Positions 1-63,662 of a stretch of 63,662 bases of DNA are shown piece by piece. The DNA comes from a virus: the IMG/VR virus record IMGVR_UViG_3300032799_000186, positions 1 through 63,662 of that record; one strand, 5' to 3'. The notes beneath the pieces were generated by a model. It made no database searches and was not told the origin of the DNA. It saw only the letters and a list, made by a program, of their open reading frames with translations. The position numbers and the translations under genes are program-made. Positions within the stretch are counted from its first letter, which is position 1. Every line of letters starts with the position of its first letter.

Positions 1-1
1 C

Positions 2-3000
2 CTCCGAGATCGGAATGTCTGGAATCAGTACCTGGCTCTCCAGAAGAAATTCAAGGCCCGGTTCGATGGGGAGCGCAAGACGTGGTACATCCCCAAAAAC
101 GAGATGCCCTTTTTTGATTTCGATAAGTATCGGTCGGAAATGGAGGCCATTGGTCTGGAGGTTGAGGATCTTCCAGAAAAGCTGATGCGGGTCGCAGATC
201 CCAAGGGTCCATCCGACTCCCCCGGAGAATCCCATGTTCAAACCCACCCGATGACGGTTGAGCAGGCCATCAACGGGATCAAGACTCGCCGGCTCGATAG
301 CACGGTGGTGCTGACCCGTCGGCCGGACGGGGTGTTCGCTTTTTATACCCCCTACACCGACAAGCCGAAGTTTGAAAAAATCCGGGAATTGTTCAGCAAC
401 AAGACTGGGCAGCTCACGGGGATCTCCAAGTTCAACGAATCAGAGCACTCTCGGGACACCCATGAAATAGATTTGGCCGAGGAAGCTCTGGACAAATTGA
501 AGGCCATGTTTCCCGAGTGGGATTTCATCGTCGAGGGGCTTCGGGAAGGCCGTATCGAGCGGGATCAGGAGATTGCCGAGTCCCAGCTTCCCATTCCAGA
601 AGTTGCTGCGAAGATCAACCCGAAGTTCAAGTTGCTCCCTTACCAGAACGAAGGGGTTCGTTTCATCGACAAGGGGGAGGGGAACGCCATCATTGGGGAT
701 GAGATGGGTCTGGGTAAGACTCTCCAGGCCTTGGCTTGGGGGGCTATGCGGGGAAAGAAGATCCTGGTAGTTTGCCCGAAGGTGGTACGCCGAAACTGGC
801 TCCACGAAGCTACCAAGTTTTTTCCGGACTACTTCAAGGGCCACGAGTTGATGTCCAAGGATCTGCGGGCGGGCAAAATCCCTGACCTGGCCAACGTCAC
901 CATCGCCACCATAAACTATGAGGCGCTGGACAAGTTCAAAGACGTGATCGAAAAGGCTGGGTTCGATACCCTTGTGATCGATGAAAGCCACCGTGTAAAA
1001 AATCCCAAAGCTAAGCAGACCCAGGCCGTGCTCAAATTGGCCGAAGGGATGAAGCACCACATCCTACTTTCTGGAACGGCCATCAAGAACAAAAAGGAAG
1101 AGCTGTTCACCCAGTTGGCCATCGTGGCTCCGAATCAGTTCTCTCTGGCGAACCTTCGGTTCGGAACCATTGGTGGAGTTTGGCAGGGCATGCGGAAGGT
1201 GTACCTGGCCCGGCAGAAGAACAAGGTGCTGAAGGATCTGCCCGAAAAGTCCACTACCCAGGTGAGGGTCGATGTGCCGAACGCTCCCGACCTCACGGGC
1301 ATGTCCAGCATCGGGGACGTGTCCAAGATTCGGGGGCAAGTTGCTCTGGCCAAGGTGCCGGCCACCGCAGAGATGGTCAACGAGATTTTGGCATCTTCCG
1401 ATTCCAAGATCCTGGTGTTCACGGAGTCGGTGGCAGCGGCCAAGAGTTTGGCGGAGAAGTTTGGGGACAAGGCCATTCTCCATGGGGGCTGGGTGAGGGA
1501 TGAGGCCCGGGAAATATCCGTAGAAGAGTGGCAGCACAAGGATGAGCAGGGTAATTTCACGAGCCCCAAGCGGGTGTTCGTTACCACCCGGCCCTCTATG
1601 GCCGTGGGGGCGACCCTGACGGCAGCCGACAAGGTGGTGTTCAACGATCTGCCTTGGACGGCAGCGGACGTGCGCCAGGCCGAAGATAGGGCTCACCGAA
1701 TTGGCCAGAAGAAAAACGTCAACGTCTACTGGATTCAGGCGGATGGGAACGCCTTCGATGAGTCGGTGGCCACCATCTTGTTCCGGAAATACGAGCTGGG
1801 GCAGAAGGTCAACCAGGGCAAGCAACTCACCCCACAGGAGCGGGAGTGGATGGAAGCTGACATGACCGATGCGGAGGTCCTGGCTCACATCCGGGGGGCG
1901 TCAGCCGGCCCCCAGGCAATCGAGTCCACCTCCCCCCCGGTTACCCCCTTGACCAAGGCAACCCCCTTGAAGAAGTCTATGACCATGGCTGAGCGGGAAG
2001 ATCGGAAACAGGTAGCTCGGGAGCAGGAAGAGAAGGGTGACTTGCGGGTGGCGGCCACCTTGCCGTTGCTGGCCCACGCCGGAGACAACCCCAAGGAGCT
2101 GGAGAAGCGGGTGCGCGGCCAGCTCCACAAGTTGCGGGTCCGGAACGATTGGCGGACGGAACTTCTGGAATCGATCATGGGCGACCTGGCGGCGTTCAGG
2201 TACGCTCAGGACTCAGGCGAGATGAATGACCTGCCCATGTACCTGCACGAGCACCTGGTCACCGGTGGGGATCGGGCGGAAAAGTCTCTGGGGTCGATGT
2301 GGTCAGATCCGGAGTTCTCGGAGAGCGTTCCAGAAATGCCCTTCGATGAGACTGATGCCCTCTTGAAGTCCGAAGGCTGGATCCCCCTGGACGAAGAACT
2401 GGGGGACATTCTCTGGAAGTCCGAGCGCCCCCACAAGTACATCCGGCGGGTGCCCTACACCGACAACTTGGGGGTGCATAAGTATCGGTATTATTACAGG
2501 GAAAGCGCATCGGCCCGGGGTGCCCGTGCCGGCGAAGAGGTTACCCTGGGAGAGCACACGGCGCACATCAAGCACGTGGACGAAAGCGGTGCCGTGACCA
2601 TGGAGATCGGGGGAGAGGAAAAAACGGTCAACCACAACGAGTGGCACCAGATGATGGCCCACCACTACGGCGAGGGCTACTACCAGCACGTTGAGCACCG
2701 AGCCATTCAAGCCGTCAACGCGGTCCTTCGGAACGTCCCAGGGGACCTTCTGGAAGAGTTGAAGGGCGACGACTCGGCTCGGATGAACGTGCTGAAAACC
2801 CGGGTGCCAGAGGTCTACGCCAAACTCCAGGCGGCCTTCCAGCGGGTAGGGGTGGATGCCTTCCAGGCCAAGCAGATCATCGGGCACACCATGGAGCGCC
2901 GGGGCTGGGAAGCCGAGGCGCGGGCGGCGGTCATCGGGGCGGTGCTCTCCCCAGAAGGCGCCACGATAGCCAAGAACCACAGGCAGATTGTCGCAGGCGC

Positions 3001-6000
3001 TGAGAACCTGGCCGGCGGGATGAAGGTGGAAGCCAAGCACGTGGCGGCGGCCATCGACCTGCGGCGCCCCAGGTTTGAGGGGGACAACTTTGGCCTGAAG
3101 GTGACGGACATCGCCAAAAAGGCCGAGACCGAGCTGACCAAGCTCCAGCATCTTTTGCACGCGGCCAAGACCGAGGGTGGGACCCACGAGGCCCTGATGG
3201 CGCAGGCCCTGGCGTTTACCTCCACGACTTTGACCCAGCTCAACATGCTGGCGACGGCTTACCCGGGCATGCGGGACAAGCTGCTCGACCCGATGCGCCG
3301 GACGATGATGGAAGTGCCATCCATGGCTCCCAGGTCGGAGCCTACGGCCGAGGGGTCGGTGGCGACCTTGTTCGTGGCCGGTGAAGGTGGGAAGCCCCGG
3401 GCGCTGAAGGCGCGGTATCGGTTGATGGAAGCCAAGGATGTGATTCCCTCCCACGACCCAGAGTCTTTCCAGCCCAACGAGAAGTACCCAACGGGGGTTC
3501 AGGAGCGGGCCTATCACCGGGACAAGGATGAGCAGCAAAAGGTGATTCGGAACGCTACCCGGATGAACGCGGCTTTCCTGATCAACACCAACCCGGACGC
3601 CGTGAACGGCCCGCCCATTGTGACCTCGGACGGGGTGGTCTTGGGTGGTAACAGCCGCACCATGTCGATGCAAAGGGCGTTCAAGACCCAGCCCGACCAG
3701 GCCAAGACCCTGAAGGACTACTTGCGGGATCATGCCTCCGAAGTGGGGCTGACGGCCTACGACGTGGACGCCATGGAGAGCCCGATCTTGGTTCGGATGG
3801 TGGACCTGGAGGACAAGACTCCGAAGGCTTTGCGGACCATGGTCCGGCAGATGAATGAGAACTTTACCCAGGCTTTGGACCCCCGGACTTACCAGGTGGC
3901 GCTCGGGCGCCGGCTGGATACCGAGGCCCTGAATGCCTTGTCAAGCAACATGGTCGAGGATGAGAGCTTGAACGATTTCTTGGCTACCGGGCGGTCCAAG
4001 GTTTTCGTGGATCACCTGTCCAGGGTGGGGGTCATCGACGAGCGGAACAGTAACCAGTACATCAAAAAGGGCACCCGGCAGTTGAACGAAGATGGCAAGG
4101 TTCTGGTGTCCAGAATCTTGGTGGGCAACGTGGTGGACGATGCGGACGTGCTGTCCGACACCCCGCCGAAGTTGTTGACCAGCTTGGCCGGTTGTGTGCC
4201 GTACATGCTCCAGGCCAAGTCCTCTGGACCGGAGTTTGACCTGTCCAACGACCTCCAGACGGCTCTCCATGCCTACAATTATGCGAGGGATATGGCGGAC
4301 GCGGGGAAGGGTCCAGTCCTGGACGCCAACATGCCCGACTGGAGTTTCAATCAGCTATTCGCCCAGCAAAACGTGTTCGGTGAGATTCACCCGGTCACCA
4401 AGAGCGAGCGGGCGATGATCTTGCTGGAGTCCATGATCCGGAAGTCTGGCCCCAGGCAGATGACCCGGATCTTCCGGGAGTACACTAAGGCGGCGTCGTT
4501 GAATCGAACGGATCAGATGTCTCTGGCTGGGCCGGCATTGACCCCCGCGCAGGTGCTGACGTTCTCCATCGAGGCGGCCGGGAAGCGGGACAAGGCCGAG
4601 GCTGAAGCTAAGGCCCAGGCCAAGGCAAAGGCTAAAGCCGGAACAGAGCAGGAAGGATTGTTCAAGGCCCAGCCACAGGCCGGGCCGTTTATCGGACCCA
4701 AGGGTGGGAAGTACGCGGATCCCGAGTTGACCATTTCTTGGCGAGAGCGCACCGGGCGCCAGCCGGCAGCTCAGAAACCGATCCCGACACCTCGGGCACC
4801 GGCGGGTTCTCAGCCTCCAGCCAAGCAACCGATAACGGATGCGCCGGCGGAGGTTCACCAGCAGTACCAGCGGGAGGAAGCGAAAACTCGGGGGGGCCAG
4901 CAAGCGACCGAGAAGCCAAAGACCAAGCGGAACTGGGTAGATCACAAGCCGGGTTTGCCCAAGCAGACCATCGACAAGTACCGGATGGATGAGCCCGATG
5001 GGACGCATTCCTACGTGATGTCTCGGAAGCCGATTCACGACAAGATCCTAGAAGCGTTCATGGGTGGGAAACAACCGGTTCCCAAGGATCGGAAAAAAAC
5101 TGCTTTCGTGATGATGGGTGGACCGGCCAGCGGCAAAACTACTTTGGCAAAACTAATCGCCGGGAAGAAGTTTGGGAAGTTCATAAACGTCAACCCGGAC
5201 GATGTTCGGGAGATGCTGCCTGAATACCAGGAAGCCATTGACTTCAAGGACGATAGTGGCAAGCAGGTTTCGGCTAAGGACGCATCTGCCATGACCCACG
5301 AAGAGGCGTCCGACATCGCAGGTGAAGTTTACAACCGGGCCATTGATGGGAATTTCAATCTTGTGTTTGACGGTACAGGCAAGAACGTGGACAAGCATCG
5401 TGCTCGGGTGGCGTCTTTGAAGGATCATGGCTACCACGTAGTTTTGCTGATGCCTCACCTGGATCTGGAAACGGCCCTGGTGCGGGCTGGAGATCGAGCG
5501 GAGCACAGGGGGCGCACAGTACCTGAGCCTATGATGCGGGAAGCCTACCCCAAGATGCCTGGAAATTTTGAATCGGTAGCCCGAACGGCCGATGAGTTCC
5601 ACCTCTATCACAGTGGAGGCCCTGTTACCAAGCCCCCACAGATTGTCTGGAGCGGTGGAGAGGGCAAGAAGGATAAGGTTCACCACCCAGAGCTATTCCA
5701 GCAATTCCAGGAAGAGGCCAAGCGGTCTCGGGTACTCCAGGGTCGGAAGGAAAACCAAGTGGATCTGGGGCCACCGAAGGGTCCTGTGTCCAGGCATGAG
5801 GCTGGCCTGTCCTACAAGAACCTGAAAAAATCTGGGCCGGTCAGGAGCAAGCTGCCTCCCTTCATGTCCGGCGATGACATTTTGGCGAGATTGCAAGAAA
5901 CCAGCGTGGCCGATGCTGAGGACGATGAGGTGGATCTGAAGGGGACCAAGAAGGCCATGTTCGACCGGGATGTCGGGGCCGACACCCCCATGGGGGATGA

Positions 6001-7006
6001 TTTTGACCCAGACAACCGGCGGCTGAAGTACGCCAAGGAAAAGCCCACCATGCCGCCGAAGCAACCCCTGTCAAAGGCGGCCGGGCAAGGCCCCTTTATT
6101 GGCCCCAAGGGCGGGAAGTGGGCCAATCCAGAAATGACCATTCCTTGGGAGGAAGGCACAGGCCAGGGGCGGCCTCCGGCGGCCCAGGAGCAACCCTCTG
6201 CACCTAGACCCCCGGCTCAGCCCCAGCCACAGGCAGCAGGTAACCTGGCCCCCCAGACCCCGGCCCAGGCCCAGGCGCACCAGGCTACGGGGGATTTGGT
6301 TCCTTCTGCCCAAGGCCAGGCCCAGCAAGAAAAGCCAGCTCAGCCCCAGTCGGGGCACTCCGAGCCCAGTGAGGCGGAGATGCTCCAGCGCCTGGACGGT
6401 CAACTTCCAGGGGGCAAGACGACCCAGGAGCACTTCCAGATTGCCAAGGATTTTCTGGCTCAGCACAGGGCGGCGTTCGGGGCAACGATGAAAGCCATGC
6501 AGAACCTGGCCGGTGAGACGGGGGAGGTGTCGGCGCGGGTCAAAGACTTAGGCAGCGCCCTGAACAAGCTCGTAAGAAAACCCAAGTACGGAACGGCGGA
6601 CAAGCTCCAGGATGGGATGGGCGCTAGAATCCAGCACCAAACCGTCTCTCAGGTATGGGAGACGGTGAAGAAGGCCAAGTCCCAGTTCAAAGTGGTGACT
6701 GAGGATAACTACCTCGACACGCCCCTGGGGGACTATCGAAGCTACCACCTGATTCTGGAAGGCCCCACCGGGCTCCAGTTCGAGTTGCAGGTCCGTACCC
6801 ACAACCAGAACATCTTCGGGGACTGGGCGCACAAGGGCTACAAGCCCGAGACTGCGGAGCAGGAGAAGTACAAAGATCACCCAGACGTGAAGCGGTACTC
6901 CAAAGAGATGTCCGAGTATTTCTGGGAGGTAGACAACGAGCAAACACCCAAGTTCACCCCCGAATGCCCTCCGGTGGTTCAACAGGTCTTTGGGTGCATG
7001 GCGTAG
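2..7006 (+). CDS. Giant polyvalent protein: SNF2 helicase / ddrB-like ParB / zeta kinase / RelA-SpoT (5' partial)
   Basis: The frame is open to the left edge, and codons at 38-100 (KFKARFDGERKTWYIP) resemble a DUF5710/HARP-type annealing motif, so the ATG at 104 is probably internal. Numbering from that ATG: an SNF2-family helicase at about 178-570 (DEMGLGKT 199-206, DESH 293-296, AHRIGQ about 530); a ddrB-like ParB domain around GGNSRTMSMQRA (about 1181); a zeta/AAA_33-type P-loop kinase (GGPASGKT 1672-1679); and a C-terminal RelA/SpoT-type nucleotidyltransferase at about 2150-2260 (QDGMGARI, DYRSYHL, ELQVRT). Two GPFIGPKGGK modules separate domains. This is the architecture of phage polyvalent proteins, which are thought to enter the cell with the DNA and counter host defences. 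Family assignments come from motifs. Virion packaging and proteolytic separation of domains are inference. Confidence 0.85.
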   Translation, partial: LRDRNVWNQYLALQKKFKARFDGERKTWYIPKNEMPFFDFDKYRSEMEAIGLEVEDLPEKLMRVADPKGPSDSPGESHVQTHPMTVEQAINGIKTRRLDSTVVLTRRPDGVFAFYTPYTDKPKFEKIRELFSNKTGQLTGISKFNESEHSRDTHEIDLAEEALDKLKAMFPEWDFIVEGLREGRIERDQEIAESQLPIPEVAAKINPKFKLLPYQNEGVRFIDKGEGNAIIGDEMGLGKTLQALAWGAMRGKKILVVCPKVVRRNWLHEATKFFPDYFKGHELMSKDLRAGKIPDLANVTIATINYEALDKFKDVIEKAGFDTLVIDESHRVKNPKAKQTQAVLKLAEGMKHHILLSGTAIKNKKEELFTQLAIVAPNQFSLANLRFGTIGGVWQGMRKVYLARQKNKVLKDLPEKSTTQVRVDVPNAPDLTGMSSIGDVSKIRGQVALAKVPATAEMVNEILASSDSKILVFTESVAAAKSLAEKFGDKAILHGGWVRDEAREISVEEWQHKDEQGNFTSPKRVFVTTRPSMAVGATLTAADKVVFNDLPWTAADVRQAEDRAHRIGQKKNVNVYWIQADGNAFDESVATILFRKYELGQKVNQGKQLTPQEREWMEADMTDAEVLAHIRGASAGPQAIESTSPPVTPLTKATPLKKSMTMAEREDRKQVAREQEEKGDLRVAATLPLLAHAGDNPKELEKRVRGQLHKLRVRNDWRTELLESIMGDLAAFRYAQDSGEMNDLPMYLHEHLVTGGDRAEKSLGSMWSDPEFSESVPEMPFDETDALLKSEGWIPLDEELGDILWKSERPHKYIRRVPYTDNLGVHKYRYYYRESASARGARAGEEVTLGEHTAHIKHVDESGAVTMEIGGEEKTVNHNEWHQMMAHHYGEGYYQHVEHRAIQAVNAVLRNVPGDLLEELKGDDSARMNVLKTRVPEVYAKLQAAFQRVGVDAFQAKQIIGHTMERRGWEAEARAAVIGAVLSPEGATIAKNHRQIVAGAENLAGGMKVEAKHVAAAIDLRRPRFEGDNFGLKVTDIAKKAETELTKLQHLLHAAKTEGGTHEALMAQALAFTSTTLTQLNMLATAYPGMRDKLLDPMRRTMMEVPSMAPRSEPTAEGSVATLFVAGEGGKPRALKARYRLMEAKDVIPSHDPESFQPNEKYPTGVQERAYHRDKDEQQKVIRNATRMNAAFLINTNPDAVNGPPIVTSDGVVLGGNSRTMSMQRAFKTQPDQAKTLKDYLRDHASEVGLTAYDVDAMESPILVRMVDLEDKTPKALRTMVRQMNENFTQALDPRTYQVALGRRLDTEALNALSSNMVEDESLNDFLATGRSKVFVDHLSRVGVIDERNSNQYIKKGTRQLNEDGKVLVSRILVGNVVDDADVLSDTPPKLLTSLAGCVPYMLQAKSSGPEFDLSNDLQTALHAYNYARDMADAGKGPVLDANMPDWSFNQLFAQQNVFGEIHPVTKSERAMILLESMIRKSGPRQMTRIFREYTKAASLNRTDQMSLAGPALTPAQVLTFSIEAAGKRDKAEAEAKAQAKAKAKAGTEQEGLFKAQPQAGPFIGPKGGKYADPELTISWRERTGRQPAAQKPIPTPRAPAGSQPPAKQPITDAPAEVHQQYQREEAKTRGGQQATEKPKTKRNWVDHKPGLPKQTIDKYRMDEPDGTHSYVMSRKPIHDKILEAFMGGKQPVPKDRKKTAFVMMGGPASGKTTLAKLIAGKKFGKFINVNPDDVREMLPEYQEAIDFKDDSGKQVSAKDASAMTHEEASDIAGEVYNRAIDGNFNLVFDGTGKNVDKHRARVASLKDHGYHVVLLMPHLDLETALVRAGDRAEHRGRTVPEPMMREAYPKMPGNFESVARTADEFHLYHSGGPVTKPPQIVWSGGEGKKDKVHHPELFQQFQEEAKRSRVLQGRKENQVDLGPPKGPVSRHEAGLSYKNLKKSGPVRSKLPPFMSGDDILARLQETSVADAEDDEVDLKGTKKAMFDRDVGADTPMGDDFDPDNRRLKYAKEKPTMPPKQPLSKAAGQGPFIGPKGGKWANPEMTIPWEEGTGQGRPPAAQEQPSAPRPPAQPQPQAAGNLAPQTPAQAQAHQATGDLVPSAQGQAQQEKPAQPQSGHSEPSEAEMLQRLDGQLPGGKTTQEHFQIAKDFLAQHRAAFGATMKAMQNLAGETGEVSARVKDLGSALNKLVRKPKYGTADKLQDGMGARIQHQTVSQVWETVKKAKSQFKVVTEDNYLDTPLGDYRSYHLILEGPTGLQFELQVRTHNQNIFGDWAHKGYKPETAEQEKYKDHPDVKRYSKEMSEYFWEVDNEQTPKFTPECPPVVQQVFGCMA
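4676..4741 (+). repeat. GPFIGP module copy 1 (protein-level repeat)
   Basis: Encodes QAGPFIGPKGGKYADPEL followed by TISW. The tetrapeptide LFKA lies just upstream. It sits between the ParB-like and zeta-kinase domains. Four copies of this module occur in the two polyvalent genes. Confidence 0.85.
6083..6148 (+). repeat. GPFIGP module copy 2 (protein-level repeat)
   Basis: Encodes GQGPFIGPKGGKWANPEM followed by TIPW, directly after LSKA. A Pro/Gln/Ala-rich linker follows and leads into the RelA/SpoT-like domain. Confidence 0.85.
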
Positions 7007-7015
7007 GAGCGGATC

Positions 7016-7450
7016 ATGGCCGAAGGAAACATGCTGGACAAGATTCTGGAGGCCAAGAAACGGGTCACTCCGGAGCAGGGGTTCAACGTGGTGGGGATCG
7101 ACACCTATGAGATGCCCGGAGAAGAGCCCTTTGTCATTGGGCACTACGATACCGTGGAAGAAGCCAATGCGATGGTGACGGCCTACAAACAGAGCTACCC
7201 TGACACGCCGGTTTACGTGTACGGCGTTCAGGCGGCTGAGCAGGAAGTCCAGAAAAGTGTTCTCCAGAAATTCCATGACTTCACAGTCCCTATCGTTCAG
7301 AGGGATACTCAGACTTATGAGCGGATCCAGAGAGTGCTCATCGCTCGGCACGGGTACGAAGAGGCCGACTTCGAAAAGGACGGAGAATTGTACGGCTGGA
7401 GTGCCAACGAATTGTTGGACCTAATCCTAGAGGACCTGCGGGGCAAGTAG
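7016..7450 (+). CDS. Hypothetical 144-aa protein between the polyvalent genes
   Basis: I do not recognise a family. The protein is acidic and probably globular, with no signal peptide or membrane segment. Its start is supported by GGAG 5 bases before the ATG. Its stop codon abuts the ATG of the MuF gene, so the two are probably translationally coupled. Two octamers TCCAGAAA lie close together inside it (7248 and 7263). Its place between two large injected-type proteins suggests a head-associated or co-delivered accessory role, but that is context only. Confidence 0.75.
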   Translation: MAEGNMLDKILEAKKRVTPEQGFNVVGIDTYEMPGEEPFVIGHYDTVEEANAMVTAYKQSYPDTPVYVYGVQAAEQEVQKSVLQKFHDFTVPIVQRDTQTYERIQRVLIARHGYEEADFEKDGELYGWSANELLDLILEDLRGK

Positions 7451-10400
7451 ATGCTGTTGACACCGGAACAACTTCAGGAGATCCGCCGGATCATCCAGGA
7501 CTACCACAGTGCCTTTGTGGTCAACGTGGTCGGTCCAACGGCGGTGGCTCCAGAAATTCTGGCACGACTGAAGGCTAAGGGCCTGGTGGACATCCGGATC
7601 CAGTCCATTCAGGACGCCTACATCTACGGTCAGTTACTGGCCCACCTGGACAATCCGGCCATTGCCAGGATGACCTACACCCAGTTTCGGGACTTCATCA
7701 AGCGAAACCCCATCCCGATGACCTTGGTGGAGAAGCAAGCGGTCAAGATGGCCGAGGCCAGCGCCGGGCAGTATTGCGCCGGCTTGGGTAACCGGGTGGA
7801 CATGGCCACGGGGGCCACCCTGATCGAAGCCGATGCAGCCCTCCGAAATCAGCTCAAAGACGTGATCCGGACGGAAACGGCCGAGGCCATTTCTCGTCGG
7901 GAATCAGTCCAGAAATTGGCCAGCAACCTAGGGCACGCTACGGGGGACTGGTCCAGAGATTGGCGGCGGATCGCCAACACGGAAGTCCAGCAGGCCATGC
8001 AGACCGGCCTAGCTGACCGGTACCGGGAGGACTACGGCACGAGCGTTCGGGTGGCGAAAGTTCCGATGCCCGACGCTTGCGAGCACTGTAAACGCTTGTT
8101 CTTGGGGCCTGATGGGAAACCCAGGATCTGGAGGTTGGCTGACCTGCAAGCCTTCGGGACGAACGTCGGGCGCAAGACCCGGGACTGGGTGCCCACCGTG
8201 GGCACGGTTCACCCGCACTGCCAGTGCCAGCTCATCCGGGTTCCCAAGGGATTCGGGTTCGATGCTTTGGGGCGCATGGTGCCCGGCGGGAAACTGGGGG
8301 TCGAGGCAGACGCGGACGATTTCATGCGGTCCCTGCAACTGGAGGATGAGTTCCACAAGTCTGTCAGCTCCAATGATCTGGTGAATTTCCAGGGCATCAC
8401 GGTTCACGTCGAGAATCGAGCCGGCGAGCTTCGGCACTGGGAGAGTGCCACGGGCGAGCGCGGTATCACCCACATGCTGTGCGCCTATGGTGAAGTGGTG
8501 GGGACCAACGGGGCGGACGGGGACGGGCTTGACGTGTATCTGGGACCGGACCCCAAGGCCAACACCGTGTTCGTGGTTCACCAGCAGAATCCAGAGACTG
8601 GGGTGTACGACGAGGAGAAGGCCATGCTCGGCTTTCCCTCAGAAGAGTTCGCTCTCCAGGTCTACCGGGCGCACTTCAACAAGCCTGGGTTCGACGTGGC
8701 GGTTTCTCCGATGGGGGTCGAGCAGTTCAAGGTTTGGGCTGACGCTACCATCGCGGCGAAGGGCGAGGGCAAGAGCGAGACCATCCGGTTGGTTATTCCC
8801 CTGGAGAAGGCCCAGGCCGGTCCCTTCATCGGGCCGAGAGGTGGCAAGTGGGCTGACCCCGAGATGACCATTCACTGGGAGGATCGTCCGGAGAAGCCAG
8901 AGGCCCAGGCCCAGGAAGAACCGAGCGCGGCCCCCAGCGCAAAGCAACAGATCCCCGAGCACCTGGCCAAGCGGTTGGCTCGCCGGCAACCGGGGCATGG
9001 TGAGAAGATTGCTCTGAACAAAGAGGAGCTGGGCTTGGTTTTGGCCACGGGGAAGTATGCCCTGGTGAGCGCGGGGAAGAACCCCAACAGCCCGGAAGAT
9101 GCCAAGCTGACCCCAGCGGATTTTGCCAAGCGAACGGAACAGCTCCGGCAGCAGTTGGTGACCGACGGGTTCGCTTACTCTGACGTGGTGGGGCACTACG
9201 GGGAGATGGAAAACAGTTTCCTGGTCATGATCCACGACGCTGACCGAGAGCATGTGAGGAAGCTGGGGGAACTGTTCAACCAGGACACGATCCTCTACTC
9301 TGCGGGTGGGAAACACGAGTACCACTTCACCACCGGGCAAAAGAAAGGGCAGTACGTCAAGGGTGAGGGTCACCAGACTTTTGAGGTTGCCCCATCGGAC
9401 TATTACACGGAGTTCACTCACCCTGATGGTTCGATCACCAAGTTTTTGTTGAACCTGGACTTCGATCATGTGTTCCAGTCCGAGGTTGCGAAAGAGATAG
9501 CTCCAGAGGTTCCAGTTCAACCGGTGCCCCCCAAATCCGTTGGACGGGAGTCTCGGGATAGGCCAGCACCCGAGTGGGGTCCGGGCCGGGGGGTATGGCA
9601 CGCTGAGCGGTATTCCTTCGGGGAGAGCCCGGACGCCAAGCCGCTGGACACGATTTCAGTTGCTGACCTCCCCAAGGATTGGCTGGATCAAAACGCCTAC
9701 GATATGAGGGATGCGGTTCAGGCCAAATTTGGGAAGCTGGAAGCGCCCCCGGGGTACCAGATCATTTATCGGACAGGATCTGGCCCCAAGGGTCTGGCCA
9801 ACCGCAACGCTGGGAACTTGGAAGCGGTGGTGGATTTTGTCCGGCACTATGAGGATCGGGGCATCGAGTACGGCAACAAGATCACGGCCTACGCGGTTCG
9901 GATGCCAGAAGAGTTCGCGGACTACGAAAAGCGCAAGGGGGCTTACCTGAAAGAGGGCATGGACAAGGCCATGCCCCAGGCTGGTCCCTACATCGGTCCC
10001 CGAGGGGGGAAGTGGGCCAACCCGGAGTTGACCATTTCCTGGAAGGAGCACAAGGCACGCCAGCACGCAACAGCGGCATTGGCAGGAGGGTCATTCAACC
10101 AGGGTCACTGGCAACCACGTCCTGCCTCTGAATGGGAGGACGAAGAAGCCAAGCTCCGGGCCAAACTGACCGAGGCTCGAACGTCCGGCCTTCCTCGTTG
10201 GATGGAATTGTCCACCCCCTACTACCGCCCGGATTGGCCTCTTTCGGGGCCGGTGCAACCTGAGATGGACTTGAAGGTGGCCGAAGTAGCCATTGGTGCT
10301 GAGACCCTTGAGCATGCGGTGGCGTTCGATGGACAGGGCCGTCAACTGTTCCGGGCGACTTCAGACCAACGCGGCTACGTTCGTTTCAATGAAAAGCAGA

Positions 10401-11398
10401 TTGCGGCGTTTCGGGCTGATGGCAATGCCATTCTTTCGCACAACCACCCCACCAGCATGAGTTTCAGCGCAGAAGATATACACCTCATGGTAGCTTCCAA
10501 TCTGAAGGAAATTCGAGCCGTGGGGAAGAACGGGACGGTGTATTCCGCAACTCGGCCAAAGGGTGGTTGGAAGCAAGTACACGTGGATGAAATGGCTGTG
10601 ATTGCCAAGACAGTTTTGGAAACGGCTACCGATCTTGCCACCAGGGAGATGGATGCTATAATTTATGCTGCGGGTGGGATTCCTGGTACCGAAAATGCCA
10701 AGGGATATACTTACGAGGTGTGGCATGGAATCATCCTCGGATCACAAGAAAAAGCCCTCAAAGTCCTCTTCGACTCGTATGGTGTCGGATTCCGGAAAGA
10801 TAAAATTGTCCCCGGAGCTGCAAAAGATCGTGGACGAGGGGATAGACCTGGATCGGGAGAGCCCCGAGCCGAAGTACGGCAAGAGTTCCAGAAACCAGAA
10901 CAGCTCCAGCTCCTAGACGCGGCCGAGCGGGCCTACCGGCAGTTCAAGCAGAAGCAGCGCGGAGGTCAGGTAACGAAGTCCGATGAGCCGGGGATTGCTG
11001 CCATCGTGGCGGCCGGTAACAGCATGGCCGGTGCTCGCAACCCAGGGCGGGGGACTGCCCCCAACTTCCTGTTCAACGCCCCCATCCGGGGGCCAGCCCG
11101 GACTGACCCCCGGGTGTTCAAGGAGATGGTCGAGGACGAAAAGCGGGAAGAGGACATGGAGAATGCTAGGCGCCGCCGGCGTCGGGACCGACGGATCTAC
11201 AACGTGACCAAGCCGATCCCGGATCATGTTTTTGTTCTCCAGGCCCCGCTGGAGTGGCGGTCTTACGAGAAGATCCGGGATGGGAAGCACCTGGAGCGCC
11301 AGGCCAAGATAAAGAAGTTCGAGCGGGATAACACTGGCTTGCTGAATGAGGACCATGTGTTCATCCGCAAGTCCGAGAATGACCCGGAGGACCGATGA
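7451..11398 (+). CDS. MuF-type minor head polyvalent protein (MuF / pyrophosphatase-like / DUF3293-like / JAB)
   Basis: This 1315-aa protein begins with a MuF/SPP1 gp7-type head morphogenesis domain (about 130-285), marked by CEHC and HPHCQCQL. Next is an inorganic-pyrophosphatase-like domain (about 310-450, with DGDGLDVYLG). A DUF3293-like region follows (about 515-650, with KNPNSPED and later FNQDTILYSAGG), then an unassigned region containing IIYRTGSGPKG. A JAB/JAMM metallopeptidase-like domain has H997, H999, S1006 and D1009 (SHNHP...SAED). Two GP[FY]IGPRGGK modules follow LEKA and MDKA. MuF proteins sit on the portal or inside the head, so the appended domains are plausibly delivered effectors. 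Domain calls are from motifs; ejection is inferred. Confidence 0.85.
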   Translation: MLLTPEQLQEIRRIIQDYHSAFVVNVVGPTAVAPEILARLKAKGLVDIRIQSIQDAYIYGQLLAHLDNPAIARMTYTQFRDFIKRNPIPMTLVEKQAVKMAEASAGQYCAGLGNRVDMATGATLIEADAALRNQLKDVIRTETAEAISRRESVQKLASNLGHATGDWSRDWRRIANTEVQQAMQTGLADRYREDYGTSVRVAKVPMPDACEHCKRLFLGPDGKPRIWRLADLQAFGTNVGRKTRDWVPTVGTVHPHCQCQLIRVPKGFGFDALGRMVPGGKLGVEADADDFMRSLQLEDEFHKSVSSNDLVNFQGITVHVENRAGELRHWESATGERGITHMLCAYGEVVGTNGADGDGLDVYLGPDPKANTVFVVHQQNPETGVYDEEKAMLGFPSEEFALQVYRAHFNKPGFDVAVSPMGVEQFKVWADATIAAKGEGKSETIRLVIPLEKAQAGPFIGPRGGKWADPEMTIHWEDRPEKPEAQAQEEPSAAPSAKQQIPEHLAKRLARRQPGHGEKIALNKEELGLVLATGKYALVSAGKNPNSPEDAKLTPADFAKRTEQLRQQLVTDGFAYSDVVGHYGEMENSFLVMIHDADREHVRKLGELFNQDTILYSAGGKHEYHFTTGQKKGQYVKGEGHQTFEVAPSDYYTEFTHPDGSITKFLLNLDFDHVFQSEVAKEIAPEVPVQPVPPKSVGRESRDRPAPEWGPGRGVWHAERYSFGESPDAKPLDTISVADLPKDWLDQNAYDMRDAVQAKFGKLEAPPGYQIIYRTGSGPKGLANRNAGNLEAVVDFVRHYEDRGIEYGNKITAYAVRMPEEFADYEKRKGAYLKEGMDKAMPQAGPYIGPRGGKWANPELTISWKEHKARQHATAALAGGSFNQGHWQPRPASEWEDEEAKLRAKLTEARTSGLPRWMELSTPYYRPDWPLSGPVQPEMDLKVAEVAIGAETLEHAVAFDGQGRQLFRATSDQRGYVRFNEKQIAAFRADGNAILSHNHPTSMSFSAEDIHLMVASNLKEIRAVGKNGTVYSATRPKGGWKQVHVDEMAVIAKTVLETATDLATREMDAIIYAAGGIPGTENAKGYTYEVWHGIILGSQEKALKVLFDSYGVGFRKDKIVPGAAKDRGRGDRPGSGEPRAEVRQEFQKPEQLQLLDAAERAYRQFKQKQRGGQVTKSDEPGIAAIVAAGNSMAGARNPGRGTAPNFLFNAPIRGPARTDPRVFKEMVEDEKREEDMENARRRRRRDRRIYNVTKPIPDHVFVLQAPLEWRSYEKIRDGKHLERQAKIKKFERDNTGLLNEDHVFIRKSENDPEDR
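8813..8878 (+). repeat. GPFIGP module copy 3 (protein-level repeat)
   Basis: Encodes QAGPFIGPRGGKWADPEM followed by TIHW, immediately after LEKA. It lies between the pyrophosphatase-like and DUF3293-like domains. Confidence 0.85.
9977..10042 (+). repeat. GPYIGP module copy 4 (protein-level repeat)
   Basis: Encodes QAGPYIGPRGGKWANPEL followed by TISW, just after MDKA. It lies before the JAB-like domain. Confidence 0.85.
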
Positions 11399-11856
11399 AG
11401 CAACTCACCTTTGTCATTCCCATGGAAGCTCCAGAAATTGAGCACCCCCAGGGATCGATGATCCAGGCTACCCCGGGCAGCGTGGACGCGGCCAAGATCG
11501 CCAAGATGGAACTTCCCCGGGGGGTGCCCCGGAGCCGGTTGACCGTGTGGCTGGTGGACGGAAAGCTGATTCGGGATTCTCTGGACACCGACTTCATCGG
11601 CGGAGGGCATTTCTTTCGGTACCAGTGGATCCCCGAAGGAGAGATTTGGCTGGAGAATGACACCCCCACCAACGACGTGAAGTTTTTCCTGCTCCACGAA
11701 TTGTGTGAACGGGCCTTGATGGTGGACGGTATGGAGTACGACGAAGCCCATTCCCACGCGGCTGAGAAGGAAGCCCTTTGCCGGAAGAGTCCAGAAACTC
11801 TGGATGAGTCCATTTCCCGGGCCATCGTGAAAAATATCAAGGCGGAGCGGAAATAA
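11395..11856 (+). CDS. Zincin-like putative metallopeptidase
   Basis: The 153-aa protein overlaps the MuF stop by ATGA. It has H101-E102-L-C-E105 and then H119-S-H121 with AAEKE. This spacing looks like the zinc-binding helix pair of small phage zincin-like proteins found near head genes. If active it would be a zinc protease, but no target is visible. The first Glu of HExxH is kept while the fifth position is Glu rather than His, so it may instead be an inactive or divergent zinc-binding fold. It may act on or travel with the upstream polyvalent proteins (inference). Confidence 0.6.
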   Translation: MKQLTFVIPMEAPEIEHPQGSMIQATPGSVDAAKIAKMELPRGVPRSRLTVWLVDGKLIRDSLDTDFIGGGHFFRYQWIPEGEIWLENDTPTNDVKFFLLHELCERALMVDGMEYDEAHSHAAEKEALCRKSPETLDESISRAIVKNIKAERK

Positions 11857-11858
11857 GC

Positions 11859-12125
11859 ATGCGCTGCCCGCACTGCAAGAACAAGCTGATCCAGCGCCAG
11901 GGGGACACTATTCGGATTCGAGCCCGAACGGTTGAAGGCCCTTTGCTCATAAAATCCGATGGGTTTCATGGCCAGTGCTTCTGGTGCAAGGCAGATGTCG
12001 TGATTCCCATGTCTCTCGGGGTGGACGTGCCGGCCGAGCGGTTTTTTCTGGGAACCCCTCCGAGTCCAGAAAAGGACTTGACGCCAATTCCAGAATCAAG
12101 TACGTTCCAGAAAGACAGCAAGTAG
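11859..12125 (+). CDS. Small zinc-ribbon protein
   Basis: The 88-aa protein starts with CPHC and has a second pair, CFWC, about 35 residues later. This is a compact four-cysteine zinc ribbon like that of Mu Com-type and other phage zinc-finger proteins. The C-terminal third is Pro/Ser-rich and probably disordered. It follows the zincin-like gene after 2 bases and ends just before a terminator, so it is the last gene of the first transcription unit. A regulatory nucleic-acid-binding role is possible but unproven. Confidence 0.65.
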   Translation: MRCPHCKNKLIQRQGDTIRIRARTVEGPLLIKSDGFHGQCFWCKADVVIPMSLGVDVPAERFFLGTPPSPEKDLTPIPESSTFQKDSK

Positions 12126-12157
12126 AGCCCGTTTGGACTGAGTGCCAGTCCGGTTGG

Positions 12158-12199
12158 GGCAGCGTGGAAGGGAAACTTCCGGCTGCCTCTTTTGTTTTT
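12158..12199 (+). terminator. Rho-independent terminator after the polyvalent unit
   Basis: The stem pairs GGCAGC (12158-12163) with GCTGCC and GGAAG with CTTCC around a GGAAA loop. The T-rich tract TCTTTTGTTTTT follows at 12188-12199. It separates the polyvalent unit from the head genes. Confidence 0.75.
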
Positions 12200-12210
12200 C
12201 TGGAGTACAG

Positions 12211-13083
12211 ATGGCCCCACGGATTCCGTTCAACTTCCAATTCGGCGTTGACGTGTTCCACAAGGCCGGAGCCCCCGATGGCAAGCGGAAGCGCATCGGG
12301 GGGATCGTGTCCACGGAGACCCCCGACAAGCAGGGCGAGATTGTGCTCCAGTCCGGACTGGACTTCGGGGAGTTCATGTCTGGCGGCTGGTTCAACGACA
12401 ACCACTCCAAAGAGACCACGGACATCGTGGGATACCCTGAGCAAGTCCAGAAATTCCAGCGGGGGGAGACCCTTCCCAGCGGTAAGAAGGCGGCCTGGAA
12501 TGGCACTTGGGTCGAGGGGTACTTGCTGGACACCGAGAAGGGCCGGCGGATGTGGGAGCTGGGGGTGGCACTCCAGAAAACGAATCGGCGGCTTGGGTTT
12601 TCGGTCGAGGGCAAGGTGGAGCGTCGGGCGGGGCCGCGCACCGTGTTCCTGAAGGATCCCCAGACCGGGCAGGGCCAGTGGGTTGGCCGCGAGATCGTGC
12701 GGGCGGCCGTCCGAAACGTGGCCGTGACCAATGCCCCGGTCCAGGCGGATTCCAAGCTGGAGATTCTGGCGAAAAGCATGATGGCCATGGAACGGCAAGG
12801 GCAAGAGGAAGATGAACGCCTGGACAAGACCCTTGCAATGGGGACGGCAACCCCTGGGCAGAAGCCGGTTGGCCCCCAGACGGGCCGTGGTGCCGGGAAG
12901 GTGCTCACCAGGCAGCACCTGGAGGAGGAAGAGCGCGATCTACTGAAGCCAACCGTGAAAAAGTCCCTGACCGATGCCGAGGCGATTCGGTATGTCCAAG
13001 CCCGGGTTTCTGGAATTAGCTGGGAGGACGCGGGACGGATTGTTCGCCTCACCCGGATTTTGAAACAGCAAAACCGCTTGTAA
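12211..13083 (+). CDS. Prohead maturation protease
   Basis: The 290-aa product fits the S78/HK97-type caudovirus prohead serine protease family. H65 sits in DNHSKETTDIVG and S131 in RRLGFSVEG, the expected catalytic His and Ser contexts. The strand motif VAVTNAPVQ follows near 170. The gene precedes the scaffold and capsid genes, the usual order. The ATG at 12211 is chosen because GGAG lies 7 bases upstream and an earlier in-frame start would lie in the terminator. The C-terminal tail carries LAKS and VKKS, the same tetrapeptide class that is enriched in its likely substrates, which would fit self-cleavage (inference). Confidence 0.85.
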   Translation: MAPRIPFNFQFGVDVFHKAGAPDGKRKRIGGIVSTETPDKQGEIVLQSGLDFGEFMSGGWFNDNHSKETTDIVGYPEQVQKFQRGETLPSGKKAAWNGTWVEGYLLDTEKGRRMWELGVALQKTNRRLGFSVEGKVERRAGPRTVFLKDPQTGQGQWVGREIVRAAVRNVAVTNAPVQADSKLEILAKSMMAMERQGQEEDERLDKTLAMGTATPGQKPVGPQTGRGAGKVLTRQHLEEEERDLLKPTVKKSLTDAEAIRYVQARVSGISWEDAGRIVRLTRILKQQNRL

Positions 13084-13097
13084 AAAGGAGAAGGAAA

Positions 13098-14177
13098 ATG
13101 AGCCGAAGAATGCAGAAGGCGGATCCCCCCGCCCTGGCGGATGAGAACGAGGGATCCAACGTGAAGCCGGGCAAGGCGCCCATCGACAACGAAGAGGCCA
13201 CCGAGGGCATCAGCGAAGAGACCGGTGAGCCCCCCGACTCCGAGAAATCGGAGGACCCTGCCAGTGACTCCGATCACATCTCCCACCCCCGTCCCGAGGA
13301 AGGGGAGGGCGAGCAGCGCGGTGGCCCCGGCATGGGCAAGTCCGACGACAACGACGAGGACGATTGGGGTGGCGACGAGGAAGAAGAGGACGATGCCGAG
13401 AAGGCCGAGAACACCGAAGAGGAAGAGGGCGCCTTGACCTCCGAGGCCAAGAAGGAGCGCAACGACGAGAGCATCAAGAGCCTGACCGCCGGCGACCTCA
13501 GCAAGAGCCTGGCCCGCCTCAAGCGGTACGCGGATCGCGGCGGGAGCCAGAGCCGGAAGGATGGCCTGCTCCAGAAGGCCCAGAAGGGCCACGACCTCAG
13601 CAAGTCCGAGAGGGCCGAGCTGTTCGACCTGTTGGGCAGCAAACCCCAGGGCAAGCCTCCCTTGGCCAAGTCGGTCACCCGGGGCCTTCGGAACAACGAC
13701 GGCCTTCAGAAGGCCCTCGACGTGTCAGAGTACCTGGCCGAGCAGCACAACGAGCTGACCAAGAGCCTGGGGGTCCTGTCCACCCACATCGAGCGGTCGG
13801 ACGGTCGGCAGCACGAGTTCAACCTGGTGCTGGCCAAGGCCCTGGCCGATGTGGGCAACCTCGTGACGGCCATGGCCGAGCAGATGGACGCCTTTGGCAG
13901 CCAGGCGGTTCGCGCCCCCAAGAGCAGGGGCTTGTCGGGGTCGGCGGCGCTCCAGAAGAGCATGGCCGGCAACGAGTCCCAGGGCGATGTCCTGTCCAAG
14001 TCCCAGGTGATGGACACCCTGGAGAGCATCCTGGTAGACAACATCCAGAAGGGCGGCACGGGCATCCTGAACGGCGAGGACATCAGCACGGCGATCACCA
14101 AGTACGAGAGCTTCAACCAGATCAGCCCGGTCATGCACCAGGCGGTGATGCAGCACGTGAAGGGCAAGGCGGCTTAG
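13098..14177 (+). CDS. Acidic scaffold-like head protein
   Basis: The 359-aa protein has an extremely acidic N-terminal third with Glu/Asp runs, followed by helical Lys/Ala/Leu-rich sequence. It sits between protease and capsid genes, the classic scaffold position, and has a strong AAGGAGAAGG ribosome site. It carries at least nine tetrapeptides of the form L-x-K-[A/S] (LSKS, LQKA, LSKS, LAKS, LQKA, LTKS, LAKA, LQKS, LSKS). By composition fewer than one would be expected. These are candidate cut sites for the upstream protease, consistent with a scaffold destroyed during maturation. No sequence family is recognised; the role is from position and composition. Confidence 0.7.
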   Translation: MSRRMQKADPPALADENEGSNVKPGKAPIDNEEATEGISEETGEPPDSEKSEDPASDSDHISHPRPEEGEGEQRGGPGMGKSDDNDEDDWGGDEEEEDDAEKAENTEEEEGALTSEAKKERNDESIKSLTAGDLSKSLARLKRYADRGGSQSRKDGLLQKAQKGHDLSKSERAELFDLLGSKPQGKPPLAKSVTRGLRNNDGLQKALDVSEYLAEQHNELTKSLGVLSTHIERSDGRQHEFNLVLAKALADVGNLVTAMAEQMDAFGSQAVRAPKSRGLSGSAALQKSMAGNESQGDVLSKSQVMDTLESILVDNIQKGGTGILNGEDISTAITKYESFNQISPVMHQAVMQHVKGKAA

Positions 14178-14256
14178 GGACGAAGGAGCCAGGCAAGAGG
14201 CGCTTGCGAACGGGCACAACAAACAAAAGCCCTGACGGGCTGCAAGGAGATTGAAA

Positions 14257-15699
14257 ATGAACGGTAACATGGTGTCTTGGCAGGACTACGAAGGGATCGA
14301 CGGATTCGGATCCGCGACCCAGAGTGACGTGGACGACTTGAACAAGGCCCTGAAGGCCGGTCAGTCCATCAACCCCCCGGGCGGGACGGCGGTCGCCGGC
14401 GACGGCTTCGCGTTGCGCGTCGAGTCGCTGGAGAGAACCCTGAAGAACCTGACCTTCCGGATGGAGCACATCAAGCTGTGGAAGGCCATCAGCAAGTTGG
14501 CCGCCTACAACACCGTGGAAGAACACAACATTCTGTCCTCGTATGGTCAGAATGCGGACGCGGGCTGGATCGATGAGGGCGACTTGCCGAGCGAGGATGA
14601 CTCGACCTACGAGCGGAAGTTCGCCGTGGTCAAGTACATCGGCACCGTCCGTCGGGTGACTCACGTGATGAGCCTGGTTCGCCCGGCCCACCAGAACGTG
14701 ATCGCGCAGGAAACTGTCAATGGAACCATGCACTTACTCCGTGTCCTGGAGAAGTCCCTGTTCAAGGCGCGGAGCGACCTGTCCGCCCTCCAGTTCGACG
14801 GGATCGAGAAGCTGTTGCTGGACAGCGCCCCGGCCGTCAACATCATCGACATGCGCGGCCGTCCCCTCAGCGAGGACGTGCTGACCGACGGCGCCCTGGT
14901 CATCTCGGACGCCCCGAACTACGGCCAGGCGACCGACCTGTTCGTGAACCCCCGCGTCAAGGCCGACCTGGTGAAGGCGTTCTTCCCCAAGGAGCGGTAC
15001 GACCTGTTCAACAAGAAAACCGACGGGCTCGTGGGCCTGGACATCGCGGGCTTCACCTCGCCGGCGGGCGACGTGCGCTTCCAGAGCGACGTGTTCATCG
15101 ACGACGGCGGCGGCGTGCCGGCGGCGGCGGTGGGCGATGTCACCAAGATCCCCGCCACCCCGAACCAGAGCACCCCGGCCACCTCCCCCGGGCCGGAAGC
15201 CCTGAGCTTGTTCGGTGCCGACGATGCCGGTGACTACTACTACCGGGTGGTCGCCTGCAATCGGTTCGGCAAGTCCGCCCCCAAGAGCATCGAAGTGGGC
15301 GTTGTCAACGTGTCGGCGCTCGACAAGGTGATTTTCGGCATGACCCCGGCCACCGCCGTGACGGTGAGCTGGTACGAGGTCTACCGGACCAAGAAGAACG
15401 CCGCCGCCGCGACCGCCCGGCTCATCCTCCGCGTGCCGAACGCGGGCGGGGCTGGGGAGCAGCTCATCAACGACTACAACAACTGGTTGCCCGGTTGCAC
15501 CACCGCGTACCTGCTCCAGCAGAACGCGGAGGCGGTGAGCTTCAAGCAGCTCGCCCCGATGGTCAAGATCCCGTTGGCCACCGTGGACTCCAGCATTCGC
15601 TGGATGCAGTTGATCTACGGCGTCCCGGTCATCTACGCCTACGGGCGTCACGTCCTCTACACGAACGTGGGCCGGGCCGAAGGAAGCGTGGGCGTCTAG
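14257..15699 (+). CDS. Major capsid protein (HK97-fold) with Ig/FN3-like insert
   Basis: The 480-aa protein lies downstream of protease and scaffold. Near its N-terminus, DLNKALKAG is followed by GFALRVESLERTL, a pattern I associate with large-phage capsid proteins. The ATG at 14257 is chosen because AGGAGA ends 6 bases before it. Residues about 310-410 look like an inserted immunoglobulin/fibronectin-like domain (DYYYRVVACNRFGKSAP, VSWYEVYRTK), perhaps surface-displayed. LNKA near residue 30 could be a maturation cut site. Codon use is strongly GC-biased, as expected for a highly expressed gene. Confidence 0.85.
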   Translation: MNGNMVSWQDYEGIDGFGSATQSDVDDLNKALKAGQSINPPGGTAVAGDGFALRVESLERTLKNLTFRMEHIKLWKAISKLAAYNTVEEHNILSSYGQNADAGWIDEGDLPSEDDSTYERKFAVVKYIGTVRRVTHVMSLVRPAHQNVIAQETVNGTMHLLRVLEKSLFKARSDLSALQFDGIEKLLLDSAPAVNIIDMRGRPLSEDVLTDGALVISDAPNYGQATDLFVNPRVKADLVKAFFPKERYDLFNKKTDGLVGLDIAGFTSPAGDVRFQSDVFIDDGGGVPAAAVGDVTKIPATPNQSTPATSPGPEALSLFGADDAGDYYYRVVACNRFGKSAPKSIEVGVVNVSALDKVIFGMTPATAVTVSWYEVYRTKKNAAAATARLILRVPNAGGAGEQLINDYNNWLPGCTTAYLLQQNAEAVSFKQLAPMVKIPLATVDSSIRWMQLIYGVPVIYAYGRHVLYTNVGRAEGSVGV

Positions 15700-15702
15700 C
15701 GG

Positions 15703-15733
15703 TTGACGCATGCGCCGCATTGTGATCTAGTAT
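15703..15733 (+). promoter_or_regulatory. Possible sigma70-like promoter after the capsid gene
   Basis: TTGACG (15703-15708) and TAGTAT (15728-15733) are separated by 19 bases. The spacing is long and the -10 is imperfect, so this is a weak call. A transcript from here would begin with the hairpin at 15741. Confidence 0.3.
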
Positions 15734-15740
15734 TCTGGAA

Positions 15741-15780
15741 GGGTGGCAGGCCCCTCTCGGCCTGCCACCCCTTCCCTTTA
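15741..15780 (+). terminator. Terminator-like hairpin after the capsid gene
   Basis: GGGTGGCAGGC (15741-15751) pairs perfectly with GCCTGCCACCC (15760-15770) and is followed by CTTCCCTTTA. The stem is strong but the T tract is interrupted. It may limit read-through from the capsid gene, or stabilise an mRNA end. Confidence 0.6.
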
Positions 15781-15808
15781 CCGAGTCGAGAGGAGAGCGA
15801 GGACTGTC

Positions 15809-16264
15809 ATGCCTGTGGACGTTCAGAACATGCTGGCTCACATGAAAAACGAGTCGGTCAGCATCGACGGGCGGGTTTACAAGCTGGATGGCGAAGGCAT
15901 CATTCGGAAAATGCCCGAGACGGATGCCAAGCAACTGGTGGAGCGGAACAGTAGCCCTTGGCGCTACCTCACCGAGCGGAAGCCGGTGACTGCTTCGCTC
16001 TCCGATGCCCCAGTCCTACCCCCGCCCCCTCCCCCCAGTGTCACCCCGCCCCCTCCCCCGTTCTCCGAAGAACCGGCTGTGAAGGCCAAGGTCGAGGCTG
16101 GGGTCGAGCGGATTCCGGAGTCTGGCGAGGATTGGCCGGACCCCGTTGCGACCATGAGCCTGGGCTACCTGAGCAAGATGGCCGAGGCATACGGAGTGAA
16201 GTTTGACAAGAAAACGTCGAAGGTCATCTTGATCAAGAAGATCCTGGTGGCCATGTACGACTGA
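15809..16264 (+). CDS. Small head-region protein with a proline-rich linker and HeH/SAP-like C-terminus
   Basis: The 151-aa product is read from the ATG at 15809, placed after the extended ribosome site GAGGAGAGCGAGG. An N-terminal segment (about 1-60) is followed by a linker with runs of five to six prolines. The C-terminal 35 residues (MSLGYLSKMAEAYGVKFD, then KKILVAMYD) resemble a helix-extended-loop-helix (SAP/LEM-like) fold, often DNA-binding. Its place right after the capsid gene suggests a head-completion role. The fold assignment is tentative. Confidence 0.65.
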   Translation: MPVDVQNMLAHMKNESVSIDGRVYKLDGEGIIRKMPETDAKQLVERNSSPWRYLTERKPVTASLSDAPVLPPPPPPSVTPPPPPFSEEPAVKAKVEAGVERIPESGEDWPDPVATMSLGYLSKMAEAYGVKFDKKTSKVILIKKILVAMYD

Positions 16265-16277
16265 AAAGGAGCAAGCG

Positions 16278-16637
16278 ATGCAAGCTAAATCCAATTTCCC
16301 GAAGGATGCCCACCGACACATGCCGTTTTTAGCGGACCAGGGCATCCCGAACATGGCGGGCGCCTTCAAGCAGGGCGTGTCCATCCAGCATCTTTGCACC
16401 ACCATGCCCAATGGTGGGGTCATCGTGTTCTCGGCCAATGGGCTGGGCGACATGGAGAACGGCAACTACGCCATCATCATCCAGAACCACAGCGACGCGG
16501 CGGACGAAGCCACCGTGGCCAGGGTCGCCCGGTTGACCACCCAGTTCACCATCGTGGGTCCGGACAATGGCGATGAGCTGGACATCGTGGTGATTGGTCA
16601 GCTCAAGGGCCAGCTCAAGACGGCTCTGTCCGCGTAG
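16278..16637 (+). CDS. Hypothetical head-region protein (119 aa)
   Basis: I do not recognise a family. The N-terminal half has a hydrophilic start; the rest is beta-rich and hydrophobic-alternating (GGVIVFSANG, YAIIIQNH, ELDIVVIGQLKG), typical of small capsid decoration or head-completion proteins. AAGGAG supports the ATG, 14 bases after the previous stop. Decoration is the best guess from its place after the capsid gene. Confidence 0.65.
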   Translation: MQAKSNFPKDAHRHMPFLADQGIPNMAGAFKQGVSIQHLCTTMPNGGVIVFSANGLGDMENGNYAIIIQNHSDAADEATVARVARLTTQFTIVGPDNGDELDIVVIGQLKGQLKTALSA

Positions 16638-16704
16638 GACTTTGGAGTTCGAAAACCCATTGAGTCGGTAGGTGCTTTGCACCCACCGCACGAAGGATTC
16701 CGCC

Positions 16705-17316
16705 ATGGAAAATACCGTTAGCGACGTGGAAAAAGCCAGATTGCCTGGCGCGACAGAGAACGAATTGATCATGTTGTTGGGGACCGCTGCTTTCCCGATG
16801 GTCCTGGGCCAGCCCGTGATCGCAGACGTGGATCGCATCGTGACCACGGTGGACTGGACCGTTGTGGCTCTGACCATCGCGGCCCAGCCGGACTGCCCGC
16901 GCAACATCACCGCCACCCTGACCGACGCCGACAATTCGGTCACCGGTTTGCTCACCATCACCGGCGAAGATGCCCAAGGGCGTACCGTGGTCGAGACCAT
17001 GGCGCCGAATGGCGCCGGTGGGGGCAAGACCTTGGTGGGGACCAAAATCTTCGCCAAGGTGGTCAGCGCAGTCATCACCCTCGCCACCGGGGCCACGACC
17101 GACGACGAAGTGGTCATCGGTGTGGGCGACGTGATCGGGATCCCCATCGACCTGAGCTGGACGGTTTCGGTGACTCACACGTACCTGGGTGGTACCCGGA
17201 TCGCGTCCCCGACGTTGACCGCCGGGGTCTCCACCTCGGGCGTGAACGTGTCGGCAAGCACCTACAACGGAACGAAGGTGCTGCTCGTGTTCGTGAAGCC
17301 GACGAAGCGGGCGTAG
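16705..17316 (+). CDS. Beta-rich head decoration-like protein
   Basis: The 203-aa protein is rich in Thr, Val and Gly and almost certainly beta-sandwich. Its central segment (TVVETMAPNGAG, TLVGTKIFAKVVS, then VVIGVGDVIG) matches a repeated beta module also found twice in the tail sheath at 31004. The ATG at 16705 follows AAGGA by 7 bases. A short GGTGC/GCACC hairpin sits in the 67-base gap upstream. Such modules occur in phage surface proteins. Decoration or structural reinforcement is inferred. Confidence 0.65.
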   Translation: MENTVSDVEKARLPGATENELIMLLGTAAFPMVLGQPVIADVDRIVTTVDWTVVALTIAAQPDCPRNITATLTDADNSVTGLLTITGEDAQGRTVVETMAPNGAGGGKTLVGTKIFAKVVSAVITLATGATTDDEVVIGVGDVIGIPIDLSWTVSVTHTYLGGTRIASPTLTAGVSTSGVNVSASTYNGTKVLLVFVKPTKRA

Positions 17317-17335
17317 CACCCAGAGGGAGGACTTC

Positions 17336-17641
17336 ATGTCCGTTATGACCGTTCGCGGAGGTGTGCCGAGCGTCTTTCGCGACACCATCTCCATCACCGG
17401 GCGCGATCACAGCTTTCCCATGGCCATGTTTCTCATCATCCGGGTCATAACCAACCCCTGCAAGCTGTACTTCAAGCAAGCTGATTTCGACGCGGATCAG
17501 AACTACGTTCTGGTACCGGTGGCAGCCGCTACCACTCCCAACGGAGAGTGGGCCGGCCCGGTCGAGGTGGACAAGGTGTGGCTGAAGGGGTCCGGCGGAA
17601 ATTCTGCGGTTGAGCTTGTGACCTTCCAGCGCCGGGGATAA
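17336..17641 (+). CDS. Hypothetical small structural protein (101 aa)
   Basis: No family is recognised. The sequence alternates hydrophobic and polar residues (MAMFLIIRVITN, NYVLVPVAAAT) and is probably a small beta protein. GGGAGG lies 6 bases upstream of the ATG. It sits between decoration-like genes, suggesting a minor head or head-fibre base protein. Confidence 0.6.
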   Translation: MSVMTVRGGVPSVFRDTISITGRDHSFPMAMFLIIRVITNPCKLYFKQADFDADQNYVLVPVAAATTPNGEWAGPVEVDKVWLKGSGGNSAVELVTFQRRG

Positions 17642-17663
17642 CCTGGAGGTTGGGAGGTGACCG

Positions 17664-18233
17664 GTGGCACGCCAGCGCATTCGCCTGCGAGAGGTTCGGC
17701 GCAGCGACCAGTTTGAAGATCAACTCAATCCCGCTCAAATTCGGCAAGCTGAATTTCTTTCGGATGATGAACAAGATTTTTTGAAGTACCTGTTATCCCA
17801 GGTCCGCCAGATCCTGGGGACAGCCAAGTGGTATGACGCTGTACCCCCCACTTTGAGGGGCGTTGGTATTCTCCAGTGTGTTTGCACGGCTGTTGAGACC
17901 GTGGGGAGCTTGGTCTATATTTCTGGAAATATGACCGGCGGCCTCTATACAGTTCGAAAGACTGATCCCACGGACATAGCAAAAATGCCGGTCATGGGCC
18001 TGGTGGTGGCCAAAACTGACCTTTTGCATGCGAATGTTCAATACCATGGTCCTATTTCTGGAATCTGGTCTTTTGATCTGGTGCCAGGGAAACCTTACTT
18101 TGTCGGAACCGATGGGGAGGTGTCCTTGCATCCCCCCACCGGAAACGTGTATGTTCAAAAGGTAGGAGTTGCGATTGACCGGTCGGCAATGTTGGTGACC
18201 CCAGACCCGACCTTTATCCAACGGGTTACCTAA
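17664..18233 (+). CDS. Hypothetical structural protein (189 aa), GTG start
   Basis: It starts with GTG after GGGAGGTG. An N-terminal basic and helical part (1-60) is followed by a beta-rich C-terminal half (TVGSLVYISGNMTGGLYTV, later KPYFVGTDGEVSLHP) resembling small beta domains of phage fibre or capsid surface proteins. It carries two octamers TTTCTGGA (17920 and 18055), the only ones between 13.0 and 26.7 kb. Its codon use is less GC-biased than that of its neighbours. Confidence 0.65.
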   Translation: MARQRIRLREVRRSDQFEDQLNPAQIRQAEFLSDDEQDFLKYLLSQVRQILGTAKWYDAVPPTLRGVGILQCVCTAVETVGSLVYISGNMTGGLYTVRKTDPTDIAKMPVMGLVVAKTDLLHANVQYHGPISGIWSFDLVPGKPYFVGTDGEVSLHPPTGNVYVQKVGVAIDRSAMLVTPDPTFIQRVT

Positions 18234-18248
18234 CGAGGAGAGCGAACC

Positions 18249-18740
18249 ATGGCGATGAAAAAGAAGAAGATTCTAGCAACACCAGAAATACCTACCCCTC
18301 CGTTGGGGTTCCCTCCACCCCACCCAGAGGGGTTGCCAACCGCGTTGCCAGTGCCGGCGGTAGATGCAAACCCACCCGAAGGGGTGCCCCATGCTTCTGG
18401 TGGCATCTCGGATCCGCTGATGGCTCTTCGCCTGGCCTTCCTGCAAGAGAAGGTTACGCGGCTCCAGGCTCAGCTTTCCGGCTATCAGCTTTTGTTTGAG
18501 CAGCGCCGCAAGGAGCTGGAGGAAATTCGTTTTGCCACATTGACCAAGGCTCAGCGGGATCTGAGCACGGTGGGCGCAGAGTACAAAGCAACGGTAGACG
18601 AAATCGAAAAGAAGCATGGAATCGTGATGGATCATTACACGTTCGACCCCGACACGGGGATGCTGAACTTGATTGCGGATTCGAAACCCGCTTCGGCGGA
18701 TACCGGAGAGGAAACAACGCCCAAGGAAGCGGTCCACTAG
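18249..18740 (+). CDS. Coiled-coil protein with a proline-rich N-terminus
   Basis: The 163-aa product has a lysine-rich start, a Pro-rich linker (about 10-50) and a long predicted coiled coil (about 65-125: LAFLQEKVTRLQAQLSGYQL, then RRKELEEIRF). Translation is supported by the GAGGAGAGCGAACC ribosome site shared with four other genes here. The shape suggests a trimeric or dimeric stalk or connector in the head-fibre assembly, next to the fibre-like gene 18761. No family is recognised. Confidence 0.65.
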   Translation: MAMKKKKILATPEIPTPPLGFPPPHPEGLPTALPVPAVDANPPEGVPHASGGISDPLMALRLAFLQEKVTRLQAQLSGYQLLFEQRRKELEEIRFATLTKAQRDLSTVGAEYKATVDEIEKKHGIVMDHYTFDPDTGMLNLIADSKPASADTGEETTPKEAVH

Positions 18741-18760
18741 ACGGACCAAAGGAGTGAGCC

Positions 18761-20422
18761 ATGGCTGGTGAGTACAAAGTTCTCAGGATTACCACGGACG
18801 GCTACCCGGCGGAAGTGAGCCCGTCGGGCGGCACCGCCATCGAAACCCCGGGCATTCTGCTCGGGGGCGATATCGACGCGGGGAGCGCGCATGTTGTCAA
18901 GAACCTCGCAGCGGCCGATGCCGACGGCGAGGCTCTGAGCTTCGGCCAGAGCGGCGGCAACCTGTCAGGTTTGAGCATCGACACCAGCCCGCTGAACATG
19001 AACGGGCAGGCGATCAACGACGTGGGCGCTCCGTCCGGGGCTGGTGACGCGACGAACAAGGCGTACGTGGACGCGATTGTGGTCGCAGGCGGGCCGGTCA
19101 AGGAGCCGCTGTTCGACGTGACCCAGATGAGCGACACCGAAGGCGTCCTGGCTGGCGAGGCGATCCATTTCGTTGCCCAGCCTGCGCTCAGCGATCATGT
19201 GAAGATCACCGACGGCACGAACAGTGAGGACTACGTGTTCGTGGCCAACGTCGGGGCCGAGGCGGGGCCACTCGATGTGTCCCGCGAGTCCAGCGCCGCG
19301 ACCGCGCTGAACCGGTTGTGCATCCGCATCAACGCGGGCAGCGCGTACTGGAAGGGTGCGTACCTGACCAGCCACGCGGACATCAACGCTTCTGTGGCGC
19401 TGATCTATGATAAGACCACCGACGCCAGCCCGAGCACGAGCCGTATCTTTGCGCCCACGGCGGGCAACGCCAACTTGAAGGTGGTCGAGTTCACCTCGGG
19501 GACCACCACCCTGGTGTTCCGCCCGTACACCTACAAGACGGCGGCTACCTCCTCGGCCACCGATCCTGGTTACAGGCGATTCGGCTTGAACCGCGACACG
19601 GCCAGCCTCACCGATGGTGAAATGCACCTGGATCTTTCCACGGACAATCTGTACTCCTGGAACGGCGACGCGAGTACCTGGTTCCAGATGTCCGGTCCGG
19701 GTAGCATCCCACTGGCCACCGCCGCTTCCGGTGGTGGTGTCGTCGGCCGGGTCGGGTTCGACAAGGACTTCGGCCTCGACGTGACCGTGGGCGGGCAGGC
19801 CAAGGTCGCCATCACGGCGAGCATGGGCTTGGTGTTCCATCCGGGGGCCGACGCCGACAAGGGCAAGCTGGAGATCCTGCTCGCCGGGACGCGCCGGTTG
19901 ATCCAGGGAGTCGCGGGTCTGGACGTGGAGGGGTTGCCCCTCCAGTTCTGGGTCAATGGCGTTCAGGTCAGTGCAAACGTCACAGCGGCTAATTTGACTG
20001 AGTTGACTGGCGCAGGTCCGACCGCCCTGCACAGCCACGCGGGTTCCACGTCGGCGCAGAACGTGTCGAACAGCTTCACGACCACGGGTGCCTGCAACAA
20101 GGGCGACCCAATGTACTGGTCGGGCACCAACGACAAGATCAGCGTGTGCAACGCCGCGACCGACGGCCAGCAGTGGGCCATCGGCGTGGCGATGGCGACT
20201 CTTGGTGCCGCAGGCGCGGTGACCGTGGTGTCCAATGGCCATGTCGCAGCGGCGGTTTTGCCGGGTGCTGTCACGGCTGGGATGCGTATCTTCTTGGCCA
20301 CGCCCAACGGCTTGACCAAGACTGCCCCCGTGGGCAGCGGGAACCACGTCGTGCAGATGGGGTTTGCCGAGAACACTGCGGATCTGTTCGTTCAGATCCA
20401 GTACATGGGCAAGAAGGCGTAG
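18761..20422 (+). CDS. Fibre-like structural protein (553 aa)
   Basis: It has hallmarks of phage fibres: glycine/alanine/threonine-rich beta sequence and the motif DATNKAYVDA (about residue 97), a common tail-fibre repeat motif. A terminal domain (about 430-553) resembles a DUF2190-like fold (GDPMYWSGTNDKI, GHVAAAVLPGAVTAGMRIFL). It lies between capsid and neck genes, which argues for a head-attached fibre. A strong hairpin follows the gene. Confidence 0.7.
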   Translation: MAGEYKVLRITTDGYPAEVSPSGGTAIETPGILLGGDIDAGSAHVVKNLAAADADGEALSFGQSGGNLSGLSIDTSPLNMNGQAINDVGAPSGAGDATNKAYVDAIVVAGGPVKEPLFDVTQMSDTEGVLAGEAIHFVAQPALSDHVKITDGTNSEDYVFVANVGAEAGPLDVSRESSAATALNRLCIRINAGSAYWKGAYLTSHADINASVALIYDKTTDASPSTSRIFAPTAGNANLKVVEFTSGTTTLVFRPYTYKTAATSSATDPGYRRFGLNRDTASLTDGEMHLDLSTDNLYSWNGDASTWFQMSGPGSIPLATAASGGGVVGRVGFDKDFGLDVTVGGQAKVAITASMGLVFHPGADADKGKLEILLAGTRRLIQGVAGLDVEGLPLQFWVNGVQVSANVTAANLTELTGAGPTALHSHAGSTSAQNVSNSFTTTGACNKGDPMYWSGTNDKISVCNAATDGQQWAIGVAMATLGAAGAVTVVSNGHVAAAVLPGAVTAGMRIFLATPNGLTKTAPVGSGNHVVQMGFAENTADLFVQIQYMGKKA

Positions 20423-20457
20423 TAGTTCGACGCCTTTCGGTACAGATGGAATGAACC

Positions 20458-20488
20458 GGGCGTGGCGGAGTAATTCTCCGCCACGCCC
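20458..20488 (+). terminator. Strong hairpin after the fibre-like gene
   Basis: GGGCGTGGCGGAG (20458-20470) pairs perfectly with CTCCGCCACGCCC (20476-20488) around TAATT. Only TTAGCCCTT follows, so it could be a weak terminator or an mRNA-stabilising stem rather than a full intrinsic terminator. Confidence 0.55.
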
Positions 20489-20507
20489 TTAGCCCTTGGA
20501 GCGCGGC

Positions 20508-21047
20508 GTGTCCCTGGACAAGATTCACCCCCTGAAAATAGAGTCCATCGCTTCCGGCGGTGATTCGGAGGATGACTACCCTACCAGTGCCGATTCCAAC
20601 AAGGACTACATCGACGTTCGCGGCGTGGTCATCCAGAACGACTTGTCTAGCGACGACACTGTTGTCGTTGGGCGCGACTCCTCGAACAACCTGACCCTCC
20701 AGGATGCGATCACGGGGGCCAAGACCCTGGCCCAACTTGCGGCTGGCACGGGCATGACTCCTGAAACCCATCGGGTGCTGGACCAGCTTGTTCATGAGCT
20801 GGCTGAGAACTTCTTCGAGGAGTACACCTACTCCTCGGGGAACGTCACCAACGCCACGACCTGGGAGACTTCGGGCAAGCTGAAGAAGATCCGCGAGGAG
20901 CAGTACACCTACTCCAGCGGCAAGGTGTCCCAAGCCGTCACCATCCAGTACGATGGAAGCGGGAACGAGGTGGAACGCTTGACTGAAACCTACACGTACT
21001 CTGGGAGCAAGATAGCCAGCGTGACGGCGGTGAGGGCCGCGCCATGA
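20508..21047 (+). CDS. Structural protein with TYTYSSG repeats (179 aa)
   Basis: GTG at 20508 is chosen because GGAG lies 6 bases upstream. The N-terminal half is a polar beta segment. The C-terminal half has three diverged repeats (EYTYSSGNVTN, QYTYSSGKVSQ, TYTYSGSKIAS) that resemble YD/RHS-like beta-hairpin units. It overlaps the next gene by ATGA. It is probably a component of the head-fibre or adhesin complex. Specific function unknown. Confidence 0.6.
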   Translation: MSLDKIHPLKIESIASGGDSEDDYPTSADSNKDYIDVRGVVIQNDLSSDDTVVVGRDSSNNLTLQDAITGAKTLAQLAAGTGMTPETHRVLDQLVHELAENFFEEYTYSSGNVTNATTWETSGKLKKIREEQYTYSSGKVSQAVTIQYDGSGNEVERLTETYTYSGSKIASVTAVRAAP

Positions 21048-21568
21048 GCATAGTCCAAGTCATCATCGACGACAGCGCGAACAAGGTCATCACGGGCGTG
21101 TGGGTGTTCGATGGTGCGGGCAAGCTGGCCATACCCCACGGTACGAGCTTTCCAACTTCGCCAGAAGCCAACGAGGTTTTTTGGCGCGATGATGAATCTA
21201 CGCTGTATAAGCGGAACGCCGACAACGATGCCTGGATGGCGGTGACGGGTTCAGGAATTACCGAGGCGCAGCATAAGGCGCTGCGGCACCTGATTCATTT
21301 CATAGATAACGGCCCTGCTGAGAGCTTTGCTTCTGGCGCGTACCGCGAGATGACCGGGACGGTGTTTCCTACGGCGGTCATCTGGTACGACAAGGCTGGG
21401 GTTGGGAAGAAGAAGATCGTTGAGAAGCTAATTACCTGGACCGGGGTGAACCCGACAACTATCACTTGGAAAATATACGATGCCAGCGAGACCTTGTTGG
21501 CGACGGTCACAGACACGATTTCGTTTACCGGCGTGTTCGAGACTTCTCGGACCCGCACCATTGCGTGA
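21044..21568 (+). CDS. Hypothetical structural protein (174 aa)
   Basis: The gene is translationally coupled to the previous one (ATGA). An N-terminal part reads like a short particle-anchoring domain (PEANEVFWRDDESTLYKRN, common in phage proteins). A C-terminal beta domain follows (WKIYDASETLLATVTDTISF). It lies in the fibre-like block. Role inferred from neighbours only. Confidence 0.6.
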   Translation: MSIVQVIIDDSANKVITGVWVFDGAGKLAIPHGTSFPTSPEANEVFWRDDESTLYKRNADNDAWMAVTGSGITEAQHKALRHLIHFIDNGPAESFASGAYREMTGTVFPTAVIWYDKAGVGKKKIVEKLITWTGVNPTTITWKIYDASETLLATVTDTISFTGVFETSRTRTIA

Positions 21569-21578
21569 GAGGTAGACC

Positions 21579-23798
21579 ATGGGCGACTCCCCTGCTGCGA
21601 TTTTACACAACACCAGTGGCACTGAGATTGCCACGGCGGCGAATCCAGCGCGGGTGGACCCGACTGGGACTACCACGCAACCTGTTTCTAATGCGGCTCT
21701 GACAAGCATCGACGGCAAGCTGGGCTCGCTTGGGCAGAAGGCTATGGCCGGATCTGCCCCGGTGGTCCTCGCTTCGGACCAGAGTGCGATTCCAGTAACG
21801 GGCTCGTTCGCGGCCAGCGTGATTCCCAACCCAGACGACACCACCGGGAACATTTCTGCTCTGAACGGAACAGTTTCGGCAGCGGTCGAGGGGTGGCAAT
21901 CGTGTGGGATCGTGCTGACCGGGACGTGGGTGGCGACCGTTGTGCCCGAAGTTTCGTACGACGGTGGCACTACCTGGATTTCGGTTGGGTTTGTTGTACC
22001 CGCGTCGGTGGCGAATGCACTTCCGGTTATCACCGGGTACGTTTCCGCGAATGGCTCGTACCAGATCATGGGTATGGGGCCGATGACCCATGTTCGGGTC
22101 CGGGCGCTGGCGTACACTTCGGGCACCGTGGCCGTTCGGCTGGTCTTTAGCGCCACCGCACCGGCGATGGGCTACTCGCTGACCCAGATGCTCCAGAACG
22201 TCATGGCCAGCGTGCTAAACAGTTCGACGGCGAACCTTGCGGCTTGGGCGTCTTTCACAGGCAATGCCGAGAGCACTTTGGGGATAGCTGGGATCCAGAT
22301 CAATATCAAAGCCAGCCAACCCGTAAACGTGCAGGTTCAGCAAAGTCAGGAAGGCACCAATTGGGACACAGTTGATGAACAGACTTTTCCGACTGGGGAA
22401 GGCGACGCCCGCACTTTCCAGGCCGTGGGCAGTTACTTTCGGGCGGTCGTGACAAATATCGGCAACGCCACCACGACCTACTTCCGGCTCCAGACGGCGC
22501 TGTGCCCGGTGGTCGAAGCTGTTCCCCGTGCGCTGACCCCCGCAGGCCGGTTGCGCTTGGCGTCGATGACCTCAAGTTGGTCCCCCGACCCAAATGACTT
22601 CCAGGACCGTTCACAGCATCGCGCCCTGCTCATGGACAGGGACCGGAACCTTCGGACTCGTGGTGGGGTGTTTACCGATGCCGCGTCTTTCCGGGATGAC
22701 TTCACGGTCGGGGAGAATTATTCGGATTTGACCGGGACGGTCTACTTCACCAATGGCAGCAAGATTGTAACGGGCGTGGGCACGGCGTTCGGCGCGGAAT
22801 TGAACAAGTGGCAGTACCTGAAACTCTCATCCCACGCGGACTCCGTGTACAACCATGTCATTGATATTGTCAACGACACCCAATTGGAATTGGAGGAACC
22901 TTACGCGGGGGCCACGGGGAGTGGTACTGGGCGGGCGTCGTTCTGGAGGTACGCTATTGGCACGGGCGGGTCGATTACCCAGACCAACTCCGAGATTGCG
23001 CTGGCGAGCGGGACCACCAGCGGAACCCTCGTCCAGGCCAAACGCACGGGGGATTACCTACCCTATGTTGGCGGGGCCAGGATCAAAGTTTCACAGCGGA
23101 TTGCGAACCAGGAAATGCACGTTGGTCTTGCTGACGGAGACATCGGGAGCGTCAACACGCAAGCTCTGATTGTGTTTACGGGGACCGACAACACCAAAGC
23201 GAAGCTCCGGACATCGTTCTCGGCGTCAGACGTCGAGGAGACAGAATTCACTCTTCCCAATGCGATTGTTTCCTCGACTTACGCCTACTACCAGATCGAG
23301 ATCGGCGCGGGAAAAGTCACCCTTTGGGTCAACGACGTAAAAATGGCGGAGCACCGGCTTCACATTCCTGGACCGTACACGCCGATGGACTGTCACGTTT
23401 GCATCAAGAACACGGCGGTCCCAGCCTCGACCACCACGTTGACCCTGGACACGTTCTACCTGACCAACTTCGACCAGGTGCAGGTGAGCGGTGCTCTCAA
23501 GGGCGATCCGCTTCCCACAAAAGAGATGCGGGCGTCGAAGGCCACCTGCGCGAACGTCGCGGCGGCGGTGGCAGACACTCTGGTGCTGGCGGCGAACGCC
23601 GACCGGCTTGGGGCCAGCGTAATGAACGACAGCAACGCGGTCCTGTACCTGAAGATGGGGACCGGCGCGAGCACGACGTCCTACTCGGTGCGAATGGTCC
23701 CCAACGCCTACTACGAAACGCCGTTTGGGTACACCGGGCAGTTGAACGGCTACTGGGCCAACGCCAACGGGGCCGCCCGTGTGACCGAGGTACAATAA
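21579..23798 (+). CDS. Large fibre/adhesin-like protein (739 aa)
   Basis: The N-terminal 80 residues contain DGKLGSLGQKAMAGSAPVVL then ASDQSAIPV, a segment common in phage virion fibre proteins. A long beta-rich middle follows, with a lectin-like region at about 380-620 (DSVYNHVIDIVNDTQLELEE, ASFWRYAIGTGG, then ITLWVND-type strands). A C-terminal domain has YLKMGTGASTTSYS and YETPFGYTGQLNGYW. It is probably a capsid-attached adhesin that binds surface glycans. Lectin character is inference. Confidence 0.65.
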   Translation: MGDSPAAILHNTSGTEIATAANPARVDPTGTTTQPVSNAALTSIDGKLGSLGQKAMAGSAPVVLASDQSAIPVTGSFAASVIPNPDDTTGNISALNGTVSAAVEGWQSCGIVLTGTWVATVVPEVSYDGGTTWISVGFVVPASVANALPVITGYVSANGSYQIMGMGPMTHVRVRALAYTSGTVAVRLVFSATAPAMGYSLTQMLQNVMASVLNSSTANLAAWASFTGNAESTLGIAGIQINIKASQPVNVQVQQSQEGTNWDTVDEQTFPTGEGDARTFQAVGSYFRAVVTNIGNATTTYFRLQTALCPVVEAVPRALTPAGRLRLASMTSSWSPDPNDFQDRSQHRALLMDRDRNLRTRGGVFTDAASFRDDFTVGENYSDLTGTVYFTNGSKIVTGVGTAFGAELNKWQYLKLSSHADSVYNHVIDIVNDTQLELEEPYAGATGSGTGRASFWRYAIGTGGSITQTNSEIALASGTTSGTLVQAKRTGDYLPYVGGARIKVSQRIANQEMHVGLADGDIGSVNTQALIVFTGTDNTKAKLRTSFSASDVEETEFTLPNAIVSSTYAYYQIEIGAGKVTLWVNDVKMAEHRLHIPGPYTPMDCHVCIKNTAVPASTTTLTLDTFYLTNFDQVQVSGALKGDPLPTKEMRASKATCANVAAAVADTLVLAANADRLGASVMNDSNAVLYLKMGTGASTTSYSVRMVPNAYYETPFGYTGQLNGYWANANGAARVTEVQ

Positions 23799-24211
23799 TG
23801 CCGCTGTATCCGCCAGGCAGCGATTCGGGTGGCCCGGTCTTCGGCAGCGACTTCACGCACCAGGCCGACGAATCCGAAACCAGCACGACCAGCGCGTCCT
23901 ATCAAGACAAGGTCACGCTGACTACCCCGGCTTGGACGGGGACCTACCGACTTGGGATGAACGGGATCCTACGGATGGGTGCGTCAAATAAGTTGGGCTG
24001 GATTCGGGTGTACAACGTGACGGACGCGGTGGTGGAATGGGAAGCCAACATTCGACCCCCGCTGAATACCGTGCAGAGTGCTTTTTCAGGATTCCACTAC
24101 GTCACACTGGCGGGTGTGGCCAAGGTCTACAAGATGCAGTACCGGTCTGACTCAGCCGGGGACACGACATACCTGAAGGACGCGCACCTGGAACTTTGGA
24201 GGGTGATCTGA
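23798..24211 (+). CDS. Hypothetical beta protein (137 aa)
   Basis: The ATG overlaps the previous stop (TAATG). The sequence is beta-rich with a jelly-roll-like pattern (SYQDKVTLTTPAWTGTYRLG, VYKMQYRSDSAGDTTYLKDA), as in small fibre-tip or collar proteins. It shares one base with the next start. No family is recognised. Confidence 0.6.
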   Translation: MPLYPPGSDSGGPVFGSDFTHQADESETSTTSASYQDKVTLTTPAWTGTYRLGMNGILRMGASNKLGWIRVYNVTDAVVEWEANIRPPLNTVQSAFSGFHYVTLAGVAKVYKMQYRSDSAGDTTYLKDAHLELWRVI

Positions 24212-25158
24212 TGCCAGCGCAGAAGTACACGTACTCGATAAGCATGGCTTTCCCAAACGCCAAAGTTGCGCCGGATCGCCTGACCCAGGAAGTGCGGGGG
24301 AGCAGCATCGTCACGGCGCTCGACTACATCAACACGGCTGGCGACGACTGCGACATCTGGTTCAAGGCGGCGCTTGCGTCCGGGGAGGAAGCTACCCTTG
24401 ATGCCCTTGTGGCGGCGCACAGCGGTGAGCCCCTGGCCGATCTGGTAGAGCCACGCGCGGCCGACGGCAAGCTCTACGTGAGCCCGGACATGTGGCCATT
24501 AGGTATCTTGACCAATTTCACAGGCGCAGCCGACGATGTGGCCAACGGGGTGGAGGGAACGGACTTCCTGGGGATCGAATCTACAGTCCAGGAGGACAAG
24601 ACCAAGACGCTACAGTTCATCGTGCCGAGCTACCTGGCTGGCGGGCACATCCAGTACAAGGGTGCGGTGCTTGGGGATCACATTTCGTTCCAGACTGTTG
24701 TTCCTGGGACAGTCGGCACGGACGTTGGCGCTGGTCAGGGGAGCTACGCTAAGTCTCCCATCGGCGGCGGGCTCAACGTGTTCGTGCCTTATCCGGGCGG
24801 CGGTTGGGATCTGAATCTGACTGAGAAGGAAAACGCCAACGTCGCGTTCACTAAAGTTCGCCCGGTGCCGTCGCCTGGGAGCGAGGGTTTCTTCGACTGG
24901 AACCCCACGACCGGAGCTGTGACCGTGAATGCCGCGCAGACAGGCGGATTCAACCTCATCGACGGCGACCTGCTGATCAATGAACTGGTCTGCAAGGTCG
25001 GGATCATCGGGGACGATCACTTTCCGCTGACCGTTCCTGCCGTGCGGCCAGTCCGTTTGCTGCCACACTGGCGGTTCGTGATGACGTTGCATAACAGCAC
25101 GGCCAAGACATTGCAAGTGGCGGCGATGCTTTACCGAGGAAAAGGGAACATCTTATGA
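24211..25158 (+). CDS. Hypothetical structural protein (315 aa)
   Basis: The ATG at 24211 is supported by GGAGGG 7 bases upstream. N-terminal 80 residues are alpha/beta; the rest is beta-rich with long loops (VPYPGGGWDLNLTEKENANV, HWRFVMTLHNSTAKT). It is the last gene of the fibre-like block and overlaps the peptidase-like gene by ATGA. It may be a fibre-associated or receptor-binding subunit. No family is recognised. Confidence 0.6.
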   Translation: MPAQKYTYSISMAFPNAKVAPDRLTQEVRGSSIVTALDYINTAGDDCDIWFKAALASGEEATLDALVAAHSGEPLADLVEPRAADGKLYVSPDMWPLGILTNFTGAADDVANGVEGTDFLGIESTVQEDKTKTLQFIVPSYLAGGHIQYKGAVLGDHISFQTVVPGTVGTDVGAGQGSYAKSPIGGGLNVFVPYPGGGWDLNLTEKENANVAFTKVRPVPSPGSEGFFDWNPTTGAVTVNAAQTGGFNLIDGDLLINELVCKVGIIGDDHFPLTVPAVRPVRLLPHWRFVMTLHNSTAKTLQVAAMLYRGKGNIL

Positions 25159-25733
25159 AAGCCAAGCTCGCTTCGGTGACCCCTACCAAGATCCCTGCCC
25201 CTGTGCAGATCGAGGCCAGCCATGACGTGCGCTTGGTGTTTACCGCGAGCAAGACGTGGTTCGGCCGGTTGATCCGTTGGCTCACCGGGGGAAAGGTCTC
25301 GCACGTGTTCCTGGAGTACGACTCAACCCTCTGGGGCGGCCGGTGGGTGGCCGAGGCCACGGTGGGCGGGGTTCGGAAGGTGCCTGCCTACAAAGCACGG
25401 CACAACATCGTCTACGAGTACCAGGTGAAACAAGACCCGCGTGTGGCGTGCGAGTCCATCGCCAAGTTTTTCGGCAATGCTTACGACTACGCGGGCTTGT
25501 TCATCTTTGGGTGGTTTATCATCGCTTGGAAGTGGCTCAAGTTGAAGGCGCGGCGACCGCATCGAAGCACCAAGTCTCAGGTGTGCGCTGAACTAATAGC
25601 ACGATGGATGATCTCCTATGGGGTTCCAGGAACAGAGGGTTGGGACCCAGATCGCATTTCCCCTCAGAGCATCGCGGATAAGTGCTTTGCCAACCAGCCC
25701 AAGCGATTCGAGCGCATCGAAAAGGGGGCATGA
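25155..25733 (+). CDS. Permuted NlpC/P60-like (YiiX-type) papain-fold peptidase or amidase
   Basis: The 192-aa protein has H50 in GKVSHVFLEYDS, E68 in WVAEATVGGV and C144 in SQVCAELIARWM. This His-before-Cys order is that of permuted papain-like NlpC/P60 enzymes, which cleave peptide or amide bonds, often in peptidoglycan. YDYAG and a hydrophobic helix (about 115-130) lie between. It may be the lysis or entry peptidoglycan hydrolase, since no other endolysin is obvious in the window and membrane genes follow. Catalytic activity is unproven. Confidence 0.6.
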   Translation: MKAKLASVTPTKIPAPVQIEASHDVRLVFTASKTWFGRLIRWLTGGKVSHVFLEYDSTLWGGRWVAEATVGGVRKVPAYKARHNIVYEYQVKQDPRVACESIAKFFGNAYDYAGLFIFGWFIIAWKWLKLKARRPHRSTKSQVCAELIARWMISYGVPGTEGWDPDRISPQSIADKCFANQPKRFERIEKGA

Positions 25734-26065
25734 TGCACTGGCAGGGATTCAGATGGGAGAACGATACCTGGTGGTGGGAGCGCGTGCGCCTCGATGAGGT
25801 GGGTTTCCCTGCTTCGTGGAACTTCGTGGTTCCTGACAAGCTCATGCACTTTTTGTCGGTGTTTTTATTGGCGTGGTTGCTCTCGCGCTGGCTTCCCCGC
25901 ACCTGGGCGGTTCTGATCGCTTGGGCCTTCATGATGGGACCATGGGAACTTTTGTGGGATGGATGTTTCCGCTACGGTGCAAGTTGGAAGGATATGGTGG
26001 CGAATACCCTGGGGGCTGTGGTTTGCTGGTGGTGGTTGAGCAACCCCACCATCGGGCAAGAATAG
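25733..26065 (+). CDS. VanZ/DUF2279-like membrane protein
   Basis: About 110 aa. ATG 25733 is preferred over 25730, with GGGGG at 25724-25728. An aromatic N-terminus is followed by three or four membrane helices. DKLMHF begins the first helix, E and D lie in GPWELLWDGCF, and S, D and N in ASWKDMVANTLGA, the conserved polar pattern of VanZ/YfiM-like proteins. It sits between a peptidase-like and a holin-like gene. A role at the inner membrane during lysis or in superinfection exclusion is possible. Confidence 0.6.
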   Translation: MHWQGFRWENDTWWWERVRLDEVGFPASWNFVVPDKLMHFLSVFLLAWLLSRWLPRTWAVLIAWAFMMGPWELLWDGCFRYGASWKDMVANTLGAVVCWWWLSNPTIGQE

Positions 26066-26074
26066 AGGTGGGCA

Positions 26075-26299
26075 GTGGAAGGGTTGAAAGCCATCGTGGA
26101 AGTGCTGGCAGCGGGGGGTCCAACGGCCATGGCGGCGGTGTTTGCCCTGGCTTGGTTTTTGGAACGGCGGGAGAATCGGCGGATGCAGAAGGAGGTTCTG
26201 GACTTGGCGGTGGCTCAGGTCCAGGCCAACGTCAAGATGGAAACCACCATGTCTGGCCTGAAAGAAATAGCGGTCCAAGCCTTCAACCGGCTGAGGTGA
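26075..26299 (+). CDS. Holin-like small membrane protein with coiled coil
   Basis: GTG start after GAGGTGGG. The 74-aa product has one N-terminal membrane helix (about 12-29) and then a charged helix (RRENRRMQKEVLDLAVAQ onward), the layout of BhlA/UviB-type holin-like proteins. It sits downstream of peptidase-like and VanZ-like genes, a possible lysis group. A second membrane-gene group is at 52.7-53.9 kb. Confidence 0.55.
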   Translation: MEGLKAIVEVLAAGGPTAMAAVFALAWFLERRENRRMQKEVLDLAVAQVQANVKMETTMSGLKEIAVQAFNRLR

Positions 26300-26302
26300 C
26301 CC

Positions 26303-26650
26303 ATGGTAAAAAAGGATCCGTCGAGAGACCCCACCAGCCTGGGGAGTTTACTTATGGAGAAGGGGGCGGTGAACAGCAAGCAGTTGGACGCTGCTTTGCA
26401 TTTCCAACAAAACAACACGGATCTTTTGTTGGGGGAGGCTCTGGTCCACATGGGGATCATCAGCCGGGAGGTTCTGGAAGCCACCTTGATCCAGCAAGAG
26501 CTGGCCCGGAACGGAGCATCCAGGCAGAGCAATGGCCAAGTTCGCAAGGTGGTCCGGATGGCTGCTCAGCATACCCTCGCCACAGCAGGGGCTGGGGACA
26601 CCTTGGTCCAGGTCCTGCAAAGTCTTGCTGCTAAGATGGGATCAAAGTGA
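26303..26650 (+). CDS. GspE-N/MshEN-like domain protein
   Basis: The 115-aa product reads LGSLLMEKGAVNSKQLDAAL, then LLLGEALVHMGIISREVLEA TL and IQQE. This is the two-repeat pattern of the MshEN/GspE N-terminal domain, which in type II secretion and pilus ATPases binds cyclic di-GMP or partner proteins. No ATPase domain is attached. A stand-alone phage copy could bind c-di-GMP or interfere with host pilus or secretion ATPases. That role is inference; the motif match is visible. Confidence 0.6.
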   Translation: MVKKDPSRDPTSLGSLLMEKGAVNSKQLDAALHFQQNNTDLLLGEALVHMGIISREVLEATLIQQELARNGASRQSNGQVRKVVRMAAQHTLATAGAGDTLVQVLQSLAAKMGSK

Positions 26651-26889
26651 CCGTGGTGGTGAACAAGGATCCCACGAAGGAAGTTTTGACCCCGGATCCT
26701 GACGGAACCCGGGTTGAGTTCTACACTTCCAGAAATTACAAGCCGAGGTCTCTTTCAGTCTGGCTCAACGGCATGCGCCTTGACCCCTTTCTGGAAACAG
26801 GATACCTGGAGGGAAGTGGAAACCTCGTGACCATGAAGGAGCCCCCTGGGATTGGAGATAGCCTCCAGGCCCAGTACGATCCTCTATGA
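26647..26889 (+). CDS. Small beta protein, paralogue of the next gene (80 aa)
   Basis: The GTG start overlaps the previous stop (GTGA). It shares with the next gene the pattern VxLNGxxLxP...VTMKEPPxxGDxLxxxY (here SLSVWLNGMRL and VTMKEPPGIGDSL). This is a small beta domain common in phage virion proteins. The two adjacent genes look like a tandem duplication. They lie just before the neck genes, so a connector or collar role is plausible. Confidence 0.65.
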   Translation: MTVVVNKDPTKEVLTPDPDGTRVEFYTSRNYKPRSLSVWLNGMRLDPFLETGYLEGSGNLVTMKEPPGIGDSLQAQYDPL

Positions 26890-27323
26890 TCCTCTTGAAG
26901 GAAACAGCCGGCGACACCTTGACGGGTGACATTGACGGATCGAATGTGGTGTTCACCACGAGTTTCGATTTCCAGTTTGAGAGCGTGAACGTCTACCTGA
27001 ACGGTCGGCTGAAGGTGCGGGATTGGGACGATGGTTTTTGGGTGACCGGAGTCCGGATCGTGACCATGAAGGAGCCCCCGCTACTGGGGGACACCCTGGA
27101 GGTGGAGTACCGATCCGACACACGCACAGGCGGAGGCGCTCTCGGGGGTGTGCCAGGCCCCGCGCAGGTTGAAGTGCTCCGCCCCGACGCGGAACCGGAG
27201 GGGGAGAGGACTCCAGAAACCTTGGCCGTCGAGTTGGCACCGGCAAGCACTTCCCGAGAGGACAAACCTGGGGTATCCTCCAGGGGCGAGTTGAAGCCAA
27301 TGATCGTCCGGGATGACGGATAG
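26886..27323 (+). CDS. Small beta protein paralogue with disordered tail (145 aa)
   Basis: ATGA overlap with the previous gene. Residues 1-78 repeat its neighbour's fold (SVNVYLNGRLKV, VTMKEPPLLGDTL). The remaining 65 residues are Pro/Glu/Gly-rich and probably disordered. Probably a collar, connector or decoration protein. Confidence 0.65.
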   Translation: MILLKETAGDTLTGDIDGSNVVFTTSFDFQFESVNVYLNGRLKVRDWDDGFWVTGVRIVTMKEPPLLGDTLEVEYRSDTRTGGGALGGVPGPAQVEVLRPDAEPEGERTPETLAVELAPASTSREDKPGVSSRGELKPMIVRDDG

Positions 27324-27332
27324 GAGACCGGC

Positions 27333-28355
27333 ATGGCGCTGATCAAATTGTCCATCGTGGTAGCTTCCCTGGATGAAGTCCGGGAAAATTTTGACCGGAT
27401 AAAAATTTACCGGAGCACCACGGGCGTCACTGGAGCTTACGTCGAGATCACGGATCCCACTTCCCGCCTGGTTCTGGAGTCAGGCAAGGTGGTGTACGAC
27501 TACACCGACTTGAGCGGCCACGAGGACTACTACTACCGGTCCAGCTACTACAACAGCATCACGTCTCTGGAGTCCAGCCAGTCCGATCCCCAGCAGGGGG
27601 AGGGCGACAGTGCCCTGGATGTCCTTTCGGTCGAGGAGCTGAAAACCAACTACCTCTTCGGCCTGGACATGACCGATGAAGCCGGCAACGCTTTCCCCAG
27701 TACCATGTTCGAGCACTACATCAAGACAGCCGTGAGCTGGGTGGAGCAGCGCCTGGACCTGCCCTTGCGCCCCAAGCGCATCGACGTAGAGAAGCACGAT
27801 TTCATAAGAGAGGATTATGACAAGTATATCTGGCTGGAAACGGATCTGTTCCCAGTCATCGACGTGGAAGAGATCAAGCTGGTTCTGCCCGGCAATCAGG
27901 TAGTCCAGAACTTCACCCGGGAATGGATCCACGTGACCAAGGAGTCGGGGCAGATTCAGATCGTCCCCGGAACAGGCTCAGCCGGGACCATCCTCTTGGG
28001 CGCGAGCGGAGCCTGGATCCCATTCATCTACGGGATCAACAGGCTGATCCCCGACGCCTTTTGGATCAAGTACACCGCCGGGTTCGAGAGCGGAAAGATT
28101 CCTTACCTCTTGAAAGACATGGTGGGGAAGGTGGCCAGTTACGGCCCGCTGTTCCTGGCCGGCGAGCTGCTTCTGGGAGCTGGCATCGTGTCGAGCAGCG
28201 TGGGCATCGACGGGCTTTCCCAGTCGGTTGGGACCATGGCCAGCCCCAGCGGAGGCGCCTACAGTTCCCGAATCAAGGCGTACCAGGAAGAGGTCAAGGA
28301 AGCCATCCCCGAGCTGATTCGCTACTACAAGGGCTTGCGGTTGAGGGTTCTGTAA
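27333..28355 (+). CDS. Neck/head-completion-like protein with FN3-like N-terminus (340 aa)
   Basis: Residues 1-85 resemble a fibronectin-like domain (FDRIKIYRSTTGVTGAYVEI, DYYYRSSYYNS). The remainder is alpha/beta, with DFIREDYDKYIWLE and a segment (PDAFWIKYTAGFESGKIP, then IRYYKGLRLRVL) like phage head-tail connector adaptors. It starts the neck cluster that leads to the sheath gene. Assignment is from gene order plus these motifs. Confidence 0.65.
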   Translation: MALIKLSIVVASLDEVRENFDRIKIYRSTTGVTGAYVEITDPTSRLVLESGKVVYDYTDLSGHEDYYYRSSYYNSITSLESSQSDPQQGEGDSALDVLSVEELKTNYLFGLDMTDEAGNAFPSTMFEHYIKTAVSWVEQRLDLPLRPKRIDVEKHDFIREDYDKYIWLETDLFPVIDVEEIKLVLPGNQVVQNFTREWIHVTKESGQIQIVPGTGSAGTILLGASGAWIPFIYGINRLIPDAFWIKYTAGFESGKIPYLLKDMVGKVASYGPLFLAGELLLGAGIVSSSVGIDGLSQSVGTMASPSGGAYSSRIKAYQEEVKEAIPELIRYYKGLRLRVL

Positions 28356-28356
28356 C

Positions 28357-29178
28357 ATGGGCCTCGTACCCCTCATCCCAACGATTCGCCCCGCGTCCGG
28401 CATCGCCGGAAATACGGACACCAAGTACGAGAAGCGCCGGCCGGACATGAACGCCAAGCTGTTCGATGCCGTTATCGAGCAAAAGGGCTACAGATTGGCC
28501 TGGACCCGGGCAACCGAATGCCCGTGCGCGAGTGTCAACGACCAGACCAGGCAACCGGACCCCAACTGCGTTCTCTGCAAGGGGACAGGGTGGTTTTACT
28601 TTGCCCCCAGTGAGCCTGTGGTGTCCTCCAAGGTTGGGCCGCTCAATCCCCTCCAGCAGAGCATCGTGGCCAACAAGTGCGGTGTGATCCGGGGGATTAT
28701 CACCGGAATCCGCAGCAATCGTGAACCCTTCGGAGAAATCGGCAACTGGCAATGGGGTGACGTGACCATCACCGTCCGGCCACAAAACAGGTTGGGGCAT
28801 TACGACAAGCTGATCCACCTGGACAGCGAGATCGTCTACGTGGAAGCGTTTGACGCCGATGCCCCGACGCTCCCGATCAAGACCCGGTACCCCGTGAATC
28901 AGGTCAACCTGTTGAGATCCTTGGCAAAAGAATATGTTCCAGGGGTAGATTTCACCCTGGTCGCTGGGGTTCTCACCTGGCTACCCGGGAAGGGGCCGGT
29001 CAAGGGCTCCCGGCTCAGCCTCCACTACCTGACCCATCCGACCTGGCTGGTCATTGACCACCCCCACGCCATCCGGATGTCCATGCGGAAGGTGAAGGTC
29101 AAGGACCCCTTGACCCCCCAGGGAGACCCTCAGCAGCTCCCCATCCAGGCCCACGGCAGACTGGACTTCCTGCCATGA
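28357..29178 (+). CDS. Neck protein with a cysteine cluster (273 aa)
   Basis: The ATG follows the previous stop by one base. It has a four-cysteine cluster (ECPCASVND, then NCVLCKGTGWFY), the C-x-C...C-x2-C-x-G-x-G pattern that recurs in phage head-tail adaptor proteins and probably binds zinc. Beta-rich sequence follows (WQWGDVTITVRPQNRLG, VLTWLPGKGPVKG). It overlaps the next gene by ATGA. Neck or adaptor role from position. Confidence 0.65.
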   Translation: MGLVPLIPTIRPASGIAGNTDTKYEKRRPDMNAKLFDAVIEQKGYRLAWTRATECPCASVNDQTRQPDPNCVLCKGTGWFYFAPSEPVVSSKVGPLNPLQQSIVANKCGVIRGIITGIRSNREPFGEIGNWQWGDVTITVRPQNRLGHYDKLIHLDSEIVYVEAFDADAPTLPIKTRYPVNQVNLLRSLAKEYVPGVDFTLVAGVLTWLPGKGPVKGSRLSLHYLTHPTWLVIDHPHAIRMSMRKVKVKDPLTPQGDPQQLPIQAHGRLDFLP

Positions 29179-30023
29179 TCGAAGTCAAGGGCCTGGAAAT
29201 CAGTTTGCCGGCTACCTTGGTGGCCAACCTGAGCGAGCAGGCCCTGATGGATGCCTTGAAAGACGTGGCTGAGGCCGCCAGAGCCGAGTGGATACGCTTG
29301 GCAGGTTCCACCCTCCACACTACCAGGCAAACCTATATTGACGGCATCCAGCCCGTAGCTATGGCCCCAGGAGTGGCAACCGTTTCACTCGTCGGGATGT
29401 TACCCAACATCATCGAGCAGGGCATGCCTGAAACCGACCTCCGGACCACCCTTTTGGGACCGAATGCCACGGGGAAGAAGAAAGCCAAGGATGGGCACTA
29501 CTACCGGGCCATCCCCTTCAGGCATGCGACCCCTGGGGGCAAGGGCCAGCAAGCGGCGGCAGAGGCCATGGGCGGGGTAGTTGGGGCCAATGTTGGCGTT
29601 CCGATGGGGAAGGCTTACACGGGCGTGGTGACCGATGCCAAGAAGTTGGGCCGGGATGTCTACAAGAAGGCCAAGACGCTGAAGGCTAGTGTAGGTGAAC
29701 CTCACACCCAGACACGGTGGGGGAAGCGCCTGGCCGAGCGGGTGGCGGGGACTCCCAAGCTGAAGGAGCACCACGCCACGGACATCTACGCCGGCATGGT
29801 CCGGATGGAGAAGGTCTACCACGCGGGGGGAAAGCCCCAGTCCAAGTACATGACCTTCCGGACCATCAGCGAGAAAGTGCCGGTGGGCTGGATTCGGCCG
29901 GCTACCGATGGAAAGCACCTGGTCGAGGACGTGGCCAAGTTCGTGGAAGAGATCGGGACGGCGACGTTCGTGGCCTACGTGGAAGGGCTGACCACGCCCG
30001 ACAACCCGGGAGCGCAAAGATGA
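29175..30023 (+). CDS. Neck/head-tail joining-like protein (282 aa)
   Basis: Coupled to its neighbours by ATGA overlaps on both sides. The N-terminus has a helix typical of HK97 gp10-like connector proteins (LMDALKDVAEAARAEWIRLA). The middle is Gly/Ala/Lys-rich. The C-terminus returns to a folded beta segment (FRTISEKVPVGWIRPATDG). The place between connector and tail-terminator-like genes supports a head-tail joining role. Confidence 0.6.
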   Translation: MIEVKGLEISLPATLVANLSEQALMDALKDVAEAARAEWIRLAGSTLHTTRQTYIDGIQPVAMAPGVATVSLVGMLPNIIEQGMPETDLRTTLLGPNATGKKKAKDGHYYRAIPFRHATPGGKGQQAAAEAMGGVVGANVGVPMGKAYTGVVTDAKKLGRDVYKKAKTLKASVGEPHTQTRWGKRLAERVAGTPKLKEHHATDIYAGMVRMEKVYHAGGKPQSKYMTFRTISEKVPVGWIRPATDGKHLVEDVAKFVEEIGTATFVAYVEGLTTPDNPGAQR

Positions 30024-30685
30024 TCCAGCGGTACCTCTACACGGCCCTGGTGAACGGACTGGAAGCCATCCGGCGAGACCCTTCTATCCTGGATGAGCTG
30101 TTCGAGGACCTGTACGAGCTGGATTCGACTGAAATGACGGCCATTCGGAAGTGGTTCGCGGACAAACCCCCGTCGGTCTATCACGGGTACGCCAGGGCGG
30201 ACTACAAGTTCCCCCTCTACACCATCGTCCTCCAGAGCGAGGGCGAGGACAAGATGATGATCGGGGATGAGGCGGACCAGATCACGGACTCCGGAGATCC
30301 GGACTTCGGAGCGGATGCCTATGCGGCGCTGTGGCGGCACACCTATCACATCCTGTGCTATAGCGAACACCCGGACGCCACCCTCTATATGTACGAGGTG
30401 GTCAAGGCCATCATTCTCCGCTCTCACGACTACTTCATTCAGCGGGATCTTTGGGGGATCCAAGTTTCTGGAATGGACATCCACGTGGACCCCAAGTACA
30501 TTCCAGAATATCTGTTCGTCCGGCAACTGGTGTTTTCGTGTGAACGGGAGTTCCGGCAGGTGGATAAAGCAAGCCGAAAAGGTAAGGCTTTCAAGATAGG
30601 TGGACTTTTCGTTGACAAATCTGGAAGCCCCAGCGATGTTGGAGAAGTAAAAACGCTGGTCTACCCATACGTGCCCGAGGAGTAG
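30020..30685 (+). CDS. Tail terminator-like protein (221 aa)
   Basis: An alpha/beta protein (FPLYTIVLQSEGEDK, WRHTYHILCYSEHPDATLYM, then AIILRSHDYFIQ), the alternating strand-helix pattern of tail-completion or terminator proteins, which cap the tail tube. It lies two genes before the sheath, where this protein is expected. No key residue is diagnostic. Confidence 0.6.
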   Translation: MIQRYLYTALVNGLEAIRRDPSILDELFEDLYELDSTEMTAIRKWFADKPPSVYHGYARADYKFPLYTIVLQSEGEDKMMIGDEADQITDSGDPDFGADAYAALWRHTYHILCYSEHPDATLYMYEVVKAIILRSHDYFIQRDLWGIQVSGMDIHVDPKYIPEYLFVRQLVFSCEREFRQVDKASRKGKAFKIGGLFVDKSGSPSDVGEVKTLVYPYVPEE

Positions 30686-30688
30686 CCC

Positions 30689-30991
30689 ATGGCGAAGAAG
30701 CACCGAGACGAACCCGAGTCCGAATTTCTGGAACCTACACCCATCCCCGAAGTGGTCATTCCTGATCCAGTTCCAGAGACTGGGGGCGCTTTGAACCTGG
30801 TCGCTGGGGTCCCAAACCTTCCCGAGCCCCCCAAGCCGCTCATCTCGTTGCGTGTGTTCTCGGCCATGACTGGAGTCCGCTGGGATCAAGCGGCCGGTTT
30901 TCTGTCCTACGCCAAGATGAAAAAGATGGGACCCCTGACCATGGAAGAGTGGCAGGCCGAGTTCCAGAAATTCAACAACCGCCCCGTGTAA
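30689..30991 (+). CDS. Hypothetical 100-aa protein before the sheath
   Basis: A charged, Pro-rich and probably disordered N-terminus (1-45) is followed by a small helical domain (LRVFSAMTGVRWDQAAGFLS to EEWQAEFQKF). That part looks like a short helical interaction domain. It is translated just before the sheath gene. No family is recognised. Confidence 0.6.
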   Translation: MAKKHRDEPESEFLEPTPIPEVVIPDPVPETGGALNLVAGVPNLPEPPKPLISLRVFSAMTGVRWDQAAGFLSYAKMKKMGPLTMEEWQAEFQKFNNRPV

Positions 30992-31003
30992 GGAGAAAAG
31001 AAC

Positions 31004-33319
31004 ATGCCCCCGACCTCGATTTTTTTCAACGGCAGGCTGATTTTTCGCCCCGGTTCCTATTCGGTGGTGGATGCCTCCGGTCTGGAGCAGGTGGGTCTTG
31101 GCGCGGCTGGCATCGTGGCCGTTCTGGGGACCGGTGAAGGTGGGCGCCCCACCAGCACCATCTCGGAGCTGAAGGACTTCATTGTCATCAACAAGCCCGA
31201 GCAGGGTCGCCAGACGTTCCGCAACGGCGACTTGCGCGAGGTGATGGACATGCTGTTCGCCCCAGCCAAGGATCCGAACATCCTTGGTGGTGCGGTCAGC
31301 GTGGTGGCCATGAAGGTCAACCCCGCCACCAAGTCGAGCGCGACCTTGGTCAACACCTCGGGCGACTGCATGCTGATCGAGTCCGCCGACTACGGGGCCT
31401 TCACCGCCCAGGACAACATCTCCATCGCGGATGGGACCCTCAAGGGCAAGAAGATCACGATCATGTTCGAGGACGTGACCGAAGCCGCCGACGACGTGGG
31501 CGGGGATCACCTGTTCACCCTCAAGTACACCAACCCGGGCAACGGCTGGACCACCATGACCGGCCAGGTGAAGGTTGGCGGCGTCATCGAGTGCCTGGCC
31601 ACCCGGACGGCATTGGCCGGCAAGGATGGGGACATCACCGATTCAGGCGGTGACCATACCGTCACGGTGGTGAGCGCCGCCGCCGGCGACCTTACCCAGC
31701 GGGTCACGATTTACGGTCTGGACGTGGCCCTCAACCCCCAGTTCGAGACCTTGACCCTGAATGGTGTCACCCCCGTGGTCGGAACCAAGGTGTTCAAGAC
31801 CGCAAGTGTTTGGGGTGGCAAGATCACCGGCACCACGGCGGGGGCAGTCACCGTGAGCGAAACCACCGCCGCGACGATTATGACCATCGGTGCGGGCGCG
31901 AACACCACCAAGGGTCTCCACCTCGGCCAGTGCATGTACGGGGCTGGTGTGGCCACCATCGTGGCCGGCGGAGCCTCCGTCAAGATCGCTCTCCTGGTGG
32001 GCACGAGTGCCACCGGTGCGGCCCAGATGGAGAAGCTGACCTTGGCTGGCGCAGTCCCCGTGGTGGGTACCGCCGTGTGGTCGGAAATCACAGCCATCGT
32101 GCTGGGTGACGTGGCCGCCGCAACCGTCGTGGCCGTCTCCGGTATCGCAGCCAATGCCAGCAAGACCTACCTGTCCACCCTCCAGAAGATGGCCGACTAC
32201 TTCAACGCCCGGTTCATCGCCACGGTGGGTGGCTTCGTGTTCACCATGGTCACCGGGATGACCGCCTTCGATCCGGCGAACTTGGATGTCCAGACCGTTG
32301 CGGTCAGCATCCTCGACCCGGCCAATCCGGGTTTCCATGCCGACCTGTGGGCTTGCATCAACTGGATCAACACCAACAGCCAGATCGGTGTGGCGTCGGC
32401 CATCGCCGGCGCCAAGGATGGAGCCCCCAGCAACACGAGCAGCCCGGTGTTCTTGGCTGGTGGGTCCGAGGGGACCACCCTGGCGAGTCACTGGCAGGCG
32501 GCCCTGAACCTGCTCAAGAAAGCCTACGTCAACAGCGTGGTAGTCCTGACCGGCGATCCGGCCGTTCACGCCATGCTGGACGCCCACGCTGCCTATATGT
32601 GCGGCATTGGGCGCATGGAGCGCGACGCACTCGCCGGGGCCATGAATGCCGGCCTGACCAACGTGCCCACCAAGACCGAGTTCAAGGCTCAGGCAGTCAA
32701 TCTGAACAGCCGGCACGTCCGGCTGGTTGGGCAGGCCGTCGAGCGGTACAACACCGCCGGAGAGCGGGCGGAGTTCATGCCCCCGTTCCAGGCAGCCATC
32801 TTGGCCGGCATGCAGGCCGGCGGCCCCATCGGCCAGAGCCTCACCCACAAGTACGCCAACGTCCTGAGCTTGCGACAGGACATCTCCTGGAACCCCACCG
32901 ACGACGCGGAAGAGCTGATCCAGGGCGGGTGCTGCTTCATGGAGTCCGTGGAGGGCATCGGTCGCCGGGTCGTGAGGAACACCACCACCTACCTGGTGGA
33001 CAGCAACATCGCCTACTGCGAGGCGAGCGTGAACCAGGCGGTGAACTTCGCGGTTTACAGCTTCCGCACGAACATGGAGTTCGCGGTCGGGAAGCGGGGC
33101 TTCATGGGGACCATCAATGCCACCAAGGGGCTGGCCATTGGCACCCTGGGGCTTCTGGTGGACGAAGGCATCCTGGTGGCCTACCGGTCCCTGGACATCG
33201 ACCTGATCGTCGATGTGCTGGAAGTGAGCCTGGAAATGGCCCCCATCATCCCGATCAATTTCGTGAAGAACACGATCCATTTGGTCACAATCCGCCAGTC
33301 GGCCGCCACTACCCGGTAG
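31004..33319 (+). CDS. Contractile tail sheath protein
   Basis: The 771-aa product begins with a typical sheath start (RPGSYSVVDASGLEQVGLGA, then VAVLGTGEGG). Its C-terminal part has the expected alpha/beta organisation (RLVGQAVERYNTAGERAEFM, LSLRQDISWNPTDDAEELIQ, VNFAVYSFRTNMEFAVG). It is longer than many sheaths because of a central insertion. Two beta modules at about 240-310 and 333-390 (FETLTLNGVTPVVGT and MEKLTLAGAVPVVGT) match the module in the 16705 product. The AAGGAG ribosome site is strong. Confidence 0.9.
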   Translation: MPPTSIFFNGRLIFRPGSYSVVDASGLEQVGLGAAGIVAVLGTGEGGRPTSTISELKDFIVINKPEQGRQTFRNGDLREVMDMLFAPAKDPNILGGAVSVVAMKVNPATKSSATLVNTSGDCMLIESADYGAFTAQDNISIADGTLKGKKITIMFEDVTEAADDVGGDHLFTLKYTNPGNGWTTMTGQVKVGGVIECLATRTALAGKDGDITDSGGDHTVTVVSAAAGDLTQRVTIYGLDVALNPQFETLTLNGVTPVVGTKVFKTASVWGGKITGTTAGAVTVSETTAATIMTIGAGANTTKGLHLGQCMYGAGVATIVAGGASVKIALLVGTSATGAAQMEKLTLAGAVPVVGTAVWSEITAIVLGDVAAATVVAVSGIAANASKTYLSTLQKMADYFNARFIATVGGFVFTMVTGMTAFDPANLDVQTVAVSILDPANPGFHADLWACINWINTNSQIGVASAIAGAKDGAPSNTSSPVFLAGGSEGTTLASHWQAALNLLKKAYVNSVVVLTGDPAVHAMLDAHAAYMCGIGRMERDALAGAMNAGLTNVPTKTEFKAQAVNLNSRHVRLVGQAVERYNTAGERAEFMPPFQAAILAGMQAGGPIGQSLTHKYANVLSLRQDISWNPTDDAEELIQGGCCFMESVEGIGRRVVRNTTTYLVDSNIAYCEASVNQAVNFAVYSFRTNMEFAVGKRGFMGTINATKGLAIGTLGLLVDEGILVAYRSLDIDLIVDVLEVSLEMAPIIPINFVKNTIHLVTIRQSAATTR

Positions 33320-33343
33320 CCGAGCTGAAAAGGAGAACGTGTC

Positions 33344-33790
33344 ATGGGTGAAAAAGGTCGCATCCTAACTGGAGCACGTGCCCGATTCAGCATCGGTGGG
33401 ACGAAGGTCGGGTATGCCAGAAACGTCAACATTTCCGAGGAAGTCCGCTATGACCCGGTGGAAGTCCTCGACAACATCGAGGTCCAGGAGTTCGTCCCGA
33501 TTGGCTACACCGTTCGGCTCCGGGCTTCCCAGTTCCGGATCGTGGGCGAGACCATCAAGTCCCTGGGGTACTTCCCCAGCGTTGGCGCCAACACCGAAGA
33601 GCACCTCAGCAACATCCTGACCAACGGCGACCTGGTGGCCACCATCGAGGACAGCAAGACGGGCAAGATCGTCGCCACGGTCGAGCAGGTCAAGGTGGCC
33701 TCCCACAACTACACCATCGACGCCCGAGGCGTGGTTGGGGAAGATGTCGAGTTCGTCGGAATCAGAGTGAAGGACGAGTCAGAAATATAA
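33344..33790 (+). CDS. Tail tube protein
   Basis: The 148-aa beta-rich product follows the sheath gene directly, the canonical order. It has the tube-protein pattern: an early strand (GARARFSIGGTKVGYARNVN), a central EFVPIGYTVRLRASQF, and C-terminal strands (VATVEQVKVASHNYTIDARG). AAGGAG supports the start. Tube subunits form the rigid channel inside the sheath. The stop lies 5 bases from the end of the convergent endonuclease gene. Confidence 0.85.
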   Translation: MGEKGRILTGARARFSIGGTKVGYARNVNISEEVRYDPVEVLDNIEVQEFVPIGYTVRLRASQFRIVGETIKSLGYFPSVGANTEEHLSNILTNGDLVATIEDSKTGKIVATVEQVKVASHNYTIDARGVVGEDVEFVGIRVKDESEI

Positions 33791-33795
33791 ATAAT

Positions 33796-34398
33796 TCAAT
33801 GACTTGCTAGATAGCCCATGAGATTTTTGAGAACCTCTGGGTTGTCCTGCACCATCCCCAAAGCTGCATTGCAGCGATTACAGAGGATTCCGCGCACCTT
33901 GCCAGTAGCATGATCGTGATCAACATGAATGCGCCTTTGGGGTAGCTTTGAGAGAGATAGACCACACCCCGGGCAGCAATCGTTCTGCGTTTTTCTAATT
34001 TCAACTAGATTTTCCGAGGAGACCCCATAGCTTTTGGCCTTGATTTCGGCAGCATGGTTCTCTCTCCATTTTCTATTAGCTTCTCGGCACTTGATAGCGT
34101 TCTTTTTTCTCCAAGTTCTTTGGTAAATTCTGAGCTGATCCCGATTGGCATCACGACGCTTTTGCTCCTTAGCCAAGGTCCGGGCTAGATGTTTCATTCT
34201 GGATTTTTTGCTGTAAGCGTTATACCTAGCTGGATCGGTTTTACGAATCTCTGTTCTTCGAGCCTTGATTTTTGCCCCATGTTCAAGGTACCGTTTTTTC
34301 ATGGAAGCCAGTTTTTTGCTTCGGTGTTTTAGGTAATACGCTTTTCGCCTAAGACGTTCGGCTTCTCTTTTCTGGGGGGCCTCTTTTGGGGTATCCAT
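33796..34398 (-). CDS. Endonuclease VII-type HNH homing endonuclease
   Basis: The only convincing minus-strand gene. The 200-aa protein has a very basic helical N-terminal 120 residues, a CCPGC (C142/C145) and CNRC (C173/C176) zinc pair, and the HVDHDHATGKVRG core (D160, H161, H163). This is the recombination endonuclease VII/HNH fold used by free-standing homing endonucleases. The ATG at 34398 follows GGAG. It is clearly more AT-rich than its neighbours and interrupts the tube-to-chaperone gene order, which suggests recent insertion. It probably has its own promoter. Confidence 0.85.
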   Translation of the reverse strand: MDTPKEAPQKREAERLRRKAYYLKHRSKKLASMKKRYLEHGAKIKARRTEIRKTDPARYNAYSKKSRMKHLARTLAKEQKRRDANRDQLRIYQRTWRKKNAIKCREANRKWRENHAAEIKAKSYGVSSENLVEIRKTQNDCCPGCGLSLSKLPQRRIHVDHDHATGKVRGILCNRCNAALGMVQDNPEVLKNLMGYLASH

Positions 34399-34437
34399 TT
34401 TTTCTCCAGACAAAATTTCTCATTCACATTATACGGA

Positions 34438-34443
34438 CTTTTT
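34438..34443 (-). promoter_or_regulatory. Putative -10 box for the homing endonuclease gene
   Basis: On the minus strand a perfect TATAAT lies about 40 bases upstream of the ATG at 34398, preceded by an A-rich stretch. I see no good -35. It would allow early expression apart from the late tail genes. Confidence 0.45.
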
Positions 34444-34522
34444 TTTCATCCCTTCCCCTCCCTTCTGGCTTTTGGCATGCTGTGGTGGTAACTTTCCAGA
34501 AACCCTGAAAGAGGAGAGCGAA

Positions 34523-35011
34523 ATGCCCCCGAAAACAGTGATCCCCGAGGACTTGGCAACGCTGGGCCACCTGAAGGCCGACATCCTGCAAGAGGAAGCC
34601 ACCAAGGCCATCGACCCCCCGGCCAAACCTTCCATTCCAGAAAACGATCCGAAGCTCAAGAAGGATTACATCTTTCAGTTCAAGTGGGCTGATGGCCGGG
34701 GGAAGGAGTGGGCCGGGGAGTTCACGAACCACGTTCTGGACATCCGCGAGCGCCAGATGGTGGGTCTGTTGCAGGCCAAGTTCAACGGCGGGATGCCCCA
34801 CGACTCCATCGACCCGGACATCAAAGCCCTCAACATGGTCATCGCCCACATGACCTACTCGTTGGGGAAGGATCGGCCGGAGTGGGCAAAGGACTTGCAG
34901 TCGCTGCTCGACATGCAGTTGATTCAGACGCTGTGGGCGGAGGTGCAGACCCACGAGGACACGTTTCGCGGATGGAAGGCACCTTCTGCGGGAGGCGATA
35001 CGAAGGCGTAG
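34523..35011 (+). CDS. Tail assembly chaperone-like protein
   Basis: The 162-aa product lies between tube and tape measure, where tail assembly chaperones normally sit. It is translated from the GAGGAGAGCGAA site at 34511. It is mostly alpha-helical and acidic, with GKEWAGEFTNHVLDIRERQM and NMVIAHMTYSLGKDRPEWAK. A second small protein follows in the +1 frame (equal to a -2 shift), the arrangement seen in phages that make a frameshift-extended chaperone. Assignment rests on gene order. Confidence 0.65.
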   Translation: MPPKTVIPEDLATLGHLKADILQEEATKAIDPPAKPSIPENDPKLKKDYIFQFKWADGRGKEWAGEFTNHVLDIRERQMVGLLQAKFNGGMPHDSIDPDIKALNMVIAHMTYSLGKDRPEWAKDLQSLLDMQLIQTLWAEVQTHEDTFRGWKAPSAGGDTKA

Positions 35012-35042
35012 CACGCCGGAGGCTCAAGTCAGGCGATGGTGG

Positions 35043-35333
35043 GTGAACAAGTACAAGCTGCCCCCGAACCACGAGCTGTTCGTGACCCGGACCTTGGCCG
35101 ACCTCCAGTTGGAAATGCTGGAGGACCTGGCGCAGCGGCGCGAGGAGCTTCGTGTCCAACTGGAAGAGCGCGAGGCCAGCACGGACACGGGCCGCATCCT
35201 GGACCAGATCAACGTCATCAACGAGGTGTTCGACGATCAGCCCGAAGTGTGGGATCCGCTGATCGACAAGTGGGAGAAGGAACTGGCCGAAGGAAAAATC
35301 CCCGACCTGGATGAGCGACTGGAAGAGGAGTAG
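35043..35333 (+). CDS. Second tail chaperone-like protein (possible frameshift extension)
   Basis: A 96-aa helical and very charged protein (LADLQLEMLEDLAQRREELR, then DKWEKELAEGK) starting at GTG 35043 with only weak ribosome-site support. The frame is open upstream into the end of the previous gene, in the +1 (or -2) frame, so a fused product is possible. It sits directly before the tape measure gene, as the second chaperone does in other tailed phages. Separate initiation and frameshifting cannot be told apart here. Confidence 0.55.
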   Translation: MNKYKLPPNHELFVTRTLADLQLEMLEDLAQRREELRVQLEEREASTDTGRILDQINVINEVFDDQPEVWDPLIDKWEKELAEGKIPDLDERLEEE

Positions 35334-35336
35334 TCG

Positions 35337-37715
35337 ATGGCGAATCGGGAATCTCGCGTTGACCTCATATTGAAGGCGCGGGCCGAGGGCCTTCAACAGC
35401 TACAAGCCCAGACCGACCAGTTTGCCAAGTCCATGTCCCAGGCCCTGGACATGGCCACCAAGGGTTTTGGGGCTTCCAACGCTAGTCTCCAGAAATTCGG
35501 GCAAAGTTTTTCCCAGGTATCCAAGACCGTTGCGGGCGGGCTGATCGCCGCCCCCACCCAAGCAGGTGTTGCAGCCTTTGGGCAGCCTTCCCGGTTCATG
35601 CCTTCGGGGGGCGGGTGGCAAGGTGGAGCGGGAGGTTTTGGCGGCCGGCCTCCGGGGATGCCTCCAGGCGGGGGCGGTGGGCCTGGTGGGACAGGGGCTG
35701 GGGGTGGCTGGAATCCTGGGGACAAACTCCAGATTGATCTGGGGCCGGTGGTAGATGGGTTGAACGAGTTGAAGGCCGGCCTAGAAAAGCTACTCGGCCA
35801 GGCCGAAAAAAGTGCTGAATCCCAGAAGGAAACAAGGCAAAAACAAGAAGAATCCCAAAAGAAGAGGGAAGGTACTTTCACTCATGGGTTTCTTCAAAGC
35901 GCCCTTCCTTCGGAGGCGGCACCCCTCTTAGCCCGAGGCCCGGGTATGAAGCGCGAAGCCTTTGGCCAAGTGGTTGGTAAGGCGCTAAGTGGGGTGGCTA
36001 GTGGTTTGGGGAGCATACCTACATCGGGGATAGAGGGTCTAGCTCAAGCTATTTCGGCCCTTCCCGGGGGTGGGATACCGGGTGGGCTGATGAAGTCAGC
36101 AGCGTCGTATTCCCAAGGGGCCTTGCAGCGGCAGCGGACTCGCATGGAGTTGGCCCCCTACTTGAGGGGAGAGGGTGGTGGAGCTGAATTGGCAGCGGCT
36201 AGTGCGAATGTAAAAAAAGTGAGGGAATCACAACAGTACATTTCTTGGCCGGCGAATGATCCGAGATTGGCCGAAGTTGATCCAACGCTTGGGGCGCAAG
36301 GGAAGGATTTTATCCGGGGGGGGCAAGGGCGTCCTATTCGCAGGGATACCCCTCAAGGTCAAGTTCTTGTAGAAGAGGAGCGGTCAGCAGCTAGAAGATC
36401 CAAGCCGGGGGAAATGACGCAGTTGCCGTGGTCTCTTTCAACTCCTGGGGAGTCGGAAGAGCAGCGGAAAGCCCGAGTAGGGGGTGGAGAGAAGCGCATG
36501 GCCGACGCCCAGGCGCGGTTACAAGCCGCTCAGAGCAAGTATTATGGACAGCCCCGTGGGGTTGGCCAAGCCATGGGCATGACCGAAGTGGAGGCGTTGC
36601 AGTTCGCCGGCGGTGTGACTCAGGTGGGTGGTGGTGGACAGGCCGGGATGGAGCAGGCAGGTATGATGCAGGCAGGTTTTGCTGCCAAGCGTTTGTACGG
36701 AGTAGATGAAGGAACGTCCGGGGCCTTTCTGAAAGCACAACGTCGTGGTGGTTTGGCAGGATTGGAGGCAGGCAAAGAAGGGGGTGGTGGCGAGGCTCTG
36801 GCGGGAACCATTGGGGACGCCATGAAACTTGGGCTTGAAGGATCTGAGATCAACGACTACTTGAAAATAATGGCCGAGGGCATTCAGCAGTTTCAGCAAA
36901 CGGGTATTCCATTTCCGAAGGATGCCTTTTCTGGAATGGGGGATGAACTGGCAAAGATGGGGGTAAGCGGCCCTCGGGGAACCCACGTGGTTCGAGGTCT
37001 CACTCAGGCCGCGCAGGCGCTGAGCACACGAGGGCCGCAGAATGCCGCCGAGCTGATGATGATGCAGACCATGGGGGGCTACCAAGGGGGTGGTGCTGAG
37101 GGGTTTGAAGCCGCACAGTTACAGCTAGAACAAGGCAAGATGGACCCCAAGAACATGCAAAAACTGTTTGGTCGATTTATGCAAGCTGGGGGTGGCGGGG
37201 CGCAGGGAAGGATGTTGTTCAGGAACGTCATGGGTGGGATGGGCGTCCAGATAGGGGTCAAGGAATCTCAGCTCATGGAAGCCCAGATGTCGGGTACTCT
37301 CACCGGATCCCAAGAGAAGGAGCTGGCTGAGATCCAGGCGAATCGGGATCGCGTGGAAAAGGGGGGAGGGGTGGCAGGAATGGGGGCTCCAGGTGGGGCG
37401 GGGGCTATGTGGAAGCAAGCCGAAGTGGCCATGGAAAAATGGGGGGGCGCTGTTGCGTCCCAAGCGGCCATTGTGAACAAGCAAGCTGACGTAGGTGAAC
37501 GATTGATTGTGCCTATGCAGAATTTTGAACTTTCTACTACGGTACTGGCTGGGGCAATCACCACCTTGGCAGCGGGTCCTGTAAAAGCATTGTCGGTTGG
37601 AATGCTAGGTTTAGCCAATGTCGTTCAGGGGATCGCTGACACTTGGTCTGGAAAAACGAAGGGGAATTTACCGACCTCCCCCCCTGGGGACATCACCACC
37701 AACCAGACTCAATGA
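35337..37715 (+). CDS. Tail tape measure protein
   Basis: The 792-aa protein follows the chaperone pair. It has a coiled-coil-prone N-terminus (ARAEGLQQLQAQTDQFAKSM), long Gly/Gln/Ala/Met-rich low-complexity stretches, and a hydrophobic C-terminal segment (LAGAITTLAAGPVKALSVGM) typical of tape measures, which set tail length and exit with the DNA. It is short for a tape measure, implying a modest tail. GAGGAG supports the ATG. Confidence 0.8.
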   Translation: MANRESRVDLILKARAEGLQQLQAQTDQFAKSMSQALDMATKGFGASNASLQKFGQSFSQVSKTVAGGLIAAPTQAGVAAFGQPSRFMPSGGGWQGGAGGFGGRPPGMPPGGGGGPGGTGAGGGWNPGDKLQIDLGPVVDGLNELKAGLEKLLGQAEKSAESQKETRQKQEESQKKREGTFTHGFLQSALPSEAAPLLARGPGMKREAFGQVVGKALSGVASGLGSIPTSGIEGLAQAISALPGGGIPGGLMKSAASYSQGALQRQRTRMELAPYLRGEGGGAELAAASANVKKVRESQQYISWPANDPRLAEVDPTLGAQGKDFIRGGQGRPIRRDTPQGQVLVEEERSAARRSKPGEMTQLPWSLSTPGESEEQRKARVGGGEKRMADAQARLQAAQSKYYGQPRGVGQAMGMTEVEALQFAGGVTQVGGGGQAGMEQAGMMQAGFAAKRLYGVDEGTSGAFLKAQRRGGLAGLEAGKEGGGGEALAGTIGDAMKLGLEGSEINDYLKIMAEGIQQFQQTGIPFPKDAFSGMGDELAKMGVSGPRGTHVVRGLTQAAQALSTRGPQNAAELMMMQTMGGYQGGGAEGFEAAQLQLEQGKMDPKNMQKLFGRFMQAGGGGAQGRMLFRNVMGGMGVQIGVKESQLMEAQMSGTLTGSQEKELAEIQANRDRVEKGGGVAGMGAPGGAGAMWKQAEVAMEKWGGAVASQAAIVNKQADVGERLIVPMQNFELSTTVLAGAITTLAAGPVKALSVGMLGLANVVQGIADTWSGKTKGNLPTSPPGDITTNQTQ

Positions 37716-37727
37716 TGGGGCGCGACA

Positions 37728-39248
37728 ATGACCGAGGGCGGTGAGAGAAAACCCGGCCCAGGGTATCAGGGCTCGGAACGAAGCAGCGCGGACTTCACCA
37801 TTTACCCGCAGAAGGGTGACCCCATCCTGGTGTCCAGCCCGCTTTTAGGTCACATCAAAATGGCGAATACCCAGGGATACGATCCGATGTCGATGGCGCC
37901 GGCCCTGGTGAGTCTGAACACCTCGAAAAGCATGGGTGCCGCCTCGGGAACGTGGACCACAACGATCAAGCCCCCACGCAATCCGAAAGCCCGAGATCCT
38001 TTGTCCCAGATCGTGGACGATGACTGGGTGGACATCGTGTTCAAACGCCACGGGAAGGTGTGGCATGTGATGCGGGGCTTGATAGATGAGGTTCGGGTGA
38101 ACAAAAGCGTGGGCGGAAGTGGCGCTACGGTTCGCACCTACACGATCACCGGCCGTGACTTCGGAAGCATTTTTGAGCGAACCAACATTTGGTTCAGCCC
38201 GTACACCGATGAAAAGATCACGGGGGGTTTGGCCCTGCAAGTTTTTGGCGGGGAGATGAACGTCTACGGGAAACCAGGGAAGGTTGTTGACGGATTTTTG
38301 TTCGGGTTCATGCGTGAGCTGGCAGGGGTAGGCCGAGCAGTCTGGAAGATCCCAAGCAGTGTGCCGACGTATGGGGGGCTCAACTTTGCGGAAGCTCTGA
38401 ATTTAGATGCCAAAGGCATCCTCAACGAACCCAACCGAATTGCCATCAACGCAAACTACATGATGCCGGAGGGGAACATTTGGCAACTGGCCCAAGAATG
38501 GAGTGACCCCGCTTTTTGTGAATTGTTCTGTGACACTTTGCCCCCTGGGCCGTCGGCTAAAGTGGACGATGAACTAACCATGGGCCAGACTCTTATGAAA
38601 GTCATTTTGCGGGATCGCCCCTTCCCGGTGGTGGACGGTGGTTTGAGCCCCAACGGGATGGCCAGCCCATATTTCTCTCTGCCCTTGCACATCATCCCGG
38701 TGCAAGCCGTGGTGTCCTCGAACTTGGGGCGCAGTGGGACCGAGCGATTCAATTCGTTCCACCTCTCGCCTCAAATTGCTCAGGAGCTGACCGGGGCGGG
38801 GGCTCTCGACCTAGTGGCCCCCCTCTGGAACCCGGACGATATTTTGCACCATGGGATGAGGCGCTATGACATCCAGAGCCATTATGTGAGCGAGAAGGCC
38901 GAGCTGCTCATTTTGTCTAAGGCGCAGCGAACGCGGATCCGGGATTGGCATTGCATCGACTCCTACTTGCTGAACGGAACCATCAACCTGGGTCGGGGAT
39001 TTCCAGAAATTCGCATCGGAGAGCGTGTCCGCCTCGTTGGCCCTGGATCACCCCAGACCGACCAGACTTTCTACGTGGAGCAAGTATCCCACAACTGGCA
39101 ATTTGGCAGTTCCATCAAGACCAGCCTGGGAGTGACCCGGGGATGGACTGGGGATGACAACAGTTACCTGACTGCCTTGACCCAGTTGACCTCCAAGTAC
39201 AAAGAAGCAAGGAAGGGTCAGCCTTCCCAGGTGGGGATATCCGTATGA
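37728..39248 (+). CDS. Baseplate hub protein (gp27/gpD-like)
   Basis: The 506-aa product follows the tape measure and precedes the spike gene, the canonical hub place. N-terminal beta barrel segments (KVWHVMRGLIDEVRVNKSVG, TVRTYTITGRDFGSIF) and a C-terminal segment (GRGFPEIRIGERVRLVGPGS, then FYVEQVSHNWQFG) fit the late control D/gp27-type hub that links tube and spike. It overlaps the spike gene by ATGA. Confidence 0.8.
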   Translation: MTEGGERKPGPGYQGSERSSADFTIYPQKGDPILVSSPLLGHIKMANTQGYDPMSMAPALVSLNTSKSMGAASGTWTTTIKPPRNPKARDPLSQIVDDDWVDIVFKRHGKVWHVMRGLIDEVRVNKSVGGSGATVRTYTITGRDFGSIFERTNIWFSPYTDEKITGGLALQVFGGEMNVYGKPGKVVDGFLFGFMRELAGVGRAVWKIPSSVPTYGGLNFAEALNLDAKGILNEPNRIAINANYMMPEGNIWQLAQEWSDPAFCELFCDTLPPGPSAKVDDELTMGQTLMKVILRDRPFPVVDGGLSPNGMASPYFSLPLHIIPVQAVVSSNLGRSGTERFNSFHLSPQIAQELTGAGALDLVAPLWNPDDILHHGMRRYDIQSHYVSEKAELLILSKAQRTRIRDWHCIDSYLLNGTINLGRGFPEIRIGERVRLVGPGSPQTDQTFYVEQVSHNWQFGSSIKTSLGVTRGWTGDDNSYLTALTQLTSKYKEARKGQPSQVGISV

Positions 39249-40312
39249 GAAGCCAGTACGAAGCCACAGAGATCGGTGCGGGGACTTTGATGCAGTCCGG
39301 TGTGCCCAAGCGGGTACTCCGGGCCTCGGGGTTCAACCGGGCCGGCGGGTTGTTGCTTCGTGGGGTTGTGCTCAACACGTGGGTGCTCGACGACCCAAAG
39401 CATCCCTTTGCCAGCGACCTCAATGGGACACCGGTGGCCGTCTACTGCGACGTGCTGTGCTATGGCCCCCGCTGGCGCTTCATCACCAACTGCCTGGTGA
39501 GCCAAGAAGTGGGTGGCATGCAGCGGGGGCGAGTCTGGAAACCTAGAGCTACTGGGCTGGACAAGACGGCGCTTCCGGTGGACCCCAACAAGGGTAGCAA
39601 CCCGGCCAACTGGGACGGGGATCACGTTCTGGTTGGGTTCATCGAGGACAACCTAAATCAGCCGATCATCTTGCGGAGCATTCCGCACCCCAGCGTTGAT
39701 ACGGGCAACGAGGCTAAAACTCCAGGCCACCGAATGACCTTGAAGCTGGCCGATGGGGATCCCGATTTCTGGAAACACCACGGATCCTTTTATGGGGTGA
39801 AGAACAACGGCGACTTCGTGGTGGATACCACCTGGGCCAATGATGGCAGCCTTCTCCCTGATTGCAAAGAGAGCCCGAACGCCATGGACGGATCTGGTGC
39901 TCATCTTCACCAGCTTCCTGAGACGGCGACCTGGAAGGTCAAGCTGATGGACGTGGGGGGCACCATCCCGTCGGTTGAGATGACCGTCTCGAAAACCGAG
40001 CTGAAGCACGTCATCATGGACGCCCTGGGCGATCTCTTGCTTCAGATTGGTGGTGGGGCTACGTTGAAGGTCGAGGGCCAGGATTCTCAGGCCAAGTTGA
40101 CCTTGGGAGACGGAGCAAAGCACGTGGCCATTGGCGAACAGCTACAGACTTGGTGGGGAACCGTGAAGGCGGTCCTGGATGCGTTCGGGGCGCACACCCA
40201 TACGGGTGTGACTCCAGGTCCTGGCCTGACGGGGACCCCGGTGGCCCCGTTGATCACCCCGGGATATGCGTCCACCAACACCTCCACCAAAGTAGCCATT
40301 CCGGACCTGTGA
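39245..40312 (+). CDS. Baseplate spike protein (gpV/gp5-like OB fold and beta-helix)
   Basis: The 355-aa protein has an OB-fold core (DHVLVGFIEDNLNQPIILRS) and then a beta-helix-like region (WKVKLMDVGGTIPSVEMTVS, ILLQIGGGATLKVEGQDSQA). The C-terminal tip has HTHTG, the His-x-His metal-binding arrangement of P2 gpV-type spike tips. It punctures the outer membrane when the tail contracts. No lysozyme domain is present, unlike T4 gp5. Confidence 0.8.
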   Translation: MRSQYEATEIGAGTLMQSGVPKRVLRASGFNRAGGLLLRGVVLNTWVLDDPKHPFASDLNGTPVAVYCDVLCYGPRWRFITNCLVSQEVGGMQRGRVWKPRATGLDKTALPVDPNKGSNPANWDGDHVLVGFIEDNLNQPIILRSIPHPSVDTGNEAKTPGHRMTLKLADGDPDFWKHHGSFYGVKNNGDFVVDTTWANDGSLLPDCKESPNAMDGSGAHLHQLPETATWKVKLMDVGGTIPSVEMTVSKTELKHVIMDALGDLLLQIGGGATLKVEGQDSQAKLTLGDGAKHVAIGEQLQTWWGTVKAVLDAFGAHTHTGVTPGPGLTGTPVAPLITPGYASTNTSTKVAIPDL

Positions 40313-40321
40313 GGTCGATTC

Positions 40322-42268
40322 ATGCCGAGCTTGATGGCTTACCTCAAAGAAACTGTCCGGAGAGAAATCACCAAGGATGACAAGTTCTACAAGAGCTTTC
40401 TCTATTTCTTTGAGCTGAAGGTCCCGGTTGAAATTTCCCCCCTGGGTTCATTTTTGTTTCCCCTGGTGCTGAACCCGGAGAGCATCACCTTGGATGAGCC
40501 GTTTTCCTTGGAGACCACCCAGACCCAGGGCGGTGGCGTCATCGTGGAGGAAAACGGGATCGTTATCCGGCGCCTCAACATCAGGGGGCACACGGGGTTC
40601 AAGCCCCGCAAGCTGCTCGGGGGGAGCGCCCTGACTAGCTTGGCGTCGATTCCGGCGAGCAAGCGGTCTTACGACCGGACTCTCCCGGGGTACGTGCTGG
40701 CTGCAATTTCTGGACAGCGGCATTTCCAGTACCTCCAGGATTCGGTTTTCCGAGCTTACGCGGACCTGAAACGAGATCCCGACACGTCCCAGGATACCAG
40801 GCTCATCTTCCACAACCCCAAAGACGACGAGCACTGGGAAGTGGTACCCCAGTCCTTCAGGTTGGAACGGTCGAGCGCCAAGCCCATATCCTACCAGTAC
40901 GCCATCGAACTGGTGGTGGTGGGCAAGGCATCGGCTTGCGAGACGGACTTCTCGGAGGACAAAGGCTGGCTGGATGGGCTCAAGAGCATGTTGCGAACGG
41001 TGAACAACGCCATTCTTTTGGCCCAAGGGGCAATCCGGGATTTGACGGCGGCGGTGGCTGAGATCAAGGGGTTTATCACCAACATCGCCACCATTCTGAC
41101 CAACGCCGTGGGGATCCTGAATGCGGCTTCGGACTTCGTGAACGGAGTCACCGACTTGATCCAGACCACCAAGTCGGCGGCGTTGAACCTGGTGGAGGAG
41201 TGCGAGCAGGCATGGGGGAATTTTGAGGATTCCTTTGACCGGCTGGCGGCCTCCCTGGGGTTCCCATATACCACGGGGACCATAGAGGATCCTTTGCCGG
41301 CGCAGGTTCACCAGGCCCTCAAAGACATCGCCACGGCGGCTGAGCTGCTACTGACCCAGCCAATGGCTTTCGAGACCCCCCTGCAACAGCAGCTTCGCAA
41401 TCTGGCCCAGAAGCAATCTCTGGACACCGTGGCGTCCACCGATGAATTGGCAGCGGCCGAGGCGGCTTCCAGCCCGACCAGCCTGACCGAGATTGCCGGC
41501 AAGGGTACGGGTCTGATGCCGGGGGACTACGAACGGTCTCTGGTGAAGCTCACGGACGCCGGCGGGGACGTGCCTGGGTACACCAGCCTCCAGGAAGTGG
41601 TGGTCGAGCAGGGGGACACCTTGATGAGCCTGGCGGCCAAGTTCATGGGGGATGCCCGGAAGTGGCAGGAGCTGGCGGTAGTGAACGGACTCAAGCCCCC
41701 CTTTATTTCTGGACAAGCCGGCTCGAACATCACCGAGGCGACGGACCAAGAAGCCTTACCGGGGGCGTTGGGAGTGGGGAAGAAACTGCTCGTGCCGGCG
41801 TACAAGATCCCGCCCGAAGCCCAGCCTCTGCTTCCTGTGCTCGGGGTGTCCCCCGAGAAATCTCTGGAACACCGGTTGCTGGGCGGGGACCTGGCCCTGA
41901 TTCGATACCCTGGGGAAGAACCCCGATTCGACGTGGAAATCGACGTGGCCCTGGGGAGCGTGGATGCCAAGAAAGTCATTGGCTTGAATTGCCTTCGCCA
42001 GGCCATCGAGCTGAGGTTGGTCATCGAGAAGGGGACGGACCTGCTCTACAAGAACTTGGGCCTGGAGCGGGTGGTCGGGCTGAACTGGGCACCGCTGGAC
42101 AGAGAGCTGATTCAGTACCGGGTGATGAAGTCCATCCAAGAGGACCCGCGCATCCTGGGAGTTCGAAAGCTGGTATTGACCTCCCAAGGGGAGGATGATG
42201 TGGAAATCGAAGTGGAAGCCGTGGTGGCTGGGTTCTCCCAGCCGGCGACGGTGAAGGCTACGATTTAG
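40322..42268 (+). CDS. Baseplate protein with LysM-like and gp25-like domains (648 aa)
   Basis: The N-terminal 200 residues resemble a baseplate hub/wedge fold (PVEISPLGSFLFPLVLNPES). The middle is helical. At about 420-455 a LysM-like unit reads VEQGDTLMSLAAKFMGDARK. The C-terminal 130 residues (GLNCLRQAIELRLVIEKG, ELIQYRVMKSIQEDPRIL) match the gp25/gpW wedge pattern. This suggests a fusion of functions that are separate genes in T4 and P2: peptidoglycan or hub contact, and the wedge that triggers sheath contraction. Confidence 0.7.
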   Translation: MPSLMAYLKETVRREITKDDKFYKSFLYFFELKVPVEISPLGSFLFPLVLNPESITLDEPFSLETTQTQGGGVIVEENGIVIRRLNIRGHTGFKPRKLLGGSALTSLASIPASKRSYDRTLPGYVLAAISGQRHFQYLQDSVFRAYADLKRDPDTSQDTRLIFHNPKDDEHWEVVPQSFRLERSSAKPISYQYAIELVVVGKASACETDFSEDKGWLDGLKSMLRTVNNAILLAQGAIRDLTAAVAEIKGFITNIATILTNAVGILNAASDFVNGVTDLIQTTKSAALNLVEECEQAWGNFEDSFDRLAASLGFPYTTGTIEDPLPAQVHQALKDIATAAELLLTQPMAFETPLQQQLRNLAQKQSLDTVASTDELAAAEAASSPTSLTEIAGKGTGLMPGDYERSLVKLTDAGGDVPGYTSLQEVVVEQGDTLMSLAAKFMGDARKWQELAVVNGLKPPFISGQAGSNITEATDQEALPGALGVGKKLLVPAYKIPPEAQPLLPVLGVSPEKSLEHRLLGGDLALIRYPGEEPRFDVEIDVALGSVDAKKVIGLNCLRQAIELRLVIEKGTDLLYKNLGLERVVGLNWAPLDRELIQYRVMKSIQEDPRILGVRKLVLTSQGEDDVEIEVEAVVAGFSQPATVKATI

Positions 42269-42277
42269 GAGCTGCTC

Positions 42278-43690
42278 ATGGGTAAGTTCCAGATTCGCCG
42301 GCAGCAACAGATCCTGACCGAGATGGTCGCCCAGGTGGTGGCCCGGACGGACATGAATGACGTGTCCGACACCTCTGTCACCAAGCACATCCTGGCGGCA
42401 GCGGCGAGGCAAGATGCGGAGCAGTATTTTCAGATGTACCAGCTCCGGCAGCTTTTCGACATGGACACGGCCACGGGAGACGATCTGGACGCCCGAGCAG
42501 CCGAGGTTCAGCCGGGGCCGATCACCCGGATTCCAGCGGCTAAGGCGGTGGGGGAGGTGGTGTTCTCCCGAGCTGGCACCACGGGGACGGTGACTATCGC
42601 TCTCGGCACTCAGGTCAAGACCTCCGATGGGGTGGCTTTCACTACCACAGAAATTGGATCGATCACCCCTACCAGCCCCGAGCAGATCACGGGGCATGGT
42701 GTCGGCCGAGATTCGGACCCGGTGTCTGTGGTGGCGAGTCTCCCCGGGGCGAATGGCAACGTGGTGGCAGGAACGGTGGTCAAGTTCAGTACCAAGCCCC
42801 CCGGGGTGGATGAGGTAACCAACCCATCCTTGTTCAGCTTGGGGTTCGACAAAGAATCCGATGATGTTTTTCGGGCTCGAATCAATACGTATATGCAGTC
42901 CCTGGCCCGGTCCACCATCACGGCACTGGAAGCGGGGGTGCTGGGGAGGGGAGCTTCGGACGTGTCCGGGGTCATCCGATACTCCAAGGTGGTAGAGGAC
43001 CTCATCCTTCGGGGAAATGTCACCCTCTACATCGACGATGGCACCGGTTCGGCTGAGGTCATCGAGGTGGTTACCGGCGAAGTTGTGACGGAAGGATTGT
43101 CCGGGCCACCCCCGGGGTCGGCCGTGGGCGGGGAAACCCAGCTCTGGCTGAACTATGGGGCGGTCAAGGATAACGCCACCTTCACCGTGACCAGTTCTAC
43201 TCGGGGGGTTTTGACCAGGGACACCCACTACTTCTTGAACCCCGCTACTGGCCAGATCAACTTCGATCCGGCTCTGGTGGCCAGCGAGATTATCACGGCC
43301 ACCTACACCCGCTTCACTGGGCTGGTGGCTGAGGCCCAGAAAATCGTGGATGGGGATCCCGACGACCCCGAGAACTACCCAGGGTTGCGAGCGGCTGGCA
43401 TCATGGTGGTTGTGCGGGTGCCCCAGGTGCTGTTGCAGAGCGTGAGCGTGGTGCTTACGATCATGGATGGGTACTCCCTGGTGAACACCCGTGCGGCGGC
43501 AAAGCAAGCCATCCTTGACTACATCAACACCCTGGCCATTTCTGGAGACGTGATTCGGTCAGAGATGATCCGGCGCGTCATGGCAGTGCCTGGGGTGTAC
43601 GATGTTTTGGTCACCACGCCGGCGGCCAACGTGGCATTGCTCGATGACCAGTTGGCCAGGACTACAAACGGCAATATCACGGTGAGCTAG
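42278..43690 (+). CDS. Baseplate J-like wedge protein
   Basis: The 470-aa product matches the baseplate J (P2 gpJ/T4 gp6) family: helical N-terminus, LRQLFDMDTATGDDLDARAA, VTIALGTQVKTSDGVAFTTT, ESDDVFRARINTYMQSLARS, and a C-terminal RRVMAVPGVYDVLVTTP. It forms the wedge ring of the baseplate. TAGGAGCTG supports the start, and it follows the gp25-like protein as in P2-type phages. Confidence 0.85.
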   Translation: MGKFQIRRQQQILTEMVAQVVARTDMNDVSDTSVTKHILAAAARQDAEQYFQMYQLRQLFDMDTATGDDLDARAAEVQPGPITRIPAAKAVGEVVFSRAGTTGTVTIALGTQVKTSDGVAFTTTEIGSITPTSPEQITGHGVGRDSDPVSVVASLPGANGNVVAGTVVKFSTKPPGVDEVTNPSLFSLGFDKESDDVFRARINTYMQSLARSTITALEAGVLGRGASDVSGVIRYSKVVEDLILRGNVTLYIDDGTGSAEVIEVVTGEVVTEGLSGPPPGSAVGGETQLWLNYGAVKDNATFTVTSSTRGVLTRDTHYFLNPATGQINFDPALVASEIITATYTRFTGLVAEAQKIVDGDPDDPENYPGLRAAGIMVVVRVPQVLLQSVSVVLTIMDGYSLVNTRAAAKQAILDYINTLAISGDVIRSEMIRRVMAVPGVYDVLVTTPAANVALLDDQLARTTNGNITVS

Positions 43691-43701
43691 GAGAAACGAC
43701 C

Positions 43702-44793
43702 ATGGCACGCGGAGTTATTTCTTACAGTTCGGGGACCATTGCCGCCGCCGTATCCGGAGTTCGGTACGCCTTCCTGAACATCATTCGCAGTACGCTGAAG
43801 GCGTATATCAGCAATGGCGAGGCGGCCTGGGAGGACTATGACATCATCAGCAACACTCCTGGATCCTGCAACTACGTCATGCACAGCGTTGGGGATCGCG
43901 CCTTGGGCAGTGGGGTCACTAAAGGGGATTCTGAGATTTACAACAGGTTCTATGAATCTAGTAATTCCCAATTCTTTGTGAATCTACAGGATTGGTCACA
44001 GGTCGGTCACGCTGGGAACCGGGCAAGTGCCGCTGCCTCAATCTCCTTGAACGACACCGATGCCCTGGAATGGTGGATGGTGTGCAACGAGTATGTGTGG
44101 CTCATCGCAGCCCACCAGTCTGGATCCTGGTTCACCGCATGCGGTGGGCAGCTTACCCGCCCCTACGCTCCAACCATGAACGGGTTGGCCAGACTGTCTG
44201 TGGCCACGGCGGGCACGGGTATCTTGACCTTGAGCGTGGATCGGGATTGCCAGACCACCCTGCGAGTGGGGCAGAAAGTGATTCTGATGAACTTCACACC
44301 TGATGGGCAGGCGTTGAAGTCGGCCTACTACGATTTGGTCACAATTTTGGCCGTCACGTCCGGAACGATCCAAGTGAGTGGCGTTACCAATACCCCCTAC
44401 GAGATCGGATCCATCATTGGCATAGAGCCTTCCCCGAACTACGCGGGGGCAGCAACCGGTAGTGCGCCAACCAGCTTGTATATGTCCAACTTGCGCGACG
44501 GGTCGGCAACGATTGTTGCTCAGAGTTTGACCGCCTACGGATCGTTTGTGGAAGCGGACGAAGATCCAGGATTCGATGGCGCCTACATTGCAGTGCCTAC
44601 ATGGCTCAACGGTACTTCTCCCGCCGGCTTCCGAGGAGATTTCGGGGAGCATGCTTTGTGTTTTGCCAATGGGCTTCAAGCTGATAAAGACATCATGCGG
44701 ATGGATTACGACGACGCCCGAAAGTACAAAATCTTTCCCTCTCTTTCCTTTCTTTCTACCTGGATTCTTGGGATTGGCCCGGGGGCAAGCTAA
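43702..44793 (+). CDS. Baseplate/tail-associated protein (363 aa), family unknown
   Basis: No family is recognised. The protein has a helical start, a Trp-rich middle (EWWMVCNEYVWLIAAHQSGS) and a short beta stretch (TTLRVGQKVILMNFTPDGQA). It lies between J-like and lectin-like genes. Such proteins are often virion surface components near the baseplate. The start has a strong AGGAGA site. Octamers are absent here although neighbours have them. Confidence 0.6.
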   Translation: MARGVISYSSGTIAAAVSGVRYAFLNIIRSTLKAYISNGEAAWEDYDIISNTPGSCNYVMHSVGDRALGSGVTKGDSEIYNRFYESSNSQFFVNLQDWSQVGHAGNRASAAASISLNDTDALEWWMVCNEYVWLIAAHQSGSWFTACGGQLTRPYAPTMNGLARLSVATAGTGILTLSVDRDCQTTLRVGQKVILMNFTPDGQALKSAYYDLVTILAVTSGTIQVSGVTNTPYEIGSIIGIEPSPNYAGAATGSAPTSLYMSNLRDGSATIVAQSLTAYGSFVEADEDPGFDGAYIAVPTWLNGTSPAGFRGDFGEHALCFANGLQADKDIMRMDYDDARKYKIFPSLSFLSTWILGIGPGAS

Positions 44794-44796
44794 ACG

Positions 44797-45852
44797 ATGA
44801 ACGTCCGCGACCACGCCACGCTTCCGACTGGTTTGATGTCCTACCATCGCCTGGAATGGGATGGTGTGGATGCTACGGGTCGGGGGCACACGGGCACGCT
44901 GGGGGCCACCCCCACGGAAGATTATGGGCAGGTCCAGAAGTGCCTTCGCTTCAATGGCACAACCCAGTACGTGAGCGTACCAGCGCATGCCGATTTTGAA
45001 ATGACCGCTGGGCTTACTATCGCTTTCTGGACAGACTATGGATCGGGCACGGCCAAGAAACTTGTCTGCAAAAGAAACAACACCACCATCCAATGGTCGG
45101 TCGAGCAAAAAGCGGCGCTGACCCAGCTTCAATTCCTGATCACCATCGGGGGTGCGCTCTACACCGTGCTGGGGACCACCCCTTCGGCCGGGGCAAAGTG
45201 GGATCACATCGTCGCCCGGTACGACGGGAGCGAGATTTCGATCTGGACCAACGGGGTGAAAACCAACTTCGCGCTCCAGACTGGCTCTATCAATTCCTAT
45301 GCCACAATGCCGGTGACTTTTGCTTGCCGATGCGCCAACGGTGTGGTGGTCCCCGGAGCTGACTTCTACGCCGGGGCGTTGGATGACATAGGGATCTGGA
45401 ACCGGGGTTTGACCGACGCTGAGATCGGGGACCTTTATCAAGGGGGCATCGGGATCATCTACGGGGACCTGGGACAGTTCGAGGCCCGAAAGGACCGCCA
45501 GGAAGGTTGGTCGGTGCTGAAGTCCGAGATGATCGAGCAGACCCACCCGACGCATCAAGGTCGGCTGGCCAGTCCCCGGTTTATCGGAGAGGCGGCTCCC
45601 GAAGGATTGTCCCCCGAGATTTCATCCATCGTGGCGATCAATTCAATCCGAATCCGGGTGAATTTTGTTCACCCCGCCACGAACAACCAGGCCCTGACTG
45701 CCCCGGGGAACTACAAGATCACTCCTGTCCTGGGGGTCTATACCGTGACCCCCGAAGGGGTTACCAATCCGACCTATGTGTTTCTGGACATCGACGAGCA
45801 AGAAGATGGCATGCTGTACCAACTGGACTTGCTCCGGATCGTGAGGGCGTAA
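44797..45852 (+). CDS. LamG/concanavalin-like tail protein (351 aa)
   Basis: Residues about 20-220 form a LamG/ConA-like lectin jelly roll: YVSVPAHADFEMTAGLTIAF, WDHIVARYDGSEISIWTNG and the closing ALDDIGIWNRGLTDAEIGDL. The last 110 residues are a separate beta domain (SSIVAINSIRIRVNFVHP), like the Ig-like domain in the next gene. A glycan-binding role on the baseplate or tail is plausible. Confidence 0.7.
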   Translation: MNVRDHATLPTGLMSYHRLEWDGVDATGRGHTGTLGATPTEDYGQVQKCLRFNGTTQYVSVPAHADFEMTAGLTIAFWTDYGSGTAKKLVCKRNNTTIQWSVEQKAALTQLQFLITIGGALYTVLGTTPSAGAKWDHIVARYDGSEISIWTNGVKTNFALQTGSINSYATMPVTFACRCANGVVVPGADFYAGALDDIGIWNRGLTDAEIGDLYQGGIGIIYGDLGQFEARKDRQEGWSVLKSEMIEQTHPTHQGRLASPRFIGEAAPEGLSPEISSIVAINSIRIRVNFVHPATNNQALTAPGNYKITPVLGVYTVTPEGVTNPTYVFLDIDEQEDGMLYQLDLLRIVRA

Positions 45853-45855
45853 GGC

Positions 45856-46485
45856 ATGGCAGATTTTGGGACATGGGTAGGCGTCGGGGTAAAGCCCTCT
45901 CTGGCCAGCGTGGTGGTGACCGGGAATTTGGTGCGGGCGACTTTCAGCGAAGCCATGCTGAACAACAGCGATTTCATTGACCCCACCCACTACGTTTTCA
46001 CGGTTCTGGATGGTTTATCGGTGGCGGTGACAGCGATAAGCGTGACCCCAGGTCCTGGCGTAAACCCCACCTACGTGGACATTGCTCTGGACAAGTCCAT
46101 GACCATTGGGACAGCGAATTATCGTTTGACGGTGGACACGACCTTGAAGGACAAGGCCAGCAACCCCATCGATCCCGCTGGCCGGACGCAGGACTTCAAT
46201 GGCAACGCGGTCAGGACCACCATCACGGCCCAGAGCTTCCCGACTAACCTGGAGCGGGTGCAAGTCACCTACAGCAAGGCGGTCAAACAGACCAACCCTG
46301 CGGATCTGGATGATGCCTTGCGGGTGGCCAACTATTCCATTTCTGGAGGGGTGCTAGTTTCTGGAGTGGCCTCTCTTTCCTCGTCGGTTGTGGTGCTTCA
46401 AGTTTCTGGACAGCAAAATGGGCACACCTATGTTCTGACTGTGCTGAATGTGAAGGACCTGTCCAAAAATGAGGTAGCCCCCTAA
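45856..46485 (+). CDS. Tandem bacterial-Ig-like (SwmB/Big_5-type) tail protein
   Basis: The 209-aa protein has two Ig-like units: LVRATFSEAMLNNSDFIDPT with NYRLTVDTTLKDKASNPID, and VQVTYSKAVKQTNPADLDDA with YVLTVLNVKDLSKN. These are SwmB/Big_5-type surface domains. It carries three octamers TTTCTGGA within 71 bases (46340, 46358, 46403). Its stop overlaps the next ATG. Probably a structural or adhesive part of the tail. Confidence 0.65.
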   Translation: MADFGTWVGVGVKPSLASVVVTGNLVRATFSEAMLNNSDFIDPTHYVFTVLDGLSVAVTAISVTPGPGVNPTYVDIALDKSMTIGTANYRLTVDTTLKDKASNPIDPAGRTQDFNGNAVRTTITAQSFPTNLERVQVTYSKAVKQTNPADLDDALRVANYSISGGVLVSGVASLSSSVVVLQVSGQQNGHTYVLTVLNVKDLSKNEVAP

Positions 46486-46952
46486 TGGCAACGACGATCT
46501 ACACCATCGGGCCTGCAATCTTTCCACCGACTGGCGGGGGGCCGGTCCTGATCGAATCGGTGTTCCAGCAAAGAGTACCTTCCAACGGGGGATACCGGCT
46601 GGACTTGCATGGTACGTTTCCGGTGGGGCAACGACTCCGGGTGTACGTCGGGGTGACGGGTTCCTCGGCGGATGCCAAGTGCCTATCGGGGAAAGCTGGG
46701 CAAGGATCGATCATCTATGCCGTGGATGATTCCAACTTGCACTGTTACACCCCTCTCCTACCCGTCGGTGGGCCGTTCGCAGTTACAGTGCAATCTCTGG
46801 ACACCGGAAACGCTTCGTGCTTACCCCAAGCGGTGGCAACCATCAAGCCAGACTTCAAAACTTCGGTGTTTGCTTTGAAGTCTATGCTCCCGACAGTTTT
46901 GCTGGTTGGTCCTCGAAAGGTCGAGGACGTGCCCCCGATACCTAACCCGTAG
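46485..46952 (+). CDS. IPT/TIG-like small tail protein (155 aa)
   Basis: Start overlaps the previous stop (TAATG). The sequence forms a beta sandwich with PVLIESVFQQRVPSNGGYRL and LRVYVGVTGSSADAKC, a pattern like IPT/TIG immunoglobulin-like domains. The Pro-rich C-terminus ends PPIPNP. It belongs to the small beta-protein group between baseplate and fibre genes. Confidence 0.6.
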   Translation: MATTIYTIGPAIFPPTGGGPVLIESVFQQRVPSNGGYRLDLHGTFPVGQRLRVYVGVTGSSADAKCLSGKAGQGSIIYAVDDSNLHCYTPLLPVGGPFAVTVQSLDTGNASCLPQAVATIKPDFKTSVFALKSMLPTVLLVGPRKVEDVPPIPNP

Positions 46953-46962
46953 GAGCTGACCC

Positions 46963-47370
46963 ATGGGATTCTCGACAGCCAACAAGAACGTGGTGCTGGA
47001 CAAACTATTTGGGGCGGCGAACTTCACCCCGTCAGCCACCCTTTACCTGGGTTTGAGCACTACCCTGCCCACCGACGCGGGGGCCAATGTGAGCGAACCC
47101 TCGGGGGGCGGGTATGTCAGGATCGCGATCACCAACGACGGCACTCACTGGTCAGCAGCCAGCGCCGGCGAGAAGTCCAACGCCCTGGACATCATCTTTG
47201 CCGCCGCGTCCGGGCTGTGGGGGACCATCGGCTGGTGGGTGCTGTACGACGCAGCCTCTGGGGGTGTCTTTCAGCACTGGGGGATTCTCCAAACCCCCAG
47301 GACTATCGACATTGGAGATGTGTTTCGGTTCATGGCGGGGGATCTGGCGATTCAGCTTCGCAGCGAGTAG
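46963..47370 (+). CDS. Tail-associated protein (135 aa)
   Basis: It follows a pattern common in phage tail genes: NVVLDKLFGAANFTPSATLY, LGLSTTLP, SGGGYVRIAITNDGTHWSAA and GWWVLYDAASGGVFQHWGIL. I recognise the pattern from many uncharacterised tail proteins but not a named function. TAGGAGCTG supports the ATG. It lies directly before the gpI-like baseplate gene. Confidence 0.65.
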   Translation: MGFSTANKNVVLDKLFGAANFTPSATLYLGLSTTLPTDAGANVSEPSGGGYVRIAITNDGTHWSAASAGEKSNALDIIFAAASGLWGTIGWWVLYDAASGGVFQHWGILQTPRTIDIGDVFRFMAGDLAIQLRSE

Positions 47371-47379
47371 GAGAGCATC

Positions 47380-49740
47380 GTGGCCTACGTGGACGCCCTG
47401 GGGTTGTTGCTGGAGATGTCGAGCGGGGGGAGCACCCCCGAGATAATCTATTCGGCAACGGGGCTCCTGGCCGAGACCCACGAGGCTGTGGGGATGGGTC
47501 GATTCGACGATGTGGCCCCAGGGGAAATGGGGTGGTTGTCGGCAGTCCTGGAAGCTATTGGGGAAGCAGACAACAAGATTGGCGGCTACCGAGAATCCCG
47601 GCTGATGGACCCGGTGAACGTAGGCGAGGACATCTTCCCTGTTGAGAATGCCCAGGATTGGGAACCTACCGGGCGAGTGGCCATCGACGGGGTGGTCTAT
47701 ACCTACACCTCCAGGGGACCGGGGCGGCTTTCTGGGATCACCCACATCTACCACGGGGACGTGGTGCGCGGCGCCCGGAAGCTACACTACCGGGACGCCC
47801 CGGTGCTGGACTTGCAGAACCCCTACAACGCCATCCAACTCCTTCGTCGGGCCTTCCTGGTGGGGACAGCCGAAGGCGACGACCTGAACGCTGTGGGGCG
47901 CAATCTGGGGGTGTTCCGTTACGCCTTCCTGGGGGACGATGAAGTCTACCGGGCGATTGTCCAGGCCCTGGCTTACAACCCCCGGGGAACGATGCACGGG
48001 ATCCGCCTGGCCTTGGACGCCATGGTGGGCGCCGGCAAGTACGAATTGGTGGAGGACCTGGTTCGCCACCCTTGCACCCTGTACGTGAAGCTGATCGCCG
48101 CTTTGCTGATCCAGGGTAAAGCCATCGGGCACGCTTACCTTCAGAACGCCTCCGAAAGCCCCTTGATGGTATTGGGCGGGGTCAATCAGATCCCCATGGT
48201 AGCCTTGCCTTGCGACCGAGGGGTCCAGGAAACGGCCTTCTGGCGGGACATGCGGTTTCTGCACGAGTTCAAGAACGTCCGGCCCAGTGCCGTTCTGGAG
48301 GTGGACTACGAAGGGGATTTGGGAACCGCTCTCTGGTTCTACCCAGGATCCAACGAGAACGCCAATGTAACCCCCGGCGCAGACTACGTAACGATCACCG
48401 ACAACGATCCGGCCGACGATCTCATCCACTACCGGATTCGCACCCGGCCGGACAGATTCGGGGATGAGCAGGGCTGGAAGGTCAGCATGCTGTTTTGCAT
48501 TCCTGCTGGGTACTGCACCAACGCTGACCCCAACCAGTGGGGCATGCGGATGAACGACGGTTGGAAAGAAGTGGATTGTGGGGTTTGGGTGGATGGCGGA
48601 AACTTCTACCTGACTCTGGTGGACAACTTTGCCCCAACGGGTGACCAGACCAGCATCAACAGAGACACCTGGTATGAGGTCACGCTGGAAAAGCGGGTGG
48701 TGAGCCGAGGTACCATTCCCTGGGGTGGGCTCGACACCCCCCAGCACGAGATCGTTCTGTCCCTGAATGGTCGGGAGGTTTCTCGACGACCTTATTGGCT
48801 ATTCATGGACATCCCGGGTGGAGAAGATCCCTTCGCATCCTTTGGGAGTTTCCCTGGTTTGATCGGCCCGATGTCCAACATCCGGGGGTACGTGAAGCAC
48901 GTGGGGCTCCAGGTCGAGGCCCGGCAGGACTTCGTGGACGGGATGTTCTTGGGTGACGTAGGATCTGTGGGACCCACCGTCCTGAGCAACGCCCCCGCGC
49001 TGACTTTCGAGGCCGACGACATCGGAAAGAGGGTCATTACAAAGTGGAGTGGGGTAGCCAACGCCTACGGAGGCAACAACAACGGGGTCTGGACCATTCA
49101 CTCTAGGACCTCGGCTACCGAAGTGGTGCTGTGGGGGGAGATTCAGACCGGGGCATCGGTGGACACCGGGCACCCCAAGCGGATTGTGGTGCCTTTCTCC
49201 ACGGCGGCTTTCACCTTCCCGGATGATCTGGGCAAGAAGATCGTGGTCACCAACAGCGTGCATGGGAACAACGGTACTTATACCATCGAGAAATTGCTCC
49301 AGATGGGGACGGAGCTGGACCTGGCGACCGAGTTCAATACCCTCCTTCGGGAGAAAACCAACTTGTGCGAGGTCGTGGAGGCGGTGGCGTTTGTGACCGA
49401 GGGCGGTCTGGAGTTTCACCTGGAGCCCAACTTTGACGCGGAGGTCGGGGTGTACTTCATCCTGAGCGCCGCTTCAAACGTCGAGGCAGGTCCTGTATTG
49501 CAGGTTCGCGGGGAATTTTGGGAAGGTGGGGCCATCAACCCTTCCGTCTACGTGGGCTACTCTCGGGTGTTGACGGCACAGGTGCTTCTGGAATCTACTC
49601 CAGTTGTGGAAAAAATATCTGACGTTCCCCTGGTCTACAACTGGTATCCGTTCTACCTGACGGATCCCCTCGGGTTCATTCGAGACTACCTGGACGAACT
49701 GACTGCGGCCGGCGTGATTGCCGAGTACCTGGTCGAGTAG
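47380..49740 (+). CDS. gpI-like baseplate protein with large C-terminal extension (786 aa)
   Basis: GTG start. Residues about 145-240 (LQNPYNAIQLLRRAFLVG, DDLNAVGRNLGVFRYAFLGD, YRAIVQALAYNPRGTMHGI) resemble the gpI/tail protein I segment that links wedge and fibres. The remaining 500 residues are beta-rich, with ConA-like strands (YEVTLEKRVVSRGTIPWGG, EIVLSLNGREVSRRPYWLFM), and end with a short helix. It probably carries or positions the tail fibre encoded next. Confidence 0.7.
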   Translation: MAYVDALGLLLEMSSGGSTPEIIYSATGLLAETHEAVGMGRFDDVAPGEMGWLSAVLEAIGEADNKIGGYRESRLMDPVNVGEDIFPVENAQDWEPTGRVAIDGVVYTYTSRGPGRLSGITHIYHGDVVRGARKLHYRDAPVLDLQNPYNAIQLLRRAFLVGTAEGDDLNAVGRNLGVFRYAFLGDDEVYRAIVQALAYNPRGTMHGIRLALDAMVGAGKYELVEDLVRHPCTLYVKLIAALLIQGKAIGHAYLQNASESPLMVLGGVNQIPMVALPCDRGVQETAFWRDMRFLHEFKNVRPSAVLEVDYEGDLGTALWFYPGSNENANVTPGADYVTITDNDPADDLIHYRIRTRPDRFGDEQGWKVSMLFCIPAGYCTNADPNQWGMRMNDGWKEVDCGVWVDGGNFYLTLVDNFAPTGDQTSINRDTWYEVTLEKRVVSRGTIPWGGLDTPQHEIVLSLNGREVSRRPYWLFMDIPGGEDPFASFGSFPGLIGPMSNIRGYVKHVGLQVEARQDFVDGMFLGDVGSVGPTVLSNAPALTFEADDIGKRVITKWSGVANAYGGNNNGVWTIHSRTSATEVVLWGEIQTGASVDTGHPKRIVVPFSTAAFTFPDDLGKKIVVTNSVHGNNGTYTIEKLLQMGTELDLATEFNTLLREKTNLCEVVEAVAFVTEGGLEFHLEPNFDAEVGVYFILSAASNVEAGPVLQVRGEFWEGGAINPSVYVGYSRVLTAQVLLESTPVVEKISDVPLVYNWYPFYLTDPLGFIRDYLDELTAAGVIAEYLVE

Positions 49741-49749
49741 GAGACCCCC

Positions 49750-52377
49750 ATGACCGACCTTTTGAGAGTCGAAACCAACGAGCGGATGGACCTGGAAGAT
49801 TTTGAGTTCCTGGCGGCATCGTTGGGGCAGTCGGAACAAGAGAAACTCGCCAACTTTGACACCAACCCCGCCGGCCAGCGGATGTGGATCCTGAATGGCT
49901 TCGGGATCACCAACCCAGCGGGGAAGCAGCTTACCATCACCCGAGGTCGAGCGATCTTGGCGTATCGGGATAAGGGGATCGTCAAATACGGTGCGTTCTC
50001 CATTGGTGGGGATGCCACCAAGACCGTAGACTTGACCGCTTACGTCTCCGCCACCTACGGAATTTATGTTCGGTTCGAGTACGTGGACAGCGAATCCCGA
50101 TCCAGGGTTTTCTGGAATCCTTCAGGGGACGGTTCAGAGTTTGCCCAGACCATCGCCACTCGGAAGGCAGCCAACTGGAGTATGCGGGTTGAGGCCACCA
50201 ATCCCGGGGCCGAGTGGTTGCAGATCGGGACGGTGGTTCAGTCCACCATGGTCATCACCGACATGCGCCCCTTCTTTTTCGAGGGGGAAGCCAACAACAG
50301 CTACCGCTCCGGATGGAGCACCGATGGTGGGGGCGCTTCTACCGACCGGAACGCCAACCGGGCATTGTACGGGGTCAGCGACCTCCAGAAATTCACGGCG
50401 GCGATGCGCCAGTGCCTCAAGGACATCAAGGGCCGGGGCTTGCGCGAGTGGTACAGCCGGGACATCGGGGGCATGAACATTGGGTTCGATGCGGCGCCTG
50501 TGGAGGACGCTCTGGCGGTGGGAGATCAGAATTTCAACCTCTACAACGACGTGGGCGGTGGCTATAGGTACCTCAACTTCAATGATGACAATGCCATCTA
50601 CTGTCAGCCTGCCACCAACCAGATCACGTTCAAGGTGGATGGGAGTTCTCAAGCCCATCTTGACGGGGAGGGGATGAGCATAGCTAAAGGACTCAATGTA
50701 GGTTTCCTGGCCGATGACCCTTCCGTAGATACCGTGGCCATCGGGGATGTGGAGTTCTACTTGCAGCTCGGCAGTTATGGGCTCCTCACTTTGAATTTTG
50801 ATGCTGATGACTACATGGAGTATGACCGGGGTGCCAACGCCCTAGCGTTCATGATCGGAGGAGTTTTTGCGTTTAGGTCGAAAGCTACTGGCTTTTGGGC
50901 GTACCCGGCGACGTTCCTGAAAAACCTGGCCGGCCCAGCAAACAAATCGAACTGGAAATGGGCGGTCGAGACCGCCGAAGGCGAGCTGGAGTTGTTCACG
51001 GTGGACGATGCTGGTGGCACACCGGTACTCCAGCATCACTGGGAAAAAGACGGGAGCGGGGTGGTCGAGTGGGTGTCTTTCGAGGGTGGCGCAGCAGGGG
51101 TCGGAATGGGTTTGGACCTCCACCATTCGGGCGGGGTGGGGTCGTTCAATCGCTGGCAGTTCCAAGCCTTCAATGACATCCTGAAGTTCAACCTCCGGAA
51201 CCCCACGGGATCGGCTACCACCAATGTCTGCGAGCTGAGGCATGCGGCCAGTGGGGCCAAGGGCAATTACTGGATGGAGAGCGATTGCGCTTTCGGGCAC
51301 ACGGCAGCTCGCTGGATGATCTATGGGGCCACCGTGGATACCACCGTCCTGAAAACCGGGACGGGGGCCAGCGCCGGTGTCGAATGCGACCTGGAGCCCT
51401 TTGCCAACAGCTCCAGTTACAACCTGGGTGGGGCAACGAAAGCGTGGTACCGGGCGTACCTGGATCGGATTTCGTTGGGCGAGGGCGCCGGCGAGGGGTT
51501 TGTGTCCAACCTGTACCCGGATGCGTCGGCCAGCAACCGGTCCATCGGGTCCGCTGCTCGAAAGTGGTACGACGCCCAGTTCAGTCACAAGCTGTGGATC
51601 ACCCCCGACACGGTTGTGGATGTGAATCTCGTTATGGGGGCCGCTGATAACGCCTATGCCTGGAATTGGCGGGCCACCAGCGACAATCTGTACCTGGACG
51701 TTTACAACGCTTCCTATGTCTACCAGAACTGGCTGATTCGGTTCATCCGGAACGGTATAGCGCCCGTCGGTATCGAGGTCCAGGGGCGCGGCACGTTCGA
51801 CGTGGATTCTGGGTTCTCCGGGACCAAGAACGCCACGCTGGTATCCACGGGAATCGATCCGATTGTGAAGGTCGAGAACCAGCACACCGGGCTGGATGCC
51901 GACAACCGAAACTGGTACCTGATGAATGAGCGGGTGGCGGCCAAGGGGCATTTTTCCTTCCGGTCAGCCAATGCCGGCTACACCAGTGACTATGAGTGGC
52001 TGATGGCTGAAGCGCGGGGTGGGTCCTCCGGGAATGAGTGGCTGGTGGATTACGTGTCTCTGGCTTCTGAAGTAGCCGTGGTTTTTGACACCCCGCTAGT
52101 CAGACCGTCTGACATAGCTGGGGGTTCCGATCTCGGAGACGATACCAATTTCTGGGGGTACTTGTTCAGCATGGGACCCCGGGCCAAAGTGAGCACGGCG
52201 GTGGGGGTTGCGGGATGGGTAACGTACACTGGGAATGCGTTCCCTGGGGCTACGGGGGTGGCCTACACCGTCAAGGGCACCTCTGGCAGCACAGCCCGGG
52301 ACAGTGCCGGGTTCCTCAAGATTTTCGTGGGAACGAACGTCTACTACATTCCGTACTTTGTGGGCTATGACGGCTAA
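49750..52377 (+). CDS. Tail fibre protein (875 aa)
   Basis: TAGGAG ribosome site. The N-terminal region (LDLEDFEFLAASLGQ type start, TITRGRAILAYRDKGIVKYG) fits a baseplate-attachment domain. The long middle has repeated beta segments with Asn/Gly/Asp-rich turns (LYGVSDLQKFTAAMRQCLKD, GGATKAWYRAYLDRISLGEG, RSIGSAARKWYDAQFSHKLW), the latter as in many fibre shafts. It is probably the receptor-binding fibre, being the last structural gene before the lysis-type genes. Confidence 0.75.
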   Translation: MTDLLRVETNERMDLEDFEFLAASLGQSEQEKLANFDTNPAGQRMWILNGFGITNPAGKQLTITRGRAILAYRDKGIVKYGAFSIGGDATKTVDLTAYVSATYGIYVRFEYVDSESRSRVFWNPSGDGSEFAQTIATRKAANWSMRVEATNPGAEWLQIGTVVQSTMVITDMRPFFFEGEANNSYRSGWSTDGGGASTDRNANRALYGVSDLQKFTAAMRQCLKDIKGRGLREWYSRDIGGMNIGFDAAPVEDALAVGDQNFNLYNDVGGGYRYLNFNDDNAIYCQPATNQITFKVDGSSQAHLDGEGMSIAKGLNVGFLADDPSVDTVAIGDVEFYLQLGSYGLLTLNFDADDYMEYDRGANALAFMIGGVFAFRSKATGFWAYPATFLKNLAGPANKSNWKWAVETAEGELELFTVDDAGGTPVLQHHWEKDGSGVVEWVSFEGGAAGVGMGLDLHHSGGVGSFNRWQFQAFNDILKFNLRNPTGSATTNVCELRHAASGAKGNYWMESDCAFGHTAARWMIYGATVDTTVLKTGTGASAGVECDLEPFANSSSYNLGGATKAWYRAYLDRISLGEGAGEGFVSNLYPDASASNRSIGSAARKWYDAQFSHKLWITPDTVVDVNLVMGAADNAYAWNWRATSDNLYLDVYNASYVYQNWLIRFIRNGIAPVGIEVQGRGTFDVDSGFSGTKNATLVSTGIDPIVKVENQHTGLDADNRNWYLMNERVAAKGHFSFRSANAGYTSDYEWLMAEARGGSSGNEWLVDYVSLASEVAVVFDTPLVRPSDIAGGSDLGDDTNFWGYLFSMGPRAKVSTAVGVAGWVTYTGNAFPGATGVAYTVKGTSGSTARDSAGFLKIFVGTNVYYIPYFVGYDG

Positions 52378-52404
52378 ACCAGAGGGGAAAGAGGAGAGCG
52401 AACC

Positions 52405-52749
52405 ATGAAAGGTGCAATGGGTCTGAAGATGTCGAACGAAGAGATCGATGAGTACATGAGTGGTTTGATCACGGCCAAGGAGTCCACGCTGGAGGGGCTG
52501 GAGGCCGAGTGCCTGGACCGCTGGAAAGCCCTGACCGCTGACATCTCGAAAGCGTCCGAAGAACTGACTCGGGCTCGGGGGCTGATCGAACGGTTGCAGG
52601 CAGGTGTCCAGGACATGCACGGCCAGCGGAAGGCTCACGTCCAGCTCCTCATCGCGGCCGAGGAAAGCCGGCGGAACGCAAAGAACCCCAACCTGGAAGT
52701 CGTGAAGGACTTGCCCAAGGGCGAGACCAAGGTGGCTTCCGAGAAATGA
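52405..52749 (+). CDS. Coiled-coil protein (114 aa)
   Basis: Translated from the extended GAGGAGAGCGAACC site. Residues about 15-95 form a long coiled coil (TLEGLEAECLDRWKALTADI, SKASEELTRARGLIERLQAG). No membrane segment or signal. It precedes two membrane proteins and overlaps the next ATG, so it could be a fibre chaperone or a cytoplasmic partner of lysis proteins. No family is recognised. Confidence 0.6.
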   Translation: MKGAMGLKMSNEEIDEYMSGLITAKESTLEGLEAECLDRWKALTADISKASEELTRARGLIERLQAGVQDMHGQRKAHVQLLIAAEESRRNAKNPNLEVVKDLPKGETKVASEK

Positions 52750-53114
52750 GGCGGGTCATGGCAAAGGTGTGGCTCTGGGTAAAGAACTATCTCTGGAAGT
52801 TCGTTGGCGGCTTGTTCATGGAGGACCGAGCGGGCACTTCGGTCATCTCCCTGGGACGGGTCTTGTTGCTGGCTGTGTTCGTTACCATGATCACCTTCTG
52901 GCACAAGGAACGGCCCGAGCTGCCTGGTGGGCTCATGGAAGCGTTCTATGCCCTCTTGGGCTACGTGTTCGGCAGCAAGGCTGTAGGAACTGCCAGGGAG
53001 TGGCTCGGCAACGGCAAGGGTATTGGCTTAGACGGTATCCCGATCAATCAAGCACCCAGCGGTGCCCGTGAGTCTGGGGCGCCCGAGACCCCACCCCCGG
53101 GGGCCAAGCCGTGA
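52746..53114 (+). CDS. Holin-like membrane protein (122 aa)
   Basis: The ATG at 52746 overlaps the previous stop (ATGA); ATG 52758 (MAKVW) is an alternative with GAGGCGGG upstream. Hydrophobic helices at about 35-50 (VISLGRVLLLAVFVTMITFW) and 65-78 (LMEAFYALLGYVFGSKAVG), with an amphipathic N-terminus and a disordered Pro-rich tail, fit a two-helix holin or related membrane protein. It is followed by the spanin-like pair. Confidence 0.6.
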   Translation: MRRVMAKVWLWVKNYLWKFVGGLFMEDRAGTSVISLGRVLLLAVFVTMITFWHKERPELPGGLMEAFYALLGYVFGSKAVGTAREWLGNGKGIGLDGIPINQAPSGARESGAPETPPPGAKP

Positions 53115-53452
53115 CCAAGGTCAAGGCGTTCTGGACTTGGACCAAGCAAAACTGGAAGATCCCGGTCATCATCGTGGGGATCATCCTGGGGTGGTTGCTG
53201 TTCCGAAGCCGGCGGGAGAAGGGGACCCCGCTCGCCCAGACCAAGGTCGAGCTTCAAGCTCTGGAAGCGGCCGGCCAGGCCCGAGCCAAGGAAGCGGAAC
53301 TGGGGGCGGCCCAGGCGCGGGCTTGGGTGGAGGTTCGGTACCAGGTCGAGTTGAAGGCCCTGGATAACAAGAAGGCAGCCCAGGCAAAGGAACTCCGCGA
53401 TGACCCAGCTAAATTGGCGGCTTTTCTGGTCCGTGCTGGTTCTGGTCAGTAG
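53111..53452 (+). CDS. i-spanin (Rz)-like protein
   Basis: GTGA overlap with the holin-like gene. The 113-aa product has a single N-terminal membrane helix (IPVIIVGIILGWLLF, about 17-31) and a long periplasmic coiled coil (TKVELQALEAAGQARAKEAE, LGAAQARAWVEVRYQVELKA), the Rz layout for disrupting the outer membrane. The next gene starts inside it in another frame, as Rz1 does. Confidence 0.65.
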   Translation: MTKVKAFWTWTKQNWKIPVIIVGIILGWLLFRSRREKGTPLAQTKVELQALEAAGQARAKEAELGAAQARAWVEVRYQVELKALDNKKAAQAKELRDDPAKLAAFLVRAGSGQ

Positions 53453-53876
53453 CCTGACACTCTGGGGAGCCCCAGGAAGGGCCGGGGATACTACCCCCGT
53501 CTGTTCTCCCGGAGACCCCACCCGATGTGCCCAGCCCCTGTCCCTTGGCCAGCCAGCCCCATTCCCAGGGCAACTGCTCAGCCCGACCTTGGCGTTGGAC
53601 CTGGGGCAGAAGGCCAGTTTCTGCGATGAGCGGTTGGATCTGGAGCTGAAGCACGTCAAGGCCGAGGCCAGCATCGACCTGACTCTGGAAAAGCAGCTCC
53701 GGGGAAACGACAAGATCACCTGGGATGCCGAGAAGGCGCTGCTCCTGGATCGCCTGGCCGAAGCCAAAAAGCCGCCCCCCTGGTACACCCATCCAGCTTT
53801 TATTGTCACGATGAGCGTCCTCGCAACTATCGGGTTATCTTACGGAATGTTCGAGTTGGCTACCCGAATCAAGTAG
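53400..53876 (+). CDS. Rz1-position exported protein with C-terminal membrane helix
   Basis: It starts inside the Rz-like gene (53-base overlap, different frame) with AAGGA 8 bases before the ATG. The 158-aa product has a signal-peptide-like start (LFWSVLVLVSSLTLWGAPG), two cysteines in the next 15 residues, and a C-terminal membrane helix (PAFIVTMSVLATIGLSYGMF). It has no clear lipobox. An exported protein anchored at the C-terminus resembles unimolecular-spanin logic more than lipoprotein Rz1, so its exact role is unsure. Confidence 0.6.
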   Translation: MTQLNWRLFWSVLVLVSSLTLWGAPGRAGDTTPVCSPGDPTRCAQPLSLGQPAPFPGQLLSPTLALDLGQKASFCDERLDLELKHVKAEASIDLTLEKQLRGNDKITWDAEKALLLDRLAEAKKPPPWYTHPAFIVTMSVLATIGLSYGMFELATRIK

Positions 53877-53883
53877 GACCCCC

Positions 53884-53910
53884 AAAAAAAAGCTGGACCA
53901 ATCTGGTCCA
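53884..53910 (-). terminator. Minus-strand terminator-like hairpin
   Basis: On the minus strand TGGACC pairs with GGTCCA around AGATT, followed by GC and eight T's. A minus-strand transcript from the region to its right, or read-through in antisense, could stop here. On the plus strand it is only a hairpin after an A run. Confidence 0.4.
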
Positions 53911-53932
53911 AACGGAGTTATATGGGGTGAGG
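53886..53932 (+). repeat. Direct repeat copy A, left of the UvsW-like gene
   Basis: AAAAAAGCTGGACCAA is identical to 55839-55854. The following AACGG.GTTAT.T.GG.TGAGG matches copy B at 18 of 22 positions. Read in the matching frame it encodes KLDQ-S-GPNGVI, resembling the helicase C-terminus (KLDQNLWNGVI). It may be the scar of a duplicated gene end. Confidence 0.7.
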
Positions 53933-54036
53933 ACTTGGAGTCCTCCAGCACCCCAACAGCGTCAGTCAGGGTTGGCTTCCATCGAGCGGCGATTGGACCG
54001 TTAGCGGTCACTAAGCGCCGACAGCGCACCGAAGCC
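53924..54036 (+). ncRNA. Candidate structured RNA (nested hairpins)
   Basis: Hairpin 1 pairs GGGGTG (53924) with CACCCC (53949) and AGGAC with GTCCT, leaving a CCAG bulge. A second unit is nested: GGCTTC (53974) pairs with GAAGCC (54031), CGGCG (53987) with CGCCG (54016), and GACCG (53996) with CGGTC around TTAG. The combination is unlikely by chance and there is no gene here. Strand and function are unknown. Confidence 0.45.
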
Positions 54037-54246
54037 GGAGTTTGAAAGAGGTTGACTACTTTAGGTTTTTACAACCCACGGTGATCAGATCAGAGATCAT
54101 TTTGATTTTGATCTAGTAATCTATATGAGCTAAAGCACGGGATCAAAAGTCAAGTGGTTGATATTGCAAGAGAAAATGGAAATTGAGAAATGAGTAGAAA
54201 GGCTAGATAAAAGGTTGATTATACAAAGAAATTTGTACTTGAAAAT

Positions 54247-55878
54247 GTGCTAAAAATGGACATAAATTCCAGAGAAAACAAGGTGGAGATCAGCGGGTTT
54301 GGCCCCTTCGGGGCCAACCCGCAGGGCTTCGCCCCACCTGATTCTACTTACCATCTCGGGACTGGGGAAGATGTAGAGTTCCAGGTAGAGAACGGGTGGA
54401 CCCATATCTTGCACGCCCCTCCCTTCCTGCTGAGTGTGTTCGACCAGGAACTTCGCTACCCAACCCAGGTCGCTTTGGCCATGGAAGCCGGCTTCGTCGC
54501 TCAGGACGGGTGGGACGGCTGGATCCGGTTGCTTCGAAAGCCCACCCAGACCAACCCTTCCCCCAGGGTGCCCACAGGATTGCTTTCCGCTTTGATCAGG
54601 TTGTGCGGAAAGTTTGGGTTTACCTACCGGATCCATGATTCCAGAAACAAGCCCGCCGGAGACGTTCCAGAAATGGTGACGATCCCGCTTCGTGACTACC
54701 AGGAAGCGGCAGTCGAGGCGGCCTTGAAAGCAGGCCGTGGGGTTCTGGACATGCCACCCAGGTCTGGAAAGACCAGGACCATGGCTGAGATTCATCGGCG
54801 CCTGGCGCTTCCCACAGCTTGGCTGGCCCCGACAACCCGGATCGTGACTCAAACGGCCGAGGTGCTGGCCGGGTTTTTCGGGGAGAACTATGCTTTCACC
54901 CTGGTGGGATCGAAAGACTGGAAAGCGGCTTCCAGAAAAAAGATCGTGGTTTGCACAGCGGCGACGGCTGGGAACTTGCCGGCCGATTTCTGGAAAAGCC
55001 GGCAAGTGGTGGTGGTCGATGAATGGCATCACGCGGCAGCCAAGACCTACCGGGAAATACTCGATCATTGCGAGCACGTCTACTATAGGTTTGGGATGAC
55101 CGGTACTTTTTACCGCTCGGGCCTGGATGAACTGGCTATGCACGCTCTGCTCTCGAACGCGGTCTACAAGATCACAAGTCGGGAACTGTTGGCTCGGGGG
55201 TTCTTGATCCCGGTGAAGGTGGTGTTTATCCCGGTCCTCGGACACGTGCGGGGGTGCGGAACTGGATTCCAGACGGGACACGGGAAGGCGGGGATCCACG
55301 AGCACACCTACCGCCAGTCGATGGTGGCCCACGTTGCTCACTACCTCCAGAGCACCGGCCGGCGAGTCCTGGTGCTGGTTGGGACCAAGAAACAGGGCCG
55401 GGATCTGGAGACGGTCATCCGAACCCTGGTGCCCCGGGCGCCGGATGGATGCCAGCGCAAGTCGGTGGAGTTCATCTGTCACGACACCCCCAAGACGATC
55501 CAGGGGGAGATTCTGGAATCGTTCGTGGCTGGTCGGGAGGTGAAGGTGCTCATCGGGACCTCAATCGTGGGTGAGGGAGTGGACTTGCCAACGACCGACA
55601 GTTTGGTGTACGCCAAGGGGGAGAAGGCCGAGGTCACCTTGGTGCAGAACGCTTACCGGGTGGCGACGGCGGCCGAGGGAAAGGATTCTGCAATCATCGT
55701 GGACTTCGCTGACCGACACCACCGGAAACTGTTGCAGCACGCCCTGGAGCGGTTGAGAATCTACCACGAGGAACCAAGTTTTGAGGTGAAGGTGCTTCAA
55801 GATCCGCAGGAATTTCCCCAGTGGCTACAGGCGCAGGGAAAAAAGCTGGACCAAAATCTCTGGAACGGGGTTATCTAG
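54247..55878 (+). CDS. UvsW-like SF2 DNA helicase
   Basis: The 543-aa product has the UvsW-type N-terminal region (about 75-130: RYPTQVALAMEAGFVAQDGW, DGWIRLLR, then LIRLCGKFGFTYRIHD), then the SF2 core: P-loop PPRSGKTRTM (about 170), DEWH (about 257), FGMTGTF, and a C-terminal domain with IGTSIVGEGVDLPTTDSLVY and QNAYRVATAAEGKDSAII. UvsW remodels branched DNA and R-loops in T4. The GTG at 54247 (or ATG 54256) has no ribosome site, and a strong hairpin at 54293-54322 lies within the first codons, so the start is uncertain. Copy B of the direct repeat forms its 3' end. Confidence 0.8.
   Translation: MLKMDINSRENKVEISGFGPFGANPQGFAPPDSTYHLGTGEDVEFQVENGWTHILHAPPFLLSVFDQELRYPTQVALAMEAGFVAQDGWDGWIRLLRKPTQTNPSPRVPTGLLSALIRLCGKFGFTYRIHDSRNKPAGDVPEMVTIPLRDYQEAAVEAALKAGRGVLDMPPRSGKTRTMAEIHRRLALPTAWLAPTTRIVTQTAEVLAGFFGENYAFTLVGSKDWKAASRKKIVVCTAATAGNLPADFWKSRQVVVVDEWHHAAAKTYREILDHCEHVYYRFGMTGTFYRSGLDELAMHALLSNAVYKITSRELLARGFLIPVKVVFIPVLGHVRGCGTGFQTGHGKAGIHEHTYRQSMVAHVAHYLQSTGRRVLVLVGTKKQGRDLETVIRTLVPRAPDGCQRKSVEFICHDTPKTIQGEILESFVAGREVKVLIGTSIVGEGVDLPTTDSLVYAKGEKAEVTLVQNAYRVATAAEGKDSAIIVDFADRHHRKLLQHALERLRIYHEEPSFEVKVLQDPQEFPQWLQAQGKKLDQNLWNGVI
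54293..54334 (+). promoter_or_regulatory. Very stable tandem UUCG-type hairpins at the helicase start
   Basis: GCGGGTT then GGCCCC (54293-54306) pair with GGGGCC then AACCCGC (54310-54322), giving 13 base pairs with one bulged T and a TTC loop. A second GGGC-TTC-GCCC hairpin follows at 54324. They lie inside the apparent reading frame and would strongly affect initiation. Confidence 0.5.
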
Positions 55879-55885
55879 GTTGAGG
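55839..55885 (+). repeat. Direct repeat copy B, right end of the UvsW-like gene
   Basis: Shares 16 identical bases with copy A (53886-53901), followed by a gapped similar segment. It covers the last codons and stop of the helicase gene. Copies are about 1.95 kb apart. Confidence 0.7.
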
Positions 55886-55894
55886 CAAACGATA

Positions 55895-55959
55895 GTCCCC
55901 TTCCGGGTGGCTGGGCGGAGTAACCCCCCCCCCTACTTCGACCGCCCCCGGAAGGGGAC
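55895..55959 (+). ncRNA. Large GC-rich stem-loop with a C10 run
   Basis: GTCCCCTTCCGGG (55895) pairs perfectly with CCCGGAAGGGGAC (55947-55959). Inside, GGCGG can pair with CCGCC, and the loop holds ten C's at 55924-55933. No gene lies here. It could protect the helicase mRNA 3' end or be a small structured RNA. Confidence 0.4.
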
Positions 55960-56035
55960 CTTGAAATCAAAGGGTTTCCTTGAGGACTTAGCTGTGCTAC
56001 AGAGAAACTTGCTTGCCTTGAGTAGCAGGCGCCAC

Positions 56036-56077
56036 GCCCCGTAGATCAACGTCCCTTGGTCTACGGGGCCTTCTTTT
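56036..56077 (+). terminator. Rho-independent terminator before gene 56088
   Basis: GCCCCGTAGA (56036) pairs with TCTACGGGGC (56060-56069), followed by CTTCTTTT. It ends the helicase transcript. About 158 bases between helicase stop and this stem contain only the GC-rich stem-loop and an unstructured stretch. Confidence 0.8.
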
Positions 56078-56087
56078 GGGAGGATCC

Positions 56088-56495
56088 ATGGCTGACTTGC
56101 TGACCGCCGACGCCAAAAAGATGACTGCCCAGCAACGGAGCGAGGCCATGATGCGGGTGGCCATGCAGAGCCCAGACCACCTGCGACAGTGGCTGGAGGC
56201 GAGCGGCCGGCGCTGGTTGGTGTTCGATGCGTCGGCTTTGGTGGAGTCGCTGCCCTGGCCCGGAGGGGTCGAGGCGTTGACCCAGATCGTGGCGTGCTAT
56301 CGAGACCACCGGTCAGTTCAGCCCAGCGGGAGGACGGAGCCGTTGCAGGATCCCATGACCGGGGAGACCATCAACGTGCCGGTGATGAAGGGTGAGACCC
56401 TGGAAGTCGAGGAGCTGGATCGGGTGATTCGGTACCTCATTGGGCAAGCCACGGAGAGGGATCCGTCATGGAAGCTGGAAAACCCGCCGATGTGA
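56088..56495 (+). CDS. Hypothetical early-region protein (135 aa)
   Basis: No family is recognised. A soluble alpha/beta protein with a helical N-terminal half (TAQQRSEAMMRVAMQSPDHL) and a small beta region (MTGETINVPVMKGETLEVEE). GGGAGGA supports the ATG. It overlaps the Hfq-like gene by 28 bases in another frame. It starts the replication-region operon after the terminator. Confidence 0.65.
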   Translation: MADLLTADAKKMTAQQRSEAMMRVAMQSPDHLRQWLEASGRRWLVFDASALVESLPWPGGVEALTQIVACYRDHRSVQPSGRTEPLQDPMTGETINVPVMKGETLEVEELDRVIRYLIGQATERDPSWKLENPPM

Positions 56496-56719
56496 GCAAG
56501 GGTAAGTATGGCCCCGAGAGCAGGATGTTCGATGCTCTGAAGGGGGCCGAAGTTCTGATTTCCTGGAATAACGGAGACCCGGGGATGCGTGCTAAGCTGA
56601 TTTGGGTGGACCGTTATACTCTGGGAGTGAAACTTCGGAATGGGTCTATGGCGATGGTCTACAAACTTGCCATCAAGTTCATCGAGGCTGGAGATCAGAA
56701 GGACTCACCTCAACCATGA
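56468..56719 (+). CDS. Hfq/Sm-like RNA-binding protein
   Basis: The 83-aa product has a helix-like N-terminal part and then an Sm-type pattern: MFDALKGAEVLISWNNGD, MRAKLIWVDRYTLGVKL and the Sm2-like MAMVYKLAIKFIE. Host Hfq has YKHA at the equivalent place; here it is YKLA, so the key His is missing. The length fits Hfq. If real it may compete with or replace host Hfq in small-RNA control, or serve another Sm function. GGAGAGGG gives a good ribosome site inside the previous gene. Confidence 0.6.
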   Translation: MEAGKPADVSKGKYGPESRMFDALKGAEVLISWNNGDPGMRAKLIWVDRYTLGVKLRNGSMAMVYKLAIKFIEAGDQKDSPQP

Positions 56720-56734
56720 CCAAAGGGACGAAAC

Positions 56735-57358
56735 ATGCCAATGGCGCAACTGCTGCTCAGGGACTACAGTGACTATTTTCTCCAAACCGCGTACATCAAA
56801 AAGCTGAAAGCCTCCGGTGGGTACATTACCGGGGTCAAGATAACACCAGAGCGGATCCAGGCCATAGAGCGGATGGCGATCTGGTGTCGTGAGCGTCGGC
56901 TGGATCCCAGGCACTGGCTCCAGAGCCTGTTCGAATCCCGCCGATGGATCTTCCCGCCGCAGTGGAACCAGTTGACCTCAGCCAAGCACCTCGCAAAGTA
57001 CCCAACCATCCCCGTGAGCCAACCGTACCAGCAGAAGATGCAGAATGAGCTGTTGGTCGGCCAAACGAGGAGGGGGGCCACGTTCGACGTGAACCGGGAC
57101 CTTTCCCCAGCAACCGAGGCCATCAAGGCCAGGCATCTTTACCACCAGGAGTCTGACCGGTGCCAGGCCGGGATGAAGTCTGAGACCATGGGGTACCACC
57201 CCTTGAGCACTGTTTGCGCCAGGTGCCCCCGGGCGAGAGAGTGCGAGCAGGCGTTGAGGGCGCTGGCGAACTTTGACATTGTGGCCTTGCGCCAGGGGGC
57301 GATCTCTCTGGAGCAGGCAGCGGCGCAGGAGCGCAAACGATTCTATGAACGCCATTGA
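56735..57358 (+). CDS. Cysteine-cluster protein of the replication operon (207 aa)
   Basis: No family is recognised. Basic, mostly helical (ERIQAIERMAIWCRERRLDP). Its last third holds four cysteines (DRCQAG, then VCARCPRARECEQ), a zinc or iron-sulphur-type cluster. A similar C-x2-CP...C pattern recurs in the 62723 product. It overlaps the DnaB-like helicase gene by 14 bases, so a helicase-loader or accessory role is plausible. Confidence 0.6.
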   Translation: MPMAQLLLRDYSDYFLQTAYIKKLKASGGYITGVKITPERIQAIERMAIWCRERRLDPRHWLQSLFESRRWIFPPQWNQLTSAKHLAKYPTIPVSQPYQQKMQNELLVGQTRRGATFDVNRDLSPATEAIKARHLYHQESDRCQAGMKSETMGYHPLSTVCARCPRARECEQALRALANFDIVALRQGAISLEQAAAQERKRFYERH

Positions 57359-58781
57359 CCGGCAGCCTGTTGCCAGGCAGCCGGCCAATGTCGAGGCCCA
57401 GCCGAACCTTCCCTTCGGTTCGGACTTCCAGGCTTCGCTGTTGCGGTTGCTGCTAGAGGATTCTGGGTTCGCCCATGCGGTCAGCGAACACCTGAACCCG
57501 TCCTACTTTGAGAGTCCCCCGTTGGCCTGGGCGTGGGCTTTCTGCCAGCGGTATCAATCCCAATACGGCAGCATGCCCACCACCCGGTTGCTGTTCGAGC
57601 AATCCCGGAGCGTGGACCAGCGCATCCGACCCCTTTATACGGCCACCATCGAGGTAGTGGCCGCCGCCAGCCTTCGAGAGGAAAAATGGATCCGTGACCA
57701 GGTGCTGGAGTTCATTCGGAGGAACGTGTTCGTCGCGGCGTTCCGGGACTGCAAGGATCTCTACAACGCCGGCAAGGCCACCGAAGCCTACGATTTGATG
57801 ATGGAGCGGATGGAACGGATCCGGATCACGGTTTTTGAACAGGTGGATCGGGAGTGGGTGTGCGCTGGTTTGCCGGCACGGCAATCGGCTCGGCTGGGGG
57901 TTGACGGGCGGAGCGATACGATCACGACTGGGCTCCGGTCGCTGGACAAGGTTCTGGAGGGTGGGTTGCACCTGGGTGAACTGGGGATCTGGATCGCGGA
58001 GCCCAAGACCGGCAAAACCACGATGCTGGTGAACCATGGGATTGCCGGCGCCCGGCTGGCCTTCAAAAACGTCCTGCATTGCGTGTTCGAGGGGTCCAGG
58101 AAACAGGTCGTGAATCGGTATGACGCGGCTTTCAGCGAAGAACTTTACAGTCGGGTGAAGGCCGGCGAGATGGGGGACAAGAAGTACGAGGTCTTGCTGG
58201 CTGAGTACAAGATGCTGTCTAGCAAGCTGGTGGTCCGAGCCTTCACCGAGCGGTGGGATTATTCGGTGGTCGATGTCCACGAGGAAATTCGCACGCTCAA
58301 GCGGGAGCACGGCTGGGAGCCCCAGCTTGTTGTCGTGGACTACGGGGACCTGCTGCGCGGCCGGGAGAAGCACTACAACAGCGAGACCGAAAAGCAGCGG
58401 GCGGCTTATCGGGATCTGAAGTCCCTGGCTAACAGGGGGTATGCGGTCTGGAGCGCCACCCAGAGCAAGCGGCCGAAGGAAGGGGATGAGAACAAGCCCC
58501 GGTGGCTCAGGAGCCGGGACGTGGCGGACTGCTACGACAAAATTCGGGTGTCGGATTTTGGGGGTAGCATCAACCTGACCCTGGAGGAAAAGAACCTGGG
58601 ACTGGCCCGGTTGCTGTTTGAATACTACCGGGATAACGAGGCTGAGAATAGCGTCGTGGTTCGAGCTGACTTTTCGCGGATGCTGATCAAAGAGGAGTTG
58701 GGGTTGACCAGCCCGGCGGTGCCCGGGATGGAATCGAGTAAACTAGGCCAGCTTCCCAGACAGGCACTGGCCCCAATATGA
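57345..58781 (+). CDS. DnaB-like replicative helicase
   Basis: The 478-aa protein has a DnaB-type helical N-terminal domain (SLLRLLLEDSGFAHAVSEHL, with RPLYTATIEVVAAASLR) and a RecA-like motor with Walker A AEPKTGKTT (about 217) and Walker B LVVVDYGDL (about 330). ATQSKRP and DVADCYDKIRVSDFG fit the DnaB sensor and H4 regions. It unwinds DNA at the phage fork. The ATG at 57345 lies within the previous gene; the ribosome site is distant (AGGAG 57327). Confidence 0.85.
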   Translation: MNAIDRQPVARQPANVEAQPNLPFGSDFQASLLRLLLEDSGFAHAVSEHLNPSYFESPPLAWAWAFCQRYQSQYGSMPTTRLLFEQSRSVDQRIRPLYTATIEVVAAASLREEKWIRDQVLEFIRRNVFVAAFRDCKDLYNAGKATEAYDLMMERMERIRITVFEQVDREWVCAGLPARQSARLGVDGRSDTITTGLRSLDKVLEGGLHLGELGIWIAEPKTGKTTMLVNHGIAGARLAFKNVLHCVFEGSRKQVVNRYDAAFSEELYSRVKAGEMGDKKYEVLLAEYKMLSSKLVVRAFTERWDYSVVDVHEEIRTLKREHGWEPQLVVVDYGDLLRGREKHYNSETEKQRAAYRDLKSLANRGYAVWSATQSKRPKEGDENKPRWLRSRDVADCYDKIRVSDFGGSINLTLEEKNLGLARLLFEYYRDNEAENSVVVRADFSRMLIKEELGLTSPAVPGMESSKLGQLPRQALAPI

Positions 58782-58792
58782 GGGAGGATGCA

Positions 58793-58978
58793 ATGACCCT
58801 GGTCGAGATCGACGCCGAAATTCGTCGCCTGCAAGCGGAGCGGGATCTGATGCGTGAGGCCATTTGGGCGCGGCAGCAACAAGAGTTCGAACGGGAACGC
58901 CAGGAGCGGATGCAGTTGCGGATCGCGGCGGAGACTGGGGGTCGAAACGAACCGGAACCGGAGGGACTGCGGGTGTGA
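58793..58978 (+). CDS. Small coiled-coil protein between helicase and primase (61 aa)
   Basis: The ATG at 58793 follows GGGAGGA. Almost all of it is one charged helix (IDAEIRRLQAERDLMREAIW, then ARQQQEFERERQER). It overlaps the primase GTG by 4 bases (GTGTGA). It may couple helicase and primase, but no family is recognised. Confidence 0.6.
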   Translation: MTLVEIDAEIRRLQAERDLMREAIWARQQQEFERERQERMQLRIAAETGGRNEPEPEGLRV

Positions 58979-60003
58979 ACCCCCTCATCACCCGAGCCAT
59001 CGAGCTGTTCGACCTGTTGGGCTACGTGATCGATCACGGGGGTGAGGAAGCCCAGGTCAACCAGTGGGCGCTGGTGTGCCCAACTTGTGGAAAAAAGAAA
59101 CTGGTGGTGGATCTCGGGCGGCGGGCTTGGCATTGCTGGGTGTGTGAGCAGTACGGGGCAGCGGATGCCCGCACTGGGAAGCGCCAGGTACTCCAGGGCG
59201 CCGGCGGGCTCATCGACCTGGTGCAATTTCTGGAGGGATGGGATCGAAAACGGGCGGCTGAGTTTGTGCTGGCTCAGACCAATCTCCAGCCCCCAAATCT
59301 GGGGCATATCGACGGGGATCTCCGGGCCAGCGTGGCGAAGGAGCTAGATGGGCTGAGAACATTGCCACAACTTTCTTGCCCAGAATGCACGAAAAAGATT
59401 GACGGCGCTATGCCGTATATGGTACAACGAGGGATAAGCATGGAGGACGTTCGGATGTTCGGTCTGTTTTATTGCGACGGAGGGCGTTACCGGGGAAGGC
59501 TGATCTTCCCGGTGTACGAGGACGGCCGGTTGGTCTACTTCCAGGGCCGGGCGATGTGGGAGTCGAAAGAGCCTGGATTTTTGAAGTCGTTGAACCCGGT
59601 GCGAGAAGAGGGCGCGGGGGTGAGCAGTGAGGTGTTGTTCAACTTGGATCAGGCGCGGTTCGCCGCGAGAGTGGCCATCACCGAAGGCCCCATCGACGCG
59701 GTTCACGTTGGGCCGGATGCGGTTTGTACCTTCGGGAAGAAAATCTCCGCGACCCAGATCGCCAAGATGCTGCGGGCTGGGGTCAAGGCGGTGGATTTGA
59801 TCTGGGATGGCCCGAGTGAGCGGGAGCCCCAGGGCGCCTGGCCGGAGATGTTTGCGGTAGCCCCGACGCTGGCCACGCTGTTCGACACCAGGCTGGTGTT
59901 TGTGCCTCAGAAGGATCCGGGGAGCTGGTCTCGGGCTGAGAACGCTTTTTTCAGGACACAGGGGCGTCCTGTGTCCTCTTTCGCCCAAGTGGCCCGACTC
60001 TAG
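58975..60003 (+). CDS. DnaG-type primase (zinc finger and TOPRIM)
   Basis: GTG start with GGAGGG upstream. The 342-aa product has a CPTC (about 35) and CWVC (about 54) zinc finger, a short RNA-polymerase-like core and a TOPRIM motif VAITEGPIDAVHVGPDA (about 234). It makes RNA primers beside the DnaB-like helicase. It is shorter than bacterial DnaG and lacks an obvious helicase-binding domain, as in other phage primases. An operator-like sequence lies in its coding region at 59399-59420. Confidence 0.85.
   Translation: MNPLITRAIELFDLLGYVIDHGGEEAQVNQWALVCPTCGKKKLVVDLGRRAWHCWVCEQYGAADARTGKRQVLQGAGGLIDLVQFLEGWDRKRAAEFVLAQTNLQPPNLGHIDGDLRASVAKELDGLRTLPQLSCPECTKKIDGAMPYMVQRGISMEDVRMFGLFYCDGGRYRGRLIFPVYEDGRLVYFQGRAMWESKEPGFLKSLNPVREEGAGVSSEVLFNLDQARFAARVAITEGPIDAVHVGPDAVCTFGKKISATQIAKMLRAGVKAVDLIWDGPSEREPQGAWPEMFAVAPTLATLFDTRLVFVPQKDPGSWSRAENAFFRTQGRPVSSFAQVARL
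59399..59420 (+). promoter_or_regulatory. Operator-like sequence inside the primase gene
   Basis: TGACGGC..TATGCCGTATAT here matches the regulon promoters at 61735 with two changes in the centre and one at the end. There is no matching -35 at the proper distance. It encodes DGAMPYM, so coincidence or a decoy/roadblock site are both possible. Confidence 0.4.
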
Positions 60004-60022
60004 GGCCTGAGAGGAGAGCGCC

Positions 60023-60283
60023 ATGACCAAGGAAGCGATTTTGGGACCCAGTGCTGACCGAGTAAAAACTGATATGCGAATGCCCCAGTTGCTGGTGAAG
60101 CGGGTCAAGGAGATGTCCGAGGTGCTGGGGGTGCCCCAAAACGCCCTCTACGCCATGGGGGTAGCTTTGTTGCTGGTGACCATGGTCCCGATGGTTCATC
60201 CTGGGAAAAAGCGGATCCAGATGCTCCGGGAGCTGGGGGAACTGTTTCGGAACGTGATTTCTGGGGCTGAAAAAACAGCATAG
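60023..60283 (+). CDS. Ribbon-helix-helix transcription regulator
   Basis: The 86-aa protein carries an Arc/CopG-type RHH unit: strand VKTDMRMPQ (14-22), helix A LLVKRVKEMSEVLG, turn VPQNA, helix B LYAMGVALLLVTM. RHH dimers bind short palindromes by their strands. It is translated from GAGGAGAGCG, and the first copy of the 17-bp palindromic promoter lies 46 bases after its stop. It is therefore the best candidate to control the three downstream promoters. Target binding is inference. Confidence 0.7.
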   Translation: MTKEAILGPSADRVKTDMRMPQLLVKRVKEMSEVLGVPQNALYAMGVALLLVTMVPMVHPGKKRIQMLRELGELFRNVISGAEKTA

Positions 60284-60328
60284 TTATCTTGTAGTTGCAA
60301 AGAATCGACATCAACCGTCGTTTTTTTG

Positions 60329-60357
60329 TTGACAAGTACGGCATTATGCCGTACAAT
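60329..60357 (+). promoter_or_regulatory. Promoter P1 with palindromic operator
   Basis: TTGACA (60329-60334), 17 bases, TACAAT (60352-60357). A perfect palindrome TACGGCATTATGCCGTA (60337-60353) fills the spacer. The preceding T7 run follows a weak CGAC/GTCG stem (60306-60320) that might end the upstream unit. Drives gene 60394. Confidence 0.8.
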
Positions 60358-60393
60358 GGGATCGGAAGGTAGGAAACAAGAACGGAGGATCCC

Positions 60394-61680
60394 ATGAATC
60401 GCTTTTCCGGTCACGACAAGCGGGTGACGCTGCACCTGGCGCTGCACAGTGCGGTCGCCAGAACTATTCCGGGACTCATCGAGGCCCTGGGGGCGACGGA
60501 GGCGGCTGGCTGGGACCTGGCGCTTGTCCCCCAGGCGGCGGTCGAGGTGATTTACGCCACTTTCGATGAGGCTTTCGAGAAACTGGTGGTGTCGGAGTTC
60601 GAGGCCGATCCCAGTTACCTCATCGACCTGGGTACTGGGTGCCCGGGAACGTGCCCCCTTTGCGGGCACAACCCCATTCGCTGGGTGTTCCGCGTGGTGA
60701 ACCACCGAGAGGGTGGCAGCGCGGTGGAGTGCGGGTCCGAGTGCATCGTGACTTGGGGAATTTCGGTGAAAGGTGCTGAGACCGCTGAGGCGGCTCGGGC
60801 CATCCTGGAGTCCCAGATTCGCAAGGCGATTCGCCGCCTGCTCATCGAGGGGTGGCACAAAGAGACAGGGTTCAGCGCCGGGTGGTTTGCGGCAACTTTC
60901 GAGTCCCTGGAGCGGATCCGGGCGCATCGGGAGCTGCCCTACAACGTGAGGAATGGCGCCTGGCACAAGCGGCGTGACATGCGGAAACTGGAGCGGTTCT
61001 ACAACAGGACTGGCTGGTTGAACACCGAGATCCGGTGGAATGAGCTGGCCAGAATCGTGAACTTCTGCCGGGCCAACGACACGGAGATCAAGCTGCCTTT
61101 CCTGGCCCCCTTTGTTCCCAAGGCGGCGGCCACCAAGGCGGCCATCGAGGCGGGGACGATCAAGACCGAGGCTCTGGCCCCCAAGGGCAAGCCGGTGGAT
61201 GTCAGACCGGTGGGTACACTGGAGTTGCCGCTGTCTCCGAAGGTCGAGGCGGCGCCGGAGGTCGAGATGGTGCCCGAGATTATCACCCCCATCTATCCCG
61301 AGCCCGAGATGGACGCGGAGGCGGCGGCTCGGGAGGCCGAGCTGGCTTGGGTGCGGGAGCAGGCGGCGAAGGACGAGCCCATCAACGACGGTGCCCCTTA
61401 TGCCCCGGGTGAGGAGGCCAAAGTGGTGGCGGCGTTTGAAGTGACGGACGTGATGAGCATTCTGGGCAAGGCCCTGGTGGACGCGGCGGATGCGGCCTTG
61501 ACCCAGGCGGCGGACCTGGCCGAGTGCAAGCTGGCGAAACTGGAGTCCGAGGCCGATGGCGGGATCACCCTGGATGACAGGGTTCCCGAGTATGCCCCCC
61601 CGCCGTCGGTTCCGAAGTCGGCCCAGTTGGCTCTGGACTTCAGCGCGGTGTGCCGGGAACTGGTTTTTCGTGCTAAGTAA
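60394..61680 (+). CDS. Zinc-ribbon protein of the palindrome regulon (428 aa)
   Basis: No family is recognised. Residues 83-117 hold a cysteine set (CPGTCPLC, then ECGSEC) with H104, probably a zinc ribbon. Helical sequence follows, then a long Ala/Glu/Pro-rich acidic part (about 270-400), probably flexible. First gene behind promoter P1, preceded by CGGAGGA. The acidic tail suggests interaction with a nucleic-acid enzyme, but that is guesswork. Confidence 0.65.
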   Translation: MNRFSGHDKRVTLHLALHSAVARTIPGLIEALGATEAAGWDLALVPQAAVEVIYATFDEAFEKLVVSEFEADPSYLIDLGTGCPGTCPLCGHNPIRWVFRVVNHREGGSAVECGSECIVTWGISVKGAETAEAARAILESQIRKAIRRLLIEGWHKETGFSAGWFAATFESLERIRAHRELPYNVRNGAWHKRRDMRKLERFYNRTGWLNTEIRWNELARIVNFCRANDTEIKLPFLAPFVPKAAATKAAIEAGTIKTEALAPKGKPVDVRPVGTLELPLSPKVEAAPEVEMVPEIITPIYPEPEMDAEAAAREAELAWVREQAAKDEPINDGAPYAPGEEAKVVAAFEVTDVMSILGKALVDAADAALTQAADLAECKLAKLESEADGGITLDDRVPEYAPPPSVPKSAQLALDFSAVCRELVFRAK

Positions 61681-61725
61681 CCGTAACAACTGTGAAACAA
61701 ATCTTCCAGAAAGTGCATTTTTTCC

Positions 61726-61755
61726 TTGACAAGTGACGGCATTATGCCGTATATT
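61726..61755 (+). promoter_or_regulatory. Promoter P2 with palindromic operator
   Basis: TTGACA (61726-61731), 18 bases, TATATT (61750-61755). ACGGCATTATGCCGT (61736-61750) is the palindrome. A T-rich run precedes it. Because the promoter overlaps codons that would lie upstream, the CobS-like gene must start at 61786. Confidence 0.85.
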
Positions 61756-61785
61756 GAAGGTGGAGAGAGAAAGGGAGGTCACACC

Positions 61786-62712
61786 ATGGATCGCAAGCCC
61801 GTCGCCATCAAGGTCGAGACCGTCATCATCCCGGGGACCACCGTCCAGATGGAGCGTCTGGTGGGTTTCAGCCACCCGATGATTCCGAAGGTGGATCCGA
61901 CCTACGTATTCCGCCAGGATCTCTGCGAAGAGGTGGGCTACGCCCTCAAGAATGGAACCAACTGCCTTCTGGTGGGTGACACCGGTGACGGCAAGACCTC
62001 GTTGATCGTCCAGCTTGCGGCGTTCCTGAACCGACCTTGCTGTCGCATCAACGTCAACGGCCAGAGCGACCCGGCCATCCTGATCGGTCGGGACATGCCG
62101 GCCGAGGTGGATGGCACCCGGATGCTGACTTACCGCTGGGGTCCGCTGGCCAAGATGATGACTCAGCCTTACGGCTGGTTCATCCTGGACGAGATGGACG
62201 CGGCTCAGCCCGGGGTTCTCCTGGTGCTCCAACAAATGCTGGAGCGTGGCGGGAAGCTGACCCTGGAGGACGCGGCGGCGACTGTGGTCGAGCGGGCTGC
62301 GGGCTTCATGTTCTTCGCCACGGGTAACACGATGGGGATCGCCGGCCGGCACCGGACAATGTACGCCGGGACCAACAGGTGCAACGAGGCCACCCTGGAT
62401 CGGTTTGATTGTGTTATCCACGTGACTGAGATGGATGCCAAATTGGAGGAAGAGGTGGTGGCGGCCAACGCCCCCGGGCTCGACCGGGACTTCGTGAAGG
62501 CTATCATTCGGATCGCCAAGGAGGTCCGGGACCAGCTCCGGGATGACCAGCTCTCTTGCACGTTCTCAACCCGGCGCTGCATCCAGTGGGCTCAGGCGAT
62601 GCGGACGTTCCACCCCCTCCGGGCCGCCAGGCTGAGCGTGCTCAACAAGCTAAACGCTGAGGACTGCAAGGTTCTGGAGGGTGTGATTCAGCGGTACTTC
62701 GGAACCCCCTAG
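61786..62712 (+). CDS. CobS/MoxR-type AAA+ ATPase
   Basis: The 308-aa protein has Walker A GDTGDGKT (64-71), Walker B FILDEMD (132-138), a sensor FFATGNTMG and an RHRTMYAGT segment followed by DRFDCVIHV. It is typical of MoxR/CobS ATPases that work with von Willebrand-domain partners. ATG 61786 follows GGGAGG. With the CobT-like gene at 63302 it forms the phage CobS/CobT pair, whose job in phages is unclear; it may be a chaperone-like remodelling complex. Confidence 0.85.
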   Translation: MDRKPVAIKVETVIIPGTTVQMERLVGFSHPMIPKVDPTYVFRQDLCEEVGYALKNGTNCLLVGDTGDGKTSLIVQLAAFLNRPCCRINVNGQSDPAILIGRDMPAEVDGTRMLTYRWGPLAKMMTQPYGWFILDEMDAAQPGVLLVLQQMLERGGKLTLEDAAATVVERAAGFMFFATGNTMGIAGRHRTMYAGTNRCNEATLDRFDCVIHVTEMDAKLEEEVVAANAPGLDRDFVKAIIRIAKEVRDQLRDDQLSCTFSTRRCIQWAQAMRTFHPLRAARLSVLNKLNAEDCKVLEGVIQRYFGTP

Positions 62713-62722
62713 GGAGGGCGCC

Positions 62723-63229
62723 ATGAACAGCAGAGAGGGCACCATGAATGCGCTGCTACGATATGATTTGGGGGATGATGCCACTTGGGTAGCCAAGGTG
62801 GAAAAGGTGGGGGAGGACTTTAGACTGAAGATTGCCCACTTTCGGAAGATAGGTTCGCCTGGGGATTCTGATATGGGGGACAAATGGCAGGAAGCTGGTG
62901 TGTTCAAGACTGGGGTGGCGGTGGTCAAGTATGTGCGAGACCTGGCCGCCAAGAAGTTCCCGGATTGGAAACCCACGGTGGACACCTTGGACACGATCAA
63001 GCACCGGACGGCCCAGAGCGTGACCCCGGATTGCTACAGCCCCGTTCCCGAGGGGTCAAAGGCTGGTGGTCGGGGTGACATCGGATGCAAGACTTGCCCT
63101 TACCGCTCGGGGTGCGGTGACCCGGCGTTGGTGAATTTGGGGGCGAAGTTGACGGATCAGGAGAATGAAGGAGATTTCCTGACTCGTTTGCAGCGTAAGG
63201 TGGCGAAAGCCTACGGAAAGAAAAGTTGA
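62723..63229 (+). CDS. Cysteine-cluster protein next to the CobS-like ATPase (168 aa)
   Basis: No family is recognised. The N-terminal 100 residues are alpha/beta (AVVKYVRDLAAKKFPDWKPT). The C-terminal part has four cysteines (DCYSPVPEG, then CKTCPYRSGC), a zinc or iron-sulphur pattern related to the 56735 product. AGGGAGGG supports the start; it is co-transcribed with the ATPase from P2. Confidence 0.6.
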   Translation: MNSREGTMNALLRYDLGDDATWVAKVEKVGEDFRLKIAHFRKIGSPGDSDMGDKWQEAGVFKTGVAVVKYVRDLAAKKFPDWKPTVDTLDTIKHRTAQSVTPDCYSPVPEGSKAGGRGDIGCKTCPYRSGCGDPALVNLGAKLTDQENEGDFLTRLQRKVAKAYGKKS

Positions 63230-63248
63230 GTTTCTAGAACGATTTTTC

Positions 63249-63278
63249 TTGACAAGTGCCGGCATTATGCCGTATATT
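63249..63278 (+). promoter_or_regulatory. Promoter P3 with palindromic operator
   Basis: TTGACA (63249-63254), 18 bases, TATATT (63273-63278), with CGGCATTATGCCG (63260-63272) in the spacer. A T5 run precedes the -35. Drives the CobT-like gene at 63302. Confidence 0.85.
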
Positions 63279-63301
63279 GATACTGGATGGAGGGACTGAC
63301 C

Positions 63302-63662
63302 ATGGCTACCGGCACAGCACTTTTGGAAAACACCCTAGAGAAGGTGGCTCGCATTATCGCTAGGCGGCGAGGTGTGAAGGTGACACTCCGGGGCGGGGCT
63401 GCCTACGTGGACCTGGACAAGATGGAAGTGGTTCTCCCCCAGGTCACCGACGATCAATACAAACACATGGCCCCCTATCTCGATGGGATCTGCGACCACG
63501 AGACCGGGCACATCTTGTGGACGGATCCAAAGGTCTCCAAAGAGGCGGCGGAAGGAAAGGAGACCAACGGCAAGACCCGGCACATCTTCTGGAACCTGCT
63601 GGAAGATTTCCGGACTGAGAAGTTGACCAGTGAGCAGTACATCGGCTGCGCCCAGAACTTGA
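63302..63662 (+). CDS. CobT-like protein (3' partial)
   Basis: Only the first 120 residues are in the window. HETGH (66-70) followed by LLEDFRTEK (99-107) is the pattern of CobT-like proteins, whose von Willebrand domain would lie beyond the edge. The HExGH motif may bind a metal. The ATG follows GGAGGG. It has its own promoter P3 rather than sharing that of the ATPase. It is expected to partner with the 61786 ATPase. Confidence 0.75.
   Translation, partial: MATGTALLENTLEKVARIIARRRGVKVTLRGGAAYVDLDKMEVVLPQVTDDQYKHMAPYLDGICDHETGHILWTDPKVSKEAAEGKETNGKTRHIFWNLLEDFRTEKLTSEQYIGCAQNL

Follow-up and report, generated by a model that had tools for sequence, protein, structure and literature searches.

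A ribbon-helix-helix (RHH) protein of 86 aa, encoded by an uncultivated tailed phage, most likely shuts off together a set of promoters that carry one shared operator and, judging from comparative sequence evidence, would recognize the DNA by a rule that it shares with a broad class of bacterial antitoxins. The reading as a whole, that of a phage-encoded, Arc-like RHH repressor of several promoters acting via shared operators, is given a probability of about 0.75. The window means here the whole stretch of DNA analysed, which is a virus record of partial length (63,662 bases), and the features concerned are as follows.

58864..60003, + strand: DNA primase (phrog_47, E=3e-35), with an uncertain start codon; its gene immediately precedes the RHH gene
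59401..59417, no strand assigned: operator-like copy in the primase gene, GACGGCGCTATGCCGTA, 11/12 arm bases (homologous codons, synonymous test)
60023..60283, + strand: RHH protein, 86 aa, candidate repressor (8-sequence alignment, AF2 helix layout)
60329..60357, + strand: promoter 1, TTGACA-17-TACAAT (whole-window scan)
60337..60353, no strand assigned: operator 1, TACGGCATTATGCCGTA, 14/14 (operator scan)
60394..61680, + strand: 428-aa protein with a conserved Cys cluster, predicted target gene 1 (no family match)
61726..61755, + strand: promoter 2, TTGACA-18-TATATT (whole-window scan)
61735..61751, no strand assigned: operator 2, GACGGCATTATGCCGTA, 13/14 (operator scan)
61786..62712, + strand: CobS-like AAA+ ATPase, 308 aa, predicted target gene 2 (phrog_249, E=3.8e-49; CbbQ_C, E=3e-10)
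62723..63229, + strand: 168-aa ORF between CobS and promoter 3 (relative present in the closest related phage, L007)
63249..63278, + strand: promoter 3, TTGACA-18-TATATT (whole-window scan)
63258..63274, no strand assigned: operator 3, GCCGGCATTATGCCGTA, 12/14 (operator scan)
63302..63662, + strand: first 120 aa of a CobT-like protein truncated by the end of the contig, predicted target gene 3 (Pfam CobT, E=1.1e-7; phrog_1576, E=5e-14)

The original prediction had described three promoters with a TTGACA box, an upstream T-rich run, a palindrome in the spacer and a -10 box joined to it, and all of these elements are seen at 60329, 61726 and 63249: the T-runs lie immediately 5' of the promoters, the spacers measure 17, 18 and 18 bp, and the palindrome ends in the TA that opens each -10 box (TACAAT, TATATT and TATATT, respectively). 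When the whole window was scanned, a perfect TTGACA with a -10 box matching in at least 5/6 positions was found only at these three sites, which are the strongest promoters of the window, while the promoter-like sites of the region numbered 4 against 0.9 expected in shuffles. The palindrome, earlier taken as 13 bp, had to be lengthened to an inverted repeat of 17 bp, TACGGCA-TTA-TGCCGTA, that is situated between the -35 and -10 boxes and overlaps the latter; similarly, the stop of the RHH gene (60283), which had been placed 46 bases before the palindrome, lies 45 bases before TTGACA and 53 before the 17-bp repeat. The element CGGCATTATGCCG is present in three exact copies, at 60339, 61737 and 63260, and no further copy with 0 or 1 mismatch exists anywhere in the 63.7-kb contig, so that the suggested search of the whole genome, as run on this partial contig, returned just the three promoters at that threshold, but the motif occurs also beyond them. 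The arms ACGGCA-N3-TGCCGT, at a threshold of at least 11/12, were observed 4 times in the window versus 0.15 expected under a Markov model, the fourth match being inside the primase gene. No operator-promoter was found 5' of the RHH operon itself.

Among the products of the three promoters, the CobS-like and CobT-like identities proposed earlier are upheld by the matches listed above, while the "zinc ribbon" assigned to the 428-aa protein lacks Pfam support and survives only as the conserved cysteines C83, C87, C90, C113 and C117. The 168-aa ORF at 62723-63229, missing from the original prediction, is likely co-transcribed with CobS.

The RHH gene is the last of a helicase-DnaB-primase run, and no Pfam match was obtained for its product. 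In an alignment of eight sequences, with homologues as low as 26% in identity, R13, K15, D17, R19, P21, L35, P38, N40, A41 and R64 are invariant, so that both the alternating residues of the predicted beta strand (R13-V-K15-T-D17-M-R19-M-P21) and the turn before helix B (P38, N40, A41) are conserved. An initial AF2 model and the structure search made with it gave nothing informative; the AF2 monomer (pLDDT 73-78) has an extended stretch at 13-20, where a strand was not assigned, helices at 22-35 and 39-58, and an extra C-terminal helix at 62-85. The Foldseek list is rich in RHH proteins (Arc, CopG, MazE6, Reg576, VapB, CdbA), all with E>1 and none individually significant. Taken together, the modelled helices, the Foldseek list and the conserved strand and turn argue convincingly, short of proof, for the RHH fold.

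Searched as a single sequence, the RHH protein found no homologue, an alignment being needed, and a nucleotide search of the phage records gave no match. The closest relative, L007 (the same as G001), an 11-kb contig, carries the primase, RHH, 428-aa homologue and CobS genes in the same order and retains the two promoters together with the arms of their operators, in which one base is changed, whereas the operator centres drift (TACGGCA-CCT-TGCCGTA and TACGGCA-AAA-TGGCGTA). The scan of IMG/VR for TTGACA-N4/5-CGGCA-N3-TGCCGTA returned seven contigs, and that for the operator joined to the -10 box returned more; three long contigs recovered by these scans, G006 (109 kb), G007 (97 kb) and G013 (110 kb), encode RHH homologues (E=3e-36, 3e-43 and 2e-17, respectively), and their structural and replication genes run collinear with those of the window. 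The window primase is 48-80% identical to its counterparts in G001, G006, G007 and G013. Some viral contigs, such as L008, L009 and others, show the pattern without an RHH homologue. The exact 13-bp palindrome together with TTGACA gave a single match in the viral collection, in the AT-rich contig L006, which was ascribed to chance, and the matches in L010 and L011, lying in or beside reading frames, look like chance as well.

Since these phages make up one family sharing many genes, the RHH gene cannot be picked out by co-occurrence alone, and what picks it out is the homologue search by protein only, along with the test on bacterial antitoxins. Three further phages, L109, L112 and L113, were recovered via the RHH protein alone and not via the operator, and in each of them the RHH gene is immediately followed by a promoter-like element whose spacer holds an inverted repeat; a wider search with the RHH alignment added no members beyond these three. 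The post-RHH operators match in 11/14 (L112) and 12/14 (L113) positions, and that of L109 is the variant ATACCGGC-N5-GCCGGTAT, with a half-site shifted by one base. Overall, in all eight related phages (the window, G001, G006, G007, G013, L109, L112 and L113) the RHH gene directly follows the primase gene and has such an element 3' of it, in the position of promoter 1, albeit weaker in some.

The 20-base promoter-operator, scanned for in bacterial genomes, was found 24-73 bp before genes of TacA1/DUF1778 (PF08681) RHH antitoxins in Methylovulum, Oscillochloris, Bryobacterales, Phycisphaerae and others belonging to several phyla, and likewise in two viral contigs, with the exceptions of one repeated clostridial element and an unassigned match or two; the many matches in Ruminiclostridium and Ruminococcus, representing one repeated element without a -10 box, were set aside. 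The DNA-reading strand is R-L-E-A-R in the antitoxins and K-T-D-M-R in the phage protein, where K15-x-D17-x-R19 is invariant among the 8 homologues, and profile comparison puts K15, D17 and R19 in register with the R-E-R of TacA at a probability of only 21%. Two genome samples supplied 46 distinct PF08681 loci; an operator matching in at least 11/14 positions lay within 200 bp upstream at 11 of the 19 loci with [RK]-x-[ED]-x-[RK] and at none of the 27 others (Fisher P=5.7e-6), or at 10/18 versus 0/27 when the positive locus L096, from a genome chosen for its operator, is left out. KacA of Klebsiella, with the strand R-I-D-L-R, has TGTACGGAAAATAACCGTACA upstream, i.e., TACGG-N7-CCGTA. The location of RHH specificity in the beta-strand is known from the work on MazE6 and AtaR (PMC9477884). 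On the strength of this correlation between triad and operator, the foremost candidate for operator recognition in the phages is the RHH protein. Accordingly, the idea of a likely RHH repressor and a shared operator forming one circuit has gained comparative support: the arms are conserved while the centres change in L007, the promoter-operator scans recover RHH-carrying family members, homologues found by protein only are followed by a promoter-like element with an inverted repeat, and operator use before the DUF1778 genes tracks the triad; on these grounds binding and repression would be expected.

The same identity of operators is what a host regulator would predict, for instance, a TacA-type RHH antitoxin that prefers this operator, binds the phage promoters and is used by the phage or restrains it, the phage RHH protein having another job. 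We consider this unlikely, however, because the RHH gene adjoins the primase gene and its K-x-D-x-R strand is invariant in 8/8 phages, the inverted-repeat promoter element follows the RHH gene in each of them, and the phages come from several separate metagenomes, whose hosts would all need the same antitoxin. Nor is the phage RHH protein itself a TacA antitoxin, because none of the eight family members matches the PF08681 profile and a GNAT toxin gene is absent directly 3' of the RHH gene, the place being taken by the gene of the 428-aa protein, CobS or others. Recognition by another DNA-binding protein of the phage, such as one with a helix-turn-helix, seems rather improbable, although a lambda-type repressor would be suited by the 7-3-7 symmetry as well: some conserved small proteins of the family are without an assigned function, but no shared small protein tested matches a DNA-binding family, and the fact that triad and operator correlate in an RHH family unrelated to this one speaks for RHH recognition.

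The operators recur as a regulon that is conserved in the phage family, as far as the genomic sequences can tell. Four operator-promoters at the left end of G006 precede the genes of a 108-aa protein, an ADP-ribosylglycohydrolase, a 275-aa Cys-rich protein and a PHP-domain protein, and a fifth, degenerate one (about 10/14) precedes CobS; the good ones of G013, four in number, lie before a PHP-domain protein, an 83-aa ORF with RadC behind it, a 69-aa ORF and a 404-aa Cys protein, and a poor promoter stands after the RHH gene, while G007 has one, before CobS. Hence the PHP phosphoesterase gene is a predicted target in both G006 and G013. One motif in the same register relative to the -10 box is shared by all the operators, at 3 promoters in the window and at 4-5 in each of G006 and G013. 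In a complete genome of the window phage, more operators would be anticipated in the interval from CobT to the terminase. The 18 sites hold 20.8 bits in all, nearly everything being in the arms and almost none in the centre, and perfect 12/12 arms were observed 6 times in G013 versus 0.05 expected, and 3, 2, 2 and 1 times in G006, the window, G001 and G007, with about zero expected.

According to the proposed mechanism, the 86-aa protein would act as a dimeric RHH repressor. Its beta-ribbon, to which either subunit contributes K15, D17 and R19, would recognize the half-site TACGGC/GCCGTA in the 17-bp operator; as the operator fills the -35/-10 spacer and overlaps the -10 box, the bound protein would exclude the host RNA polymerase. 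The three promoters of the window, serving the 428-aa Cys protein, CobS with the 168-aa ORF, and CobT, would be switched off together, as would be in the related phages those of the PHP phosphoesterase, the ADP-ribosylglycohydrolase, the 404-aa Cys protein and others. As the repressor gene is the last in the helicase-DnaB-primase run, repression probably rises with the expression of the replication genes. Operator binding by the RHH protein with activation as its effect, alone or alongside repression, appears very unlikely; several promoters of G006 and G013 do have weaker -35 boxes (TTGCAT, TTGCTA, TTGCAA), but spacers of 17-18 bp, near-consensus boxes and an operator covering the spacer and the -10 box form a layout typical of repression. 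A single promoter cassette copied to all the sites, its palindrome devoid of a protein partner, is hardly credible, even if the three copies of the window are nearly identical over 30 bp, given that from phage to phage the arms are kept but the centre of 3 bp, the -35 box and the flanks vary, that the copies precede unrelated genes, and that the same arms stand before antitoxin genes in other phyla.

Under repression by the RHH protein, the operator-like copy inside the primase gene suggests, as a hypothesis, a feedback on the repressor's own operon, which the bound protein may damp. The homologous primase codons hold 11 or 12 of the 12 arm bases in 6/8 phages; the L112 primase has a 10/12 copy nearby, recognized by eye as its row was misaligned in the test, and the L113 primase has no operator-like copy. 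With the first five phages taken together, synonymous resampling under the encoded peptide yielded P=6e-4, and the value for all eight was lower, in a calculation that treats the phages as independent, though they are related. The codon choice of the GxLPY motif explains part of the primase copy.

A bolder extension, which we regard as doubtful, is that the phage repressor and the TacA-type antitoxins use one operator code, with cross-talk between the phage and host circuits, and that the operator in the primase gene is a feedback roadblock tying the repressor supply to the transcription of the replication genes; if so, host antitoxins would repress phage promoters, or the phage protein would repress host toxin-antitoxin operons. 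Apart from this, the uncultivated SPO1-related family gains a candidate transcriptional switch with a named regulator, operator and targets, including the CobS/CobT-like genes, and a testable protein-DNA code, in which a beta-strand [RK]-x-[ED]-x-R is predicted to read TACGG/CCGTA, with operators thereby predicted for many bacterial toxin-antitoxin operons.

Of the known systems, the SPO1-like phages (Herelleviridae) share with the family a major capsid protein of about 38% identity, whereas a search of 50,697 phage records returned no relative of either the RHH or the 428-aa protein. SvtR and AvtR are RHH repressors of archaeal viruses that control several viral promoters, as is predicted here; they differ in belonging to archaeal hosts and promoters. 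Arc and Mnt of phage P22 are small phage RHH repressors with operators inside promoters, which makes them alike, yet they serve the immunity region of a temperate phage with few operators, while the replication-linked gene described here would serve as many as five or six single operators at dispersed positions, and its product differs by an additional C-terminal helix and by the lack of a detectable match to a sequence family. Finally, TacA, AtaR and KacA (PF08681, DUF1778) resemble the phage protein in the triad type [RK]-x-[ED]-x-R of the beta-strand and in the 17-bp operator predicted for it, TACGG-N7-CCGTA, which has the same register within the promoter; unlike them, the phage protein stands apart from PF08681 and from an adjoining GNAT toxin gene, and is predicted to have many targets rather than to regulate a single operon of its own.

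The primase gene holds an internal operator-like copy, lying about 0.9 kb upstream of the operator behind the RHH gene and at homologous codons in all five sequences:
59401-59417, window
7399, closest relative L007
6615, L013
87736, related phage contig G006
27584, related phage contig G013

A CxxC...C cluster is present both in the 428-aa protein of the window (60394-61680) and in the 404-aa product of a G013 gene (near 53734), each gene being under putative operator control, and the two proteins are possibly distant relatives. Despite the ~38% identity of the capsid protein of SPO1-like phages to that of the window (14251-15699), neither the RHH protein nor the 428-aa protein had a match in any phage record.

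In the 44-kb phage L008, where an RHH homologue was not found, TTGACA-operator-TAGTAT (5035-5059) stands upstream of an ORF whose 65-aa product resembles a helix-turn-helix protein. A near-identical ACGGCAGATTGCCGTATATTC element is common to five AT-rich viral contigs (L061, L065, L070, L072, L073), in which no RHH homologue was found, and TTGACACCCTACGGCACGATGCCGTAAGGAAGTTTCC, present in many copies in Ruminiclostridium and Ruminococcus MAGs (L042, L047, L048, L050-L053, L055, L056, L058-L060), is apparently a dispersed repeat.

At the TacA1/DUF1778 antitoxin loci (L084-L108, L115-L142), the TACGG-N7-CCGTA operator accompanies a [RK]-x-[ED]-x-[RK] triad in the beta strand, other triads (RNR, SNR, RTR, RGR) having no such association; this pairing may represent an RHH specificity code.
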